Part shown: positions 1-58,130 of the stretch, one piece after another
How positions within the stretch are numbered: the first letter of the stretch is position 1
Layout: each line of letters opens with the position of its first letter
Assembly: GCA_945923775.1 (NCBI GenBank)
Contig: CAMELR010000015.1
Coordinates: forward strand, 1 to 58,130
Length of the DNA stretch: 58,130 bases
DNA from: an uncultured Clostridia bacterium
GTDB taxonomy: Bacteria; Bacillota; Clostridia; Oscillospirales; Ruminococcaceae
Reading direction: 5' to 3'
Notes under the pieces: generated by a model
Database searches by the model: none
Told to the model about the DNA's origin: nothing
Seen by the model: only the letters and a program-made list of their open reading frames with translations
Made by a program: the position numbers and the translations under genes

Positions 1-44
1 AGGTCATTAAAAAATTTTTGAAATAACTGTTGCACTTGTATTGA

Positions 45-512
45 CAAATCAAAAAACTAGTTGTATCTATTGCAGAAGGATCGGTAAAGCAGAAATACGC
101 AAATATATGGAAGAAATTTCAGAAGGAAGATGATTGTGAAATCAAGACGATTGCTTATATTATTAGACATAATACTCAAAGGAAAGATCATACCTATCAT
201 TTAAGTATTAACACGAGAGATTTTTGCAGTGCCTTAGGTCAACACGGAGTAACCTACAAGCTAGATAATATGAAAATCAAATTTGTTAGGAATACAAAGA
301 ATTTGGGGATTATACCTATAAAATATACTTATACAATTCAATTCTATGGATGGACGCGCGTTGTTCAAGCAAAAATGGCAAGGGATACTTTTAATGCTTT
401 GCATCTTACAGATGAATTTGCAAGCTTTAGTAGTCTTGTTGAAGGAAAAAAATCACTATACAAAATAATTAATATGTTTGAAGTACCATTCAGAAGATTA
501 AAAGATGAGTAA
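45..512 (+). CDS. Unrecognised AT-rich reading frame, no upstream start codon; first ATG at 270
   Basis: The frame is open from just after an in-frame TGA at 42-44 to the stop at 510-512. It contains no ATG, GTG or TTG before the ATG at 270, so either an 80-residue protein starts at 270 or the gene has lost its 5' end. The residues between 45 and 269 read like protein (a Lys/Tyr-rich stretch around KQKYANIWKKF), which favours a damaged or truncated gene. I do not recognise the family. Base composition is far more AT-rich than everything after about 650. It points toward the purine operon on the opposite strand, separated from it by the hairpin at 535-563. It may be cargo of an integrated element next to guaA, or DNA from another organism joined during assembly. 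Confidence 0.4.
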   Translation, partial: QIKKLVVSIAEGSVKQKYANIWKKFQKEDDCEIKTIAYIIRHNTQRKDHTYHLSINTRDFCSALGQHGVTYKLDNMKIKFVRNTKNLGIIPIKYTYTIQFYGWTRVVQAKMARDTFNALHLTDEFASFSSLVEGKKSLYKIINMFEVPFRRLKDE

Positions 513-524
513 TCAGATTGTACC

Positions 525-563
525 ACACAAAATAGAACTGACCGATTATTCCACGGTCAGCTC
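525..563 (-). terminator. Probable terminator of the purine operon
   Basis: On the minus strand GAGCTGACCG and CGGTCAGTTC form a ten-pair stem with one mismatch and a 9-base loop (535-563), followed by TTCTATTTTGTG. It lies about 95 bases past the guaA stop. The T-tract is imperfect, so the strength is uncertain. On the plus strand no T-run follows. Confidence 0.55.
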
Positions 564-577
564 TGAATTGTTATAGA

Positions 578-597
578 GTGTTGCCAAAGTGTTGCCA
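578..597. repeat. Direct repeat GTGTTGCCA x2 beside guaA
   Basis: GTGTTGCCA occurs at 578-586 and again at 589-597, an 11-base period. It sits between the guaA stop and the AT-rich left edge. The 3' end of guaA is a known integration site for phages and conjugative elements, so this could be part of an element end or an integrase-arm site. No integrase gene and no second att copy are visible. Confidence 0.45.
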
Positions 598-660
598 CTA
601 GCGATTTTCAAGGCTCACAAACGGCTTAACCATGCGCTTTGGCAGGTTCTGGAATATCAT
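598..660 (-). CDS. Possible 20-residue ORF overlapping the guaA stop
   Basis: An ATG at 660-658 overlaps the guaA TGA as ATGA and runs 20 codons to TAG at 600-598. It has no similarity I recognise. It may simply be the sequence left where an element joined guaA; a real gene product is unlikely. Confidence 0.15.
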
Positions 661-2198
661 TCCCACTCAATTGTAGCCGGCGGCTTTGAAGTGATGTCAT
701 AAACGATTCGATTAATATTCTTAACTTCGTTTACGATTCGAACGGAAACCTTCTCCAGCACGTCATAAGGAATGCGCGAGAAATCAGCGGTCATGAAGTC
801 GCTTGTAGAAACGCCGCGGAGTGCGAGGGTGTAGTCATAGGTTCTGCCGTCGCCCATAACGCCAACGGAGCGCATGTTAGTCAGAACTGCGAAGTACTGA
901 TTGATGCTTCTGTCAAGACCTGCATTAGCGATTTCCTCGCGGAAAATAGCGTCTGCGTCCTGAAGCGTAGCTACCTTCTCCGGAGTGATGTCGCCGATAA
1001 TTCTGATTGCAAGTCCGGGACCAGGGAACGGCTGGCGCCATACGAGCTTTTCGTCCAGACCGAGAGTGGTTCCGAGCGCGCGTACCTCGTCCTTGAACAG
1101 GAGGCGCAGAGGTTCGATTATCTCTTTGAAATCAACGTAGTCAGGCAGACCGCCAACGTTGTGATGGCTCTTGATAACTGCCGCGTCGCCAAGTCCGGAT
1201 TCGATCACGTCGGGGTAAATTGTACCCTGAACAAGATAATCAACCTTGCCGATCTTCTTAGCTTCTTCCTCAAATACGCGGATAAATTCCTCACCGATTA
1301 TCTTGCGCTTTGCTTCCGGCTCAGTTACTCCGGCAAGCTTGCCAAGGAAACGCTCGCCAGCGTTTACACGTACAAAATTAACGCCGCTGTCAGCGAATGC
1401 AGCCTCTACCTCGTCGCCCTCGTTCTTTCTCATAAGACCGTGGTCAACGAAAATGCAGGTAAGCTGGCTGCCGATAGCCTTTGCAAGCAGCTTGCAGGCA
1501 ACGGAGCTGTCAACGCCGCCGGAGAGAGCAAGCAGAGCCTTGCCGTCGCCGACCTTCTCGCGGATATTCTTGATTGCAGTTTCAGCGTAGCTTTCCATTG
1601 TCCAGTCGCCGCGGCACTCGCAGACGTTGTACAGGAAGTTGCCCAGCATGTCAAAACCGCGCTCGGTGTGATTTACCTCCGGGTGGAACTGAACGCCGTA
1701 GAACTTCTTCTCAACATTCTGGATAGCGGCATAGGGGCACTTTGCAGTGTGACCGCACACCTCGAAGCCCTCGGGGAGCTTCTTGATATAGTCGTTGTGG
1801 CTCATCCAGGTTATTGTAGTCTTGTCGATGTTTCTGAATAGCAGGGAAGTGGTGTCGACCTCTGTTTCGGTTCTTCCGAACTCAGACAGCGAACTGTCGA
1901 CTGCAGTGCCGATCTCGCCGCCCAGGGAGTATGCCATGAACTGAACGCCATAGCAGATACCCAGAACGGGAACGCCCAGCTCGAATATCTCCTTGGACAT
2001 TTTCGGGGAATTCTCGAGATAAACGCTGTTCGGACCGCCCGTGAAGATTATTCCCTTCGGGTTCATCGCGCGGATCTCCTCGATAGGGGTCTTGTAGGAC
2101 TTTACCTCGCAGTAAATTTTATGTTCTCTTACGCGGCGGGCGATAAGCTGATTGTACTGACCGCCGAAATCGAGAACAAGAACTAACTCGTGGGACAT
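657..2198 (-). CDS. guaA: GMP synthase (glutamine-hydrolysing)
   Basis: This 513-residue enzyme converts XMP to GMP using ATP and glutamine in the cytosol. The N-terminal class I glutamine amidotransferase domain shows the nucleophile elbow GICYGVQ and the catalytic His/Glu motif GVQFHPE. The ATP-pyrophosphatase domain carries the P-loop LSGGVDSSV. The C-terminal dimerisation domain ends in the family-typical PPATIEWE. Length is normal for bacterial GuaA. It is the last gene of the minus-strand purine operon, 15 bases after the AICAR formyltransferase gene, so IMP formation and GMP synthesis are probably cotranscribed; guaB is not in the window. Its 3' end is the usual att site for guaA-targeting integrases, which matters for reading the AT-rich DNA just beyond it. 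Confidence 0.97.
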
Positions 2199-2213
2199 GA
2201 TTACCTCCGTATA

Positions 2214-3392
2214 TCAGTGATGGAACAGACGAATGCCTGTGAATGCCATTGTAATGCCGTACTTGTTGCAGACTTCGATAACGTTATCGTCGCGGATAGA
2301 GCCGCCGGGCTGCGCGATGTACTGCACGCCGCTCTTGTGCGCTCTCTCGATGTTGTCGCCGAACGGGAAGAACGCGTCAGAGCCAAGGGAAACGCCCTTC
2401 ATCGTGTCGAGCCAAGCGCGCTTCTCCTCGCGGGTGAAAACAGCGGGCTTTACCTTGAAGAACTTCTGCCATTCGCCCTCAGCGAGAACGTCCATGTAAT
2501 CGTCGCCGATGTAGAGGTCGATGGTGTTGTCGCGGTCAGCGCGGCGGATACCGTCAACGAACTGAAGTCCCATTACCTGCGGGGACTGTCTGAGATACCA
2601 GTTGTCAGCCTTGGTTCCTGCAAGACGTGTGCAGTGGATACGTGACTGCTGACCAGCCCCGATACCGATCGCCTGGCCTCCGCATGCATAAGCGACAGAG
2701 TTGGACTGAGTGTACTTGAGCGTGATGAGCGCGATGGCAAGGTCGTGCTTTGCGCTCTCAGGGAGATCCTTAGCCTCGGTGGGAATATTCGCGAACAGCT
2801 CGTCGTTTATAACGAGTTCGTTTCTGCCCTGCTCGAATGTGATTCCGTAAACCTGCTTGCGCTCGATCTGAGCGGGAACATAATCAGGGTCGATCTTGAT
2901 TATGTTGTAGTTGCCCTTTTTCTTGCTCTTGAGTATCTCAAGAGCCTCAGGCTCGTAACCGGGAGCTATAACGCCGTCAGAAACCTCTCTGTGGATTATT
3001 CGTGCAGTAGAAACGTCGCAGACATCAGACAGCGCAATGAAATCACCGTAGCTGCTCATTCTGTCGGCGCCCCTGGCTCTTGCGTAAGCGCATGCGAGGG
3101 GGGAAAGCTCACCGAGGTCGTCCACCCAGTAGATCTTTGCGAGGGTGTCGGTCAGCGGGAGACCGATAGCGGCGCCTGCCGGAGAAACATGCTTGAAGCT
3201 TGTGGCAGCAGGGTAGCCGGTAGCTGCCTTGAGCTCCTTTACAAGCTGCCAGCCGTTGAATGCGTCGAGGAAGTTGATGTAGCCGGGACGGCCGTTCAGA
3301 ACCTCGATGGGAAGCTCAGCACCGTTTTCCATGTAGATTCTGGCGGGCTTCTGGTTGGGGTTGCAGCCGTACTTTAATTCGAATTCCTTCAT
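2214..3392 (-). CDS. Stand-alone AICAR formyltransferase (PurH C-terminal domain type)
   Basis: The 392-residue protein matches only the transformylase half of bifunctional PurH. It transfers a formyl group from 10-formyl-THF to AICAR, giving FAICAR. The catalytic Lys-His motif is visible as FKHVSPAGAAIG (usual form KHVNPCGVAIG). The roughly 200-residue IMP cyclohydrolase domain of PurH is absent. The next gene upstream in the operon is a PurO-type cyclohydrolase 12 bases away, which would supply the missing step. The C-terminal part contains GQQSRIHCTRLA, typical of this family. Stand-alone versions are known in some Clostridia. The ATG is preceded by GGAG. Function is confident; symbols vary (purH or purV). 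Confidence 0.93.
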   Translation of the reverse strand: MKEFELKYGCNPNQKPARIYMENGAELPIEVLNGRPGYINFLDAFNGWQLVKELKAATGYPAATSFKHVSPAGAAIGLPLTDTLAKIYWVDDLGELSPLACAYARARGADRMSSYGDFIALSDVCDVSTARIIHREVSDGVIAPGYEPEALEILKSKKKGNYNIIKIDPDYVPAQIERKQVYGITFEQGRNELVINDELFANIPTEAKDLPESAKHDLAIALITLKYTQSNSVAYACGGQAIGIGAGQQSRIHCTRLAGTKADNWYLRQSPQVMGLQFVDGIRRADRDNTIDLYIGDDYMDVLAEGEWQKFFKVKPAVFTREEKRAWLDTMKGVSLGSDAFFPFGDNIERAHKSGVQYIAQPGGSIRDDNVIEVCNKYGITMAFTGIRLFHH

Positions 3393-3404
3393 AGTATCTC
3401 CTTT

Positions 3405-4139
3405 TTATACGTTCTTATTTACAATTCTGCTGTCGTACTTTCCTGTTTCCAGGTCGATGTAACGCACGAACAGAGAAACCTTGTTGTCCTTGTTAAGATT
3501 GCTCCAGAGGTAATCGGTAAGCTTGTCGATGTCAATATCGGGAATGATAACGTTCTTCGGCTCGCCTTCAAAGCTGGGAAGTCTGCGTACGCCGTCCTGC
3601 TCTATCTCGTCGCCCGCATAGGTGTGGATAAAGCTGCCCTTTCCTGCCATGGGATTGCTGTAGGCGTATGTGTATCTGCGGCAGGAGCTTCCGTCGCCGT
3701 CAGCGGATTTCAGAATTGACATTGCGTAGTTCATAGCGCCGTTCTCAAGGTGGATTATACCGGAAATACGCGGTGTGTAGTTGGGCTTGTCGTCCTCGAA
3801 TTCACGGGTGCGCAGGGACTGCTCGAAAGTCATCTGCTTGTCCATCAGCTCGTATATGGTGTCGGTCTGGTCGCCGTTGGTGACGATGGTCTTGTTGCCG
3901 AGAACACGTACCGGAGCGTAAATGATAAGGTGCGGATCCACCATCTTGGAGGGGTCGAACGCCTGGGTGCGGATACCCTCTCCGTCCTCAACGAAAACGC
4001 GGTTGCGGCTGTTCTCGCTTCTGCCCATGATGAAGTAAGCGGTGACTGCCTTCCTGCCGTCAGGGGACTTGCCGATGATTATTCCTCTGCCGTGGTAGGC
4101 AAGGGAATTGAGTTCCTTGTCAAGCTCAATGTAGTTCAT
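3405..4139 (-). CDS. purO: IMP cyclohydrolase, archaeal PurO type
   Basis: The 244-residue protein is not related to the PurH N-terminal domain. It fits the PurO family (IMP_cyclohyd), first defined in methanogens: an N-terminal YHGRGIIIGKSPDGRKAVTAY region with the GRSENSRNR motif, a central DPSKMVDPHLIIY, then the ISGIIH and YAYSNPMAGKGSFIHTY segments. It would close FAICAR to IMP, the last step of de novo synthesis. It is adjacent to the stand-alone formyltransferase, so the two genes together replace bifunctional PurH. Length is somewhat longer than archaeal PurO. It starts at an ATG with a GAAAGGAT site. Confidence 0.88.
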   Translation of the reverse strand: MNYIELDKELNSLAYHGRGIIIGKSPDGRKAVTAYFIMGRSENSRNRVFVEDGEGIRTQAFDPSKMVDPHLIIYAPVRVLGNKTIVTNGDQTDTIYELMDKQMTFEQSLRTREFEDDKPNYTPRISGIIHLENGAMNYAMSILKSADGDGSSCRRYTYAYSNPMAGKGSFIHTYAGDEIEQDGVRRLPSFEGEPKNVIIPDIDIDKLTDYLWSNLNKDNKVSLFVRYIDLETGKYDSRIVNKNV

Positions 4140-4152
4140 ATCGTGTATCCTT

Positions 4153-4899
4153 TCAGAATTTTCCTGTATAGCATGTTGTCGTGTAGCTTACGGCGACCTT
4201 GCCATATGTATGCGACTTGTCGAAAAGTGAAAGCAGTTCAGTGACGAACGCCTTGTAATTCTCATCGCCCTCTTTAGGTGCATACGACCTTGAAAGTGCG
4301 TCTCCGAGGAAGTGTTCCCTTGTCATTACGACCGGGGTCTCCATCTTGAAAACATCTACCGACGAGAAGTACTTGTTTCGGAGGAATCTGTCGCCCTCCT
4401 CATCGGAGCGTTTCCCGACATGACCGGAGCGCTCTGCAAAGTTGGGGCAGTATTTCATGTAAATTTCGTCGCGCTTTTGAGTTATATCGCCGTTCATACG
4501 GCTGTTGAAAACTATCGCAAGCCGCCCGCCGGGCTTGAGAAGGCGCTTGCATTCTTCGCGGAATTTTTCCGCGTTGAACCAGTGGAACGCCTGCGCCGTC
4601 GTGATCAGCTCGAAGGAATGTTCCGGAAGTCCGGTGCTCTCCGCTGACGCCATCACGATTTCAGCCCTCCCGCCAACGCATTTAAGCAGCTCACGGCACA
4701 TGTCGGTGTTGGGTTCAACAGCGGTAACGTTCCAGGGCTTGAGCAGCAGTTTTTCGGTGAACTTTCCAGTTCCTGCTCCGATGTCCGCGACATTCGCCGC
4801 ATGGGTCAGCTCATACAGCCTGTCTACGACCGCGGTAGGGTATGAGGGGCGGTATTTTGCATAGATCTGCGCCTTGCCTGTGAATTTTTCCTCGTTCAT
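4153..4899 (-). CDS. Class I SAM-dependent methyltransferase
   Basis: The protein is 248 residues using the ATG at 4899, preceded by GGGGAGGG 6 bases upstream; an upstream in-frame ATG (4995) would run deep into the preceding gene and is less likely. The SAM-binding motif I is VADIGAGTGKFT, followed by AVEPN (motif II, acidic) and ITTAQAFHWF, typical of the UbiE/Methyltransf_11 group. The substrate cannot be told. It lies inside the purine operon, one base after the stop of the gene before it, and 13 bases before purO. No residue links it directly to purine synthesis. Confidence 0.85.
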   Translation of the reverse strand: MNEEKFTGKAQIYAKYRPSYPTAVVDRLYELTHAANVADIGAGTGKFTEKLLLKPWNVTAVEPNTDMCRELLKCVGGRAEIVMASAESTGLPEHSFELITTAQAFHWFNAEKFREECKRLLKPGGRLAIVFNSRMNGDITQKRDEIYMKYCPNFAERSGHVGKRSDEEGDRFLRNKYFSSVDVFKMETPVVMTREHFLGDALSRSYAPKEGDENYKAFVTELLSLFDKSHTYGKVAVSYTTTCYTGKF

Positions 4900-4900
4900 A

Positions 4901-5404
4901 TCAACCCTCCCCGACGTAGTTCCAGGATTTCCGGAGAATCTTCTCGTCCCACGGAGATACCCCGATATACTCCCCGACATATACCGCCTGTTCACCGCGA
5001 ACTGTCCATTCGATGTACTGGTCAGCGACGGGGGAGAACGCGAATTTCACGCTGAACGCCGCCGGAGAATCCTCCTCGGAAAGAAGCCGGGACGACTGCG
5101 TATGCAGTTCCACTGGAACAATGAAAGAACCAACGTTCTGCGTGCTGAATTCGATAACGTCAAACGCGAATTCGCCCGCGTGTTCCTCTAACATATCGTT
5201 CAGATAGTCAGCAGTCGCCTGGCGGAGCTTTTCTGAGATGTCCTCAGGCAGGGTATCAAAATATTCTGTACACCTGGTGAGATACTCCTCGCCGACATTC
5301 TTCCCATACAGCATTACTTCCGCGCCAAATTGTGACGAATAAAGCACGCCCTCGATGGTGTTGAAATAATCAGCGCTTTCTCCGTTGATAACGACCCGGC
5401 TCAT
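4901..5404 (-). CDS. Hypothetical protein within the purine operon
   Basis: The 167-residue acidic protein has no signal peptide or membrane segment. It is predicted to be mostly mixed alpha/beta, with a helical middle (about residues 40-80) and beta-like segments rich in aromatic residues near the C-terminus. I do not recognise a family. The start overlaps the purN stop as ATGA, so translation is likely coupled to purN. Its place between purN and the methyltransferase indicates cotranscription, but gives no function. Confidence 0.75.
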   Translation of the reverse strand: MSRVVINGESADYFNTIEGVLYSSQFGAEVMLYGKNVGEEYLTRCTEYFDTLPEDISEKLRQATADYLNDMLEEHAGEFAFDVIEFSTQNVGSFIVPVELHTQSSRLLSEEDSPAAFSVKFAFSPVADQYIEWTVRGEQAVYVGEYIGVSPWDEKILRKSWNYVGEG

Positions 5405-6024
5405 TTTATTTCAGTGACGCCGTTTTTGACGATTATCCTGTCCTCGCAGAACAGGGAAACCGCCTGCGGAAGTATCTTCCACTCGGCTTCTTCCATAATG
5501 CGCTTCTGGAGTGTTTCAGGGGTGTCGCCGTTCTTTACCTCAACAGCCTTCTGGAGGATTATCGGGCCTGCGTCACAGTCGGCGGTGACGAAATGAACCG
5601 TGGCACCGGAGACTTTCACGCCCTTTGCCAGAGCGGCTTCGTGAACATGCAGACCGTAGAATCCCTTGCCGCAGAAGCTGGGAATGAGCGCGGGGTGAAT
5701 GTTTATCATTCTGTTAGGGAATGCGTCGCACACCTGCTCGTCGAGTATCGTCATAAAGCCGGCGTAAACGACAAGATCAGCGTTTTCCTCAACAAGTGCG
5801 TCACGCATTGCCTTGCTGTAGCTTTTGACATCGGGGAAGTCCCTGCGCACCAGCACGCGGGTCTTGATACCGTTGTCCGCAGCGCGGGTCAGCGCGTAAG
5901 CGTCCGATTTGCTGGCGATGACGCAGGTGATTTTTCCGCCCTTGATCTCTCCGCGCTTTTCAGCGTCGATAAGAGCCTGAAGGTTTGTTCCTCCGCCGGA
6001 AACCAGCACAACAATGTTTTTCAT
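5401..6024 (-). CDS. purN: Phosphoribosylglycinamide formyltransferase 1 (GART)
   Basis: This 207-residue enzyme formylates GAR to FGAR using 10-formyl-THF. The N-terminal phosphate-binding loop reads GGGTNLQALID. The catalytic Asn and His are in INIHPALIPSF, and the catalytic Asp is in HFVTADCDAGPI. Length is normal (about 200). The gene sits 12 bases after the unknown gene that follows purM, and its stop overlaps the next start (ATGA). Confidence 0.96.
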   Translation of the reverse strand: MKNIVVLVSGGGTNLQALIDAEKRGEIKGGKITCVIASKSDAYALTRAADNGIKTRVLVRRDFPDVKSYSKAMRDALVEENADLVVYAGFMTILDEQVCDAFPNRMINIHPALIPSFCGKGFYGLHVHEAALAKGVKVSGATVHFVTADCDAGPIILQKAVEVKNGDTPETLQKRIMEEAEWKILPQAVSLFCEDRIIVKNGVTEIK

Positions 6025-6036
6025 AAATTACCTCCG

Positions 6037-6579
6037 CTATTCCCCGGTCAGGGATATCTCAACGCAGTTGTATCCGCCGTCGTCCGGAGTTTCTCCGGAG
6101 AAGGGGTCTGTGTATTCCGCAATAACGGTGTACCCTCCAAGAACCAGCTCACGGAAGAACTCGCTGTCAACGCCTTGCATGATCGCTTCCTGCCAGGGCT
6201 GACCGTTTATCGTCAGAACTCCGCTGAACATTTTCTTGGGGGAGTGCTTCAGTTCCAGCGTGTTACGGAACATAAAGCCGAAGCTGCTTATAACCTTGCC
6301 GTTCCTGGTGTAGCAGTATATACCGAGGTCGTCCCAGGTGTAGTTGATGCAGTTTGTGACCATACCCTCGCCGTAGCTGTTTTCCAGAAATTCCTTTGTC
6401 TCGGCGGAGGTGTGGTATTTCTTGCCGCGTGGTGTGCCGAGGAGCTTTTCAGCCGCCTCGAGATGGACGAGCACGTCAAGCTTTGTGCCGTTGATCACCA
6501 TGCCGTCTTTTGAAATATCGACCACACACTGCTCCCCGGTGAAGGGAGCAGCGGTCTTTCTTTTAAATAAACCGAACAT
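6037..6579 (-). CDS. Hypothetical protein between purM and purN
   Basis: The 180-residue soluble protein starts MFGLFKRK. It has a central GKKYHTS / YTWDDLGIYCYT region and a C-terminal DDGGYNCVEISL strand. The arrangement (short beta strands, a WDD-x-GI-x-CY motif, a repeat near INGTKL/INGQPW) vaguely resembles DUF7738-like proteins, but I cannot assign it. Its ATG overlaps the purM stop by one base (TAATG), implying translational coupling with purM. Gene order suggests it is a fixed member of this organism's purine operon. Confidence 0.75.
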   Translation of the reverse strand: MFGLFKRKTAAPFTGEQCVVDISKDGMVINGTKLDVLVHLEAAEKLLGTPRGKKYHTSAETKEFLENSYGEGMVTNCINYTWDDLGIYCYTRNGKVISSFGFMFRNTLELKHSPKKMFSGVLTINGQPWQEAIMQGVDSEFFRELVLGGYTVIAEYTDPFSGETPDDGGYNCVEISLTGE

Positions 6580-7613
6580 TATTCGATGATAACGCCCTCG
6601 TCGCTTGCAACGGTCTCGCCGATGATGAATGCGTTCTCGCCGTTTGCCTTGAGGATCTCGACTGCCTTGGCAGCGTCAGCCTTGTCAACTACGAGCATCA
6701 TACCGATGCCCATGTTGAAGGTGTTGTACATGTCGTGCTCGGAGATATTGCCGGTCTGCTGGAGGAGCTTGAAGATAGCGGGAACCTCGTAGCTGTTCTT
6801 GCTGATCTTTGCAGCAACGCCGTCAGGAAGCGCACGCGGAATGTTCTCGTAGAATCCGCCGCCGGTGATGTGGCTGATGGACTTCACGTTTATCTTGGAG
6901 ATAACGTCCAGAACGGGCTTTACATAGATCCTTGTAGGAGCAAGGAGCGCCTCGCCGAGGGAGGTGCCAAGCTCGGGGTAGAAGGTCTTGAGGTTCTGCT
7001 CGTTTACGTTGAACACCTTTCTGACCAGGGAGAAGCCGTTGGAGTGTACGCCGCTGGAAGCGATGCCTACGATAGCGTCGCCGGGCTTAACGGTGGAAGG
7101 ATCCAGGATCTTGGACTTGTCCACGATACCGGTGCTGTAGCCTGCGATGTCATACTCGTCCTCTGCCATCATGCCGGGGTGCTCGGCGGTCTCGCCGCCT
7201 ACCAGTGCGCAGCCAGCCATTACGCAGCCGTCAGCCACGCCCTTGACGATAGCGGCAACCTTCTCGGGAACTACCTTTCCGATAGCGATGTAGTCCAGGA
7301 AGAACAGGGGCTTTGCGCCGCAGCAGATGATGTCGTTGACGCACATTGCAACTGCATCAATACCGATCGTATCGTGCTTGTTCATGAGCATTGCGAGCTT
7401 GAGCTTGGTGCCTACGCCGTCGGTGCCGCTTACAAGTACGGGTTCCTTCATGCCGGTAAGGTCAGGCATGAACAGCCCTCCGAAACCTCCGATGCCGGAA
7501 ATGCAGCCGGGGGTGTTGGTTCTTGCAACATGCTCCTTCATGAGTCTGACGGACTCGTATCCGGCGGTTACGTCTACGCCTGCTGCCTTATAGCTTTCGC
7601 TGAAACTTTTCAT
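6579..7613 (-). CDS. purM: Phosphoribosylformylglycinamidine cyclo-ligase (AIR synthetase)
   Basis: The 344-residue ATP-dependent enzyme closes FGAM to AIR. The conserved [12 protein letters not shown] and [25 protein letters not shown] motifs of the PurM N-terminal ATP-binding domain are present, as are [10 protein letters not shown] and [13 protein letters not shown] of the C-terminal domain. Length is normal. It is preceded by a 72-base gap after purF and shares one base with the next gene. purL/purQ, which make its substrate, are not in the window. Confidence 0.97.
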
Positions 7614-7685
7614 TTTACTGCCCTTTCTCTAAGGAAGCGCCGCAGGATACGGAGCACCTTAATTTAATGTTTTGTCAAGTCCGGG

Positions 7686-9110
7686 TCATTCCTCGAACTT
7701 CGTTTCAAATTTGTCTTTGGGGATCTCCTTCGGTACGTCGATAGGGTACTTACCGGTAAAGCAGCCTGAGCAGAAGCCGCAGCCCGCGTTCTCGGCGATT
7801 TTAACAACGCTGTCGGTACTGAGGAATCCCAGGGAATCAACGCCGATGATCTTTGCAATTTCCTCAACTGAATGCTTGTTCGCAATGAGGTTCTCCTTGC
7901 TGTCGATGTCGGTTCCGAAGAAGCACTCGCTTATGAACGGCGGGGAGGAGATACGCATGTGGATCTCAGTAGCCCCGGCGTGGCGGAGTAACTTCACGAC
8001 CTTAGCCGAGGTAGTTCCGCGCACGATACTGTCGTCGATAAGGACGACGCGCTTGCCCTTTACGGTCTCCGAAATTGCATTCAGCTTGATTTTAACGGAG
8101 TTTTCGCGCATTCCCTGGGTCGGCTGAATGAACGTCCTGCCTATGTAGCGGTTCTTGACGAAGCCGACGCCGTAGGGGATACCGCTCTGCTGGGCGAATC
8201 CGAGCGCAGCGTCAAGTCCGCTGTCAGGGCAGCCGATAACAACATCAGCCTGAACGGGGTGCTCAAGCGCAAGGTAATGCCCGGCGCGAAGCCTTGCACG
8301 ATGTACGCTTGCTCCCTCGATGACCGAATCAGGACGAGCGAAATATATGAATTCAAACACGCACATTGAGCTTTTCTGACCGCAGTGCGTTCTGATGGTC
8401 TGTATGCCGTTTTCGTCCACGACAACTATCTCGCCGGGTTCAACGTCTCTGACGAACTCAGCGCCGATGCTGTCGAGTGCGCAGCTCTCCGAAGCGAACA
8501 CGTAGCCCGCGTCGTCCGGGAGCCTGCCCATGCACAGCGGGCGGAATCCCTGGGGATCTCTTGCTGCGATGAGCTTTTTGGGCGACATCACAACGAGTGA
8601 GTAAGCGCCCTTTATTTTGTACATGGCTTTCTCGACCGCTTCCTGAATGGAGCCGGTCTCGAGGCGTGCCTCGGTAACTGCGTAGGATATGACCTCAGTA
8701 TCGCTTGTGCTGTGGAAGATAGCGCCTTTCAGCTCGTACTGCCTTCTAAGCTCGAGTGCGTTTATGAGATTTCCGTTGTGCGCGATGGCGAGCGCGCCCT
8801 TTACGTGGCGGACGGTCATGGGCTGACAGTTCGCGGTATTTACGTTACCCGTTGTGGAGTAGCGCACATGACCGACTGCGATCCTGCCCTGACCGAACTC
8901 CGAAAGAACGCGTTCGGTGAACACTTCGTTCACAAGTCCAAGACCCTTGTGAGTCTTGAACACGCCGCGGTCGTTGACAACGATTCCGCAGCTTTCCTGA
9001 CCTCTGTGCTGAAGCGCATACAGTCCGAAATAAGCGGAGTGCGCCACATCGGACGGCGTATTGCAGTAAATGCCGAATACGCCGCATTCCTCGTGTATAT
9101 TACCTGACAA
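7686..9110 (-). CDS. purF: Amidophosphoribosyltransferase (catalytic copy)
   Basis: The 474-residue enzyme makes phosphoribosylamine from PRPP and glutamine, the committed step. The N-terminal nucleophile is Cys9 in ECGVFGIY, implying removal of an 8-residue propeptide. Glutamine-site motifs are intact: GHVRYSTTG, AHNGNL and SDTEV. The PRPP loop is VVLIDDSIVRGTT. Cysteines matching the B. subtilis-type Fe-S cluster are present (MCVFEF, SECFFG, CGFCSGCF). It follows a PurF paralog by 6 bases, so both subunits should be made together. Confidence 0.96.
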   Translation of the reverse strand: MSGNIHEECGVFGIYCNTPSDVAHSAYFGLYALQHRGQESCGIVVNDRGVFKTHKGLGLVNEVFTERVLSEFGQGRIAVGHVRYSTTGNVNTANCQPMTVRHVKGALAIAHNGNLINALELRRQYELKGAIFHSTSDTEVISYAVTEARLETGSIQEAVEKAMYKIKGAYSLVVMSPKKLIAARDPQGFRPLCMGRLPDDAGYVFASESCALDSIGAEFVRDVEPGEIVVVDENGIQTIRTHCGQKSSMCVFEFIYFARPDSVIEGASVHRARLRAGHYLALEHPVQADVVIGCPDSGLDAALGFAQQSGIPYGVGFVKNRYIGRTFIQPTQGMRENSVKIKLNAISETVKGKRVVLIDDSIVRGTTSAKVVKLLRHAGATEIHMRISSPPFISECFFGTDIDSKENLIANKHSVEEIAKIIGVDSLGFLSTDSVVKIAENAGCGFCSGCFTGKYPIDVPKEIPKDKFETKFEE

Positions 9111-9116
9111 TTGGGA

Positions 9117-10541
9117 TCATTCCTTTCCGTTCCAGCAGTAGCTGCAAAGCCCGCTTTCAGGAAGTCCGACAGCCTTTACGGTACCCTCAAGAGACTGGAA
9201 TTCAAGCGAGGTGAGCTTGAGCCGCTTGCAGATCTCGGATCTGAGGCGCTGACCGCGTTCGGTGTTGGTGTCGCTGTACTCGTTGATGTACTTGACGCCG
9301 TCCTCGCCTTCGAATTCATGGATTATCCGGCGCGCGATAAGATCAAGCTCGGAGGTGCTGCGTGAGAAGTTAAGGTACTTGCAGCCATACATGATAGGAG
9401 GACATGCGGAGCGCATGTGTACTTCCTTAGCACCGTTGGCGTACAGGAACTCAACAGTTTCGCGGAGCTGAGTGCCTCTTACAATGCTGTCGTCGACAAA
9501 CAGGAGCTTTTTCCCCTCGATAAGCTCGTGAACGGGGATAAGCTTCATCTTTGCAACCTTGTTTCTCATGGACTGGCTCTGCGGCATAAAGCTGCGGGGC
9601 CATGTGGGGGTGTACTTTATAAAGGGGCGTGCAAACGGAATGCCGCTTCTGTTTGCGTAACCGATTGCATGCGGAACGCCTGAATCCGGAACGCCGCAGA
9701 TGAAGTCAACATCGGGCAGGTTGCCGCTCTGGATATCGTGTTCAGCCATGATCTCGCCGTTTCTGGTGCGCATGGTCTCAACGGTGACTCCCTCGTATAC
9801 CGAGTTGGGGTAGCCGTAGTATGTCCACAGGAAGGTGCAGATCTTGAGGTCGTTGATGTGACCCTCGCTGAGCACCTCTGCGCGCTTGGAGGTTATCTTC
9901 ACGATCTCGCCGGGGAGCATTTCACGGTAGATCTCGTATCCTAGCTTCTGGAATGCGAAGCTCTCAAAGGAAACGCAGTATCCGTCGTCGCGCCTTCCTA
10001 TTATAATAGGAAGTCTGCCGTTCTTGTCCCGGGCAGCAATGATACCGTCCTCAGTCAGGATAAGCAGGGACATTGTGCCCTTGATCTTTTCCTGAGCATA
10101 CTTGATTCCGTCGACGATGTTGTCGCGCTGTGCGATGAGTCCGCCGATGAGCGTGGAAGAATTAACCTTGCCGCTGCTCATTGCTTCGAAACTTGCGCTG
10201 GAATTGCTGAGCAGCTCGTTGCAAAGCTCCTCATCGTTGTTGATTATGCCGATGTTGCATACCGCGTAGGTTCCGAGCCTGGACTTGAGAAGGATAGGCT
10301 GCGGGTCAGTATCGCTGATGCTGCCAATGCAGAGATTGCCTTCCATTGCGTCTACGTCGCTCTCGAACTTTGTGCGGAACGGAGAGTTTTCAATGCTGTG
10401 AATACTTCTCTGGAAGCCCTTCTCAGGGGAATATGCAGTCATACCGCCTCTGCGTGTGCCGAGGTGAGAATGATAGTCGGTGCCGAAAAATACGTCGCTG
10501 ATACAGTTGTGTTCAGCAGCCGCTCCAAAAAAACCGCCCAT
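9117..10541 (-). CDS. PurF paralog lacking the glutaminase active site
   Basis: The 474 residues align with PurF along the full length, but the N-terminus is MGGFFG where PurF has CGVFG, so the nucleophilic Cys is absent. The other glutamine-site motifs are also changed: IGSISDTD instead of HVRYSTTG, NIGIINND instead of AHNGNL, and VNSSTLIG instead of TSDTEV. The PRPP loop is intact (LLFVDDSIVRGTQ) and the cluster cysteines are kept (KICTF, MYGCKY, CSYC). It should not hydrolyse glutamine. It may be a regulatory or structural partner of the adjacent PurF, or an ammonia-dependent enzyme. It sits directly upstream of purF in the operon. Confidence 0.88.
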   Translation of the reverse strand: MGGFFGAAAEHNCISDVFFGTDYHSHLGTRRGGMTAYSPEKGFQRSIHSIENSPFRTKFESDVDAMEGNLCIGSISDTDPQPILLKSRLGTYAVCNIGIINNDEELCNELLSNSSASFEAMSSGKVNSSTLIGGLIAQRDNIVDGIKYAQEKIKGTMSLLILTEDGIIAARDKNGRLPIIIGRRDDGYCVSFESFAFQKLGYEIYREMLPGEIVKITSKRAEVLSEGHINDLKICTFLWTYYGYPNSVYEGVTVETMRTRNGEIMAEHDIQSGNLPDVDFICGVPDSGVPHAIGYANRSGIPFARPFIKYTPTWPRSFMPQSQSMRNKVAKMKLIPVHELIEGKKLLFVDDSIVRGTQLRETVEFLYANGAKEVHMRSACPPIMYGCKYLNFSRSTSELDLIARRIIHEFEGEDGVKYINEYSDTNTERGQRLRSEICKRLKLTSLEFQSLEGTVKAVGLPESGLCSYCWNGKE

Positions 10542-10560
10542 ATAAAGTTATACCGCCTTT

Positions 10561-10605
10561 TCTGTATGTACCAACTAAACCGGGGCAGGAGGTTTCCTGC
10601 TCCGG
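10561..10605 (-). repeat. Intercistronic hairpin with TACATACAGA motif, copy 1
   Basis: Between purC and the purF paralog the minus strand has CCGGAGCAGGA and TCCTGCCCCGG forming an 11-pair stem with one mismatch (10580-10605). This is followed 9 bases later by TACATACAGA (10561-10570). The same CCTGCCCCGG and TACATACAGA blocks recur between purE and purC. It could be an mRNA processing or stability element; no T-run follows. Confidence 0.45.
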
Positions 10606-10649
10606 ATAGTCAGCGTAATATCCCGATCCCTTAGTTAAAAGCTAAATGC

Positions 10650-11372
10650 TTACTTGTTCTCGCCGAAGATACGGTGCATGATCTCCTGGTAAGCGTCCTC
10701 AACGCCGCCCATGTCTCTGCGGAAACGATCCTTGTCGAGCTTCTCGTGGGTTGTGGAATCCCAGAAGCGGCAGGTATCCGGGGAGATCTCGTCAGCAAGA
10801 ATGATCTGACCGTGGTAGCGGCCGAACTCGATCTTGAAGTCGATGAGGTCGATGTTGAGCTTCTTGAAGAAACCGAGCATGAACTTGTTTACAGCGAATG
10901 CGTACTTGGAGATGGTGTCGATCTCCTCCTGGGTAGCAAGACCCAGACCGAGTGCGTAGTAGCTGTTGATGAACGGATCGCCGAGGTCGTCGTTCTTGTA
11001 GCTGAACTCGAGGGTAGGAGTCTTGAGGGGAGTGCCTTCCTCAATGCCGAGCTTCTTGGAGAAGCTGCCTGCTGCGACGTTTCTTACGATAACTTCCAGC
11101 GGAACGATCTCAACCTTCTTAACAACGGTCTCGCGGTCGTTGATCTCCTCAACGAGGTGGGTAGGGATACCCTCCTTCTCGAGAAGGCTGAACATGTAGT
11201 TTGTCATCTTGTTGTTGATAACGCCCTTGCCGTGGATCTGACCCTTCTTCAGGCCGTTGAAAGCGGTAGCGTCGTCCTTGTAGGATACCATAACGTAATC
11301 AGGGTTCTCCTTGATAGCGAAAACCTTCTTAGCCTTGCCTTCGTAAAGCTGTTCTGCCTTTGTGTAGCTCAT
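10650..11372 (-). CDS. purC: SAICAR synthetase
   Basis: The 240-residue enzyme ligates aspartate to CAIR with ATP. The N-terminal glycine-rich YEGKAKKVF loop, the [11 protein letters not shown]-x-AAGS segment, and the C-terminal [13 protein letters not shown] motif are all present. Length is typical of the short bacterial form. It is the second gene of the purine operon, 56 bases after purE, with GGAG upstream of the ATG. Confidence 0.97.
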
Positions 11373-11392
11373 GGTGATATCTCCTTTGATCT

Positions 11393-11420
11393 TCTGTATG
11401 TATTTTCCTGCCGGGGCAGG
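11393..11420 (-). repeat. Intercistronic element, copy 2 (purE-purC)
   Basis: The purE-purC gap carries CCTGCCCCGGCAGG, a small self-complementary hairpin (about 11407-11420), and then TACATACAGA at 11393-11402. The two blocks match those in the purC to purF-paralog gap, though the spacing and hairpin partner differ. Confidence 0.4.
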
Positions 11421-11428
11421 GAATAGAC

Positions 11429-11932
11429 TTAGATTTCCTTTGCAGTTTCCTGCATTTTTGCGTCAGCGGCGAGGTTCTTCTCGTTCTGCTTCTTCTTGAA
11501 AGCAAGCAGCTTTTCCGCGATGGAATCGTCGCTTACCGCGAGGATCTCCGCCGCGAGATAGCCGGCGTTGGCAGCCGCGTCGATGCCTACTGTTGCAACG
11601 GGAACTCCCGGGGGCATCATAACGGAGCTGAGCAGCGCGTCAACGCCCTCGAGCGCCTTAGCCTTTACAGGGATAGCGATTACCGGTAGGGTGGTGTTGC
11701 CTGCGATGGCTCCCGCGAGGTGAGCCGCCATGCCTGCTGCTGCGATGATAACTCCGAAACCGTTCGCGCGTGCGTTCTGAGCGAACTCCGCAACCTCCTT
11801 AGGGGAGCGGTGAGCGGAAAGCACTCTCATCTCGAACGGGATACCGAACTCCTTGAGAGCTTCAGCAGCCTTGCGTACAACGGGGAAGTCGCTGTCGCTG
11901 CCCATTACTATGCCGACTTTTTTCTCTGACAT
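11429..11932 (-). CDS. purE: 5-(carboxyamino)imidazole ribonucleotide mutase
   Basis: The 167-residue enzyme provides CAIR for PurC. The GSDSDFPVV loop, the LSAHRSP motif with the catalytic His, and [14 protein letters not shown] are intact. It is the first structural gene of the purine operon. It lies 24 bases downstream of an intrinsic terminator hairpin, so its expression should depend on read-through. The ribosome binding site is AAGGAAG. No purK is visible nearby; whether the enzyme uses N5-CAIR or AIR plus CO2 cannot be settled from the motifs I checked. Confidence 0.96.
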
Positions 11933-11956
11933 ATTATCTTCCTTTCGTCTGCTTGA

Positions 11957-11988
11957 TAATAAAAATAGCTGTATGCGGAATACAGCTA
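11957..11988 (-). terminator. Leader terminator (attenuator) upstream of purE
   Basis: On the minus strand TAGCTGTAT and ATACAGCTA form a perfect 9-pair stem with loop TCCGC, followed by TTTTTATTATC. It stands between the purine promoter and purE, so it can stop transcription before the operon. The loop plus 3' arm is complementary to the leader segment at 12041-12057. Confidence 0.8.
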
Positions 11989-11993
11989 AAAAG

Positions 11994-12080
11994 TTACAAT
12001 TGTGTTATGGTTGCACTTATTCTGTAAAAAGAAGCCGTAATTCCGCCAAAGCAGCTATGATGTGAGTTCGGACGCTTCAT
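11994..12080 (-). CDS. Possible 28-residue leader peptide in the purE leader
   Basis: The ATG at 12080 is preceded by AGGGAG at good distance (8 bases after GGGAGA) and runs 28 codons to TAA at 11996-11994, seven bases before the terminator stem. The peptide begins MKRPNSHHSCFGG. It has no run of one amino acid. The ribosome binding site lies in the 5' arm of the long-range helix, and codons 8-14 cover the antiterminator segment. Translation would therefore affect folding. It could also be a chance ORF in a structured RNA. Confidence 0.35.
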   Translation of the reverse strand: MKRPNSHHSCFGGITASFYRISATITQL

Positions 12081-12150
12081 CTCATTGCTCTCCCTTTACA
12101 GTTTTTCCGCCGGGATATCCGGTCGGCAGGATAAATAAAACCATAAATAT

Positions 12151-12179
12151 ATTTTACTATATAATTGCCGGAATTTCAA
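12151..12179 (-). promoter_or_regulatory. Sigma-A promoter of the purine operon
   Basis: On the minus strand TTGAAA (12179-12174), a 17-base spacer, and TAAAAT (12156-12151). Expected start of transcription is near 12144. Confidence 0.7.
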
Positions 12180-12262
12180 GTGCTTTTTTAAAAATTCCAC
12201 AAATTTTATCAAAAAGTTGCACAAATGAGACCGAAATCCGGCAATATATCTGTAATTTACCG

Positions 12263-12952
12263 TCAGAGGAGAATTGCGTCGTTTATCCGCAGTCCGAATT
12301 CCACTCCGAGAAACGCCGCGGCGCGCCGGCAGAGCTTCATTCTGTCGAGGAAAATCTCGAAATACTCCATTATGGAAGATATTGTCTGGTCGATCGTAAG
12401 GTCAAGGATAAGACGCTTTTTGTCGTCCGTGAAATACAGCGACGATTTCTCAACGGCGTAGTTCACGCGGTCGTGGATATCCCGCGCGAGATTCTCCGAG
12501 CTTGGAACGAAAGGCCCGTCAGCGGAACGCACCCTTGATCTGCGTACATCTGACTTATCCGCGATGATAAGTGCGGCGGCTATCGGGGTCACAGGGGCGG
12601 CGGTGTTTTCGTCGTGGTTTCCGATTGCTGAAATTATGAGCGAGATCTCGTTCGCTGGCATTCCAAGATTGTCAAGCAGGCGGAACGCCATAATTGCGCC
12701 GCTCTGCGCATGATCTACGCGGTTTATCACGTTTCCTATATCATGCATGTAAGCCGCGATTTCCGCAAGCTCGCAGGTCCGCTGTTCATAGCCGAGTTCG
12801 GTCAGAATCATGAATGCGGAAGCCGCGGCGCGTTCAACGTGCGCGTTGGAATGCTCAGTGTAGCCTATTGTGCTGAGCGCCGCGTCTGCATAATTGATGT
12901 AGGTTTGTATATCCTTGTTGCGGCGGATATACTCGTAGGTAATGTTGCTCAA
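12263..12952 (-). CDS. HD-domain phosphohydrolase family protein
   Basis: The 229-residue protein has the HD-domain metal ligands: an early His in SNAHVERAA, the doublet YMHDIGN near residue 70, a further His in VDHAQSGA, and NHDE about 30 residues on. It is followed by a IADKSDVRR segment typical of this HD family. The substrate is unknown (nucleotides are common in the family). The start overlaps the gtrA-like stop as ATGA, so it is translated with GtrA and the alpha-galactosidase. A link to purine nucleotides through the neighbouring operon is only positional. Confidence 0.85.
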   Translation of the reverse strand: MSNITYEYIRRNKDIQTYINYADAALSTIGYTEHSNAHVERAAASAFMILTELGYEQRTCELAEIAAYMHDIGNVINRVDHAQSGAIMAFRLLDNLGMPANEISLIISAIGNHDENTAAPVTPIAAALIIADKSDVRRSRVRSADGPFVPSSENLARDIHDRVNYAVEKSSLYFTDDKKRLILDLTIDQTISSIMEYFEIFLDRMKLCRRAAAFLGVEFGLRINDAILL

Positions 12953-13515
12953 TTGTCTTTCCTTTCATTTCCGGCTTTTTTTCTGAAAACCAGGAGCTTG
13001 CTGAGAACATAGTTGAGGATCAGTATAATGACATTTGAAAACAGCTTGCAGCCCAGTTCGTACCAACTGTTCTGTATGCCGGTGAGGTCTACCAGCAGGA
13101 ACATTATCACGAGATCCACGAAAAGCGTCGCAAGGCGTGCCGCATAGAACGACGCCGCTTCACGGAGCACTCCGGAGGCGCGTTTTTCAGTGCTCCGGAA
13201 AACCACGGTGCGGTTAGTGACGAACGCGAACGTTACCGACAGTATCCAGGAGATGATAACAGGGAGGGCGGTCGCGCTGTCGGTCCCGAAAACGGAGGTT
13301 ATGCTGAAAATCCATCTCAGCCACACCGGCACAGACTGTGCGTCCGGGAAGATCCAGCGTGCCGCGTAGTAGCTCGCAAAGCTGATGATGGTTGTCAGCA
13401 CTCCGAACACGACGTACATTATTATCTCGCGGTAGTTTGCGTAAAGCTGCTTCCTGCCGTCCCTGGTTTTCAGCCCGGAAAAAATCTCGCGTATCGTTTC
13501 TTTTCCGAATTTCAT
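12949..13515 (-). CDS. GtrA-family membrane protein
   Basis: The 188-residue protein has four hydrophobic segments (about residues 30-55, 80-105, 125-145, 155-175) and the GtrA-family pattern of TNRTVVF between helices 2 and 3 and LNYVLSKLLVFR at the end. GtrA proteins are thought to help move undecaprenyl-linked sugars or glycan precursors across the membrane. An N-terminal cytoplasmic extension of about 28 residues is basic. Both ends overlap neighbours by ATGA, placing it in an alpha-galactosidase operon. Confidence 0.88.
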   Translation of the reverse strand: MKFGKETIREIFSGLKTRDGRKQLYANYREIIMYVVFGVLTTIISFASYYAARWIFPDAQSVPVWLRWIFSITSVFGTDSATALPVIISWILSVTFAFVTNRTVVFRSTEKRASGVLREAASFYAARLATLFVDLVIMFLLVDLTGIQNSWYELGCKLFSNVIILILNYVLSKLLVFRKKAGNERKDN

Positions 13516-14795
13516 GCGCGGTCGATGCGGGTAAGTCTGAACATTGCGGCGCCGTGCGGCTTGACTTCCGCTGATATCTCCCCGGATACCTCGCTGTCTG
13601 TGCCTGTCCAGATCTCACGGGCGCTGAATGTGCAGTCTATCGGAAGCTCCGCAGTGATGGAGCATTCCTTTTCGCCGCAGTTGAACAGGGCGATATAGTA
13701 CGACTTTCCATCGGTGCGGGAGGTAAACCATGCGATCTGTTCGCCGTCGTCAACGGTCTTTCTGAACAGCGGGTGAGCGGAATGCGTGTTGTTCAGGCAG
13801 TCTATCAGTTCAGCATTTGTCAGCAGGCTCATTGTGAAATCATCGAACTTTGTCATTTCGCCGCCTATCATCAGCGGGGAGCGCATAATGCTCCAGAGCG
13901 ACATCATCGTGATCTGCTCGTCCTTGGTGAATTTAGTCCAGCCGTCGGGGCCGTAATCCTGGAGTATTGCGCCGATGGGGAGCATGTCCGCGTCGGGGAA
14001 GTGCCCCGCGCCCGCATGAATGCACCAAGTCTGCGCGCGGTTGAACATATCGAGGAGCTGCGGCCAGTTGTCCCAGAAATCGTCGGTGATGCGCCACATG
14101 TTGCTGACCTGCTTGTAAAGTTCCGCCTTTTCGGGGAGCGCCGCTCCGGGAGAGAGGCTCAGCACCATATCGCGGCCACAGGAGCGCAGCGATTCGCTCA
14201 GCATTACAAGCTCGGATTCCTCGTGCGGGAGCTCGCGGCAGATGTCGTCTACCTTGATGAAATCAACGCCCCAGCTCTTGTAAAGTTCGAAAATGCTGTC
14301 GTAGTACTCGCGGGCGCCTTCCTTTTCGGGATCAACGCCGTACATATCGGTGTTCCACTGGCATATGCTGGATGTCTTGGCGATCTCCCGCGCAGTTCTG
14401 GAGGTGCCCTTGATCGCGGTGTTGCGGTGAACCGCCTGGCGGGGAATTCCGCGCATGATGTGAATGCCGAATTTAAGCCCCAGCGAGTGTACGTACTCGG
14501 CTAAAGGCGCGAAGCCCTTTCCGTCAGCGGCGGAGGGAAACCTCTCGACCGCGGGGATAAGTCTTGAATATTCGTCCATGCAAAGCTCGGTGAACGGCTG
14601 ATATTCGTGGTTCTGTGCGATAGGATTGCTCCACTGGATATCCACGACGATGTACTGCCAGCCGTACTGCTTGAGGTTTTCCGCCATGAATTTCGCGTTG
14701 GCGCGAACGGTTTCCTCGTTGACTGCGGCTCCGTAGCAGTCCCAGCTATTCCAGCCCATGGGCGGGGTCTTTACAAATGATGTATTATTAGGCAT
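13512..14795 (-). CDS. GH27 alpha-galactosidase, cytoplasmic
   Basis: The 427-residue enzyme starts with the GH27 signature PPMGWNSWDCYG. The nucleophile Asp is in DFIKVDDICR and the acid/base Asp is in WRITDDFWDNW. A small C-terminal beta domain follows. There is no signal peptide, so it should remove alpha-galactosyl units from imported sugars. It is the first gene of a three-gene operon with GtrA and HD-domain proteins, under the promoter at 14834-14862. The ATG has AAGGAG 8 bases upstream. Confidence 0.94.
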   Translation of the reverse strand: MPNNTSFVKTPPMGWNSWDCYGAAVNEETVRANAKFMAENLKQYGWQYIVVDIQWSNPIAQNHEYQPFTELCMDEYSRLIPAVERFPSAADGKGFAPLAEYVHSLGLKFGIHIMRGIPRQAVHRNTAIKGTSRTAREIAKTSSICQWNTDMYGVDPEKEGAREYYDSIFELYKSWGVDFIKVDDICRELPHEESELVMLSESLRSCGRDMVLSLSPGAALPEKAELYKQVSNMWRITDDFWDNWPQLLDMFNRAQTWCIHAGAGHFPDADMLPIGAILQDYGPDGWTKFTKDEQITMMSLWSIMRSPLMIGGEMTKFDDFTMSLLTNAELIDCLNNTHSAHPLFRKTVDDGEQIAWFTSRTDGKSYYIALFNCGEKECSITAELPIDCTFSAREIWTGTDSEVSGEISAEVKPHGAAMFRLTRIDRA

Positions 14796-14833
14796 AGGTT
14801 TACTCCTTAATAATTATAAATTTATACATTTCT

Positions 14834-14862
14834 ATTATACCATGAATCGTTTCTTTTTTCAA
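14834..14862 (-). promoter_or_regulatory. Promoter of the alpha-galactosidase operon
   Basis: On the minus strand TTGAAA (14862-14857), 17 bases, TATAAT (14839-14834). Confidence 0.75.
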
Positions 14863-14908
14863 GCCGTTATTCTATTTTTATATTGCCTTTTTATCGGGTA
14901 AGTTTCAG

Positions 14909-14947
14909 GGGTAAAATAAAAGGAACCGCACAGCAATGCGGTTCCTT
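14909..14947 (-). terminator. Terminator of tRNA-Ser
   Basis: AAGGAACCGCA and TGCGGTTCCTT form an 11-pair stem with a 6-base loop, followed by TTATTTTA on the minus strand. Confidence 0.85.
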
Positions 14948-14954
14948 GAGATAT

Positions 14955-15042
14955 TGGCGGAGACGGCGAGATTCGAACTCGCGGGGGCAAAGCCCTAACT
15001 GATTTCGAGTCAGCCCCGTTATGACCACTTCGATACGTCTCC
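14955..15042 (-). tRNA. tRNA-Ser(CGA)
   Basis: The acceptor stem GGAGACG/CGTCTCC, discriminator G and encoded CCA are present. The anticodon arm CTGACTCGAAATCAG gives anticodon CGA. The long variable arm (about 15 bases around GGGCTTTGCCC) and the T-arm GTTCGAATC fit class II tRNA-Ser. It has its own promoter at 15060-15088 and a terminator. Confidence 0.96.
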
Positions 15043-15059
15043 AAAGAAATAACAGTAAT

Positions 15060-15088
15060 ATTTTACACCAAAAAAACGTTTTTGTCAA
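15060..15088 (-). promoter_or_regulatory. Promoter of tRNA-Ser
   Basis: On the minus strand TTGACA (15088-15083), 17 bases, TAAAAT (15065-15060). Confidence 0.75.
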
Positions 15089-15137
15089 GTACCCAGGAAG
15101 CAAATTTGCAAAAAAGCCCGGAAAATTAAAAAACGCC

Positions 15138-15166
15138 TTGATTTTCCCACACATTTCCTATATAAT
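15138..15166 (+). promoter_or_regulatory. Promoter of the GH2 gene
   Basis: TTGATT (15138-15143), 17 bases, TATAAT (15161-15166), 44 bases before the chosen start. Confidence 0.7.
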
Positions 15167-15209
15167 ATTCCTGAGAAACCAAGCCGAAAGGCATAACGGA
15201 GGACGAAAC

Positions 15210-17876
15210 ATGACGATTACAGACCTGAGCGGCCGTTGGGAAGTCTGCCTTGACGAGAACAAAACCGACGCGCTGCCCCAAAAATATCCTGATAGAATCA
15301 ACCTGCCGGATTCCACATCAAATGCAGGACTAGGTGCCCTGAACACCGAGACGGAATACGGCTGCCTGACAGACCTTCACAAGTTTGAGGGCTGCGCATG
15401 GTTCCGCCGCGAGGTGGAGATAACGCCCGAGATGTCGGGCAAGAACCTCACGCTGTTCCTTGAGCGCACGCGAAAGACCCGCGTCTATGTTGACGGGAAG
15501 CAGATAGGCGAGTACTGCTCACTGTGTACCCCGCACCGCTATGACCTCACCGGTCTGCCCGCAGGAAAGCACGAGCTTATAATCCGCGTTGACAACACGG
15601 ATTACCCCACCGGCGGCGGTCACCTGACCTCCCGTGACACCCAGACAAACTGGAACGGTATTGTAGGCAGAATCGAGCTGCAGTCGTATTCGGCGTATCC
15701 CGAGTATGTTTATGCGATTCCCGACCCGGACAAAAAGTCGCTTCATGTTCGTGCGAAGATGAAGGGAGCGCACTGCGGAACCGCTTCGCTCCGCGTGTTC
15801 GACGTTACGCAGGAGTACGGCTCAGCGGCTGCTGAGTTTTCCGATGAAAAGCCGCTGGAGTGCGACGTTCAGCTCTCAGATTCCGCGCCGCTCTGGAGCG
15901 ACTCCGACCCCGCGCCGCTAAGCCTGGAGCTTGACCTCGAAGGCGACCGCTGCACAGTAACTACCGGACTGCGCAGAATGAGCGCAGACGACCGCACGCT
16001 GCTTATCAACGGCAGGCAGACATTCCTGCGCGGAAAGCACGATGGCCTTGTATTCCCGCAGACCGGTTATATGCCGACTGACGTGGATTCCTGGCTGAAA
16101 TTCTTCGAGACCATCGGCGAGTACGGAATCAATCACGTGCGCTATCACACCTGCTGCCCGCCGGACGCCGCGTTTGAAGCCGCAGATATCCTCGGAATCT
16201 ACCTTCAGCCGGAGCTTCCGTTCTGGGGAACCGTTCCCGATGAGTTCGGCGCGGAGCACGAGTTCCTGCGCGAGGAAGGCTGGCGTATGCTCCGCGAGTT
16301 CGGACATCACCCGAGCTTTGTGATGATGAGCATGGGCAACGAGCTGTGGGGAAGCAAGGAGCGTCTCAACGAGCTTATCGCGGGCTACAAGGCGGAATTC
16401 CCGGACAAGATGTACGCTGGAGGTTCTAATAATTTCCAGTTCGTGCCGTGCGTGCTTGAGCAGGAGGATTTCTTCAGCGGCGTACGCCTCGGGCGCGATC
16501 GGCTGATACGCGGAAGCTACGCAATGTGCGACGCTCCGCAGGGTCATATCCAGACCGAGCGCCCCAACAGCGTGCACAACTACGATCCGCTCATCGACGA
16601 AGCAGCCGCGCTCGGCGTCACCCAGGTAATCGACGAGAACGGCGAAATAATGATACAGTACGGCACGGAGATGAAGAAGGTAAAGGCGGAAAGCTGGGAT
16701 AACATATCTGTGCATGTTCCGGTCATATCGCACGAGGTCGGTCAGTACGCGGTTTTCCCTGATTTTGATGAGATCAAGGACTACACTGGCCCTGTCCGTC
16801 ACGAAGCGTATGCGGCGTATAAAAAGGGACTTGAGGAAGCGGGAATGCTCCACCGCTGGAAGGATTTCTTCCGCGCGTCCGGCGCGCTTGCCGTCGACTG
16901 CTACCGCCGCGACATCGAAACAGCTATGAGAAGCTCCATGATGAGCGGCTTCCAGCTTCTTGATATTCAGGATTTCCCCGGGCAGGGCGTTGCGACAGTC
17001 GGAATACTGAACGCGCATATGAAGTCCAAGGGGCTGGTAACTCCGGAGGAATGGCGGCGCTACTGCGCTGAGACTGTAGTTCTCGCGGAGCTTGACAGGT
17101 TCGTCTACAGCGCCTCCGATGAGATAGAGTGCGGACTGCTGGTATCCAGCACCGAGCCGGGATTCTCAGCGGAGAAGATACTGTGGGAGCTTTCCGTTGA
17201 CGGAACCGTAGTGGATTCCGGCGCTTCCGACATCAGGGAGCAAAACGGGCGCATTTACCGTGCACAGAGCATTTCATTCACGATAAGCTGCGACAAGCCG
17301 ACAGAAGCGCGCCTTCACGTATCGGTCGAGGGCGAGGCGGACAATGAATACACGCTCTACATTTATCCCAACATCGACATCGAGATAACCGAGAATTACA
17401 TATCCGGCGGAGGAAAGCGCGTAGAGATCACGCATGACTCTGAGGTCGCGAAGAACGGCGGTGCGCTTTACATTCCGACCGCAGATGAAGGCTCGCTTCC
17501 CGGGGAATACTGCACGGATTTCTGGTGCTACGGAATGTTCAAGAGCATTTCCGAGAGCATGGGGAAGCCGGTCCCGACTGGTACGCTCGGACTTCTCATC
17601 GACAATAAGTCGGAGCTTCTGAAGGATTTCCCCTGTGATACCTTCACAACTCCGCAGTGGTACGAGATCGTTTCGCACAGCCGCTGTGCAGACCTTGACG
17701 GAACGGATATCGAGCCAGAGGTGTGGGTAATAGACAACCCGGAGCGCCGCAAGAGACTCGGACTGCTCTACCGTAAGGACGGAGCTGTCTGCTGCACGTC
17801 GCGGCTGTGGGAGATCGTCGACCGTCCCGAAGTGAAGTGGTTCGCGTACAGTTTGATGGAATATCTGGGTAAATAA
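15210..17876 (+). CDS. GH2-family glycoside hydrolase
   Basis: The start is the ATG at 15210, preceded by GGAGGA; the frame is open further upstream but that region holds the tRNA promoter. The product has 888 residues. Domain order: jelly-roll sugar-binding domain (about 1-160, with TRKTRVYVDG and LPAGKHELIIRVDN), an immunoglobulin-like domain (about 165-270), a TIM barrel (about 270-600), and C-terminal beta domains. The acid/base Glu is E378 in MGNELWG, and the likely nucleophile is E509 in SHEVGQY. No signal peptide is present. The exact substrate (beta-galactoside, glucuronide or other) cannot be told from these motifs; the HEVGQ nucleophile motif is unlike classical LacZ. Confidence 0.88.
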   Translation: MTITDLSGRWEVCLDENKTDALPQKYPDRINLPDSTSNAGLGALNTETEYGCLTDLHKFEGCAWFRREVEITPEMSGKNLTLFLERTRKTRVYVDGKQIGEYCSLCTPHRYDLTGLPAGKHELIIRVDNTDYPTGGGHLTSRDTQTNWNGIVGRIELQSYSAYPEYVYAIPDPDKKSLHVRAKMKGAHCGTASLRVFDVTQEYGSAAAEFSDEKPLECDVQLSDSAPLWSDSDPAPLSLELDLEGDRCTVTTGLRRMSADDRTLLINGRQTFLRGKHDGLVFPQTGYMPTDVDSWLKFFETIGEYGINHVRYHTCCPPDAAFEAADILGIYLQPELPFWGTVPDEFGAEHEFLREEGWRMLREFGHHPSFVMMSMGNELWGSKERLNELIAGYKAEFPDKMYAGGSNNFQFVPCVLEQEDFFSGVRLGRDRLIRGSYAMCDAPQGHIQTERPNSVHNYDPLIDEAAALGVTQVIDENGEIMIQYGTEMKKVKAESWDNISVHVPVISHEVGQYAVFPDFDEIKDYTGPVRHEAYAAYKKGLEEAGMLHRWKDFFRASGALAVDCYRRDIETAMRSSMMSGFQLLDIQDFPGQGVATVGILNAHMKSKGLVTPEEWRRYCAETVVLAELDRFVYSASDEIECGLLVSSTEPGFSAEKILWELSVDGTVVDSGASDIREQNGRIYRAQSISFTISCDKPTEARLHVSVEGEADNEYTLYIYPNIDIEITENYISGGGKRVEITHDSEVAKNGGALYIPTADEGSLPGEYCTDFWCYGMFKSISESMGKPVPTGTLGLLIDNKSELLKDFPCDTFTTPQWYEIVSHSRCADLDGTDIEPEVWVIDNPERRKRLGLLYRKDGAVCCTSRLWEIVDRPEVKWFAYSLMEYLGK

Positions 17877-17905
17877 GGTTTCACCGTAAATTCACCCAAA
17901 AGCCG

Positions 17906-17934
17906 TTGACAAATGGCTCAGATGGGGTTATAAT
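17906..17934 (+). promoter_or_regulatory. Consensus promoter of the nitroreductase gene
   Basis: TTGACA (17906-17911), 17 bases, TATAAT (17929-17934): both hexamers are perfect. Confidence 0.85.
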
Positions 17935-17958
17935 CGGAATCAGAAAGGGGTAATCACT

Positions 17959-18477
17959 ATGAATGAAGCATTAAAGAATATTATGTCCCGCAGAAGCGTA
18001 AAGGCGTACAAGCCGGAAATGCCGCCTCAGGAACTGATAGACCAGGTAGTCGAAGCAGGAACTCACGCTCCTACCGGAATGAACCGTCAGTCTCCGATAA
18101 TCATTGAGGTTACCGACAAAGCGGTTCGCAATAAGCTTTCCAAAATGAATGCCGATGTAATGGGAGCGAAAATCGACCCATTCTACGGTGCGCCTGTCGT
18201 ACTCGTCGTGCTTGCGGATAAGTCAGTCGGGACCTACATGTACGACGGCAGCCTTGTAATGGAGAACCTCATGCTTGCTGCAAACGCAGTAGGTCTCGGA
18301 AGCTGCTGGATCCACCGTGCGAAAGAAGAGTTCGAATCCGAAGAGGGCAGGGAGCTCCTCAGACAGCTTGGGATCAGCGGCGATTACGAAGGTATCGGTC
18401 ACTGCATTCTTGGCTATCCCGCCGGAGATATTCCCGCTGAAAAGCCGCGCAAGGAGAACTGGGTCTACAAAATCTGA
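17959..18477 (+). CDS. Nitroreductase-family flavoprotein
   Basis: The 172-residue protein has the FMN-binding N-terminal RRSVKAYKPE motif and the HAPTGMNRQSP loop, followed by LVMENLMLAANAVGLGSCWIHRA and the C-terminal ILGYPAGD. It would use NAD(P)H and FMN in the cytosol; the natural acceptor is unknown. It is monocistronic, with a perfect promoter (start of transcription close to the ribosome site AGAAAGGGG) and a terminator 10 bases after the stop. Confidence 0.92.
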   Translation: MNEALKNIMSRRSVKAYKPEMPPQELIDQVVEAGTHAPTGMNRQSPIIIEVTDKAVRNKLSKMNADVMGAKIDPFYGAPVVLVVLADKSVGTYMYDGSLVMENLMLAANAVGLGSCWIHRAKEEFESEEGRELLRQLGISGDYEGIGHCILGYPAGDIPAEKPRKENWVYKI

Positions 18478-18486
18478 GAAAAATGA

Positions 18487-18515
18487 TACCCCCGCGCCGT
18501 TTAAGTGCGGGGGTA
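18487..18515 (+). terminator. Hairpin after the nitroreductase gene
   Basis: TACCCCCGC and GCGGGGGTA form a 9-pair stem with an 11-base loop; the tail AATTTATAG has few T residues, so termination may be moderate. Confidence 0.6.
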
Positions 18516-18531
18516 ATTTATAGAATCGACA

Positions 18532-18567
18532 TAAATAAAAACACCCTTGCAAAAACAAGGGTGTTTT
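18532..18567 (-). terminator. Terminator of tRNA-Leu
   Basis: ACACCCTTG and CAAGGGTGT with flanking A/T pairs form a long stem with a short loop; TTTATTTATG follows on the minus strand, directly after the CCA end. Confidence 0.85.
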
Positions 18568-18654
18568 TGGTGCCGCTGACCGGACTTGAACCGGTACGGT
18601 ATTGCTACCGAGGGATTTTAAGTCCCTTGCGTCTGCCGATTTCGCCACAGCGGC
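18568..18654 (-). tRNA. tRNA-Leu(TAA)
   Basis: Acceptor GCCGCTG/CAGCGGC with A discriminator and encoded CCA. The anticodon stem-loop GGGACTTAAAATCCC gives anticodon TAA. The long variable arm (CGGTAGCAATACCG) and T-arm GGTTCAAGTCC fit class II tRNA-Leu. Confidence 0.96.
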
Positions 18655-18668
18655 ATTACAACATTATT

Positions 18669-18697
18669 ATTCTATCATAATCGCGCCGATTTGTCAA
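18669..18697 (-). promoter_or_regulatory. Promoter of tRNA-Leu
   Basis: On the minus strand TTGACA (18697-18692), 17 bases, TAGAAT (18674-18669). Confidence 0.75.
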
Positions 18698-18752
18698 GTA
18701 CTTCATCTGATTTTTTAAAAACTTTTCCCGCAGAATTATTGGAAAAAATATC

Positions 18753-18781
18753 TTGACAATGTTATAAAGTACAGGTATAAT
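18753..18781 (+). promoter_or_regulatory. Consensus promoter of the GH31-sfsA operon
   Basis: TTGACA (18753-18758), 17 bases, TATAAT (18776-18781); both hexamers are perfect. Confidence 0.85.
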
Positions 18782-18813
18782 TGATATAGAAATAATTCGA
18801 AAGGAATACCGCC

Positions 18814-20904
18814 ATGACCGTCAACACTGAAAACAACCGCCTTACCGCCTCGTTCGGAGGCGCACGGCTCATAGTTGAACCCTGGGGCGAAAGCTCCGTC
18901 AGAGTGCGCATGTACCCCGCGCTCTGCGATATAGCGGAGGACGAGCGGCTCAGCAGCTCTCCGTATTACAGCGCGCTTACCGATCAGGTAAGCCATAACT
19001 GCAACATAAGAAGCGAGGAGGTCGACACCACCGACCCGTGGTACAAGGGCGACGAGTACGCACAGTATCACCAGACCGGCACTGATTATTACCTCACCAA
19101 TGGAAAACTCACCGTGAAGCTGGACAACGAGGGCAGAATGTCATTCTATAACCAGCGCGGAGAAGTGCTCACCGAGGAATACTGGCGCGACCGCAACCGC
19201 ATAAACCGCTACTGCGTGCCTCTCCGTATAGTTGCGAGGGAGCTGAAACCGCGCCAGGGCGGTACCGATTACGAAGTTACCGCGCGCTTTGAAGCGTACG
19301 ACAACGAGAAGATATTCGGCATGGGTCAGTATCAGGACAGCCACCTGAACAAGAAGGGCTCCGTGCTAGAGCTTTGCCACCGGAATTCCCAGGCAAGTGT
19401 TCCGTTTTACATTTCCAGCCGCGGTTACGGATTCCTCTGGAACAATCCGGCGGTCGGAACGGCGACGTTCGGAACGAATAAGACGGAATGGTACGCAAGA
19501 TCGGCGCGTTACCTCGATTACTTCATAACCGCCGGCGACACTCCGGCGGAGATAACCGAGCACTACACCGCGGCAGCCGGAAGAGCGCCGAGAATGCCGG
19601 AATTCGGTCTGGGATACTGGCAGTGCAAGCTGCGTTACCGCACTCAGGAGGAACTCCTGGCAGTGGCGCGCGAACACAAGCGCCGCGGGCTTCCCATGGA
19701 CGCCATCGTAGTGGATTTCTTCCACTGGACGCGCCAGGGCGATTTTAAGTTTGAACCCCGCGACTGGCCCGACCCGCAGGCGATGGTAAGGGAGCTGAAG
19801 TCCCTCGGAATTGAAACGGTGGTTTCAGTCTGGCCCACCATCGACGAGCGAAGCGAGAATTTCGGAGAAATGGCAGACAAGGGCATGCTGGTATCCGCAG
19901 ACCGGGGCAACGGTCTGCACATGACCTGGATGGGCAATACCGTGTTTTACGACGCGACAAATCCGGAGGCGCGCAAGTTCGTCTGGGACAAGTGCCGCGA
20001 GAACTATTACAGCAAGGGTATACGCTGTTTCTGGCTGGACGAGGCGGAGCCGGAGTACGGACCGTACGATTTCGATAACTACCGTTATTATGCCGGAACC
20101 GCGCTCCAGTGCACGAATATCTATCCGCTGATGTACGCGAAGGGCTTCTATGACGGCCTGAAGGAAGCCGGTGAAAAGGACGTGCTGAGCCTTGTGCGCT
20201 GCGCCTGGGCAGGAAGCCAGAAATACGGAGTTCTCACCTGGTCGGGAGATATCCACTCCAGCTTCCGGGCTATGCGGGAGCAGATACAGGCGGGTCTTTC
20301 CATGAGCGTGGCTGGTATTCCGTGGTGGACCTCCGACATCGGAGGATTCCTCGGCGGAAACATTCAGGACGAGAGCTTCCGTGAGCTTCTGGTGCGCTGG
20401 TTCGAGTGGGGCTGCTTCTGCCCGGTATTCCGTATGCACGGCGAGCGCTCTCCCTGGTACGAGCGCGAGGAAGAATTCATCGATGGGGTGCGCCAGCTTA
20501 CTTCCGGTCAGGATAACGAGGTGTGGAGCTTCGGCGAGGACAATTACGAGATACTCAAGAAATACCTGTTCGTTCGCGAGAAACTGCGCCCCTACATGAG
20601 AAAAACGATGGACGAGTGCTCAGCAGTCGGAGCGCCGGTTATGCGCCCGCTGTGGTATGAATTCCCGGACGATCCGGAGGCGTGGGAGACCGAGGACGAG
20701 TATACCCTCGGAGCCTCTCTGCTTGTAGCTCCGGTAACGGAGGCAGGCGCGGCAGAGCGCAGCGTGTACCTTCCCGCTGGAACTGTCTGGAAGGATTGCA
20801 GCACCGGAACAGTTTACAAGGGCGGTCAGCGCGTTACCGTTCCGGCTCCGATAGATGTTATTCCGGTATTTGTCAGGGGCAACGAGGATATCGAGGTCTA
20901 CTGA
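18814..20904 (+). CDS. GH31 alpha-glycosidase (alpha-glucosidase/xylosidase-like)
   Basis: The 696-residue cytoplasmic enzyme has an N-terminal beta-sandwich (about 1-250, with FGMGQYQDSHLNKKG), a TIM barrel from the YWQCKLRYRTQEEL segment, and a C-terminal beta domain. The nucleophile is D409 in FWLDEAEPE and the acid/base is D479 in TWSGDIHSSF. The DEAEPE form is that of the GH31 branch of TIM-barrel glycosidases, which includes alpha-xylosidases; the substrate is not determined. sfsA follows with a TGATG one-base overlap. Confidence 0.93.
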   Translation: MTVNTENNRLTASFGGARLIVEPWGESSVRVRMYPALCDIAEDERLSSSPYYSALTDQVSHNCNIRSEEVDTTDPWYKGDEYAQYHQTGTDYYLTNGKLTVKLDNEGRMSFYNQRGEVLTEEYWRDRNRINRYCVPLRIVARELKPRQGGTDYEVTARFEAYDNEKIFGMGQYQDSHLNKKGSVLELCHRNSQASVPFYISSRGYGFLWNNPAVGTATFGTNKTEWYARSARYLDYFITAGDTPAEITEHYTAAAGRAPRMPEFGLGYWQCKLRYRTQEELLAVAREHKRRGLPMDAIVVDFFHWTRQGDFKFEPRDWPDPQAMVRELKSLGIETVVSVWPTIDERSENFGEMADKGMLVSADRGNGLHMTWMGNTVFYDATNPEARKFVWDKCRENYYSKGIRCFWLDEAEPEYGPYDFDNYRYYAGTALQCTNIYPLMYAKGFYDGLKEAGEKDVLSLVRCAWAGSQKYGVLTWSGDIHSSFRAMREQIQAGLSMSVAGIPWWTSDIGGFLGGNIQDESFRELLVRWFEWGCFCPVFRMHGERSPWYEREEEFIDGVRQLTSGQDNEVWSFGEDNYEILKKYLFVREKLRPYMRKTMDECSAVGAPVMRPLWYEFPDDPEAWETEDEYTLGASLLVAPVTEAGAAERSVYLPAGTVWKDCSTGTVYKGGQRVTVPAPIDVIPVFVRGNEDIEVY

Positions 20905-21554
20905 TGACCTACGATAACATCGTACACGGCATATTCCTGCGAAGGCTGAACCGCTTCGTGTGCGAAGTGCAGGTCAACGGCGAAGTATTCCCGGCGCACG
21001 TCCGCAATACAGGGAGGTGTACCGGGATAATCGCCGCCGGCGCGGAGATCAGCCTGCAAAGGAGCACTGACCCGGCGCGGAAAACTCCGTTCACGCTTAT
21101 TGCGGCCGATACGCCGCAGTATGGCTGGGTGAATCTTGACAGCCTGGCTCCGAATGTCATGGCAGGGGAGTGGCTGAGCAAACAGGGTTTTGACGTGATC
21201 CACCCGGAGCACCCATTCGGCGAGAGCCGCATTGATTTCTACATGGAGCGTTCCGGAGAGCGGTACATTATGGAGGTCAAGGGCTGCACGCTTGCGGAAA
21301 ACGGGGTTGGTCTGTTTCCGGACGCACCCACGCAGCGCGGCTCAAAACACCTTCGTGAGCTTTGCAAAGCGTCGGGGCAGGGATACCACGCAATTATTGC
21401 GTTCGTTATCATGCTGAACGGAGTTGCTGCTGTAGAGCCAAATGCAGCAATTGACCCTGCTTTTGCCGAGGAATATTCAAAGGCGGCCGCTTCCGGAGTA
21501 GAAACGAAGTTTATAAAATGCAGGTGCTCCGCTGACAAAGTTGAGCTAATATAA
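20904..21554 (+). CDS. sfsA: SfsA family protein (sugar fermentation stimulation)
   Basis: The start is the ATG at 20904 that overlaps the GH31 stop (TGATG); the upstream open frame is inside GH31. The 216-residue product has the SfsA pattern: an N-terminal RRLNRFVCEVQVNG OB-like part, HVRNTGRC, then a nuclease-like core with SRIDFYM and YIMEVKGCTL (D ... E-x-K), and FPDAPTQRGSKHLREL. The molecular role of SfsA is not settled; the residues resemble the PD-(D/E)XK fold. Pairing with a glycosidase agrees with the historical name. Confidence 0.93.
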   Translation: MTYDNIVHGIFLRRLNRFVCEVQVNGEVFPAHVRNTGRCTGIIAAGAEISLQRSTDPARKTPFTLIAADTPQYGWVNLDSLAPNVMAGEWLSKQGFDVIHPEHPFGESRIDFYMERSGERYIMEVKGCTLAENGVGLFPDAPTQRGSKHLRELCKASGQGYHAIIAFVIMLNGVAAVEPNAAIDPAFAEEYSKAAASGVETKFIKCRCSADKVELI

Positions 21555-21557
21555 GTA

Positions 21558-21583
21558 ACCCCCGCCGGAATTCCGGTGGGGGT
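21558..21583. terminator. Bidirectional terminator between sfsA and the cyclophilin operon
   Basis: ACCCCCGCCGG-AATT-CCGGTGGGGGT is an 11-pair stem with one G-T pair. T-containing tails occur on both sides (CATGCTTTGTTT on plus, TACTTATATT on minus) between two convergent operons. Confidence 0.75.
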
Positions 21584-21605
21584 CATGCTTTGTTTGATTG
21601 TGTGT

Positions 21606-22799
21606 TCAGGCGGCTTCTTTAGTATCTACAGTTGATACTTCAGCTGTTGATGGCGCGTCTGAGTTTTCAGACACAGCGACAGTTTGTTCAGATGTTGCCT
21701 GAGATGCCTGAGCGGTCTGAGAAGTCTGGGATTCAGCGGTCTGCTGTGCCTCCGCGGTGGAAACTGCCTGCACCGTCGAAACGGTTTCAGATGTAGCAGG
21801 CGCGCTTACTTCCGCAGTAGGAGCTGCCGGAGCCGAGGAAGCCGGAGCAGAAGAGTTCGTCTTGGAATCCGCCTTGCTTACTTCCGCGGTTGCCTCTGCT
21901 GTGCTTGCCTTGTACGTTTCGATGGTTACAGAAGAAATTATCACGTCCTGGATAGGCATGGATTTTTCACCGGAAGCATTCGTAGTGACATCTACGGTGT
22001 TTATCTTGTCTATAACGTCAAAACCTTCATAGACCTGACCGAACACCGTGTAACCGCCGTCGATCTGGTAAAGCCCGCCGACCTTCTTGTACTTTTCCGC
22101 GGCTTCCGCGCCGTTCTTCTTGATGAAGGCAGCGTTGTTGCTGTAGTAGGTCTGCTGGTAGGTCAGCAGCTTGGTGTCGGAGTTGTCGGTTTCTGCGGCT
22201 TCCGCTGTTCCTTCCGGAGTGCTCTCCGCCGCGCTCTCGCTTGCCAGCTTGGAGGCAAGCTCGTCCGCCTTCGCCTGTACCTTTTCAGCGCTTATCTTCG
22301 ACGTATCCGCCGGAGTTTTGTTGCTGACAATGTAGAACTGCACGGAGTTGTTTCCGTACGCGTCAGCGGCGTAACCGAGGGCACCGTAGAAATTACGCGC
22401 TTTCTCGCTTACCTCGATCGGGAAGGTGGTTGCGTCTTTGGCAGCGTCCTCTCCGACGTAAGCGGCGGTTCCGCCTGTTCCGTCGCCGTTGAGGGAACCT
22501 CCCTGGATATAGGTGTCCTGAATAACACGGTGTATCTTCAGACCGTCGTAGTAGCCCTGTTCGGCAAGCTTTATAAAGTTCTCAACGCCGATCGGAGCGA
22601 TATCGGGAAACAGCTTGGCTTTAACAGTGCCGTAATCCTTGAACTCTATGACCGCTATCTTGTCTCCGTCCGCGAAGGTGATATCCCCGATGTTTCCCGA
22701 GGAAGCACCAGAACCGCCGCCGAACAAAGAGCAGCCCGCAGATGAGATCATAACCCCCGCAGACAGAACCGCGCTCAGCAGAATGCGTTTGATATTCAT
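21606..22799 (-). CDS. Cyclophilin-type peptidyl-prolyl isomerase lipoprotein with Ser/Thr/Ala/Glu-rich tail
   Basis: The 397-residue precursor has a lipoprotein signal ending in SSAGC, so the mature protein should be anchored outside the membrane. The cyclophilin domain (about 45-295) shows IAPIGVENFIKLAEQGYYDG, the catalytic Arg in IHRVIQDTYIQGGS, and GYTVFGQVYEGFDVID. An insert in the middle (about 170-235) carries QAKADELASKLASES. A C-terminal tail of about 95 residues is low complexity with repeats of TAE/STAEVS. It is the last gene of the cysE-cysS transcript. Confidence 0.92.
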   Translation of the reverse strand: MNIKRILLSAVLSAGVMISSAGCSLFGGGSGASSGNIGDITFADGDKIAVIEFKDYGTVKAKLFPDIAPIGVENFIKLAEQGYYDGLKIHRVIQDTYIQGGSLNGDGTGGTAAYVGEDAAKDATTFPIEVSEKARNFYGALGYAADAYGNNSVQFYIVSNKTPADTSKISAEKVQAKADELASKLASESAAESTPEGTAEAAETDNSDTKLLTYQQTYYSNNAAFIKKNGAEAAEKYKKVGGLYQIDGGYTVFGQVYEGFDVIDKINTVDVTTNASGEKSMPIQDVIISSVTIETYKASTAEATAEVSKADSKTNSSAPASSAPAAPTAEVSAPATSETVSTVQAVSTAEAQQTAESQTSQTAQASQATSEQTVAVSENSDAPSTAEVSTVDTKEAA

Positions 22800-22824
22800 T
22801 GTGTTATTCCTTTCCGTCAGATCG

Positions 22825-23745
22825 TCAGTCGGCTGTGTAGACCTTCACTGACTTTATGATGATGTCCTTTACAGGCTGACTGCTTTCGCCGCTGGAATTC
22901 TCCTTCACCTCAACGCCGGAAATGCTGTCGATGACGTCGAATCCATCAACGACCTGACCGAATACGGTGTAGCCGCCGTCGAGATAGTAAACGCCGCCGT
23001 TCTTGTATTTTTCCTTGACCTCATCGGAAGCGTTCTTTATCCATTCAGCAAGGTTGGAGTACTGGTTAGCCATGGATTCGTAGTAGCTGTATTCAGCGGT
23101 GCCGGGGGTTGCGGTAGCCATAAGCTCCTTTGCCTGCGCGGCAACATCGGAAATGCGGCTGGTGTCAAGGGAGCCGATGTCCTGAGCTTCCTTGCTGTTT
23201 ACGATGTAGAACTGCGTGGAATTCTGACCGAGCGCGTTAGCATAGCAGAGCGCGCCGTAGAAGTGGCGTGCATTCTCGTTAGCCTCAACGCCGAAGGAAT
23301 CAGAGGAGCTGCCCTCGCCGGAGTAAGCAGCGGAGCCGCCGGTGCCGTCGCCGTTCTCAGAACCGCCCTGGAGCATAAAATCGGAGATCACGCGGTGGAT
23401 ATTCTTGCCGGTGTAGTAACCGTCCTGCGCTAGCTGAATGAAGTTCTGAACGCCGACCGGTGCGATGTCGGGGAACAGCTTCGCCTTGATTGTTCCGAAG
23501 CCGTCGATCTCAAATTCAGCCACGATATCACCGGACTGTATCGTAACGTCGCCGATATTTCCGCCGGTAGCCGGAGCGTTTTTCACCATCTCAGCCGCCG
23601 TGGAGTCGGAGGAAGCGCTGCCGCCGTTGTCGGAGCTTTCCGAAACAACGGAGCTGTCTGCGCTGTTTGTGTTGCTGGAGCAGGCTGTGAAGCCTACAGC
23701 GCATACCGCTGCAAGCATACAAGCCATGAGTTTTCTTATCTTCAT
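22825..23745 (-). CDS. Cyclophilin-type peptidyl-prolyl isomerase lipoprotein
   Basis: The 306-residue precursor has a lipobox FTACS. After a Ser/Asn/Asp-rich linker the cyclophilin domain has APVGVQNFIQLAQDGYYTG, the catalytic Arg and hydrophobic pocket in IHRVISDFMLQGGS, and GYTVFGQVVDGFDVIDSI. It should catalyse proline isomerisation of exported proteins at the membrane surface. It is the middle of three tandem paralogs, separated by 14 and 25 bases from its neighbours. Confidence 0.94.
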   Translation of the reverse strand: MKIRKLMACMLAAVCAVGFTACSSNTNSADSSVVSESSDNGGSASSDSTAAEMVKNAPATGGNIGDVTIQSGDIVAEFEIDGFGTIKAKLFPDIAPVGVQNFIQLAQDGYYTGKNIHRVISDFMLQGGSENGDGTGGSAAYSGEGSSSDSFGVEANENARHFYGALCYANALGQNSTQFYIVNSKEAQDIGSLDTSRISDVAAQAKELMATATPGTAEYSYYESMANQYSNLAEWIKNASDEVKEKYKNGGVYYLDGGYTVFGQVVDGFDVIDSISGVEVKENSSGESSQPVKDIIIKSVKVYTAD

Positions 23746-23759
23746 TTTGCGTCCCTTTC

Positions 23760-24557
23760 TTATTGCTCTGCCGTGCCGGAGCTTTCGCCGTCCGCATGGT
23801 ATTCACTGATAGTTACCGACTTCACGAGTACGGTGTCAACTGCGCGGTAGGTGTTTTCGTCCGACTGGATATTGCAGAGCTTTTCCACCACGTCAAGACC
23901 TTCGTATGTCTGACCGAAAACCGTCACCGAGCCAGCCATTCCGAACACGCCGCCCACCTCGATGAACTTGTCGAACAGGTTCGAGAGGTTAGCCTTCTCA
24001 ACGTCGGTTCGCTTTTCGCTTTCAGTCATGGATTTTTTCAGCTCGTCTATCTGCTCCTGCGTCATTGTGTCGTCGTTGTTGCAGACGAGGTAACGCGCGT
24101 CGGAGTAACCCGGAAGCTCCGAGTAGGTAACGAGCGCGCCGCGGAACGGCCACAGATCCACATTGTACTCATGCGCGAGCGCTTCGTCATCGCTGTCGCG
24201 CCCGGTGTATACTCCCTTGTCGTTTTCATGACCGCCGGTGAGAAAATAGGTGTCCTGAACCACCGCGTAAACCGGCAGACCGTCGTACTTTCCGGCCTTG
24301 GCGCGCTCAACGAAAGCAGCCACAGTGTTCGGGCAGTATTCATCATAGAGCACCGCGCGGAATTCACCGAGATCGGTGTCAAATATAGCTATAGTGTCGC
24401 CTTCCTGCGGAGCCTCAAGCTGAACAAGCTCAATGCTCGAAAAATCGTAGTCCTGCATTGCGTTGTAGTTCGAGCTTGTGAACGTGCACCCGGAGAGCGC
24501 GAGAGTGCTTCCCAGCACGGAGAGAGCCGCGAGCGCGGCAATAATTCTTTTTTTCAT
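23760..24557 (-). CDS. Degenerate cyclophilin-like lipoprotein
   Basis: The start is the ATG at 24557 (MKKRIIAALA), which gives a lipoprotein signal with lipobox LSGC; the longer in-frame start at 24611 overlaps cysS. The 265-residue product follows the cyclophilin fold of the two next genes (YCPNTVAAFVERAKAGKYDG, SVTVFGQTYEGLDVVEKL), but the active-site segment reads VYAVVQDTYFLTGGH where the others have IHRVI..., so the catalytic Arg is missing. It may be a chaperone-like or binding paralog. It lies 13 bases after cysS. Confidence 0.87.
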   Translation of the reverse strand: MKKRIIAALAALSVLGSTLALSGCTFTSSNYNAMQDYDFSSIELVQLEAPQEGDTIAIFDTDLGEFRAVLYDEYCPNTVAAFVERAKAGKYDGLPVYAVVQDTYFLTGGHENDKGVYTGRDSDDEALAHEYNVDLWPFRGALVTYSELPGYSDARYLVCNNDDTMTQEQIDELKKSMTESEKRTDVEKANLSNLFDKFIEVGGVFGMAGSVTVFGQTYEGLDVVEKLCNIQSDENTYRAVDTVLVKSVTISEYHADGESSGTAEQ

Positions 24558-24570
24558 CAGTATCCTCAAA

Positions 24571-25965
24571 TCATGCTTTCTTGACGATGGTGCCCTGACG
24601 GGTCTCCTCAACTACCCAGCCGAGCGCCTTTATCTGGTCGCGTATGGAGTCTGCAAGGGCGAAATCCTTTGCCTTGCGGGCTTCCTTGCGCTTTTCGATG
24701 AGCTCAGTGATCTCAGCGGGGATCTGCTCCTCATCGTTCTTATTATACAACAGACCGAGCACGTTTGTCAATGCCGTGAACTCGTCGTTATACGCCTTGA
24801 GGGTGCCCTTAGTCGCATTACCTGCGGAAACTGAGGTATTTATCTTGCGGACAAGCTCGAATATCGTCGAAATTCCGTCGGCGGTGTTGAAATCGTCGTC
24901 CATTACGCGGATAAACTGCTCCTGAGCCTCCTTGACATCAGCGAGAGCCTGTGCGGAAGCTTCGCCATCGGGAGCCGCCTCGATGGCGCGGTTCAGAGTG
25001 TCGCGGCAGGTGTACAGTCTCTGGAGTGCGGCCTTGCAGCTTTCGATAACATCGAGTGTGTAGTTGAGCTGGCTTCTGTAGTGAACGGAGAGCAGCATGA
25101 AACGGATAGGCTCGTAGCCGTATTCCTTCGAGAGGTCTCTTACCATGAAGAAGTTGCCCTTTGACTTTGACATCTTGGTGCCGTCAACATTGAGCATTCC
25201 GTTGTGCATCCAGATGTTTGCGAGGGGCTGACCGGTAGCGCATTCGCTCTGAGCTATCTCATTCTCGTGGTGCGGGAAGATAAGGTCGGCGCCGCCGCCG
25301 TGAATGTCGATGGTGTCGCCGATGTAATGGCGGCTCATAGCGGAGCACTCGATGTGCCAGCCGGGTCTGCCCTTGCCGAACGGGGAATCCCAGTAGGGCT
25401 CGCCGGGCTTAGCAGCCTTCCATACTGCGAAGTCCATCGGGTCGCGCTTCTTTTCGCCGACTTCGATGCGCGCGCCCGCCTGGAGATCCTCAAGCGGCAT
25501 GTGTGAAAGCTTGCCGTACTCCGGGAACTTGGAGGTCTCGAAGTAAACGTCGCCGTCGACCTCGTAAGCGAAGCCCTTCTCAATGAGGGTCTTTACGATG
25601 TCGATGATTATATCCATGTTCTCAGTTACCTTCGGGTGAACGTCGGCGCGGCGAACGTTCAGGCCGTCGGCGTCTGTGAAGTATTCCTTGATAGCGTTTT
25701 CGGAAACCTCGTGAGCGGTCTTGCCGAGCTCGTTTGCCTTCTTGATTATCTTGTCGTCGACATCGGTGAAGTTCTGAACATAGAAAACCTTGTAGCCGCG
25801 GAACTCAAGATACCTGCGGAGCGTGTCGAATACGCATAGTGCGCGGGCGTTTCCGATGTGGATAAGGTTGTAGACCGTAGGGCCGCACGCGTAGATCTTT
25901 ACGGTGCCGGGAGTGATGGGTTTCAGCTCCTCTTTCTGTCTTGTCATGGTGTTGTAGATCTGCAT
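24571..25965 (-). CDS. cysS: Cysteinyl-tRNA synthetase
   Basis: The start is the ATG at 25965 with AGGAGG 9 bases upstream (the longer frame to 26004 overlaps cysE). The 464-residue length is standard. The first zinc Cys is in YACGPTVYN, the class I HIGH motif reads HIGN, the zinc-site WHIECSAMS and HGGGADLIFPHHENE are present, and the KMSKS motif is TKMSKSKGN. It charges tRNA-Cys; the operon leader is a T-box with a TGC specifier, closing the feedback. Confidence 0.97.
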   Translation of the reverse strand: MQIYNTMTRQKEELKPITPGTVKIYACGPTVYNLIHIGNARALCVFDTLRRYLEFRGYKVFYVQNFTDVDDKIIKKANELGKTAHEVSENAIKEYFTDADGLNVRRADVHPKVTENMDIIIDIVKTLIEKGFAYEVDGDVYFETSKFPEYGKLSHMPLEDLQAGARIEVGEKKRDPMDFAVWKAAKPGEPYWDSPFGKGRPGWHIECSAMSRHYIGDTIDIHGGGADLIFPHHENEIAQSECATGQPLANIWMHNGMLNVDGTKMSKSKGNFFMVRDLSKEYGYEPIRFMLLSVHYRSQLNYTLDVIESCKAALQRLYTCRDTLNRAIEAAPDGEASAQALADVKEAQEQFIRVMDDDFNTADGISTIFELVRKINTSVSAGNATKGTLKAYNDEFTALTNVLGLLYNKNDEEQIPAEITELIEKRKEARKAKDFALADSIRDQIKALGWVVEETRQGTIVKKA

Positions 25966-25966
25966 A

Positions 25967-26644
25967 TTATTTTTCCTCCTGAGAGTTATTGTTCTTGCTG
26001 TCAAGCTGTTTTTTCAGTTCGTCTATCTCCTGCTGTAAACACTCTATCTTGTACATGTGTTCGCAGAGGAGCTGAGAAACCGGATCCGGAATGTGGATCT
26101 GGTCAAGGTCGCTGTTGCTTACGCGGACTCCGTCGCGCTTCACGACCCTCGCGGGAACACCGACTGCCGTGCAGTTCGGCGGGACTTCCTCAAGAACCAC
26201 GGCGTTGGCGGCGATTTTGGAGTTGTCGCCTATCTTCATCGGACCTAGCACTCTAGCGCCCGCGCCGACCATCACGTTGTTGCCGAGGGTCGGGTGGCGC
26301 TTTCCGGTGTCCTTGCCGGTGCCGCCGAGTGTGACATTCTGGTAAAGCGTACAGTAGTCGCCGATTTCAGTGGTCTCACCGATAACGACGCCCGCGCCGT
26401 GGTCGATAAACAGACCCTTACCGATCTTAGCGCCGGGGTGTATTTCAATGCCGGTTCTGTTGCGGCAGCTCTGGGAGATCCACCGGGCAATGAAGAAATG
26501 CCCGTGTTCGTAGAACCAGTGCGCCCTACGGTAAGACCTCACCGCCTTGAACGACGGATAAAGGAATATGACCTCCAGCGCCGACCGTACGGCAGGGTCG
26601 CGCGCCTTTATCGAATTTATCTCTTCTTTGAGACGGTCAAACAT
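25967..26644 (-). CDS. cysE: Serine O-acetyltransferase
   Basis: The 225-residue enzyme makes O-acetylserine for cysteine synthesis. It is the short EpsC type: an N-terminal helical part (DPAVRSALEVIFLYPSFKAVRSYRRAHW), the left-handed beta-helix with GIEIHPGAKIGKGLFIDHGAGVVIGE, VTLGGTGKDTGKRHPTLG, and a C-terminal extension with KIECLQQEIDELKKQ, a short coiled coil. It is the first gene under the T-box; its stop is one base from the cysS start. Confidence 0.96.
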   Translation of the reverse strand: MFDRLKEEINSIKARDPAVRSALEVIFLYPSFKAVRSYRRAHWFYEHGHFFIARWISQSCRNRTGIEIHPGAKIGKGLFIDHGAGVVIGETTEIGDYCTLYQNVTLGGTGKDTGKRHPTLGNNVMVGAGARVLGPMKIGDNSKIAANAVVLEEVPPNCTAVGVPARVVKRDGVRVSNSDLDQIHIPDPVSQLLCEHMYKIECLQQEIDELKKQLDSKNNNSQEEK

Positions 26645-26689
26645 AGTAACCTCCGGGTATCATGCTAAAAGGAACTGCACACCGCGTAC

Positions 26690-26721
26690 AAAAAAACCTC
26701 CGCACCGGTGTGGTGCGAAGG
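26690..26721 (-). terminator. T-box terminator
   Basis: CCTTCGCACC and GGTGCGGAGG form a 10-pair stem (one G-T) with a 5-base loop, followed by seven T residues, 46 bases before the cysE start. Confidence 0.9.
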
Positions 26722-26925
26722 CGTTTTACCGCGGTTCCACTTCGCTTCGGGCATATGCCCCTCAAAGCCCCTTAACGCGGGGAAACGCAGACGGCTACTG
26801 TGATTTCGCCGGCCGGGCTCACAGCCGCACTTCGCCGGGGCCTTCCGCAGCGCTCTCACCAATGCGCCGCTCTCTGGGGGAGGGTGATCCGGGTACTCTG
26901 ACTGATCGAAGCCTTTGTTACAATT
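26690..26925 (-). promoter_or_regulatory. T-box leader, cysteine-specific, upstream of cysE-cysS
   Basis: The minus-strand leader contains an AGAGAG-type stem I region, a specifier segment CGAAGTGCGGC with the Cys codon TGC at 26829-26827, the conserved T-box antiterminator sequence GAAGTGGAACCGCGG (26743-26729), and the terminator above. Uncharged tRNA-Cys should stabilise the antiterminator and turn on cysE, cysS and probably the three following isomerase genes. Confidence 0.92.
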
Positions 26926-26931
26926 AACTAT

Positions 26932-26960
26932 ATTATACTCTATCCTGCGAAAAATTTCAA
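26932..26960 (-). promoter_or_regulatory. Promoter of the cysE operon
   Basis: On the minus strand TTGAAA (26960-26955), 17 bases, TATAAT (26937-26932). Confidence 0.8.
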
Positions 26961-26998
26961 GTAGTGACAACAGATTTTTTTTAATTTTCACCAAAAAT

Positions 26999-27322
26999 TC
27001 ACGTCAGGAGAATGAACGCAAGCGCCGCAATAAGCTTCATATCGGCTTTTTCGCGCCATAGAAGGACGATAAGAGCGCTGATAAGCAGCAAATCCCTGTC
27101 CCCGGTTAGCTTTTGCAGAAATCCTCCGATGTTTCCCGTGTTTCCGGGCGGCGGGTAGCATTTCCGCGGCTGTTCAGAGCGGCATTCCCCGACTTCCGGG
27201 GCGGATTCGCATTTCGGTTCTTCGCACTGACGTTCACCGGGATCTTCCTCCGGCTTGCCTGAAGAATTATTGAAGGACTCCACCGTGCGGTAAAGCGGAG
27301 ACTGCTCAGCATTCCAGACCAT
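26999..27322 (-). CDS. Small membrane-associated hypothetical protein
   Basis: The 107-residue protein has a polar N-terminal half rich in Glu, Pro and Cys (four Cys between about 33 and 55) and two hydrophobic C-terminal stretches (about 75-90 and 93-107), separated by REKADMK. I do not recognise it. It starts two bases after the stop of the previous gene, with GGGGGGA as ribosome site, and is the last of a three-gene set. Confidence 0.7.
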   Translation of the reverse strand: MVWNAEQSPLYRTVESFNNSSGKPEEDPGERQCEEPKCESAPEVGECRSEQPRKCYPPPGNTGNIGGFLQKLTGDRDLLLISALIVLLWREKADMKLIAALAFILLT

Positions 27323-27324
27323 AT

Positions 27325-27633
27325 TTATCCCCCCAGGTTCCCGAAAATTCCGCTCTCTTTCAGCAGCGGGAGCAGTTCGATGAGCTTCAGCAGCCGCATC
27401 GCAGTGTCGACCTTACCGCGGTTTTCTTCCCGCAGCAGGGGTTTCAGCGCCATAAGCAGCTTCTCATCGTCGGAGGTATTCCCGGCGGCGCTGAGAACTC
27501 CTGCGATTTTTGCCATGCTCCCGAGGTCAAGCCCGGAAAAAAGCCCGCCGTCCTGCGAGGCCTCATCTTTGGAGCCGCTGTCCTCCGGCGCGTCCTCGGC
27601 CAGCGCACGGAGAATATCTTCTATATTGTCCAT
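27325..27633 (-). CDS. Small hypothetical protein
   Basis: The 102-residue protein has an acidic Ser/Asp-rich N-terminus, then a helical, Leu-rich C-terminal half (KLLMALKPLLREENRGK ... LKLIELLPLLKESGIF). The function is unknown. It has a strong GGAGG ribosome site and lies between two other small genes of the same strand. Confidence 0.72.
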   Translation of the reverse strand: MDNIEDILRALAEDAPEDSGSKDEASQDGGLFSGLDLGSMAKIAGVLSAAGNTSDDEKLLMALKPLLREENRGKVDTAMRLLKLIELLPLLKESGIFGNLGG

Positions 27634-27654
27634 GCGCCGTACCTCCTGTTCGCG

Positions 27655-27891
27655 CTATTTCATGCTGCCCAGCAGCTTGAGTACCTCCTCGGGGGAGCCC
27701 GCGGATTTTAGCTGCTTCATCAGTTCCTTATCCGCAAGCACGCGGCGGAGCTTCTCCTTATCGCCCTTCGTCAGTATCGACGAAAGCGCGCTCAGATCCT
27801 TCTTTTCGATTGTTTTCTTGAGGCTTTCGGGCGAGGAGCCGAGCTTTTCACTTGCAGACTTTATCAGCTTGTCAAACTCGTTGTTATTCAT
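27655..27891 (-). CDS. Small hypothetical helical protein
   Basis: The 78-residue, Lys/Ser-rich, helical protein has no Cys and no membrane segment; residues 24-78 contain repeated LKK/LxxLL patterns. An AGGAGG site 8 bases before the ATG supports translation. It is the first gene of the trio that ends at 26999; the family is not recognised. Confidence 0.72.
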   Translation of the reverse strand: MNNNEFDKLIKSASEKLGSSPESLKKTIEKKDLSALSSILTKGDKEKLRRVLADKELMKQLKSAGSPEEVLKLLGSMK

Positions 27892-27988
27892 GACATGTAC
27901 CTCCTGTGATATGGCAGATTGTGTAAAGCTGTGTGAATTTTTCGTGAAAAAACCTCAAAGCCCCCTTTATTTCAAATCATTTTTATGA

Positions 27989-27994
27989 TATAAT
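27989..27994 (+). promoter_or_regulatory. Extended -10 promoter element of the phosphodiesterase operon
   Basis: TGATATAAT carries a perfect -10 (27989-27994) with a TG extension; no convincing -35 is seen 17 bases upstream. Confidence 0.55.
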
Positions 27995-28051
27995 ATGTAT
28001 AACTAGAACGTAAATAGAAAAATTATACCATTCGGAAAGGAAAACCATAGC

Positions 28052-28558
28052 TTGAAAATATTAGTTGTATCAGATACGCACCGCAATTTTGCAGTTCTGG
28101 ACGATATCGTAAATGAAAACCTTGACGCAGACCTGATAATACATCTTGGCGACGGCGAGAACGAAGCGCGGGATATCCACAATCTCCACCCGGAAAAGCC
28201 GATGATCTACGTTGCGGGCAACTGCGACTATGGAATGCACCGTTCAAAGGAGATAGTGACCGTGAGCGGATACAAGATCTTCTGCTGCCACGGGCATAAC
28301 CAGAATGTGCACGCCGGCCTTGAGGAGCTGGTCGAGGAAGCTAAGCAGAACGACTGCAAAATCGCGCTTTACGGGCACACGCACCTCCACCGCACCGAGG
28401 TGATAGATGGAGTGTACGTAATGAATCCCGGCAGCCCTGACAGCCCTAGGAACCACACCGAACCCTCCTACGGGATAATAAACATCTCCAGTGACGGCGA
28501 GATAAGAATGAGTCTGATGAAGGTGAAAAAGAGTGCTGAACCGGAAAATAACGCTTGA
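28052..28558 (+). CDS. YfcE/MJ0936-type metallophosphoesterase, TTG start
   Basis: The 168-residue protein has the calcineurin-like metal ligands in order: SDTHRN, HLGDGE, AGNCDYG, CHGHNQNV and GHTHLH. It should be a small phosphodiesterase with two metal ions; the substrate is unknown. The start is TTG at 28052, behind GGAAAGG; no other start gives the full N-terminal strand KILVVSDTH. birA overlaps its 3' end by 26 bases. Confidence 0.92.
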   Translation: MKILVVSDTHRNFAVLDDIVNENLDADLIIHLGDGENEARDIHNLHPEKPMIYVAGNCDYGMHRSKEIVTVSGYKIFCCHGHNQNVHAGLEELVEEAKQNDCKIALYGHTHLHRTEVIDGVYVMNPGSPDSPRNHTEPSYGIINISSDGEIRMSLMKVKKSAEPENNA

Positions 28559-29261
28559 CGAGGTCGATTCGACCAACAATTACCTGAAGCTGCACCGCGG
28601 CGAATTACCCGATGGGACCCTTGTGACCGCAAGGATACAGACCGCCGGAAAGGGCAGGCGCGGCCACGACTGGCTGGCCGACCAGGGAATGCTCCCGCTG
28701 TCGCTTCTGCTGAAACAGCCCCCGCACCCTGACACGCTGACGCTGTGCGCCGGCGTCGCGGTCTGTGAAGCTCTTGAGCCGCTGCTTCCCGGCGAGGAGC
28801 TTGGAATCAAATGGCCCAACGACATCATACTGCGCGGTCACAAGCTATGTGGTATTCTATGCGAGAGCGTATGCTTTGGTTCCTCGATGGACATAGTGTG
28901 CGGTATCGGCGTGAATCTCGCTCAGACTGCGGAATTCTTTGAAAAGGCGAATATACCACACGGCGGCTCGGTGGAAATGCTGACCGGCGTAACGATCAAC
29001 GACAGGGAGAAGCTCGCGGAGGACATCGCCGAGCGGCTTTACAGCTACTCCAGGGCTGGCTTCGAGTCCGTACGTGAAAAGTACGTCAAGCGCTGCCTCA
29101 CCGTTGGTAAGAAGATCCGCATTATCGAAAATGGCAGCGAGCGCGAAGCATTCACCGAGGGAATCGCTCCGAACGGATTCCTGATTTGCTCCGACGAAAC
29201 CGGCAGGTTTGAGGTAAATTCCGGAGAGGTCAGCGTTCGCGGGCTGATGGATTACATCTGA
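28533..29261 (+). CDS. birA: Biotin-[acetyl-CoA-carboxylase] ligase, short form
   Basis: The 242-residue protein starts at GTG 28533 inside the preceding gene. It lacks the N-terminal helix-turn-helix of the E. coli repressor. The ligase core shows EVDSTNNYLK, QTAGKGRRGHDW (biotinyl-AMP loop), GIKWPNDI and CGIGVNL, and a C-terminal SH3-like cap (GKKIRIIENG). It attaches biotin to carboxyl carrier proteins and cannot act as the classical DNA-binding repressor. Confidence 0.94.
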   Translation: MLNRKITLDEVDSTNNYLKLHRGELPDGTLVTARIQTAGKGRRGHDWLADQGMLPLSLLLKQPPHPDTLTLCAGVAVCEALEPLLPGEELGIKWPNDIILRGHKLCGILCESVCFGSSMDIVCGIGVNLAQTAEFFEKANIPHGGSVEMLTGVTINDREKLAEDIAERLYSYSRAGFESVREKYVKRCLTVGKKIRIIENGSEREAFTEGIAPNGFLICSDETGRFEVNSGEVSVRGLMDYI

Positions 29262-29269
29262 GGTGCTGA

Positions 29270-29833
29270 ATGATCGAGAACGAATTCAAGATAATGCTTT
29301 CACAAGAGCAATATGCCGCGATCCATGGGCTTTATAGCTGGGACAGCGAGGCAGAGCAGGTCAACTGGTATTACGACAGCGATTCCAGCGAGCTCAGCGG
29401 CAGGCATATAACATGTCGTGTGCGTACTTTAGGCGGCAGATTCTATTTGCAGGTGAAACTCCCGGCGCACGAGAACTCAAGCGGCGCCGTTTCCAGAATC
29501 GAACTGGAGCGCGAACTCACCAGTATCCCCGAATTCATATCTGGACAGGAGCTTTCCGGATTCAGCGGCGCGGCTGGACTTCCCGATGTAAAGCTGCTCG
29601 GTTCGCTTTCGACCTACCGGAGCGTGAAGCATTTTGGCGGCGCTGAGATCGACCTCGACAAAAGCGAATATTTCGGCAAAACGGACTACGAGCTTGAAGT
29701 CGAGTACACCGACGAAACCTCAGCGCAGGCTGTCATCTCCGAGATAGAGCAGCATGTCAGCCTTGACCGGAAGGCTCCGGTAACTGGAAAAATCCGCAGG
29801 TTTCTTGCCGAGTACCAGAAAAATCACAGATAA
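29270..29833 (+). CDS. CYTH-domain protein (triphosphate tunnel family)
   Basis: The 187-residue protein starts MIENEFKIML, where the E-x-E-x-K signature is ENEFKI. Basic and acidic tunnel residues follow (CRVRTLGGRFYLQVKLP, SRIELERE, DLDKSEYFGKTDYELEVEY, KIRRFL). CYTH enzymes hydrolyse triphosphates such as thiamine triphosphate or inorganic tripolyphosphate; the substrate is not known here. It follows birA by 8 bases. Confidence 0.88.
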   Translation: MIENEFKIMLSQEQYAAIHGLYSWDSEAEQVNWYYDSDSSELSGRHITCRVRTLGGRFYLQVKLPAHENSSGAVSRIELERELTSIPEFISGQELSGFSGAAGLPDVKLLGSLSTYRSVKHFGGAEIDLDKSEYFGKTDYELEVEYTDETSAQAVISEIEQHVSLDRKAPVTGKIRRFLAEYQKNHR

Positions 29834-29837
29834 GCAA

Positions 29838-29861
29838 ATCCCGGAGCGAGTGCTCCGGGAT
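29838..29861. terminator. Bidirectional terminator
   Basis: ATCCCGGAGC-GAGT-GCTCCGGGAT is a perfect 10-pair stem between two convergent genes, with CATTTATT on the plus side and TTGCTTAT on the minus side. Confidence 0.75.
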
Positions 29862-29864
29862 CAT

Positions 29865-31211
29865 TTATTGCTCTGAGAGTTTCTTTTCATCGGCGGCTGA
29901 GTAATTCACTACGAACCTGCCAGCGGCTGAATCAGGCGGCGCGGAGCCTTCATCGTAGTACTCGTCAAGCGGTGTAACCCGCACACCGCATTCGGCGAAT
30001 ATCCCAGGAAGCCCGGAGTCCTCAGGAATGTCCATCAGGAAGTGAAGCCCGGCGTTTTCCTCGGAAATGCTGTCAGCCCCGCAGGAGCGCACCGCCAGGG
30101 CGAGGGTAAGCTCCCGTATCCTGCGGTAGTGCTTTCGCATGCGGCTGATGTGGCGCTCAAAATGGCCGCTCTCAATGAACCGCGCAAGTGTGTACTGCTC
30201 AAACGCGGGCACCGGGCAGGAGCAGAATCCCAGGCGCTCCTTCCAGCGTTCGTAAAGTCCCTGCGGAAGGCAGACGTAGCTTATCCTGACCGACGGGGCG
30301 ATAGTCATGCTGAATGTGTTCATGTAAATAACACGTCCAGAGGTGTCCATGCCGAACATAGTGGGGAGCGGCTTTCCGCCCCACCGGAATTCGCTGTCGT
30401 AGTCGTCCTCGATGATGTAGCCATTGCGCCTGGAAGCCCATTTCATAAGCTCCAGCCGCCTTGAAATCGGCATAACTATTCCGGTGGGGAAATGGTGAGC
30501 CGGGGAAATATGAGCCACGTCCACATTTTTGTAGTACAGCTCGTCGGCAAGTATTCCGTGCTGATCAATTCCGACAGGGAGGCAGAGCGCGCCGTTCAGC
30601 CGATAGATACGCGCGGGCTTGTGATATCCCGGGTTCTCAACGGCGTAGGTCAGACCGCTACCAAGAAGCTGCACCAGCAGGTTGTTGAGGTATTCAGTAC
30701 CAGCGCCGACGATAATCCGGTGCGGAGGTACCGTTATTCCCCGGTAGCTCCGCAGGTGAGCCGAGATAGCCGCCTGAAGCTCCGGAGCTCCGCCCGGCGG
30801 CACCGGAGCAAGTATTGCGCTCCCTTTTTCGAGGATCACAGTTCGCATAAGGCGCGTCCATACCGAAAAGGGGAACAGTTCGTTTCCAAACTGCTGCGGA
30901 GTTTCTGCGGTTGTTTCTTCAGGCTTGTCAATTTCAGCTTGCGCGGAAGTTTCGGCGGGTTGCGGCGCGGGGAATTCCGCAGCGCAGACGTAATATCCGC
31001 TGCGCTCCCTTGCAGCAATGTAACCCTCCGCCAGAAGCTGCGCGTATGCATTTTCGACTGTGACTACGCTTATTCCGAGCCGCTCCGCCTGTGCGCGCTT
31101 TGAAGGCAGCTTCGCCCCCTCCGTGAGCTTTCCGGATATGATCTCCTGCTTTATTTCGTTGTACAGCTTTTCGTACAGGCTGGTTCTGCTGTTTTTTCCC
31201 ATTGTCGTCAC
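29865..31211 (-). CDS. MocR-type GntR regulator with an aminotransferase-like domain lacking the PLP lysine
   Basis: The 448-residue protein has an N-terminal GntR winged helix (about 8-75: LYEKLYNEIKQEIISGKL, LPSKRAQAERLGISVVTVENAY) and an aminotransferase fold I domain. The PLP-site segment reads NTFSMTIAPSVRISY, with Met302 where MocR proteins usually have Lys in SKT. Other PLP-site parts are kept (GAGTEYLNNLL, ENPGYHKPARIY, IIEDDYDSEFRW). It is divergent from a tocopherol-cyclase-like gene, and their promoters lie back to back, so it may control that pair. Confidence 0.92.
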   Translation of the reverse strand: MTTMGKNSRTSLYEKLYNEIKQEIISGKLTEGAKLPSKRAQAERLGISVVTVENAYAQLLAEGYIAARERSGYYVCAAEFPAPQPAETSAQAEIDKPEETTAETPQQFGNELFPFSVWTRLMRTVILEKGSAILAPVPPGGAPELQAAISAHLRSYRGITVPPHRIIVGAGTEYLNNLLVQLLGSGLTYAVENPGYHKPARIYRLNGALCLPVGIDQHGILADELYYKNVDVAHISPAHHFPTGIVMPISRRLELMKWASRRNGYIIEDDYDSEFRWGGKPLPTMFGMDTSGRVIYMNTFSMTIAPSVRISYVCLPQGLYERWKERLGFCSCPVPAFEQYTLARFIESGHFERHISRMRKHYRRIRELTLALAVRSCGADSISEENAGLHFLMDIPEDSGLPGIFAECGVRVTPLDEYYDEGSAPPDSAAGRFVVNYSAADEKKLSEQ

Positions 31212-31273
31212 TTCCCGGTTTTTATATCGTAAATCGATGAAATGTATTTTGTTTTGATAAGCACCTTGTATTT

Positions 31274-31302
31274 ATTATACAACATTTCAGCTTTATTTGC
31301 AA
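31274..31302 (-). promoter_or_regulatory. Promoter of the MocR gene
   Basis: On the minus strand TTGCAA (31302-31297), 17 bases, TATAAT (31279-31274). Confidence 0.65.
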
Positions 31303-31318
31303 TAGCAGGAAATAGTAA

Positions 31319-31347
31319 TTGACTAATGTTGTTTTGTGTGATATAAT
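31319..31347 (+). promoter_or_regulatory. Promoter of the tocopherol-cyclase-like gene
   Basis: TTGACT (31319-31324), 17 bases, TATAAT (31342-31347). It is 17 bases from the divergent promoter, so one bound regulator could affect both. Confidence 0.75.
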
Positions 31348-31384
31348 CATTATATGAAAATATTGTCATAAAGGAGATTTTAAC

Positions 31385-32524
31385 ATGAGTTTCAATATAC
31401 ATGACCTTAACCGCAACGCCTGTATGCTCAAAGGTCCTCTGCGCAGCGAGGGCTACGACTGGTGGTGGCACAGCTTTACCGGAGTCAACGTGCGCACCGG
31501 AGAGGAGCGCTCGTTTTTCGTGGAGTTTTTCCTCTGCAACCCGGAGTTTGGAGGCAGGGCGCCGACATTCGGTCAGCTTCCGTTCTGCCGTGATAACGGC
31601 GTGAAGCCTTCATACCTGATGGTAAAAGCCGGCGCGTGGGGCGAGGGAGCCAAGCAGATCCACCGCTTTTTTGGCTGGAATAAGGTGAGCGTCAGCCAGG
31701 TCGCTCCGTACTACGTTTTAGCCGACGACTGCTTCGCTTCGGATTTTGTGCTGAAGGGCAGCGTCGACCTTTCCGAGGAGGAATGCGCAGATCATCCGGA
31801 ATACATGTGTTCCGCCGGGAAAATGCGCTGGGATCTCCGTCTTGATAAGCAGGTCGCATTTAATGTGGGCTACGGAGCCGCAAAGCCGTTCCGCGCGGCT
31901 CAGGCGTTTGAAATGTACTGGCATGCCGAGGGCATGAAAACCGCCTACACAGGAGAAGTGGAGTTCGACGGTGAAAAGTACGAAGTCACCCCGGAGCGCT
32001 GCTACGGCTACGCTGACAAGAACTGGGGCAGAGGATTCACGTCGCCTTGGGTCTGGCTCAGTTCCAGCGACCTGTTCAGCAACCTGACCGGAAAGGCGCT
32101 GAAAAACAGCGCGTTCGACATCGGAGGAGGTCAGCCGAAGGTTGCCGGAATATCCCTCGGCAGGCAGCTTCTCTCCGCATTTTATTATGAGGGCAGGGAG
32201 TTCGAATTTAATTTCTCGAAGCCCGCGCTGTTCACACAGACCAGGTTCGACTGCGGCGAAACGGAGACCGAAATCAGGTGGCATGTTGCGCAGACCTCCG
32301 CATACGGAAAAATGGAGGCTCGTATAAGCTGTCCGAAATCGGAAATGCTGTTCATGAACTATGAGGCTCCGGACGGCTCCATGCCGCTGAAGCATCTCTG
32401 GAACGGCGGAACAGGCAAGGGCAGAATAAAGCTATACGGCAGGGACGACGACGGAAAGCTGTTCCTTGTCGACGATATATGCGCGGAGCATGTCGGCTGC
32501 GAATACGGAGATCGCGGCAAGTGA
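31385..32524 (+). CDS. Tocopherol-cyclase-like (lipocalin-like) protein
   Basis: The 379-residue cytoplasmic protein fits the tocopherol cyclase-like family: an N-terminal GYDWWWHSFTG segment, FEMYWHAEGMKTAYTG in the middle, the family signature YGYADKNWGRGFTSPWVWLSSS, and a C-terminal beta-rich part. Plant and cyanobacterial members close chromanol rings, but an anaerobic clostridium would not be expected to make tocopherol; lipid or carotenoid-like binding is an alternative. The stop overlaps the GTG start of the next gene (GTGA). Confidence 0.83.
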   Translation: MSFNIHDLNRNACMLKGPLRSEGYDWWWHSFTGVNVRTGEERSFFVEFFLCNPEFGGRAPTFGQLPFCRDNGVKPSYLMVKAGAWGEGAKQIHRFFGWNKVSVSQVAPYYVLADDCFASDFVLKGSVDLSEEECADHPEYMCSAGKMRWDLRLDKQVAFNVGYGAAKPFRAAQAFEMYWHAEGMKTAYTGEVEFDGEKYEVTPERCYGYADKNWGRGFTSPWVWLSSSDLFSNLTGKALKNSAFDIGGGQPKVAGISLGRQLLSAFYYEGREFEFNFSKPALFTQTRFDCGETETEIRWHVAQTSAYGKMEARISCPKSEMLFMNYEAPDGSMPLKHLWNGGTGKGRIKLYGRDDDGKLFLVDDICAEHVGCEYGDRGK

Positions 32525-33444
32525 GTCAAAGCTGGAATTACGCTGTACGTTCAATAGTTTGTATTGCGCTTGCGGCAGCAATGGTGGGCGTATCGGAGCT
32601 GCTCGGTGAAAAGGAGATAATTTTTCCGGAGATAACCGCGCTGACCGTCGGAGCAATTGCCGCTCCGAAGCACTCGTGGAGGGTCAGCCGCGCGCGTATG
32701 ATACTCCTTATCGCGCTATGTTCAGTGATCGGAATACTGATAGTAAGGTTCAGCCCGTTTCCCAAAGCCGTAGGATTAACAGCGGCTTTCGCGCTGTGTC
32801 AGGTGATATATCTGATGTCCGGGACGAGCTTTGCGCCGCTTATTTCAGCTGCGGCTCTTCCAGTTCTTATGGGCACCGAAACAATAATTTATCCGATATC
32901 GGCAGTGACCATGACAGCTCTGACCTGCCTGGCACAGTACATTCTCGAACGCGCCGGAGTGTGCGAAAAGGAGGATTTTGTTCCGCTTGCAAAGCCTGAT
33001 AAATTCAAGTGGATATCCGCTATAGTAAGAGTAGGCGCTGTTGTAGTTCTGGCGTTCCCGCTGATACATTTCGGAGTGCAGTTCTGTATTGCTCCGCCGC
33101 TTCTGGTTGCGTTCACGGAGTTTTCAAATCCACAGAGCAAGGCGCGGCCAAAGCCGGTAAAAACCGTGCTTATAATTACGGGCTGCGCTCTGTCCGGGGC
33201 TTTGCTGAGGTATCTGCTGTGCTGTAATGCGGGGCTTCCGCTAACTGGTGCGGCGGTTCTGTCTGTTTCTGCGGCACTTATCATAATGAAGCTCGCCGGG
33301 CAGTTCATTCCGCCGGCAGGCGCGCTCGGAGTGCTCCCGATGATAATTCCGCAGGAAACTCTGCTGATATATCCTGCTGAAATTCTTGCAGGAGCCGCCG
33401 TATTTATGGCTACCGCGCTGTGCTTCCGAAAAAAAGAGACATAA
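32521..33444 (+). CDS. HPP-family-like integral membrane protein, GTG start
   Basis: The GTG at 32521 overlaps the previous stop as GTGA and is preferred to an ATG at 32479 inside the neighbour. The 307-residue product has about eight hydrophobic segments. Paired internal motifs GTSFAPLISAAALPVLMG and PPAGALGVLPMIIP resemble the HPP family, although the first His of the HPP motif is replaced (FIPP). HPP proteins are proposed transporters of small anions. It is coupled to the tocopherol-cyclase-like gene. Confidence 0.75.
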   Translation: MSQSWNYAVRSIVCIALAAAMVGVSELLGEKEIIFPEITALTVGAIAAPKHSWRVSRARMILLIALCSVIGILIVRFSPFPKAVGLTAAFALCQVIYLMSGTSFAPLISAAALPVLMGTETIIYPISAVTMTALTCLAQYILERAGVCEKEDFVPLAKPDKFKWISAIVRVGAVVVLAFPLIHFGVQFCIAPPLLVAFTEFSNPQSKARPKPVKTVLIITGCALSGALLRYLLCCNAGLPLTGAAVLSVSAALIIMKLAGQFIPPAGALGVLPMIIPQETLLIYPAEILAGAAVFMATALCFRKKET

Positions 33445-33445
33445 G

Positions 33446-33474
33446 AAAACACCCTGCAGACAGCAGGGTGTTTT
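33446..33474. terminator. Bidirectional terminator
   Basis: AAAACACCCTGC-AGACA-GCAGGGTGTTTT is a perfect 12-pair stem between convergent genes, followed by AATTTA. Confidence 0.8.
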
Positions 33475-33489
33475 AATTTACTGTAACAA

Positions 33490-34257
33490 TTACGAAAGAT
33501 CAGCGCGCATTTTCCTTTGAAATACAAAGGAAGCGAGCACCGAGAACAAAACTGCGTAAGCCGCGACGATCAGAAAATGAATTCCGATTCCGCTGAATTC
33601 AAGCACTGTAGCCATTCGCGCCGCTTTAACGCAGTGATAGAAGGGAAGCGCCCTGCATACGTCGAGCATAACTCCGCCCGAACCTTCCGCGTCGAACCAC
33701 ACGCAGCCAAGCAGCGAGGCAAGAGAAATTATGATCGAACAAAGCCCGGGAGCCGCCTTTTCATTGAAAAGCGAACCGAAAAGCAGTCCGGCGGCAATAA
33801 AGAACACCGCGCCGGGAATTAACACAACCACAGCCATTAACGCACCGCCCGCGCTTATCGTACTGGCTTCCATCACAGCCCCCGCAATTATGGAAGCCGC
33901 AAAAGTGATAACAGACTGAATAACAGCAAGCGCAAGCACTGGAAGCGTGTAGCCTGCAATAAAATCAACGCTTTTCATCGGGGACGCGTACAGCCGCGTC
34001 AGAAACGCTCCGCTGCGGTCTTTTGATACCGACAGGCAGGTGAAAAGCATGATGAACGACTGCCCGAACATTGCGATACCCCCGGCAAGATTCTCAATAT
34101 TGAAAATCGTCATTCCGGCTTCTGGAGATATGCTCTGATTCACAATGCTCATTATCACCAGCATTACAAGCGGGAACCCAAGGCAGAATATGTAGCTCAG
34201 CGGGTCGCGGAGGAGTTCCTTCAGATTCCGGCCGGAAAAAGCGAGTACTCTGTTCAT
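33490..34257 (-). CDS. ABC-2 type transporter permease
   Basis: The 255-residue protein has six hydrophobic segments, with the N-terminal FSGRNLKELLRDPLSYIFCLGFPLVMLVI pattern of ABC-2 permeases and DRSGAFLTRLYASPMKSVDFI in the cytoplasmic loop. It should form a drug or lipid exporter with the ATPase encoded just upstream (ATGA overlap). Confidence 0.9.
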   Translation of the reverse strand: MNRVLAFSGRNLKELLRDPLSYIFCLGFPLVMLVIMSIVNQSISPEAGMTIFNIENLAGGIAMFGQSFIMLFTCLSVSKDRSGAFLTRLYASPMKSVDFIAGYTLPVLALAVIQSVITFAASIIAGAVMEASTISAGGALMAVVVLIPGAVFFIAAGLLFGSLFNEKAAPGLCSIIISLASLLGCVWFDAEGSGGVMLDVCRALPFYHCVKAARMATVLEFSGIGIHFLIVAAYAVLFSVLASFVFQRKMRADLS

Positions 34258-34994
34258 GCGTTCACACCTCCCTCGGGAGCTTCAGCGATTTTTATAAACG
34301 CGTTCTCCAGACCCTTTTCACCGGTCAGCGCTTCAAGTTCGGACAGGGTCCCGACCGCGCGGAGCTTTCCGTTTACCATTATTGCAATGCGGTCGGAAAG
34401 CTGCTCAGCTTCCTCCATGTAGTGCGTGGTAAGTATCACGGTCATGCTTCCCTTGAGGGACTGTATAGCGCTCCAGAGTTCTCGGCGTGCGAGTACGTCC
34501 AGACCGAGCGTAGGCTCGTCAAGGAAAAGCACCTCCGGTTCCGAAATAAGAGCCATCGCGATGGAGACACGCCGCTTCCAGCCGCCGGAAAGCGTTTTAG
34601 CGCGCTGTTCCATTACCTCGTCAAGCTTGAACATGCGCTGCATTTCCGCCACGCGTTCGTTTCGTTTCTCGTGTGGAAATCCGTAGATTTTCGCCATCAG
34701 CTCGAGGTTTTCGCGAACGGTGAGATTTTCGGCTACTGCGGTGTCCTGCGGGGAAACTCCAACCGCCTTTTTCACAAGCGCGCTTTCTGTAGACACATTG
34801 TGTCCGCAGACGTAAGCCTCGCCGCCTGTGGGTTTCGAAAGGCATGTGAGCATGCGTATCGTTGTGGTTTTTCCCGCGCCGTTCACTCCGAGAAGCGCGA
34901 ACAGCTCGCCCTTTTCAACGGTTATGTCAAGGCTGTTTACCGCTGTTTTTCCTTTGTACCTTTTTGTCAGCCCTCTTGTCTGTACTGCTGTCAT
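34254..34994 (-). CDS. ABC transporter ATP-binding protein
   Basis: The start is the ATG at 34994 with AGGAGG 8 bases upstream; the longer frame (35015) lies further into the preceding gene. The 246-residue ATPase has Walker A GVNGAGKTTT, signature LSGGWKRRV, Walker B VLFLDEP and the H-loop LTTHYMEEA. It partners with the next permease. Its first 68 bases overlap the regulator gene in another frame. Confidence 0.95.
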   Translation of the reverse strand: MTAVQTRGLTKRYKGKTAVNSLDITVEKGELFALLGVNGAGKTTTIRMLTCLSKPTGGEAYVCGHNVSTESALVKKAVGVSPQDTAVAENLTVRENLELMAKIYGFPHEKRNERVAEMQRMFKLDEVMEQRAKTLSGGWKRRVSIAMALISEPEVLFLDEPTLGLDVLARRELWSAIQSLKGSMTVILTTHYMEEAEQLSDRIAIMVNGKLRAVGTLSELEALTGEKGLENAFIKIAEAPEGGVNA

Positions 34995-35412
34995 TGCGTT
35001 TGCCTCCTGACGCATTTCTGGCGTCCTCGATAATTCCGCCCAGCTTCACGAGAGCCATTCCCTTGTCCTCGTCCCCGAGAACAAGTATAGCATCGCCGGG
35101 ATTGAGCCCGAATACCTCGCGGCATTTCTTCGGCAGAGTTATCTGTCCCTTGTCGTTCATTTTGGAGAAGCCGAATATGTGCTTTTTGCCGTCCTGACTG
35201 TCGGAGACCTCCGTCAGATTGCGCACCAGCATGTCCACGGTGGTGCCGTAGATATCAGCAAGCGCAATGCAGTTTTCTATGTCCGGGACCGTCTCGCCGC
35301 TTTCCCATTTTGCTACTGCCTGGCGGGAAACGTTCAGCTTTTCGGCTATTTCTTCCTGGGTAAAGCCGTTCTGCTTTCGGAACAGCTTGAGATTGTTGAA
35401 CTCAATGCTCAT
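34927..35412 (-). CDS. XRE-family regulator fused to an AbrB/SpoVT-like domain
   Basis: The 161-residue protein has an XRE helix-turn-helix (about 1-65: LKLFRKQNGFTQEEIAEKL, NVSRQAVAKWESG), a linker, and an AbrB-like swapped-hairpin domain (about 78-120: MNDKGQITLPKKCREVFGLNPGD). The basic tail continues for about 35 residues and overlaps the start of the ABC ATPase gene. It probably controls the downstream ABC-2 transporter. Both DNA-binding modules are recognisable. Confidence 0.9.
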   Translation of the reverse strand: MSIEFNNLKLFRKQNGFTQEEIAEKLNVSRQAVAKWESGETVPDIENCIALADIYGTTVDMLVRNLTEVSDSQDGKKHIFGFSKMNDKGQITLPKKCREVFGLNPGDAILVLGDEDKGMALVKLGGIIEDARNASGGKRNDSSTDKRADKKVQRKNSGKQP

Positions 35413-35527
35413 GTTTTCACCTCGCCATAATTATACATCAGTTTGTTGCTCAATTCCACCAACCGCAGCTTACATAAATGTTACGTTGAGTTGCATTTTC
35501 GGAATTTGTCCGGATAAATTGCTTATT

Positions 35528-35558
35528 ATATAAAACAAGGCTGCAATTAAAGCAGCCT
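35528..35558 (-). terminator. Terminator after the cysteine-cluster gene
   Basis: AGGCTGC and GCAGCCT form a 7-pair stem (35538-35558), followed by TTGTTTTATAT on the minus strand. Confidence 0.65.
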
Positions 35559-35563
35559 GATCA

Positions 35564-36046
35564 TCATTTGTTTTTTTCGACGGCAAGAATAGGGTAGCCG
35601 TCCTCGTAGGGTTTCACAGATTCGGGGAACTCAGCCGCATGACTGAACAGCATATCGGCGAAACCGTCAGCTTTCACGAACTCGCAAAGCGTTTCCAACG
35701 GAAGTTTCTTTACCGCCGGACAGACCGGCGATAGGGTAATAACATGCATGTCGTTTAGCTTGTTCACGCGGAACGGCCAGATTTTGCAGTCGAACGGACG
35801 TTTGTCACCGAGTACGCACCCGTGATCGCTGGCAGCGGGACAGTAGATTATCTCGTCCCCGTTGAACTTCATATCGAAAACGCAGCTTTGAGTGCCTGGA
35901 ACATTCCGAACCGGTGCGAATCTTTCAGCGGTTTCTGTTTCTGATTTTCCTGTGAAAAGCGGGATTTCCCACTTGTCGCTTTCAACGAACGTACAGCACA
36001 GCCTGCATTGAGCGCAGGTCTCATGCGAAAGTATCTTACTAAGCAT
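35564..36046 (-). CDS. YkgJ-family cysteine-cluster protein
   Basis: The 160-residue protein begins with CAQCRLCC (C-x2-C-x2-CC) and has further Cys at QSCVFD, IYCPAASDHGCVLG, FDCKIWPF and PVCPA, the pattern of the CxxCxxCC metal-binding family. It may carry zinc or an Fe-S cluster; the role is not known. It follows the CAP-domain gene by 4 bases and probably shares its promoter. Confidence 0.85.
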   Translation of the reverse strand: MLSKILSHETCAQCRLCCTFVESDKWEIPLFTGKSETETAERFAPVRNVPGTQSCVFDMKFNGDEIIYCPAASDHGCVLGDKRPFDCKIWPFRVNKLNDMHVITLSPVCPAVKKLPLETLCEFVKADGFADMLFSHAAEFPESVKPYEDGYPILAVEKNK

Positions 36047-36050
36047 TATC

Positions 36051-36995
36051 TCACCCGATGAATAACTGGCACCAGTAGTTGCACCAGCCGTTATTGTAGC
36101 ACGCCAGACCTATGTACTCGGTATCAGGATTCAGAATATTTCCACGGTGATAAGGGTCGTTCATCCAGCATTTCATCGCCTGCTTCGCGGAGGTGTAATA
36201 GTATGCGAGGTTTTCGGCGCGGATATTCGTTTTCAGACCGTAAGCGGAAAGGATAGTGTCCCATCTGCTTCCGTCGGGGCGGTAGTGCGACTGATAATAC
36301 GAGTACTCCTTTGCGCGTACCTGAGCGGCTTCCGTAAGTGCCGTGTGAGCCTTGAGAGGCGACAGTCCGTACTCGGCGCGGGTCTCGTTGACAAGTTCAA
36401 AGAGCGCCTGGCACATCGGGTCGTCGAAGTCGGTCTGTTTGATGACGTATTTTTCGGTAACTACCTTGCTCCGGGACTTGTCCGATGCGATAGCCGCGAA
36501 TTTCAGCGTTGTGGAATCGCTGATGATTATTGCCTTCTTGTACTTTGCCGAATCCTTTGTGGGGGTCGAGCCGTCCGTAGTGTAATAGATAGCTGCGTCA
36601 GGGTCGCTGCAAGTGAGTTTGACCTTTACAGTGTCGCTGTACTCGCCGCCCTCAACGGACGCCGAAGGGGTAGCGGTACGTATTTTAATAGAAGCCTTGG
36701 CGGTATTGATAAGGTCCTCGCCGCTGTAAGCCGCAATGCGTACGACCGTGTTTTCCGATACGGAGATCGGAGTGCCGTCGTACAGCGCGGAGTCAGTTCC
36801 GGGCTTGGAGCCGTCGGTTGTGAAATAGATATCCGTCTCATCGTCGTAGTTTACTACCGTGACGAGCTGGGAATTGTCGTAATAACCGCTGGAATGTGAA
36901 AGAGCTGCGGAGTTGTCCGCGGCGGAAGCGTTAATTGTCGTGAAGGAAGTTAGTGAGATAAAAGCCGCGAGGGCAGCCGTATGCTTTTTGATCAT
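36051..36995 (-). CDS. Secreted CAP-domain protein with two chitobiase-like C-terminal repeats
   Basis: The 314-residue precursor has a signal peptide (about 1-25, ending NASA-A). Two CHB_HEX_C/FN3-like repeats follow, each with a TTDGSxP motif (IYFTTDGSKPGTDSALY and IYYTTDGSTPTKDSAKY). The C-terminal CAP/SCP domain (about 190-314) has FELVNETRAEYGLSPLK, HYRPDGS, RAENLAYYY and DPYHRGNILNP. It should be exported and may bind wall polymers. It has its own promoter at 37086-37114. Confidence 0.92.
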   Translation of the reverse strand: MIKKHTAALAAFISLTSFTTINASAADNSAALSHSSGYYDNSQLVTVVNYDDETDIYFTTDGSKPGTDSALYDGTPISVSENTVVRIAAYSGEDLINTAKASIKIRTATPSASVEGGEYSDTVKVKLTCSDPDAAIYYTTDGSTPTKDSAKYKKAIIISDSTTLKFAAIASDKSRSKVVTEKYVIKQTDFDDPMCQALFELVNETRAEYGLSPLKAHTALTEAAQVRAKEYSYYQSHYRPDGSRWDTILSAYGLKTNIRAENLAYYYTSAKQAMKCWMNDPYHRGNILNPDTEYIGLACYNNGWCNYWCQLFIG

Positions 36996-37085
36996 TTAGA
37001 TGCTCCGTTTCTGAAATATGCCTTGGTTTTGTGAATAATGTGGATTTTAGTGAAAATGTCAGTTAAATTAAACGATCCACCTGAT

Positions 37086-37114
37086 ATTATATACTATTTG
37101 CTGAAAAATGTCAA
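37086..37114 (-). promoter_or_regulatory. Promoter of the CAP-protein operon
   Basis: On the minus strand TTGACA (37114-37109), 17 bases, TATAAT (37091-37086); both hexamers are perfect. Confidence 0.85.
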
Positions 37115-37293
37115 GCCGGTTACAAAATGATTACAAATCGGTAACAGTTTAAAAGACATAAAGGTTAGCAGTGTTGCATAATCAACTAAAATCCGATGAA
37201 ATCGGCGCTGGGCAGGCGTATTGTGAAAGTGGCTATCATTCAATTATCGTTTAGGCTCTTGTCAATTTTCATCAATTTTTCACCTAATGTTTA

Positions 37294-37321
37294 TTGACTT
37301 TAACGAAAAAGTTGTTATAAT
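37294..37321 (+). promoter_or_regulatory. Promoter of the marR-ABC operon
   Basis: TTGACT (37294-37299), 16 bases, TATAAT (37316-37321). Confidence 0.75.
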
Positions 37322-37333
37322 ATTAATAGTTGA

Positions 37334-37345
37334 TTAGTAAACTAA
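37334..37345. promoter_or_regulatory. Likely MarR operator
   Basis: The palindrome TTAGT-AA-ACTAA lies 13 bases after the -10 element, where a bound MarR dimer would block transcription. Assignment rests on symmetry and position. Confidence 0.5.
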
Positions 37346-37382
37346 CTTTTCGATGCAAACCCAACTGAGAAAGGACAAAACG

Positions 37383-37856
37383 ATGAAAAACAGCAACAAC
37401 AATACCTACATGTTCAAGGGAAACGAGACAATAAAGAGCGTGAACGACGCTTCCTTCATGTTCGGCAAGTATGTATGCCGCGAACTTGAGGCAATTGGCA
37501 TGCGTTCCTCCTACCGCCACGTTATGAAGCCCCTGATGGAGCAGGACGGCATGACCCAGCTCGAGCTTGTAAACCTTACCCAGCTCAAGGCTCCCACGAT
37601 CAGCATTACGCTGCGAAATATGGAGCGCGAGGGTATCGTGCGCCGCGAGAAGAACGACGTAGACCGCCGCGAGACTCACGTTTACATCACCGAAAAGGGC
37701 AGAGAGATGCACGCAAAGATCCTTGAAGCATTCGACCGTGCAGAGCAGCTCATGCTGAAGGACATCTCCGAGAAGGAGCAGGCTACCGCGCGCAAGATCC
37801 TCGCAAAGATGACCGAGAACCTCCGCAAGGAAGTTGGAGGAGACGTAATTGATTAA
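37383..37856 (+). CDS. MarR-family transcriptional regulator
   Basis: The start ATG at 37383 has GAAAGGA upstream and is preferred over the ATG at 37353. The 157-residue protein has the winged helix with GMTQLELVNLTQLKAPTISITLRNMEREGIVRRE, the wing DVDRRETHVYITEKG, and dimerisation helices. It probably represses the two ABC half-transporters that follow and itself, relieved by a toxic ligand. Confidence 0.94.
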   Translation: MKNSNNNTYMFKGNETIKSVNDASFMFGKYVCRELEAIGMRSSYRHVMKPLMEQDGMTQLELVNLTQLKAPTISITLRNMEREGIVRREKNDVDRRETHVYITEKGREMHAKILEAFDRAEQLMLKDISEKEQATARKILAKMTENLRKEVGGDVID

Positions 37857-39594
37857 GGTACTGAAATACCTGAAGAAATACTGGTATTTTGCTTTACTGA
37901 CGCCGCTTTTCATGGTTCTTGAGGTCAGCATGGACCTGGTTCAGCCAAGCCTCATGTCCAAGATAGTTGACGAAGGAATCGTGGCAGGGGACATTCAGCT
38001 TATTCTGAACCTGGGCGGTCAAATGCTGATTTTTACGGTTATCGGCTGCCTGGGCGGCGTGCTTTCCGGCGTGTTCGGAAATATGGCGGCTCAGAATTTC
38101 TCGAACGACCTGCGCAAGGACGCATTCGCAAAGGTAATTAAGATGTCCTTTCAGCAGACCGATAAATTCACCATCGGTTCGCTCGTTACCAGATTAACGA
38201 ACGACATAACCGCCTGCCAGGATTTCGTCGGCATGGCGCTGCGCATGATTGTGCGTACCCTTATGCAGTTTATCGGCGGCATTGTAATGGTGCTCTCGAT
38301 AAATGCAACATTCGGATACATACTGCTTTTCACCCTCCCTATACAGATAATTATTATAGTACTGGTTCTTAAAAAGGGCGCTCCGCTGTTCAGCGTTGTT
38401 CAGGGAAAGCTTGACCGTGTGAATTCCGTTGTTCAGGAGAACGTGAGCGGCGCACGCGTCGTAAAGGCGTATACCCGTGAGGACTACGAAAACGAGCGCT
38501 TCAACAAGGCAAACGATGAGCTGGTTTCCACCAACCTCCGCGTTCAGAAGCTGATGGCTCTGCTTGTTCCGATGCTTTCAATACTGATGAACGCGTCCGT
38601 TATCATGGTTATCTGGATAGGCGGAGACTCCGTAAGGGCTGCCGCAGGCGAGGCTCAGGTCGGAAGCATCATGGCTGCGATAACCTACATCACGCAGATA
38701 CTCATGTCCATGATGATGATCGGCATGATGTTCCAGCAGGTAACAAGAGCGACCGCTTCCGCAAATCGTATCAGGGAAGTCCTCGAGGCTGACCCGGTTA
38801 TTTCCGACGGAACCTACACGGAGGGCAGTGAAACTCCCGAAAATGGAACTGTTGAGTTCCGCGGCGTTTCATTCAGATATCCCGGAGTTCAGAGCGGAAA
38901 CGTCCTGACTGATGTGAATTTCAAAGTGAACAAGGGCGAGACCGTAGCAATACTCGGCGCGACCGGCTGCGGCAAGACCTCACTTGTAAGCCTGATCCCG
39001 CGTTTCTATGACGCAGTTGAGGGCGAAGTGCTCGTTGACGGCGTAAACGTCAAGGAATATAAACTGGACGACCTCCGCCATAAGATAGGCTTCGTTCTTC
39101 AGAAGAGCGAGCTGTTCTCGGAAACTATCGAGCAGAATATCCGCTGGGGCGACGCAGAGGCCTCCGACGAGGAAGTAAGGCGCGCCGCTGAAATAGCCCA
39201 GGCAGATGAGTTCATAAGCGGATTCACCGAGGGTTACAAGGATATGATCACTGAAAAGGGAAGCTCCCTTTCCGGCGGTCAGAAGCAGAGACTTTCCATT
39301 GCAAGGGCGATCGTGAAGAAGCCCGAAATACTGATATTCGACGATAGCATGTCCGCGCTTGACCTTTCCACCGATGCGAAGCTGCAAAAAGCTCTCCGCG
39401 AGAAGCTGAAGGGAACTACGGTCATAATGATCGCGCAGCGAGTTGCGAGCGTAATGCGCGCGGATAAGATCGCGGTAATCGACAACGGCAGAATAGCCGC
39501 ATTTGATACCCATGATAACCTCATGAAGAACTGCGATGTTTACCGTGATATTTACAATTCCCAGATGAGAGAGGGGGCTGAGCAGGTTGGCTAA
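37849..39594 (+). CDS. ABC exporter half-transporter with a degenerate ATP site, TTG start
   Basis: The 581-residue protein has six membrane helices (about 15-305) and an ATPase domain with Walker A GATGCGKTSL, signature LSGGQKQRL and Walker B ILIFDDSMSALD. The catalytic Glu after Walker B is Asp, which marks the degenerate site of heterodimeric exporters. The start is TTG at 37849, overlapping the marR stop by 8 bases, behind GGAGGAG. It pairs with the next gene. Confidence 0.94.
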   Translation: MIKVLKYLKKYWYFALLTPLFMVLEVSMDLVQPSLMSKIVDEGIVAGDIQLILNLGGQMLIFTVIGCLGGVLSGVFGNMAAQNFSNDLRKDAFAKVIKMSFQQTDKFTIGSLVTRLTNDITACQDFVGMALRMIVRTLMQFIGGIVMVLSINATFGYILLFTLPIQIIIIVLVLKKGAPLFSVVQGKLDRVNSVVQENVSGARVVKAYTREDYENERFNKANDELVSTNLRVQKLMALLVPMLSILMNASVIMVIWIGGDSVRAAAGEAQVGSIMAAITYITQILMSMMMIGMMFQQVTRATASANRIREVLEADPVISDGTYTEGSETPENGTVEFRGVSFRYPGVQSGNVLTDVNFKVNKGETVAILGATGCGKTSLVSLIPRFYDAVEGEVLVDGVNVKEYKLDDLRHKIGFVLQKSELFSETIEQNIRWGDAEASDEEVRRAAEIAQADEFISGFTEGYKDMITEKGSSLSGGQKQRLSIARAIVKKPEILIFDDSMSALDLSTDAKLQKALREKLKGTTVIMIAQRVASVMRADKIAVIDNGRIAAFDTHDNLMKNCDVYRDIYNSQMREGAEQVG

Positions 39595-41431
39595 AGAAGC
39601 TCCCGTAGTTAATATGAGACCCGGCGGCCCCGGCGGAAGGCGCGGCGGCCCTCCCGGAATGATGCCCGGCGAGAAGCCCAAGAATCTAAAGGCGACCCTC
39701 ATCCGTATCCTGACATACATCGGCAAGAATCGGCGGCTGATCATAGCAATGCTGGCAGTAATGCTGGTGGCTACTCTGCTGAACGTTATTGCGCCGACTA
39801 TTCAGGCAAACGCCATAGACTCTATAGCAAAGCTTGACGCGAACGCGCTTGTGACCTGGCTTGTCGTGCTTGGCGCGGTGTACCTCTGCTCGGCGGTGTT
39901 CACCTATTTCCAGAATCTTTTTGCGGCTATGCTGTCACAGTATACAGTAAGGGTAATGCGTAAGGACCTTTTTGCGAGGATCTCACGACTCCCGATAAAG
40001 TACATGGACACCCACAAGCATGGCGACATTCTGAGCCGCATGACGAACGATGTCGAGAACGTGTCGAACTCTGTGTCGCAGTCCCTCGGTTCGCTTATTT
40101 CCGGCGTTATAATGCTGATCGGCTGCTTTGTCATGATGCTGATTCACTCATGGCTTATGACATTAGTCAGCATGGTGACTATCGTGCTGACACTTGTAGT
40201 TACCAAGTTCCTTTCAAAGTTCATGCGGAAGTACTTCCCGTTACAGCAGGCTAAGCTCGGTCAGCTCAACGGGCAGATTGAAGAAGCTGTCAGCGGCTGC
40301 AAGACTGTCAAGGCGTTCACGCATGAAGGCAAGATCTGCGAGGATTTCAACCAGACCAGCGATGAGCTGAAAACAGTCGGAATCAAGGCGCAGATACTCG
40401 GAGGCGTGATGGGACCGTGCATGAACACGATCGGCAACTTCGGATTCCTTCTTATCGCCGTTGTGGGAGCGGTTCTTGCTTCCCGGCCGGAAACCGATAT
40501 GTTCTATATCTCGATAGGAACCATTCAGGCGTTCATAACCTATTCCAAGCAGTTCACAAGACCCATCAACGAAATCGCAAACCAGTACGCGCAGATACAG
40601 TCCGCGCTTGCAGGCGCTGAGCGAGTATTCGACGTAATGGACAGCGAACCGGAGGATCAGGGCGGAAACGAGCCGTTCGAGATCGAAAACGTAAAGGGCG
40701 ACCTGAACTTCAAGGATATCGACTTCTCCTATGTAAAGGGAGAGCAGGTGCTGAAGCACTTCGACCTCTGGGTCAAATCCGGACAGAAGATCGCGATAGT
40801 CGGAGCCACCGGCAGCGGCAAGACCACAGTTGTAAATCTGCTGACGAGATTCTACGACATCGACGGCGGCGTTATAACCCTGGACGGTCAGAATATCCGG
40901 AATATTCCGGTGAACAAGCTCCGCGGAAGCATAGGAATAGTGCTCCAGGATACGGTTATTTTCTCGGATACCATCGCGCAGAATATCCGCTATGGCAGGA
41001 TCGACGCGACCGATGAGGAGATCGTTGAAGCGGCAAAAATCGCAAGGGTAGACGACTTTGCTTCCAAGCTGTCAGACGGCTACAACACAATGCTGACCGA
41101 AGGAGGAAGCAACCTTTCCCAGGGACAGCGGCAGCTTATTTCTATTGCCCGCGCAGTTCTTGCAGACCCGAAGATACTTATACTTGATGAGGCGACCTCC
41201 AGCATAGACACGCGTACTGAAATGCACATTCAGGAAGCGATGGTAGCGCTCATGAAGGGCAGGACGAGCCTTATAATCGCGCACAGGCTTTCAACTATCC
41301 GCGACGCTGACAAGATAGTCGTAATAAGCGGCGGCAAGGTAGTCGAAGCCGGAGACCACGACGAACTGCTAGCCCAGAAGGGCGAGTATTACAAGCTCTA
41401 CCAGAGCCAGTTCGCAGGAATCGCAACATAA
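39587..41431 (+). CDS. ABC exporter half-transporter, catalytic partner, TTG start
   Basis: The 614-residue protein has a Gly/Pro/Arg-rich cytoplasmic N-terminus (about 8-30), six membrane helices, and an ATPase domain with Walker A GATGSGKTTV, signature LSQGQRQLI and a complete Walker B LILDEATSSID with H-loop IIAHRLS. The TTG start overlaps the previous stop by 8 bases, the same geometry as at the upstream junction. Together the two genes should form a heterodimeric multidrug or lipid exporter. Confidence 0.95.
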   Translation: MAKEAPVVNMRPGGPGGRRGGPPGMMPGEKPKNLKATLIRILTYIGKNRRLIIAMLAVMLVATLLNVIAPTIQANAIDSIAKLDANALVTWLVVLGAVYLCSAVFTYFQNLFAAMLSQYTVRVMRKDLFARISRLPIKYMDTHKHGDILSRMTNDVENVSNSVSQSLGSLISGVIMLIGCFVMMLIHSWLMTLVSMVTIVLTLVVTKFLSKFMRKYFPLQQAKLGQLNGQIEEAVSGCKTVKAFTHEGKICEDFNQTSDELKTVGIKAQILGGVMGPCMNTIGNFGFLLIAVVGAVLASRPETDMFYISIGTIQAFITYSKQFTRPINEIANQYAQIQSALAGAERVFDVMDSEPEDQGGNEPFEIENVKGDLNFKDIDFSYVKGEQVLKHFDLWVKSGQKIAIVGATGSGKTTVVNLLTRFYDIDGGVITLDGQNIRNIPVNKLRGSIGIVLQDTVIFSDTIAQNIRYGRIDATDEEIVEAAKIARVDDFASKLSDGYNTMLTEGGSNLSQGQRQLISIARAVLADPKILILDEATSSIDTRTEMHIQEAMVALMKGRTSLIIAHRLSTIRDADKIVVISGGKVVEAGDHDELLAQKGEYYKLYQSQFAGIAT

Positions 41432-41438
41432 TAAAACG

Positions 41439-41471
41439 AAGGAGCGTTCCGCCGTGGAACGCTCCTTTTAT
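41439..41471. terminator. Terminator of the marR-ABC operon
   Basis: AAGGAGCGTTCC-GCCGT-GGAACGCTCCTT is a perfect 12-pair stem followed by TTATG on the plus strand; the minus gene trmO ends at 41468 in its right arm region. Confidence 0.8.
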
Positions 41472-42148
41472 GATTTCCTGATGTTTTTTACTGAAAGTTC
41501 ATTTTCATCGACGGTGAACGTGATTTCAAAGCCCGCAAAGCTCATTGTATATTCCCGCTGGGGGTCTGAGATGTATTGCGGCCTGGGATCCTGCGCAAGC
41601 ACTGAAACGAGCGCACCGCGCTTTTCGTGCGGAATAAGGCTTGCCAGCTCTACGGGAATATCAACGCTCAATACGCCGTCCTGCTGAGCCAGGGCGAAAC
41701 CGTTGGAAGCCCCGGGTCGGCAGTCAACATAAGGGAGATACGGCTTGATATCGTAGATGGGAGTACCGTCCATCAGGTCGGCGCCGGAGATGTGTATTAT
41801 CGGACCTTCCGGGGTGTTCAGCTCGATTTTTTCAAGCTTTACGCAGCTAAGACCCAGCGGATTCGGACGAAACGGCGAACGCGTCGCGAAAACGCCCATG
41901 CGGGTATTTCCCCCAAGCCGGGGCGGCCGGACGGTCGGCTTCCAGTCCTCGCGAACCGCTTTGGAGAACTCCCAGACGAGCCACACGTGAGTGTACATCT
42001 CAAGTCCGCGAAGCGCCTCCGGAACCCGATACTCCGGCTCGAAAACGATCGTCGAAATAAGCTCGCTAACTAACCCGCTCTGCCGCGGAATCCCGAATTT
42101 CTCCGGGAAATCCGACCGGATATGCGCTATCTCCTTTAAAGTCAGCAT
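41468..42148 (-). CDS. trmO: tRNA (N6-threonylcarbamoyladenosine37-N6)-methyltransferase TrmO
   Basis: The 226-residue protein fits the TrmO/TsaA beta-barrel family: an N-terminal IAHIRSDFPEKFGIPRQ, LEMYTHVWLVWEFS, RPPRLGGNTRMGVFATRSPFRPNPLGLS (the SAM-binding signature) and DGTPIYDIKPYLPYVD. It would methylate t6A37 in tRNA reading ACY codons. The C-terminal 70 residues form the usual small extra domain. Confidence 0.93.
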   Translation of the reverse strand: MLTLKEIAHIRSDFPEKFGIPRQSGLVSELISTIVFEPEYRVPEALRGLEMYTHVWLVWEFSKAVREDWKPTVRPPRLGGNTRMGVFATRSPFRPNPLGLSCVKLEKIELNTPEGPIIHISGADLMDGTPIYDIKPYLPYVDCRPGASNGFALAQQDGVLSVDIPVELASLIPHEKRGALVSVLAQDPRPQYISDPQREYTMSFAGFEITFTVDENELSVKNIRKS

Positions 42149-42157
42149 TGCGACCTC

Positions 42158-44731
42158 CTAGTTGTATTTTTCTTCGATTATTTTTCTGATGGTGTTCTCG
42201 ACCTCGGTCACTTCCGCGAGGAATTCAGTGGCTGATACGCGTATCGCTCCGTTGCCGAGAATGATTATCTGCTCAACGTTGTCCGAGGTGGCAACGCGTA
42301 CACGGTGATTTCTGCCAAGCTCGTGTGCGGTTTTCTCAATGTACATGTCTGCGGTTTCGGCTTCCTTTGTATAGACCACCGTAATTCCCATTTCGGTTTC
42401 TATCTCCCGGTGATTTCCCTTCACCCGGTATGCGTCGAAAACGAGGATCAGGTTGCAGCGCCTGAATCCCTGGTAGTTGCACATTATATTTATCAGGCGG
42501 GTTCGCGCCAGGTCTAGGTTTTCCTTTGCCAGCTTGTTCAGTTCCTCCCAGCCGAAAATGATGTTGTAGCCGTCGACCAGTAGATATTCGGGTCCTTTGG
42601 GAACCGGCGGCAGTTTTGGAGTTTTCGGCTGCGGAACGTGCTTTTCCGTACGCATTGCTGAGCGTTCGTTACGCTTGATTTTTCCGTAGGTGCGCTCGAA
42701 AATCTCCATTAGCTCCTTGTCGGCGGCAACCCGCTGTTTATACGTATTCACAAGCTGCGGGGTGACGATCTCCTCGATTTCTTCCCGCTCGTTTTCCCCG
42801 AATCTTAGACCGCTGTCAACGTGCATGCGCGCCGGGGCTTCGTTCCATGGAACAAGCACGCCTGCTCCGTGCGAACAGAATACGCTGTCCGCTGAATTCT
42901 CAACATCAGAATCCGCGTCGTACCCTATCTTCTCAATGACTTCCTCCGGGTTGTGGCATGGGAAATACCCCTTAGGAATACAGCTAAGCCGCCCTTTTCC
43001 GCGGGTGTAGCTTATCACTTCGCTTTGGTAGCCGCGAAGCTCCGAGACCGGAGCACTCCCCGTAAAAATCGTTTCATTGCCCACCGTTTCCGGAGGGTCA
43101 ATTTCTCCGCTCATACGCTGGAGGTCTGTCATAGCGCGCCCGGTGCATTCCTGCGGAACGGTCAGCCGGAATTCGTACCAAGGCTCAAGCAGCACAGATC
43201 TCGCAGAGCGCAGACCCTGCCGTACAGCACGGTAGGTAGCCTGCCGGAAATCTCCGCCCTCCGTGTGCTTGATGTGCGCTTTTCCCGCGACGACGGTTAT
43301 GCGCATGTCGGTTATCGGCGAGCCGGTCAGAACGCCGATGTGCACTTTTTCCTCAAGATGGGTCAGTATCAGGCGCTGCCAGTTGATGTCCAGGTCGTCC
43401 TTGCGGCAGTCTGCCGAAAAGTGAAGCCCGGTGCCGCGCTCGGCTGGTTCAAGTAGCAGGTGAACCTCGGCGTAGTGCCGAAGCGGTTCGTAATGCCCCA
43501 CGCCCTCCACCGGAGCCTCGATGGTTTCCTTGTATGCAATATTTCCCTGGTCGAACCCGACATCAAGCCCGAACCGCTCTTTTATCAGGGTTTTCAGCAC
43601 CTCAAGCTGTATCTCGCCCATTAGCTGAACGTGTATTTCTTTAAGCTGCTCGTTCCAGACGATACGCAGCATCGGATCCTCGTCGCAAAGCCCGTGGAGC
43701 TTCGCAAGCGTGGTCGGGATATCGGTTTTCGGCGGGAGCGTCATGCGATAGGTAAGCACGGGTTCAAGCAGGGGAGCCTCACGATCTCGCTCGGTTCCCA
43801 GACCTCCTCCGGCGCGGCCTGCGGTCAGACCGGTAACGGCGCAGAGCGTTCCCGCAGGAGCTTCGTCAACGGCTGTGAACTTCGTGCCGGAATAAACGCG
43901 TATCTGGTTGATTTTTTCCTGTTTTCCGCCGCAGTCAAGCAGCGTTCTGACCTTCAGAGAGCCGCCGGTTATCTTCATGTGAGTAAGCCGCGCTCCCTGG
44001 TCGTCGGAGGTTATTTTATAAATTAGCGCGCCGAATTCTCCGGACTGTTCCGGCTGAAGCGCGAATTTGTCGATAGTCCTGAGCAGAGTTTCTACGCCTT
44101 TCAGCTTCAGCGCAGAGCCGTACACCACCGGGAACACTTCCCGCCGGGATATTGCCGCGGAAATAAGTTCCTCCGGGACACTGCCGGTCTCAAGAAATGA
44201 GTTCATCAGATCCTCGGAGCACTCCGCTAGCTCCTCGCAGAGTTCCTCATCTGAGCGTTCTTCTGAGAACTCAACACAGCCCGGCGAGAGCTTTCGCTTA
44301 AGCTCTGCCGCGAGGGAATCCTTACCGAGAAAGCTGATATCCATTTTGTTGACAAAAATGAACGTCGGAATATTGTAGCGCCGGAGCAGCCGCCAGATAG
44401 TTTCAGTGTGGCTCTGAACGCCGTCGGTGCCGCTGATAACAAGCACAGCGTAGTCCAGCACACGAAGTGCACGTTCTGTTTCAGCGGAAAAATCAACGTG
44501 ACCCGGGGTGTCAAGAAGTGTGTACTCGTTCCCGGCAAAGCGCATTACAGCCTGCTTGGAGAATATCGTGATACCGCGGCTACGCTCTATGGGGGCGGTA
44601 TCAAGGAACGCGTCGCCGTGGTCAACTCTGCCCAGCTTGCGGAGTTCCCCGGCAGTATAGAGCATTGCCTCAGAAAGAGTTGTCTTTCCGGAGTCGACAT
44701 GTGCGGTCATTCCAATTATCAGTCGCTTCAT
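42158..44731 (-). CDS. TetM-like ribosomal GTPase fused to a C-terminal NYN (YacP/Rae1-like) domain
   Basis: The start ATG at 44731 has AGAGG upstream; the extension to 44785 is rejected. The 857-residue product begins with an EF-G-type GTPase: MTAHVDSGKTTL (G1), RGITI (G2), DTPGHVDF (G3), NKMD (G4). EF-G domains II-V follow, with QLMGEIQLEVLKTL and the C-terminal YQSEVISYTRGKG as in TetM/TetO. From about residue 716 an NYN domain follows: LLVDGYNIIFGWEEL (Asp720), VFDAY, YTKEAETADMYIEK and VATSDNVEQ, matching Rae1/YacP. Rae1 cuts mRNA in the ribosomal A site; TetM-type factors also work there. Tetracycline resistance is possible but not implied. Confidence 0.92.
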   Translation of the reverse strand: MKRLIIGMTAHVDSGKTTLSEAMLYTAGELRKLGRVDHGDAFLDTAPIERSRGITIFSKQAVMRFAGNEYTLLDTPGHVDFSAETERALRVLDYAVLVISGTDGVQSHTETIWRLLRRYNIPTFIFVNKMDISFLGKDSLAAELKRKLSPGCVEFSEERSDEELCEELAECSEDLMNSFLETGSVPEELISAAISRREVFPVVYGSALKLKGVETLLRTIDKFALQPEQSGEFGALIYKITSDDQGARLTHMKITGGSLKVRTLLDCGGKQEKINQIRVYSGTKFTAVDEAPAGTLCAVTGLTAGRAGGGLGTERDREAPLLEPVLTYRMTLPPKTDIPTTLAKLHGLCDEDPMLRIVWNEQLKEIHVQLMGEIQLEVLKTLIKERFGLDVGFDQGNIAYKETIEAPVEGVGHYEPLRHYAEVHLLLEPAERGTGLHFSADCRKDDLDINWQRLILTHLEEKVHIGVLTGSPITDMRITVVAGKAHIKHTEGGDFRQATYRAVRQGLRSARSVLLEPWYEFRLTVPQECTGRAMTDLQRMSGEIDPPETVGNETIFTGSAPVSELRGYQSEVISYTRGKGRLSCIPKGYFPCHNPEEVIEKIGYDADSDVENSADSVFCSHGAGVLVPWNEAPARMHVDSGLRFGENEREEIEEIVTPQLVNTYKQRVAADKELMEIFERTYGKIKRNERSAMRTEKHVPQPKTPKLPPVPKGPEYLLVDGYNIIFGWEELNKLAKENLDLARTRLINIMCNYQGFRRCNLILVFDAYRVKGNHREIETEMGITVVYTKEAETADMYIEKTAHELGRNHRVRVATSDNVEQIIILGNGAIRVSATEFLAEVTEVENTIRKIIEEKYN

Positions 44732-44788
44732 GATATCAAACCTCTTTTTTTGCATAAAAATGCGCCGCAGAGCCGTGCGGCGCAAATA

Positions 44789-45169
44789 TCATACTCTGTT
44801 GACTACAACTGTCGCCGTAGCGTAATCTTTGCAGTGCGCCACGGAAACATTAAATTCGTAATGTTCGCGTTCCTCGAGCATTTTCGCACGACCGGTCGTA
44901 ATAATGAACGGGGAGCCTATGCGATCCCGCAGTATGGTTATTTCGTTCGGACGAACGATTCGGAACCCGGTTCCTATCGCCTTGGCGAATGCCATTTTTG
45001 CGCAGTAGTTCTCGGCTATAAGATCTGCGGACAGCTTCCGCGAAACCAGGTAGCGTATCTCGTCAGCGGAGAAGTAATTCGCCAGGAATTTCGGATTGCG
45101 GGCGGCACGTCTGATCCGCTTGATTTCGATGATGTCCGTGCCGACGCGGATAAATACATTATTTGCCAT
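44789..45169 (-). CDS. acpS: Holo-[acyl-carrier-protein] synthase, with Glu-to-Met change at the metal site
   Basis: The 126-residue enzyme transfers 4'-phosphopantetheine to ACP. The N-terminal RVGTDIIEIKRI has the metal ligand Asp12. The second motif is normally A-x-KEA-x-x-K-A; here it is CAKMAFAKAIGTGF, so Glu is replaced by Met59 while Lys58 and Lys63 remain. The rest (VSVAHCKDYATATVVV) fits. Activity may be reduced or changed, or ACP may be modified by another transferase. Confidence 0.9.
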   Translation of the reverse strand: MANNVFIRVGTDIIEIKRIRRAARNPKFLANYFSADEIRYLVSRKLSADLIAENYCAKMAFAKAIGTGFRIVRPNEITILRDRIGSPFIITTGRAKMLEEREHYEFNVSVAHCKDYATATVVVNRV

Positions 45170-45215
45170 TGTGTTGAGTACGAAATACGAGACAAGCCGT
45201 ACTTCTGCCTTCCTT

Positions 45216-45740
45216 TTAGTCTTTGTTGAGCAGGTTATGCTTGAGCTTTATGCGAAGGGAGTTAGGAAGCTCCTGCGTAATAGCTTCGCGCATTTTCTCG
45301 TTCGGGTTGAAGATAAGCTTGACTTTTCCGTAGCCGCTGTGATTTACGACGAGATAGTAAGCGTCGGTCTCGGAACCTGTGTAAGCATGCACTGTTGCGT
45401 CAGCGGGAACGTCGTTTTCAGCGGGATAGGGCGCGAATGCCTCGGCGGTGGAAACGTCCAGGGAGATCATGCGCTTGCGCTTTCTCTTGCCGATGACCTT
45501 ATCTATGTCGAGATCGTTGTTTGTAAGAATATACTCGTATTCGATGTTAAAATTGCCAAGCAGCCAGACGCCGCCTGCAAGAACCAGCACTGCGAGAATA
45601 ACCATCACGAAAAATCCCATCATTGCAATGTACATGAAGAACGAAGCGATGATCAGCGCGCCTGCGGAGATCAGTATTTTCTTAGCGAGATCCGCCCCGG
45701 TGCGGCGTTTCTCAACGAGCTGTTCTGCTATATTATCCAT
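45216..45740 (-). CDS. Membrane protein, DUF6106-like
   Basis: The 174-residue protein has a short N-terminal cytoplasmic part, two close membrane helices (about 25-45 and 48-65), and a cytoplasmic beta-rich domain with IEYEYILTNNDLDIDKVIGKRKRKRMISLDV. This layout resembles small clostridial DUF6106 proteins; the assignment is tentative. It precedes acpS by 46 bases and has a promoter at 45796-45824. Confidence 0.75.
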   Translation of the reverse strand: MDNIAEQLVEKRRTGADLAKKILISAGALIIASFFMYIAMMGFFVMVILAVLVLAGGVWLLGNFNIEYEYILTNNDLDIDKVIGKRKRKRMISLDVSTAEAFAPYPAENDVPADATVHAYTGSETDAYYLVVNHSGYGKVKLIFNPNEKMREAITQELPNSLRIKLKHNLLNKD

Positions 45741-45795
45741 TTTGACTCCTTGAATTTTTAGTTAACCTCCGGACACTTCCGCAGGAATATAATTA

Positions 45796-45824
45796 ATTCT
45801 ACCACAAACTCAATAAAAAATCAA
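45796..45824 (-). promoter_or_regulatory. Promoter of the DUF6106-like gene
   Basis: On the minus strand TTGATT (45824-45819), 17 bases, TAGAAT (45801-45796). A hairpin CCGGA/TCCGC with flanking pairs lies in the leader at 45767-45786. Confidence 0.6.
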
Positions 45825-45907
45825 TAGGTTTTTTATGTATTTCGCATAATTTTCAGACAAATTGTCAGAAAAATTTATTCGGCTGTTAGTTTTTTTACAG
45901 ATATATG

Positions 45908-45936
45908 TTGCAATTTGCACCGAGTTTTGTTATAAT
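45908..45936 (+). promoter_or_regulatory. Promoter of proBA
   Basis: TTGCAA (45908-45913), 17 bases, TATAAT (45931-45936). Confidence 0.7.
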
Positions 45937-46006
45937 ATAGAATGTACGTTTATGTGCGGGGCGGATACTGCCTCTTAATTCGATCATGAACCGGAAAGAG
46001 GATATC

Positions 46007-46792
46007 ATGAAACAGTTTGAAAACAAAAAGAGAATAGTAATAAAGGTAGGAAGCTCCACGCTTGCCTATCCTACCGGGCACCTGAACCTCAGAAAGTGCC
46101 AGCACCTTATTGAGGTTATGTCCGACATAAAAAACTCCGGCAGGGAAGTTATTTTCGTGACTTCCGGCGCACAGGGCGTCGGAGCCGCCCAGGCGGGTCT
46201 CCCATGTAAGCCTACGGATATTCCGGGCAAGCAGGCGGTCGCGGCGATAGGTCAGTCGGAGCTCATGACGTTTTACAGCGAGACTTTCGGCAAGTACAAC
46301 CATACGGTAGCTCAGCTTCTGCTGACCCGCGACGTTATCTCCAACAAAGAGCGCCGCACCAACGTTATAAATACATTCAACCGTCTGTTTGAGATGGGCG
46401 TGGTTCCGATAATCAACGCAAACGACGCTATATCTATAAAGCAGCTTGATTTCGACGAGAACGACACACTGTCCGCGATAGTTGCTTCCCTCTGCGACGC
46501 CGATCTGCTTGTAATGCTGACCGATGTTGACGGACTTTACGACGGCGACCCGAAACAGCCAGGCTCTAAGCTGATCCCGGTGGTCGAGAAGATTACGCCG
46601 GAGATAGTAGCGGCGGCGCAGGGAGCCGGAAGCGCCCTGGGCACAGGCGGAATGCTCACAAAGATCGAAGCGGCTCAGATAGCAACGGAGGCTGGAATTG
46701 ATACGGTCATAATCGGCAATCAGGATCCCGCACTGCTCTACGAGCTGTTCGAGGGCGAGCCGACCTGTACATATTTCAAAGCGGCAAACTGA
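46007..46792 (+). CDS. proB: Glutamate 5-kinase, short form without PUA domain
   Basis: The start ATG at 46007 follows AAAGAGG; an upstream ATG at 45986 is less well placed. The 261-residue kinase has the amino-acid-kinase core: RIVIKVGSSTLA, VTSGAQGVGAAQAGL, PIINANDAIS, MLTDVDGLYDGDP and GTGGMLTKIEAAQIA. The C-terminal PUA domain of E. coli ProB is missing, as in several Firmicutes. It phosphorylates glutamate for proline synthesis, followed by ProA. Confidence 0.95.
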   Translation: MKQFENKKRIVIKVGSSTLAYPTGHLNLRKCQHLIEVMSDIKNSGREVIFVTSGAQGVGAAQAGLPCKPTDIPGKQAVAAIGQSELMTFYSETFGKYNHTVAQLLLTRDVISNKERRTNVINTFNRLFEMGVVPIINANDAISIKQLDFDENDTLSAIVASLCDADLLVMLTDVDGLYDGDPKQPGSKLIPVVEKITPEIVAAAQGAGSALGTGGMLTKIEAAQIATEAGIDTVIIGNQDPALLYELFEGEPTCTYFKAAN

Positions 46793-46806
46793 GAAAGGGG
46801 TATCTA

Positions 46807-48051
46807 ATGGAATATATCGAAACTCTTGGAGCAAACGCCAAAGCAGCGGAGCCCGCAATATCCGTGATGGGCACGAACGAAAAGAACCGCGTTCTTTCCG
46901 AGATATCCTCCCTGTTGCGTTCGCACGTTACTGAGATAATCGGCGCGAACAAGCTGGATATCGAGGCCGCAAGGGCAAACGGAATGTCCGAGGCGATGAT
47001 CGACCGCCTGACTCTCACCGAGCAGCGTATCGGCGGCATGGCTGAGGGCGTAGACAAGGTGATATCACTTCCCGACCCGGTTGGCGCAGTGATAGGCGGA
47101 AGCGACCTTCCGAACGGACTGCATGTTATTAAAAAGCGGGTCCCGATCGGAACAATCGGAATTATTTTCGAGTCCCGTCCGAATGTCACGGTTGACGCGG
47201 CTACCCTTTGCTTCAAAGCGGGCAACACTGTTATACTCCGCGGCGGAAGCGACGCGATAAACTCCAATAAGGCGCTTGTAGGGCTTATGAGAACGGCGCT
47301 CCGGAACTGCGGCGTAAACGAGAACGCAGTACAGCTTGTCGAGGACACCTCACGAGCTGTTGCAAACGCAATGATGAAGCTCAACAAGTACATCGACCTG
47401 CTTATCCCGAGAGGCGGCGGCGGACTTATTCATGCGGTGATCGAGAACGCTACGATCCCCGTAATTCAGACCGGCGAGGGCAACTGCCACGTATACGTTG
47501 ACGAAAGCGCCGACATCGACATGGCTGTAAATATCATCAACAACGCCAAGACCCAGAGACCCTCCGTGTGCAATGCCATCGAGAATATCCTGGTGCATGA
47601 GAAGGCGGCTCCAGAGCTGTTCCGCAAGCTGGATATGCTGTGGCAGGGCAGAGTAGCAATACGCGGCGACGAAGAAACCGCGAAGCTTGTGGAGGTCGAG
47701 AAAATCGCGGACGATACCGACTACGCGACTGAGTTCCTGGACTACAGGCTCTCCTCAAAAGTCGTCAAGAGCCTTGATGAGGCGATAGAGCACATCAACA
47801 GATTCGGCACCAAGCACAGCGAATGCATCGTAACTCAGAGCCTTCGCAGCGCGGAGATCTTCCAGCAGCGTATTGACGCGGCGGCGGTTTACGTAAATGC
47901 AAGCACCCGTTTTACAGACGGCTTTGAATTCGGGCTGGGCGCTGAGATAGGCATTTCCACCCAGAAGCTGCACGCACGCGGTCCGATGGGACTTGAAGCG
48001 CTCACGACTTATAAATACCTGATCAACGGCAATGGTCAGATCCGCGGCTAG
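46807..48051 (+). CDS. proA: Glutamate-5-semialdehyde dehydrogenase
   Basis: The 414-residue enzyme reduces glutamyl-5-phosphate with NADPH. Motifs: GTIGIIFESRPNVTVDAATLCFKAGNTVILRGGSDA, LIPRGGGGLIHAV, the catalytic Cys in TQRPSVCNAIEN, and the C-terminal HARGPMGLEALTTYKY. Length is normal. It follows proB by 14 bases with GAAAGGGG. Confidence 0.97.
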   Translation: MEYIETLGANAKAAEPAISVMGTNEKNRVLSEISSLLRSHVTEIIGANKLDIEAARANGMSEAMIDRLTLTEQRIGGMAEGVDKVISLPDPVGAVIGGSDLPNGLHVIKKRVPIGTIGIIFESRPNVTVDAATLCFKAGNTVILRGGSDAINSNKALVGLMRTALRNCGVNENAVQLVEDTSRAVANAMMKLNKYIDLLIPRGGGGLIHAVIENATIPVIQTGEGNCHVYVDESADIDMAVNIINNAKTQRPSVCNAIENILVHEKAAPELFRKLDMLWQGRVAIRGDEETAKLVEVEKIADDTDYATEFLDYRLSSKVVKSLDEAIEHINRFGTKHSECIVTQSLRSAEIFQQRIDAAAVYVNASTRFTDGFEFGLGAEIGISTQKLHARGPMGLEALTTYKYLINGNGQIRG

Positions 48052-48061
48052 GAAGGACCTT

Positions 48062-48931
48062 ATGGCAAGAAAAAAGAAGAACAATAATAATCAGGCAACA
48101 CCGGCGGCTCCGAAGAAAGAGCAGGCTCAGAAGCAGCCACAGGAAGAAAGCCGCGTGATCGACGAGCTGTTCGGCAATCTGGACGAGCCGGATATTGAAA
48201 GCGACATTGCGGAACTTGGTGGTTCAGAAAGCGAGCAGGCCGTTTCGGAAAAGCAGCCGCGCAGCAGATTTTACTTCGTTTTTGCGGTTGTCGTGATCGT
48301 AATGGCGGTTATCGGCGTTATATCGAGCGTTCGCTTCGTGGCGCAGATAACGTCGAACCTGCTTGACAATACCTCGCTGAAAAACGAGTTCGCGAGATTC
48401 ATATATCCGGTGGTCGTAAACGATATCGCCCCCTTTGAGGAGCCTGACGAGATACCGGATTCATCGAAGATCTCCTGTGCGATATGGAATATTCTGTTAA
48501 ACCAGGACACCTCCGAATTTGCAAAGGACGAAGGCAACGGACTTACGATTCCGGAATACAACGTGCTTGCTTCCTGCCGTGAGCTGTTCGGCTCCACGGT
48601 TTCGCTGAATCACCAGACGGTAGGCACCGCCGAGGTAAGGTTCACTTATAATGAGGAAACCCACACCTACTCCGCCAACAAGAATATACGTTACCTGACC
48701 TACTCGCCGCAGATAATCAGCATGACCGAGGACGGCGACGTTTACACGGTGATCGTGGGCTACGTACCTCCTACGCTGGCGGCTGTAGCCGGCACGGGCG
48801 GAATAAGCGCTCTCCCGGAGAAGTACATGGAGTACACCATCAGCCGCTGGGACGGCAAGGATACGCTGATGTCCGTGAGATTCAGCGACTACGCTCCGCA
48901 GACCGAGGAGGCAGGCGGCGAAATGTCATGA
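48062..48931 (+). CDS. Hypothetical single-pass membrane protein
   Basis: The start is the ATG at 48062 with GGAAGG upstream. The 289-residue product has a very basic, Asn-rich start (ARKKKNNNN), an acidic cytoplasmic region, one membrane helix (about 78-100) and an extracellular domain of about 180 residues with beta strands. I do not recognise the family. It follows proA by 10 bases and is probably cotranscribed. Confidence 0.75.
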   Translation: MARKKKNNNNQATPAAPKKEQAQKQPQEESRVIDELFGNLDEPDIESDIAELGGSESEQAVSEKQPRSRFYFVFAVVVIVMAVIGVISSVRFVAQITSNLLDNTSLKNEFARFIYPVVVNDIAPFEEPDEIPDSSKISCAIWNILLNQDTSEFAKDEGNGLTIPEYNVLASCRELFGSTVSLNHQTVGTAEVRFTYNEETHTYSANKNIRYLTYSPQIISMTEDGDVYTVIVGYVPPTLAAVAGTGGISALPEKYMEYTISRWDGKDTLMSVRFSDYAPQTEEAGGEMS

Positions 48932-48936
48932 ACCAC

Positions 48937-48965
48937 TTGAAATTTTTTCAGCTATGTGGTATAAT
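48937..48965 (+). promoter_or_regulatory. Promoter of pheST
   Basis: TTGAAA (48937-48942), 17 bases, TATAAT (48960-48965). The roughly 100-base leader has a hairpin TACTCTGC/GCGGAGTA (49003-49030) but no terminator or T-box sequence. Confidence 0.75.
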
Positions 48966-49071
48966 GATAAATGGTTTTTGAAAAACATCGAATAAAAGGC
49001 GGTACTCTGCACGGATAAAAAGGCGGAGTAGCTCCTGAAATATTCCGACAGGGAAGGATTGATCTACACCA

Positions 49072-50094
49072 ATGATTAAAGAACAGTTACAGGCGATCAG
49101 AGAAGAAGCGCTGAAGGCAGTCACAGAAAGCGCTGATATGAAGGAGATCGACGCGCTCCGTGTTAAGTTTCTCGGCAAGAAGGGCGAACTTACCGCTATC
49201 TTAAAGCAGATGGGCGGACTTTCCGCTGAAGAGCGTCCGGTCATCGGTCAGATGGCAAATGAGATACGCGCCGACATCGAGAATGCGGTAAAGGACAAGA
49301 CTGGCTCGCTGAAGGCGGCGCTCACCGACCTGCGCTTAAAGACCGAGACAGTCGACGTTACCATGCCCGGAAAGCGTAAGCTCATTGCAAAGCGCCACCC
49401 GATGAACATAGTCCTCGACGACCTCAAGTCCATATTCCACGGAATGGGATATACTGTTGTAGACGGTCCCGAGATCGAGGATACAAAGCACTGCTTCGAC
49501 ATGCTGAACACTCTTGAGGGACACCCCGCAAGAGACCCTAACGATACATTCTACATTAACGACGACGTTCTGCTGAGAACCCAGACCTCCTCTGTTCAGA
49601 TAAGAACAATGCTCAAGCAGAAGCCCCCTATCGCCATCATCAGCCCTGGCAGAGTATACCGCCGCGATGAGGTGGACGGCACACATTCTCCTATCTTCCA
49701 CCAGTGCGAAGGCCTTGTAATCGACAAGAAGATCACATTCGCCGACCTCAAGGGCACTCTGGACACATTCGCAAAGAAGCTTTACGGCGAGGGCATGAAG
49801 CTGAAGTTCAGACCCCACCACTTCCCGTACACAGAGCCTAGCTGCGAGATCGACTTCCAGTGCTTCCGCTGCGGCGGCAAGGGCTGCCCGCTCTGCAAGG
49901 GCGAAGGCTGGATCGAGATACTCGGTGCAGGCGTTGTACGTCCCGAAGTCCTTGAAAACTGCGGGATCGACCCTGAGGAATACAGCGGATTTGCTTTCGG
50001 TATAGGCATTGAGCGTATTACCATGCTCCGTTACGAAATCGAGGATATGCGCCTTCTCTATGAGAACAACATGCGCTTCCTGGAGCAGTTCTGA
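49072..50094 (+). CDS. pheS: Phenylalanyl-tRNA synthetase, alpha chain
   Basis: The 340-residue subunit has an N-terminal coiled coil (about 1-85), class II motif 2 with LLRTQTSSVQIRTM and ISPGRVYRRDEVDGTHSPIFHQCEG, a Cys-rich insert FQCFRCGGKGCPLCKGEGW, and motif 3 FAFGIGIERITMLRY. The ATG is right for the family, although AAGG lies 14 bases away. It forms a heterotetramer with PheT, encoded 30 bases downstream. Confidence 0.96.
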   Translation: MIKEQLQAIREEALKAVTESADMKEIDALRVKFLGKKGELTAILKQMGGLSAEERPVIGQMANEIRADIENAVKDKTGSLKAALTDLRLKTETVDVTMPGKRKLIAKRHPMNIVLDDLKSIFHGMGYTVVDGPEIEDTKHCFDMLNTLEGHPARDPNDTFYINDDVLLRTQTSSVQIRTMLKQKPPIAIISPGRVYRRDEVDGTHSPIFHQCEGLVIDKKITFADLKGTLDTFAKKLYGEGMKLKFRPHHFPYTEPSCEIDFQCFRCGGKGCPLCKGEGWIEILGAGVVRPEVLENCGIDPEEYSGFAFGIGIERITMLRYEIEDMRLLYENNMRFLEQF

Positions 50095-50124
50095 TTTGAA
50101 TAATACATTAAGGAGAATATAAAA

Positions 50125-52512
50125 GTGGATCTTTCAATGAAGTGGCTTAACGACTACGTTAAAGCCGATATGCCTATAAAGGAATTCTGCGACGGCATGA
50201 CCATGAGCGGAAGCAAGGTCGAGACCTGGACAAAGCAGGGCGCCGACATCACAAACGTTGTAGTCGGCAAGTGCGTTGCTATGGAAAAGCACCCCGACGC
50301 TGACACACTCTGGGTTTGCCAGATCGACGTAGGAAAGGAAGCGCCGGTGCAGATCGTTACTTCTGCACAGAATGTGTTCGTTGGCGCGTTTGTTCCGGCT
50401 GCGCTCAATAACGCGACCTGCTACAATCACAAGGACATGTCCTATATGAAGATCAAGAAGGGCAACCTTCGCGGCGTAAAAAGCGAGGGCATGATGTGCT
50501 CCTATGAGGAGCTTAACCTTGATCAGTCTGATGTTCCGTACTCCAGCAACGAGGGTATTCTTATCCTGAATGACGACCCCGATTTCGATAAGATGTTCGT
50601 CGGCGAGGATATTCACGACGCGCTCGGCTTCAATGATACCACAGTTGAGTTCGAGATAACAAACAACCGCCCTGACTGCCTTTCCGTGCTCGGCCTCGCG
50701 AAGGAAGCTTCCGCGACCTTCGACCTGCCGCTGAATATCAAGGAGCCGCAGTTCAAGGGTGTTGACGGCAGCGCCAGGGATTACATCAGCGTTGACGTTC
50801 AGAACACCAAGCTCTGCTCCCGCTATATGGCGGCTGTAGTAAAGAATGTAAAGATCGGACCCTCTCCGCGCTGGATGGCTGAAAGACTGAAGGCAAGCGG
50901 CGTACGTTCCATTAATAATTTTGTTGATATCACCAACTTTGTAATGCTGGAATACGGCAACCCCATGCACGCGTTCGACCTCCGCTATGTTGAAGGTGGA
51001 AAGATCAACGTCAGAAATGCTCAGCAGGGAGAGAAAATAACGATTCTCGACGGTTCCGAGGTAACTCTCAGCCCCGAAATGCTGATCATCGCAGACGAAA
51101 AGAAGCCGATCGCTGTTGCAGGCGTAATGGGCGGCGAGTTCTCCGGAATCATGGACGACACCAACACGGTCGTATTCGAGGCGGCGTGCTTCGACGGCGT
51201 TTCCGTAAGAATGACCGCGAAGAAGATCAACAAGCGCACCGACGCTTCCTCCAGATTTGAGAAGGGTATTGACCCAATCAACTCCAAGGCTGCGCTCATG
51301 AGAGCGCTCGAGCTGGTAGAGGAACTCGGCTGCGGCGAGGTAGTCCGTGAGTACATCGACGTTGACAACGCCAAGAAGGTTCCGCATACATTAAAGCTTG
51401 ACACCGACTGGATAAACGAGCACCTTGGCACAAATATTCCCGCTGAGGAGCAGATCGCAATTTTCAAGAAGCTGGGCTTCGGCTACGAGAATGGAAACGT
51501 TATCGTTCCTAACACCCGTGTTGATATCGTCCGCGAGTGCGACCTCGCAGAGGAAGTTGCGCGAATATACGGTTATAATGAGATTCCGACCACGCTCCCG
51601 CTGCTTTCGTCCGTTGGAGAGATCACACCCCGCCAGCATTTCGAAAATAAGATGGTTGACTGCATGCTCGCACAGGGCTTCTATGAAACCATGTCCTTCA
51701 GCTTTATTTCGCCGCGCTCCTATGAGAAGCTGCGTTTCAGCGATGATATGAAGAAGTCCGTAGTGCTTCAGTATCCTCTTGGCGAGGACACCAGCGTAAT
51801 GCGTACAAGCATGCTGCCCTCCCTTATGACTGTTGCCAACACAAACATCAGAGCAAGAAACCTTGAGGCGCGTTTCTTCGAGCTGGGCAGAATATTCCAG
51901 CCGACAGACGAGAAGCTTCCTATCGAAACTGACGTGCTCGGAATGTGCGCTTACGGTCCCGATGAAGATTTCTTCACCGTCAAGGGCGCACTTGAGGAGC
52001 TGCTGAATATCCTGGTAGTTGACGCTAGATTTGTTCCTGTAAAGGACAACAAGACATATCACCCGGGCAGATGCGCTGATATCTATGCAGGCGATGTAAA
52101 GCTCGGTACAGTTGGCGAACTCCACCCCGCAGTAACGGAGGCTTATGACATAAGCTGCCGCGTATACTGCGCAGAGCTGAATATTCCCAAGCTGTTTGAG
52201 GCTCGAGGTGAGGAGCGCAAGTACAAGCCGCTTCCTAAGTATCCGTCGACCTCCCGTGACCTGAGCCTTGTGTGCGACGACGAGGTTACTTCCGATGAGA
52301 TAATTGATATCATCAGAAAGAATGCAAAGCACCTTGAGAGCGTGTCAATATTCGACATGTATAAGGGTGAGCAGGTACCCGAGGGTAAAAAGAGCCTTTC
52401 CTATAAGCTTGTTCTCCGCAAGGACGGTAGCATGACCGATGAGGAAGCCGACGCAGTAGTTGCAAAGGTACTCAAGGCGCTTGCTGAAAAGAACATCACA
52501 CTTAGAGCCTGA
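50125..52512 (+). CDS. pheT: Phenylalanyl-tRNA synthetase, beta chain, GTG start
   Basis: The 795-residue subunit begins at GTG 50125 behind AAGGAG. It has an N-terminal tRNA-binding (EMAP-like) domain (VVVGKCVAMEKHPDADTLWVCQIDVG), the B3/B4 editing domain, B5 domain and catalytic-like core (ISPRSYEKLRFSD), and a C-terminal ferredoxin-fold anticodon-binding domain (KYPSTSRDLSLVCDDEVT). Length is standard. Confidence 0.97.
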   Translation: MDLSMKWLNDYVKADMPIKEFCDGMTMSGSKVETWTKQGADITNVVVGKCVAMEKHPDADTLWVCQIDVGKEAPVQIVTSAQNVFVGAFVPAALNNATCYNHKDMSYMKIKKGNLRGVKSEGMMCSYEELNLDQSDVPYSSNEGILILNDDPDFDKMFVGEDIHDALGFNDTTVEFEITNNRPDCLSVLGLAKEASATFDLPLNIKEPQFKGVDGSARDYISVDVQNTKLCSRYMAAVVKNVKIGPSPRWMAERLKASGVRSINNFVDITNFVMLEYGNPMHAFDLRYVEGGKINVRNAQQGEKITILDGSEVTLSPEMLIIADEKKPIAVAGVMGGEFSGIMDDTNTVVFEAACFDGVSVRMTAKKINKRTDASSRFEKGIDPINSKAALMRALELVEELGCGEVVREYIDVDNAKKVPHTLKLDTDWINEHLGTNIPAEEQIAIFKKLGFGYENGNVIVPNTRVDIVRECDLAEEVARIYGYNEIPTTLPLLSSVGEITPRQHFENKMVDCMLAQGFYETMSFSFISPRSYEKLRFSDDMKKSVVLQYPLGEDTSVMRTSMLPSLMTVANTNIRARNLEARFFELGRIFQPTDEKLPIETDVLGMCAYGPDEDFFTVKGALEELLNILVVDARFVPVKDNKTYHPGRCADIYAGDVKLGTVGELHPAVTEAYDISCRVYCAELNIPKLFEARGEERKYKPLPKYPSTSRDLSLVCDDEVTSDEIIDIIRKNAKHLESVSIFDMYKGEQVPEGKKSLSYKLVLRKDGSMTDEEADAVVAKVLKALAEKNITLRA

Positions 52513-52524
52513 GGAGGATAATAG

Positions 52525-53922
52525 ATGTCACACAACTACAGAAGATTTATCGCAGCTTCCTGTGCGATCGTATGCGCTGCGTCAATGACAGGCTGCTCTG
52601 ACAGCGGCTACATCGGAACGATCAATGGAATGCAGATCCCTAACGGATTATACATTTATGACCTTGCGCTCACAGCGTACAATGAAGCTTCCTCAAAGAT
52701 TCAGGAGGAGAAGGGTGATTCCCTTGGAACCGCTGAGGTAACAGTATTTACCGAGACGATCGACGGTAAGCCGGCTTCCGCATGGCTCAAGGATTATGCG
52801 CTTGAGCGCGTTAAGCGCTATGTAGCGATAGAGTCACTGTTCGATGAATACGGACTGACCCTTTCAGATGATGATAATAGTTCCATCAATGACTACATCA
52901 AGTCCCTCGACAACTACCTGGGTTACTATGCTCAGTACTACGGGATCGAGGAGAGCACATTCGGCGAGCATTTCGAGAACATGGGAATCAGCAAGGACAC
53001 CCTCCGTAAAATTACCGAGAACAGCTACAAGGAGAGCGCCGTATTCCTTCACAATTATGACAAGGAGGGACTGACTCCGGTAACTGAGGACGAGATCAAC
53101 AGCTATGCAACCGAGAATTACGCTGCTGTTAAGCTGCTGAAGGTAACGTTCACAGACCACGAGGGGCTTGCTCTCAAGGAGGACGCTGAAATAGAAAAAA
53201 TCAGAGCGCTTGCACAGAGCTATGCAGACCGTGCAAACTCCGGCGAGGACTGGGTAGATATCCAGTACGATTTTGACCTCAGAGCGGCACAGTATAAGGC
53301 ATGGACTGACGCAGAGGACAGCTATGCTGATGAGCATTCGTCCACAGCGGAGGCTAAGTCCACTGAAGAAGCCAAGCAGACCGCAGAAGCCACTGAAACT
53401 GCGGAGGCAGACAAGTCCACAGCCGAAGTTTCAGGAACCGCTGAGTCCGCCGTGACAGCCGAGGCCGAAACCGCAGAAGCTGAAACTCCCGCAGAGGAAG
53501 TTTACACCAAGCCGATCATCAACACCGGCGACGCTGACTACGATAAGTACGTTCAGGACAAGATAGACGCTGCGACCGCAAATAAGAAGGAGTCTGCTGA
53601 GGACTGCGAGCAGTACATCAGAAAAGATTCTTCCTCTCTCAATGAGAAGCTGACGGAGTACGTATGGAACACAACCGCTGACGGAAAGGCAACCCTTTTC
53701 GAGAACGAAGAAGAGAACTGCGTTTACGTAGTTGTCCGCGATGATGTGACTACAATGAAGTCATGGCTTGAGACCCAGAATGAGAGCATTCTTCACGGCA
53801 TTAAGGACGACGCATTCGACGAGCTGCTGAAGAGCACTTATGACAACTATTCCGTTGAGCTTAACGATTACCTTGTAAATACAAAGTACGCACCTGAGAA
53901 GCTCCGCGGTATCGGAAAATAA
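52525..53922 (+). CDS. Foldase-like lipoprotein (PrsA/SurA-type N-domain) with TAE-rich insert
   Basis: The 465-residue precursor has a lipobox MTGCS. The first part (about 24-230, INGMQIPNGLYIYDLALTAYNEA and helices) resembles the SurA/PrsA chaperone N-domain, with a C-terminal helical return (DAFDELLKSTYDNYSVELN). A parvulin isomerase domain is not clear. About residues 270-330 are low complexity with repeated TAE/TAEA units, much like the tail of the isomerase at 21606-22799. It follows pheT by 12 bases with GAGGAGG. Confidence 0.78.
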   Translation: MSHNYRRFIAASCAIVCAASMTGCSDSGYIGTINGMQIPNGLYIYDLALTAYNEASSKIQEEKGDSLGTAEVTVFTETIDGKPASAWLKDYALERVKRYVAIESLFDEYGLTLSDDDNSSINDYIKSLDNYLGYYAQYYGIEESTFGEHFENMGISKDTLRKITENSYKESAVFLHNYDKEGLTPVTEDEINSYATENYAAVKLLKVTFTDHEGLALKEDAEIEKIRALAQSYADRANSGEDWVDIQYDFDLRAAQYKAWTDAEDSYADEHSSTAEAKSTEEAKQTAEATETAEADKSTAEVSGTAESAVTAEAETAEAETPAEEVYTKPIINTGDADYDKYVQDKIDAATANKKESAEDCEQYIRKDSSSLNEKLTEYVWNTTADGKATLFENEEENCVYVVVRDDVTTMKSWLETQNESILHGIKDDAFDELLKSTYDNYSVELNDYLVNTKYAPEKLRGIGK

Positions 53923-53940
53923 ATAGAAATATTCAATGAG

Positions 53941-53974
53941 CCAACCGCCGGCACACACCGGCGGCTGGTTTTTT
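53941..53974 (+). terminator. Terminator of the pheST transcript
   Basis: CCAACCGCCGG and CCGGCGGCTGG form an 11-position stem with one mismatch, followed by six T residues (TTTTTTG). Confidence 0.88.
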
Positions 53975-53996
53975 GATAGAGAGATCCGGTGATGAA

Positions 53997-55901
53997 ATGC
54001 TATTATTGAGTTTAAATGATGTCGCGATGTCGTTCGCTGAGAGAACTCTTTTCAGCGGAGTGACCCTTGACGTATACGATAACGATAGGATAGGCTTCGT
54101 AGGAATCAACGGAAGCGGCAAAACAACGCTCTTCCGAATGCTGCGCGGCGAGCACATTCCCGACGAGGGAGCAATACACATTGCTGGAAGCTGCAAGATC
54201 GGCGTAATGGAGCAGTTCGCCTGCAAGGATTCCGACAAAACTTTATACGACGAAGCCCTGACGGTTTTCGATTGGCTCGAGGATATGGAACTTGAGCTTG
54301 AGGAGCTCCACGACCGTATAGACGGCGGCGACCACTCCACGGCGACCATCGAGCGGCAGACGCTGCTTACTGAACGCTTTGAACGCGAAGGCGGTCTAAC
54401 CTACAAGAGCCGCACACAGTCCGCGCTGATGGGACTGGGATTCTCCGAGGGCGACCTGAAATTGCAGGTTTCCGTATTGAGCGGAGGTCAGAGGTCAAAG
54501 TTGCAGCTAACAAAGCTGCTGCTGTCTAATGCTAATCTTCTGCTCCTGGACGAGCCTACTAATCACCTTGATATTCAGTCAGTGGAGTGGCTCGAAAAAT
54601 TCCTTAACGACTACCGCGGCGCATATATCGTAATTTCCCACGATCGTTATTTCCTGGATAAGGTCACGAACCGCACTATCGAACTTGAAAACTGCCACAT
54701 TCGCGATTACAAGGGGAACTACACGCGATTCCTGGAGCTGAAAGCGGAGGATCTTGAACGCCGCCGCAAGGAATACGAAGCGAAAATGCGCGAGATAGGC
54801 AGGATCGAGGGAATTATCGACCAGCAGAAGCGCTGGAATCAAGCGCACAATTACGTGACCATCGCAAGCAAGCAGAAACAGATCGACCGCATAGCTTCCG
54901 ATCTGGAGAAGCCCGAGGAGGCTCCGGATTCGCTGCATTTCAGCTTCAAAAGCGCCGATGGCTGCGGAAACGACGTGTTCGAAGCCCACGATATTGCGCT
55001 GAGCTTTGACGGCAAACGGCTGTTCCGCAATGTAAATATCGACATCAAAAAGGGGGAGCGCGTGTTCCTCATCGGCGGAAACGGTTGCGGAAAAACATCG
55101 CTGTTTAAAATATTCACGGGGCAGTACACTCCGGATTTTGGAAGCTTCAAGTACGGCTCCCGCGTTCAGTACGGATATTTCGACCAGGCGCAGGCTGGTC
55201 TGACTGACAGCAAAACCGCGATTGACGAGCTCTGGGACGCGTATCCGCGCATGACCGAGACCCAGGTTCGTACCGCGCTGGGCTCTTTCCTGTTCTGCGG
55301 CGACGATGTATTCAAACATGTGTCGGAGCTTTCCGGCGGCGAGCGTGCGCGAATCGCGATACTGAAACTAATGCTCTCCGGAGCTAATATGCTGCTCCTC
55401 GACGAGCCTACGAACCACCTTGACATTTCAAGCTGCGAAGCGCTCGAGAATGCGCTTTTAAACTATGACGGCACGCTGTTTGTGATCTCCCACGACCGCT
55501 ACCTGATCAATAAACTTGCCGACCGAATATATTACCTCACGCCCGATGGCGTCAAGGAGTACCGCGGTTCCTACGACGCGTACACGCTTGCGGCTGAAAA
55601 CGCAGCGCAGGTACGCCAGGAGGAGAAACCAGCAAAGCAGGAGAAGGTCAACGATTACAAGCTGAAAAAGGAGCGCGACAGCGAGCGCCGCAAGCTCAAC
55701 ACAAAGGTAACGCGCGCTGAAGCAGAGATAGAGGAGATGGACAGCCTGATAGAGCAGAAAACCAACGAACTTTCCGGGCTGACTGACTACCAGAAGGCGA
55801 TGGAGCTTTCCAACGAGATCGAGGAACTGCGTACCCGGCAGGAGCAGGCAATGCAGACATGGGAGGAAGCCTCCCTTGCATTGGAGGAGTTTGACAAATG
55901 A
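53997..55901 (+). CDS. ABC-F family ATPase (ribosome-associated, YdiF/Uup-like)
   Basis: The start is the ATG at 53997; a TTG at 53973 lies in the terminator. The 634-residue soluble protein has two ABC domains: Walker A GINGSGKTTL and GGNGCGKTSL, signatures LSGGQRSKL and LSGGERARI, Walker B LLLLDEPTNHLD and MLLLDEPTNHLD. A linker with charged helices separates them and a C-terminal coiled coil (about 545-634) follows. No membrane segments occur. ABC-F proteins act on the ribosomal E site; resistance is possible but not shown. Confidence 0.94.
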   Translation: MLLLSLNDVAMSFAERTLFSGVTLDVYDNDRIGFVGINGSGKTTLFRMLRGEHIPDEGAIHIAGSCKIGVMEQFACKDSDKTLYDEALTVFDWLEDMELELEELHDRIDGGDHSTATIERQTLLTERFEREGGLTYKSRTQSALMGLGFSEGDLKLQVSVLSGGQRSKLQLTKLLLSNANLLLLDEPTNHLDIQSVEWLEKFLNDYRGAYIVISHDRYFLDKVTNRTIELENCHIRDYKGNYTRFLELKAEDLERRRKEYEAKMREIGRIEGIIDQQKRWNQAHNYVTIASKQKQIDRIASDLEKPEEAPDSLHFSFKSADGCGNDVFEAHDIALSFDGKRLFRNVNIDIKKGERVFLIGGNGCGKTSLFKIFTGQYTPDFGSFKYGSRVQYGYFDQAQAGLTDSKTAIDELWDAYPRMTETQVRTALGSFLFCGDDVFKHVSELSGGERARIAILKLMLSGANMLLLDEPTNHLDISSCEALENALLNYDGTLFVISHDRYLINKLADRIYYLTPDGVKEYRGSYDAYTLAAENAAQVRQEEKPAKQEKVNDYKLKKERDSERRKLNTKVTRAEAEIEEMDSLIEQKTNELSGLTDYQKAMELSNEIEELRTRQEQAMQTWEEASLALEEFDK

Positions 55902-56251
55902 CGAAGCAGATCAGGGAATACCTTGAGCACCTCCGGCTGTTCCTGGACGGGGAGCACAGCCGTGAGGAGTACGTGCAGGAGATGAAGCGCCTTCATGTGC
56001 GCATTGGTTTTTTCTCGCATGAGCGCATGATTCACATGTTTATAATGCTTGCCTACGCGATTTTCTTCCTGATGACGCTTTTCATGGCGCTGATTCACGG
56101 AAGCATTGGAATTTACGTCCTTGCGTTGTTGTTCCTTGTGCTACTTGTTCCGTACATCAAGCATTATTATTTCCTTGAAAACTCGGTGCAGAAAATGTAC
56201 CTGATCTACAATAAGCTCGAGCAGCTTTCAGGAGGGGAAAATGAACTTTGA
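55898..56251 (+). CDS. Small two-helix membrane protein
   Basis: The 117-residue protein starts by ATGA overlap with the ABC-F gene. An N-terminal amphipathic part (about 1-42) is followed by two membrane helices (about 45-64 and 68-85) and a short C-terminal helix. No family is recognised. Translational coupling suggests it is made with the ABC-F protein and the DUF4375 protein. Confidence 0.75.
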   Translation: MTKQIREYLEHLRLFLDGEHSREEYVQEMKRLHVRIGFFSHERMIHMFIMLAYAIFFLMTLFMALIHGSIGIYVLALLFLVLLVPYIKHYYFLENSVQKMYLIYNKLEQLSGGENEL

Positions 56252-56786
56252 TCTAGTTCCGCGTAGGTATCGCGTTACTGATGAGCAGATCGACGACGGA
56301 GACCTCCAGGCGATAGTAACACCGCTCTGGTGGGAAGTGAGCATTTACGACGGGGAAACTGAGATGTACGACGCGCTCGACCGTTTCACGGACCCGCAGA
56401 AATATGTCTGGGCAATTCAGTGGTATTATTCCGAGGTGGAAAACGGCGGTCACGATCAGTTTTTCTATAACGACACCGGTATCGTCTGGGAGCTTGCGCT
56501 CGAGGGACTCCGTGTGATAGGCTGTAGCACGTTTGCTGCTATCTTGGAGGAAGCCGCGCAGAGAATAGGCGGGTATCCTTCAAAGGACCGCGAGACCCGC
56601 TGGCATGAAATGTCAATGCACAATGCGGATTTCTCAGACCTCGACATGAAATTCTACGACCGCGAGCACGAGCTTGAGCAGTATCTGAGGGATTACGTCC
56701 GGCGCAATAGGGAATACCTCATTTTCGATGGTATTGTACACTTCCCGGAGGATTACGCCCCGGACGAATACGAATTCGACGAATAA
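56241..56786 (+). CDS. DUF4375 (DMP19-like) protein
   Basis: The 181-residue soluble, acidic protein has the DUF4375 pattern: WAIQWYYSEVENGGHDQFFYNDTG (usual E-x-NGG-x-DQ-x-F-x-N) and GGYPSKDRETRW. It starts 11 bases inside the previous gene with AGGAGGGG. The function is unknown; DMP19 names a DNA-mimic protein of Neisseria with this fold, but activity cannot be assumed. Confidence 0.86.
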   Translation: MNFDLVPRRYRVTDEQIDDGDLQAIVTPLWWEVSIYDGETEMYDALDRFTDPQKYVWAIQWYYSEVENGGHDQFFYNDTGIVWELALEGLRVIGCSTFAAILEEAAQRIGGYPSKDRETRWHEMSMHNADFSDLDMKFYDREHELEQYLRDYVRRNREYLIFDGIVHFPEDYAPDEYEFDE

Positions 56787-56791
56787 AACAA

Positions 56792-56814
56792 ATCCCCTGT
56801 GTAACTCAGGGGAT
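56792..56814 (+). terminator. Hairpin after the DUF4375 gene
   Basis: ATCCCCTG and CAGGGGAT form an 8-pair stem with a 7-base loop directly after the stop codon; no strong T-run follows. Confidence 0.5.
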
Positions 56815-56829
56815 CGTCATTTAAACAGA

Positions 56830-56862
56830 TCAGGGAGCATTATTGCTCCCTGAAATTTTTTA
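56830..56862 (+). terminator. Terminator of the ABC-F operon
   Basis: TCAGGGAGCA-TTAT-TGCTCCCTGA is a perfect 10-pair stem followed by AATTTTTTATT on the plus strand. Confidence 0.85.
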
Positions 56863-57291
56863 TTCTGTGATGAACTTATCGACTTCGCCAGCAAGCGTGC
56901 TTGCAAGTGCGGAAAGTTCCTCGCTGGAAGCCGCGCTCTCTTCTGCGGTTGCGGTAGTTGAGTGCATTCCGGCTTCAATGTGAGAGATGCCCTCGGTGAT
57001 ATCGCCGACTGCCGACTGCTGTTCAGCGGCCGCTTCAGTGATTGCCTGCATCTCATCGGAGATCTTGCTGATACCGTTAACAATACTTACCATTGCAGTA
57101 TGCGCGCTGTCGGCAAGCTGAGTTCCCTTATCGACTGCCGTCAGTGAAGCGTTGATCAGACTTGTTGTGTTCTGAGCAGCTTCTGCGCTCTTTGCCGCGA
57201 GGTTTCCAACTTCGTCGGCTACAACTGCGAATCCCTTGCCGGCTTCACCAGCTCTGGCTGCTTCAATAGAAGCGTTAAGGGCAAGAATTTC
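56860..57291 (-). pseudogene. Methyl-accepting chemotaxis protein, C-terminal fragment
   Basis: The fragment begins within the signalling hairpin: [31 protein letters not shown], then the descending helix to FITE and a stop at 56860. The N-terminal sensing and membrane parts are missing. Upstream of about 57291 the frame continues as unrelated sequence (the first 15-17 residues of the longest ORF do not fit). The native part has the high G/C usage of the core. The break coincides with the start of AT-rich rsxB, so the gene is cut by a junction, probably from assembly. Confidence 0.85.
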
Positions 57292-57661
57292 TCTTACACT
57301 TACCGCAACCTGTGCATTTCTCATCGTGAATATAAGCAACTGTTCTTGGGGTAAATAGTTGCTCCTCGTAATCTTGACCTGACTCTAAAGAAGATCCTGT
57401 AAGCTCTGACAATTGTTTTGCTACATCAGCACCAGCTGGCTTACATAAATTAGCTTGAGCTTCATGATTAGCAAGAGCACTTGCATATGCTTGGCAACCT
57501 GGATATCCACATTGACCACAGTTAATACCAGGTAGTAATTTCTCAATACGTTTTTGGGCACTATTAGAGTTTTTATCTGTAAAGCTATAAAGTACAGATA
57601 ACACAAAGCCTATTAAAAGTAAGGATAGGCATAAATAAAGAATAAATTTTACTTCAATCAT
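57275..57661 (-). pseudogene. rsxB: RsxB/RnfB N-terminal fragment, truncated at the junction
   Basis: The reading frame of 128 residues has an N-terminal membrane helix, then INCGQCGYPGCQAY and ANLCKP (the first Fe-S cluster motif) and, near the end, EKCTGCGKC, the start of the ferredoxin domain. RsxB normally continues with two complete 4Fe-4S motifs and about 60 more residues; here the last codons KRNSCP and the stop belong to the MCP-side sequence. It overlaps rsxA as ATGA. Codon use is AT-rich, unlike the core. Confidence 0.88.
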
Positions 57662-58130
57662 GCGGCACTCCCTGTAAAGCCAGCAAAGCCCATAAAGGAT
57701 AGGGAGAGTAGACCTGCTGTAATAAGTGCAATAGCAGTATTTTTAAATGGCTCTGGTACATCTGCTATAGCAAGTCTTTCACGAATGGCACTAAATAAAA
57801 CTAACACTAAAGTAAAACCAACACCAGCTCCTAGTGCAAAGACGATAGCTTCAACAAAAGTATAAGATAAAGAATTTTGTAATAGAACTAAGCCTAAAAC
57901 CACGCAGTTAGTGGTAATTAAAGGCAGGTAAATACCTAAAGCATTATATAAATCAATGGAGAGATATCTGATGACAATTTCAACTAATTGCACGGAGATT
58001 GCGATGATGACAATATCCATGATTAAGTCTAGGGAGTCTAAGTTGTACTTTTCTAGCACAAAGTAATTTATACCAAAGCAAGAAGCGCTAGTTAGTAACA
58101 GTACAAAGGTAGTGGCAAGGCCCATACCTA
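57658..58130 (-). CDS. rsxA: RsxA/RnfA, ion-translocating electron transport subunit, partial
   Basis: The visible 157 residues match RsxA from its second helix on: GMGLATTFV (internal in E. coli RsxA), YLPLITTNCVVLG, LFSAIRERLAIADVPEPFKNTAIALITAG and SFMGFAGF. The 5' end is beyond the window; the first ATG in view is an internal Met. It would be a membrane subunit of the Rnf/Rsx complex with RsxB next to it. Gene order A-B and the residues fit gammaproteobacteria, not the clostridial core. Confidence 0.93.
   Translation of the reverse strand, partial: GMGLATTFVLLLTSASCFGINYFVLEKYNLDSLDLIMDIVIIAISVQLVEIVIRYLSIDLYNALGIYLPLITTNCVVLGLVLLQNSLSYTFVEAIVFALGAGVGFTLVLVLFSAIRERLAIADVPEPFKNTAIALITAGLLSLSFMGFAGFTGSAA

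Follow-up and report, generated by a model that had tools for sequence, protein, structure and literature searches.

The purE-led pur operon of Bacillus subtilis is preceded by a guanine riboswitch attenuator of the terminator type, and in leaders of the TnaC type the translation of a short leader ORF controls the downstream operon. In the pyrBI leader, RNA polymerase pauses at U-rich sites, and pausing depends on the supply of UTP. As described for E. coli pyrBI, tight coupling between ribosome and polymerase across the leader ORF prevents the terminator (PMC5021804). Two other cases are also close: the ilvB motif, initially a riboswitch candidate and later described as a short ORF controlling a terminator (PMC10272879, PMC11109978), and the B. 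subtilis vmlR and tlrB leaders, where polymerase pausing at the NusG motif is combined with attenuation in the response to antibiotics, tlrB having a leader peptide as well (PMC12288461).

Here we compare these systems with the leader of a purine operon from an uncultured Clostridia bacterium of the Ruminococcaceae, carried by a stretch of 58,130 nucleotides, the whole of which is called the window. The leader resembles pyrBI, with its pyrL leader, in that an ORF led by a Shine-Dalgarno sequence (SD) reaches an intrinsic terminator, and in that regulatory codons and a competing antiterminator are absent over the family, although alternative pairings are possible in the window and its two closest relatives. 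It differs from pyrBI in serving a purine operon in other bacteria, in having an enclosing helix (P1), and in that the nucleotide after its pause-like motif is A or G, where pyrBI has U-rich pauses. Terminator-type attenuation is common to this leader and to B. subtilis pur, but a purine riboswitch match is absent here, and a putative pause with attenuation is common to this leader and to vmlR and tlrB, while gene and motif differ. On balance, in view of the comparisons described below, we consider it somewhat more likely than not that the purine operon is controlled by translation-coupled transcription attenuation similar to that of pyrBI.

In the literature searched, which consisted of open-licence papers without their supplements, no published account of this leader was found, and leaders of the window's type were not found in the accessible sections of two surveys of noncoding RNA (PMC11109978, PMC8632094). 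Those sections of the first survey list candidate uORFs for ilvB and fthC, with a mention of pyrG, and the purine-related motif that they present, for which an anti-SD is given, precedes an operon for FGAM synthase (PMC11109978).

A leader ORF ending at the terminator

The purine operon consists of purE, purC, a divergent purF-like gene, purF, purM, purN, genes for a PurO-type IMP cyclohydrolase and an AICAR transformylase, and guaA, three other genes being interspersed. Its first gene, purE (11429..11932, minus strand), starts at 11932. A preliminary description of this DNA had proposed an undescribed-looking attenuation leader before the operon, with a promoter and a 9-pair terminator upstream of purE. 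Both elements were located on the minus strand, in the order promoter, leader, terminator, purE, and the proposal was borne out, the leader having no match in Rfam. The promoter is sigma-70-like (TTGAAA-17 nt-TAAAAT, 12151..12179, minus strand), with 10 of 12 consensus matches. The terminator is a stem-loop of 9 pairs with a loop of 5 nt (TAGCTGTAT-TCCGC-ATACAGCTA, 11966..11988, minus strand), directly followed by the U-rich tail TTTTTATTAT (11956..11965, minus strand), and 9 of 9 pairs are kept in the five closest relatives. Folding of the leader gave z = -2.2 against shuffles.

Several features of the operon and its surroundings were recorded in their own right. PurF-type genes stand in tandem, with a standard PurF at 7686-9110 (minus strand; 524.7 bits) and a divergent PurF-like sequence at 9117-10541 (minus strand), whose 195.4 bits are far below the family cut-off of 350. 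Instead of the fused PurH, there are separate genes for IMP cyclohydrolase, which is of the PurO type (PF07826), and for AICAR transformylase, which stands alone (3405-4139 and 2214-3392, minus strand). Genes without an assigned function, DUF7738 and DUF6985 (6037-6579 and 4901-5404, minus strand), lie inside the operon, and a methyltransferase adjoins. At 26714-26918 (minus strand), a T-box leader barely at the Rfam cut-off (93.9 vs 93 bits) precedes ORFs that by eye resemble serine acetyltransferase and cysteinyl-tRNA synthetase, which is an ordinary arrangement.

The preliminary description overlooked a short ORF in the leader. This ORF (MKRPNSHHSCFGGITASFYRISATITQL, 11994..12080, minus strand) runs from ATG to TAA over 28 codons, has the SD GGGAG at 12094-12090 (minus strand), and its stop codon ends 5 nt upstream of the terminator; the stretch that had been described as enclosed by the helix P1 consists of this SD and the first part of the ORF. 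An SD and a short ORF before the terminator were also found in the purE upstream regions of relatives, and the layout from ORF to terminator is conserved. Many of the compared genomes are drafts, and genus and family labels are those assigned by the tool. The terminator filter kept 27 of the 30 leaders from the genus, and each of those dropped (L030, L141 and L149) has an ORF and a hairpin by eye. For the rest of the family, a match was obtained in 215 of 247 genomes, from which 69 leaders were picked in order of score, a non-random sample; 50 of them passed the filter, the failures being 10 with a terminator not near purE, 6 with none, and 3 that were ZTP-type by pattern. The ORF count used 49 of these other family leaders, and the whole-leader motif count used 44.

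An ORF was scored if it was SD-led, contained 12-60 codons and ended between -20 and +35 nt from the terminator, with any start codon accepted, and dinucleotide shuffles provided the expectation. Such ORFs were present in 25 of the 27 leaders of the genus (1.1 expected), in 43 of the 49 from the rest of the family (3.9 expected), and in 17 of 33 leaders that fall outside the family or belong to named records unplaced by family (2.0 expected). When ATG alone was accepted, the counts in the three sets were 24, 33 and 11, with expectations of 0.4, 1.4 and 0.7, and when each genus was represented by one leader, 29 of the 34 other genera of the family had the ORF (2.6 expected). Between the first SD-led ATG and the terminator, frame 0 was open in 56 of 59 leaders, compared with 17 and 27 of 59 for the other frames. 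One leader, L143, has the usual SD followed by an ORF of merely 5 codons. In L033, L036 and L038, which belong to one genus, the ORF appears by eye to span the whole terminator and to stop just past the T-run; in these, the automated scoring had picked another hairpin or another ORF.

A control amino acid was not found among the 1044 residues of 29 ORFs, in which Ser had the highest z (2.4), followed by Gly (2.2), and Leu was depleted (-3.2). The leader therefore differs from the trp, his and ilv amino-acid attenuators, since its peptides are not enriched in a control codon and an antiterminator is not found family-wide. The same two features separate it from ilvB-II and the ilvB uORF, which, in the accessible descriptions, combine peptides rich in the sensed amino acids with an antiterminator. 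At other purine genes of the genus (purL, purD, purA and guaB; 27 leaders), a clear ORF attenuator was not seen by eye. Terminator-like hairpins were noticed by eye just upstream of guaB in L267 and L271, both of the same genus, and an obvious leader ORF is absent there.

The enclosing helix and other pairings

The preliminary description had drawn three pairings in the leader, and comparison with relatives separated the enclosing helix P1, which covaries in the genus, from the antiterminator and the GC hairpin, neither of which is kept outside the closest relatives. The strands of P1 (5' strand 12090..12101, 3' strand 12022..12034, minus strand) form 12 of 12 standard pairs, 2 of them G-U. 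The 5' strand contains the SD of the ORF in the window, and the 3' strand lies inside the ORF, where it covaries with upstream sequence that includes or precedes the SD.

When six leaders were aligned by columns, merely 3 to 7 of the 12 pairs of P1 were found in the five relatives, because gaps introduced by MAFFT fell in its strands; the reading that P1 is not conserved, taken from this alignment, was overturned by alignment-free tests. Two-sided changes in the alignment numbered 2 in P1, 5 in the second antiterminator block and 7 in the GC hairpin, and stood among pairs that were mostly broken.

In a permutation test, for which L143, L146 and L147 were left out and the remaining 27 leaders of the genus were thinned at 60% identity to 17, 0 of 5000 permutations were as good as the true combination of strands, and the proposed 12-pair helix is thus genuine and covaries in the genus. 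Control segments just before and just after the motif at the end of P1 gave no pairing effect (z +1.5 and +0.2). Pairing with the leader's own partner was also compared with pairing to swapped partners, leaving out L146 and L147, which duplicate L144 over the final 200 nt, and setting the motif position by hand in L012 and L149. The mean z was -1.41 over 28 same-genus leaders, with no advantage of the own partner in L006 and L019. Pairing strength ranged from z -2.1 to -4.2 in 5 of 6 close leaders, L004 being the other, and averaged -1.09 +- 0.32 over 24 leaders. Examples of the different sequences that form the helix are AAACCCGT/ACGGGTTT in L012, TGTGCCGTA/TACGGCACA in L023 and AATACCGT/ACGGTATT in L142. 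In other genera, P1 is at most weak, with a per-genus shuffle z of -0.47 +- 0.15 and a per-leader swap z of -0.23 +- 0.11 (42 leaders).

The SD lies within P1 in the window and some close relatives, and in many other leaders the 5' strand is upstream of the SD. Over the genus (24 leaders), wider pairing between the SD and the ORF had a z of -0.54, weaker than that of the neighbouring upstream segment (-1.17), and over the family (43 leaders) the two were about equal (-0.59 and -0.39). Since pairing of the SD has no clear excess over that of the neighbouring segment, simple SD sequestration is not established as a rule.

That a covarying helix contains a short conserved motif is also what might be expected if an RNA-binding protein, acting as repressor or antiterminator, recognised P1 or the motif and controlled the terminator, with the ORF secondary. 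The ORF is conserved even where P1 is weak, and we regard such a protein as very unlikely to be the explanation.

The antiterminator had been placed at 12041..12057 (minus strand), and its two blocks do pair with the loop and 3' arm of the terminator as claimed. In the window, the duplex has an energy of -15.8 kcal/mol compared with a shuffle mean of -8.8, and 0 of 60 shuffles were as good. The five closest relatives, however, keep the blocks only in part, and the antiterminator is fair in L003 and absent in L002. Over the 49 family leaders, excess complementarity was absent for both targets (z 0.10 +- 0.13 and 0.09 +- 0.14). Within the genus, there was weak excess pairing to the 5' arm of the terminator (z -0.80 +- 0.17), with 4 of 27 leaders at rank <=0.05, among sequences that are related. 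Another pairing, TACGGCT with AGCTGTA of the terminator, is complete, with 7 of 7 pairs, in L001-L003, falls to 5 pairs in L004 and to a single pair in each of L005 and L006, and may be a local antiterminator of the three closest leaders. The GC hairpin is likewise present where it had been drawn (12107..12126, minus strand), but only 1 to 5 of its 7 pairs are kept in the five closest relatives.

The preliminary description had suggested that a metabolite of the purine pathway binds the domain enclosed by P1. A riboswitch of this kind would fit the covarying enclosing helix and the window's alternative pairing to the terminator loop and 3' arm, and a ZTP riboswitch does occupy the equivalent place in L010, from another family of the order. 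The enclosed part, however, is the SD and the start of a coding sequence, and most of it has changed even in L002, the closest relative (PurE 95% identical), in which the late segment of the ORF and the terminator hardly differ from those of the window; moreover, the alternative pairing is not conserved. The leader matched no Rfam family at the gathering score and gave chance-level matches alone at E up to 10, in agreement with the earlier failure to match it to the purine, ZTP, PRPP, THF or ykkC consensus. When 20 further loci were searched, Rfam likewise matched none of the 19 relatives with the same leader type, and the sole match was L010, a ZMP/ZTP riboswitch (RF01750) that stands before purE with a terminator. 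The other leaders labelled ZTP-type, 3 of them in the window's own family, are presumed to be so from a hand-written pattern, Rfam having confirmed L010, the sole such locus searched. Taken with the divergence of the enclosed part, these results leave an aptamer inside P1 very unlikely.

A recurring element at the end of P1

Where the 3' strand of P1 ends there is a pause-like motif, AGAATAAGTGCA (12012..12023, minus strand), with G-10, T-3 G-2 C-1 and A+1, which reads Arg-Ile-Ser-Ala in the frame of the ORF. A finer form of the pause consensus of RNA polymerase is G-11 G-10 ... T-3 G-2. The consensus pause of bacterial RNA polymerase is described as having G near -10, a pyrimidine at -1, and G or a purine at +1 (PMC10268239). 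The layout of the window's motif is similar, although the known consensus favours G at +1, where A is usual here. It differs from the NusG pause motif of B. subtilis, which is given as TTNTTT at -11 to -6 (PMC12288461).

Over the genus, TG[CT]A was present in 30 of 30 sequence segments and G-10 in 28 of 30, the segments having been picked by script with 2 or 3 misregistered. Because the motif of the genus is the P1 3' strand, pairing alone could account for part of this conservation. In the other family leaders, RG-N6-TGYA was found in 25 of 50 (4.8 expected), with a spacing that peaked at 6 and was also raised at 5 and 7. One leader per genus gave 17 of 34 (3.0 expected), compared with 2 of 34 when the opposite strand was scanned. 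Of the same 34 genera, 8 had the pattern with G at +1 (2.9 expected), 3 with C (2.1) and 3 with T (3.3), so that C and T were near background. Sites counted over whole leaders of 44 family members numbered 39 for A (7.6 expected), 19 for G (7.9), 11 for C (5.6) and 8 for T (9.2); the raised count for C speaks against a reading in which a purine must come next. Several leaders have two or three copies. The 12 ZTP-type leaders contained 1 site (1.7 expected), and the genome to which the window belongs was not enriched in the motif, with 5 matches against 9 for the reversed pattern.

A peptide reading of the element was also examined. Within the genus, one frame holds 24 of 28 sites; outside it, the frames are divided 16/12/10 over all leaders, and 12/6/3 over 21 sites when one leader per genus is taken, a bias to the frame used in the genus. 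Gly-Ile-x-[Ala/Val] occurred in 7 of 29 peptides (one leader per genus; 0.45 expected), compared with 1 and 2 in the other frames, and the looser G[IVFMT].[AV] in 13, 4 and 2 of 30 across frames, both patterns having been picked after the peptides were viewed. The bias in frame and the excess of GI.[AV] speak for a peptide signal. Third codon positions of Gly and Ile vary among the GI.[AV] peptides. In L014, from another family of the order, the peptide ends in GISASKFRP before the terminator, resembling the GISAYKIRF of L030 with other codons.

These observations raise the possibility of a stalling peptide, in which Phe/Tyr-Gly-Ile-x-Ala in the genus, and Gly-Ile-x-Ala/Val in several other genera, would arrest the ribosome, perhaps when a purine compound is sensed, and the stalled ribosome would control the terminator. 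The frame bias and the synonymous variation at Gly and Ile are in its favour, and the likeness of L014 is a lead for it. On the other side, the patterns are post hoc, and an all-against-all comparison of peptides from 30 genera, each represented by its first leader with an ORF, gave similarities of 0.54 +- 0.19 in frame 0, 0.48 +- 0.17 in frame +1 and 0.33 +- 0.16 in frame +2, so that an advantage of the coding frame is unclear. The element is read in another frame at 9 of the 21 sites of other genera, and also in L012 and L026, where the ORF still ends within the terminator. In addition, P1 covers conservation at the RNA level in the genus, and T-3 and A+1 are kept in 30 of 30 at third codon positions, where the peptide does not need them. 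A short in-frame stretch thus recurs here, as might be looked for in leaders of the TnaC type, but whole peptides are not clearly more alike in the coding frame than in the others, and the element occurs in other frames as well. We take the recurring element to be mainly a nucleic-acid signal, and regard control by a stalling peptide as a real but considerably less likely alternative.

Within the 83 nt scanned, half of the genera lack the motif, and the best-conserved features of the leader are the ORF, the position of its stop codon and the terminator. These facts are in keeping with a serious rival that has the same anatomy, namely that the attenuator senses general translation capacity (ribosome availability, antibiotics or amino-acid supply) rather than purine nucleotides, with the motif being merely the 3' strand of P1 or a pause that synchronises the ribosome. 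The spacing of the motif and the preference for a purine at +1 in other genera argue against it, and we hold it to be possible, but with well under even probability. It differs from attenuation governed by purine nucleotides in the sensing step alone, and the confidence that we place in the two overlaps.

Proposed control of the purine operon

Given a layout like that of pyrBI, we propose ribosome-coupled read-through as the mode of control. Sequence comparison established the anatomy from which we set out, that is, the ORF, P1 in the genus, the motif and the terminator, and from it we infer the steps as follows. RNA polymerase would pause near the motif, with the RNA 3' end at 12013. A ribosome close behind the polymerase would melt P1 and, on reaching the stop codon, would cover the 5' arm of the terminator, allowing read-through into purE. 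If the polymerase instead ran ahead, P1 and the terminator would form, and transcription would stop. Since P1 includes the SD in the window, late ribosomes should be blocked there, and the choice would be made once.

The nucleotide next to the putative pause is a purine, usually A, and for this reason low ATP, and perhaps low GTP, would be predicted to lengthen the pause, giving the ribosome time to arrive and turning the operon on when purines are short. Sensing of purine nucleotides through the pause is plausible, and is the weakest of the proposed steps. Extended to the whole family, it would make the leader a kinetic sensor of ATP or GTP, in which the length of the pause at RG-N6-TGYA decides whether the ribosome arrives in time, and ATP would be sensed without an aptamer; we offer this extension tentatively, and think it rather doubtful. 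According to the accessible part of a review on the ligands of riboswitches, none for ATP is known (PMC9971707).

Whether the element acts as nucleic acid or as peptide, the leader indicates that a covarying helix and a terminator before a biosynthetic operon are not necessarily a riboswitch. If the peptide reading were true, the leader would supply a candidate stalling peptide for purine control, and if the motif with its following purine acts as a pause, the sensing of ATP or GTP through polymerase kinetics would be directly testable. Should translation-coupled attenuation hold, the leader would match, for purines, a type of control established long ago for pyrimidine genes, and ribosome-coupled attenuation, best known from pyrimidine and amino-acid operons, would govern the purine operon in most of the examined genera of a large family.
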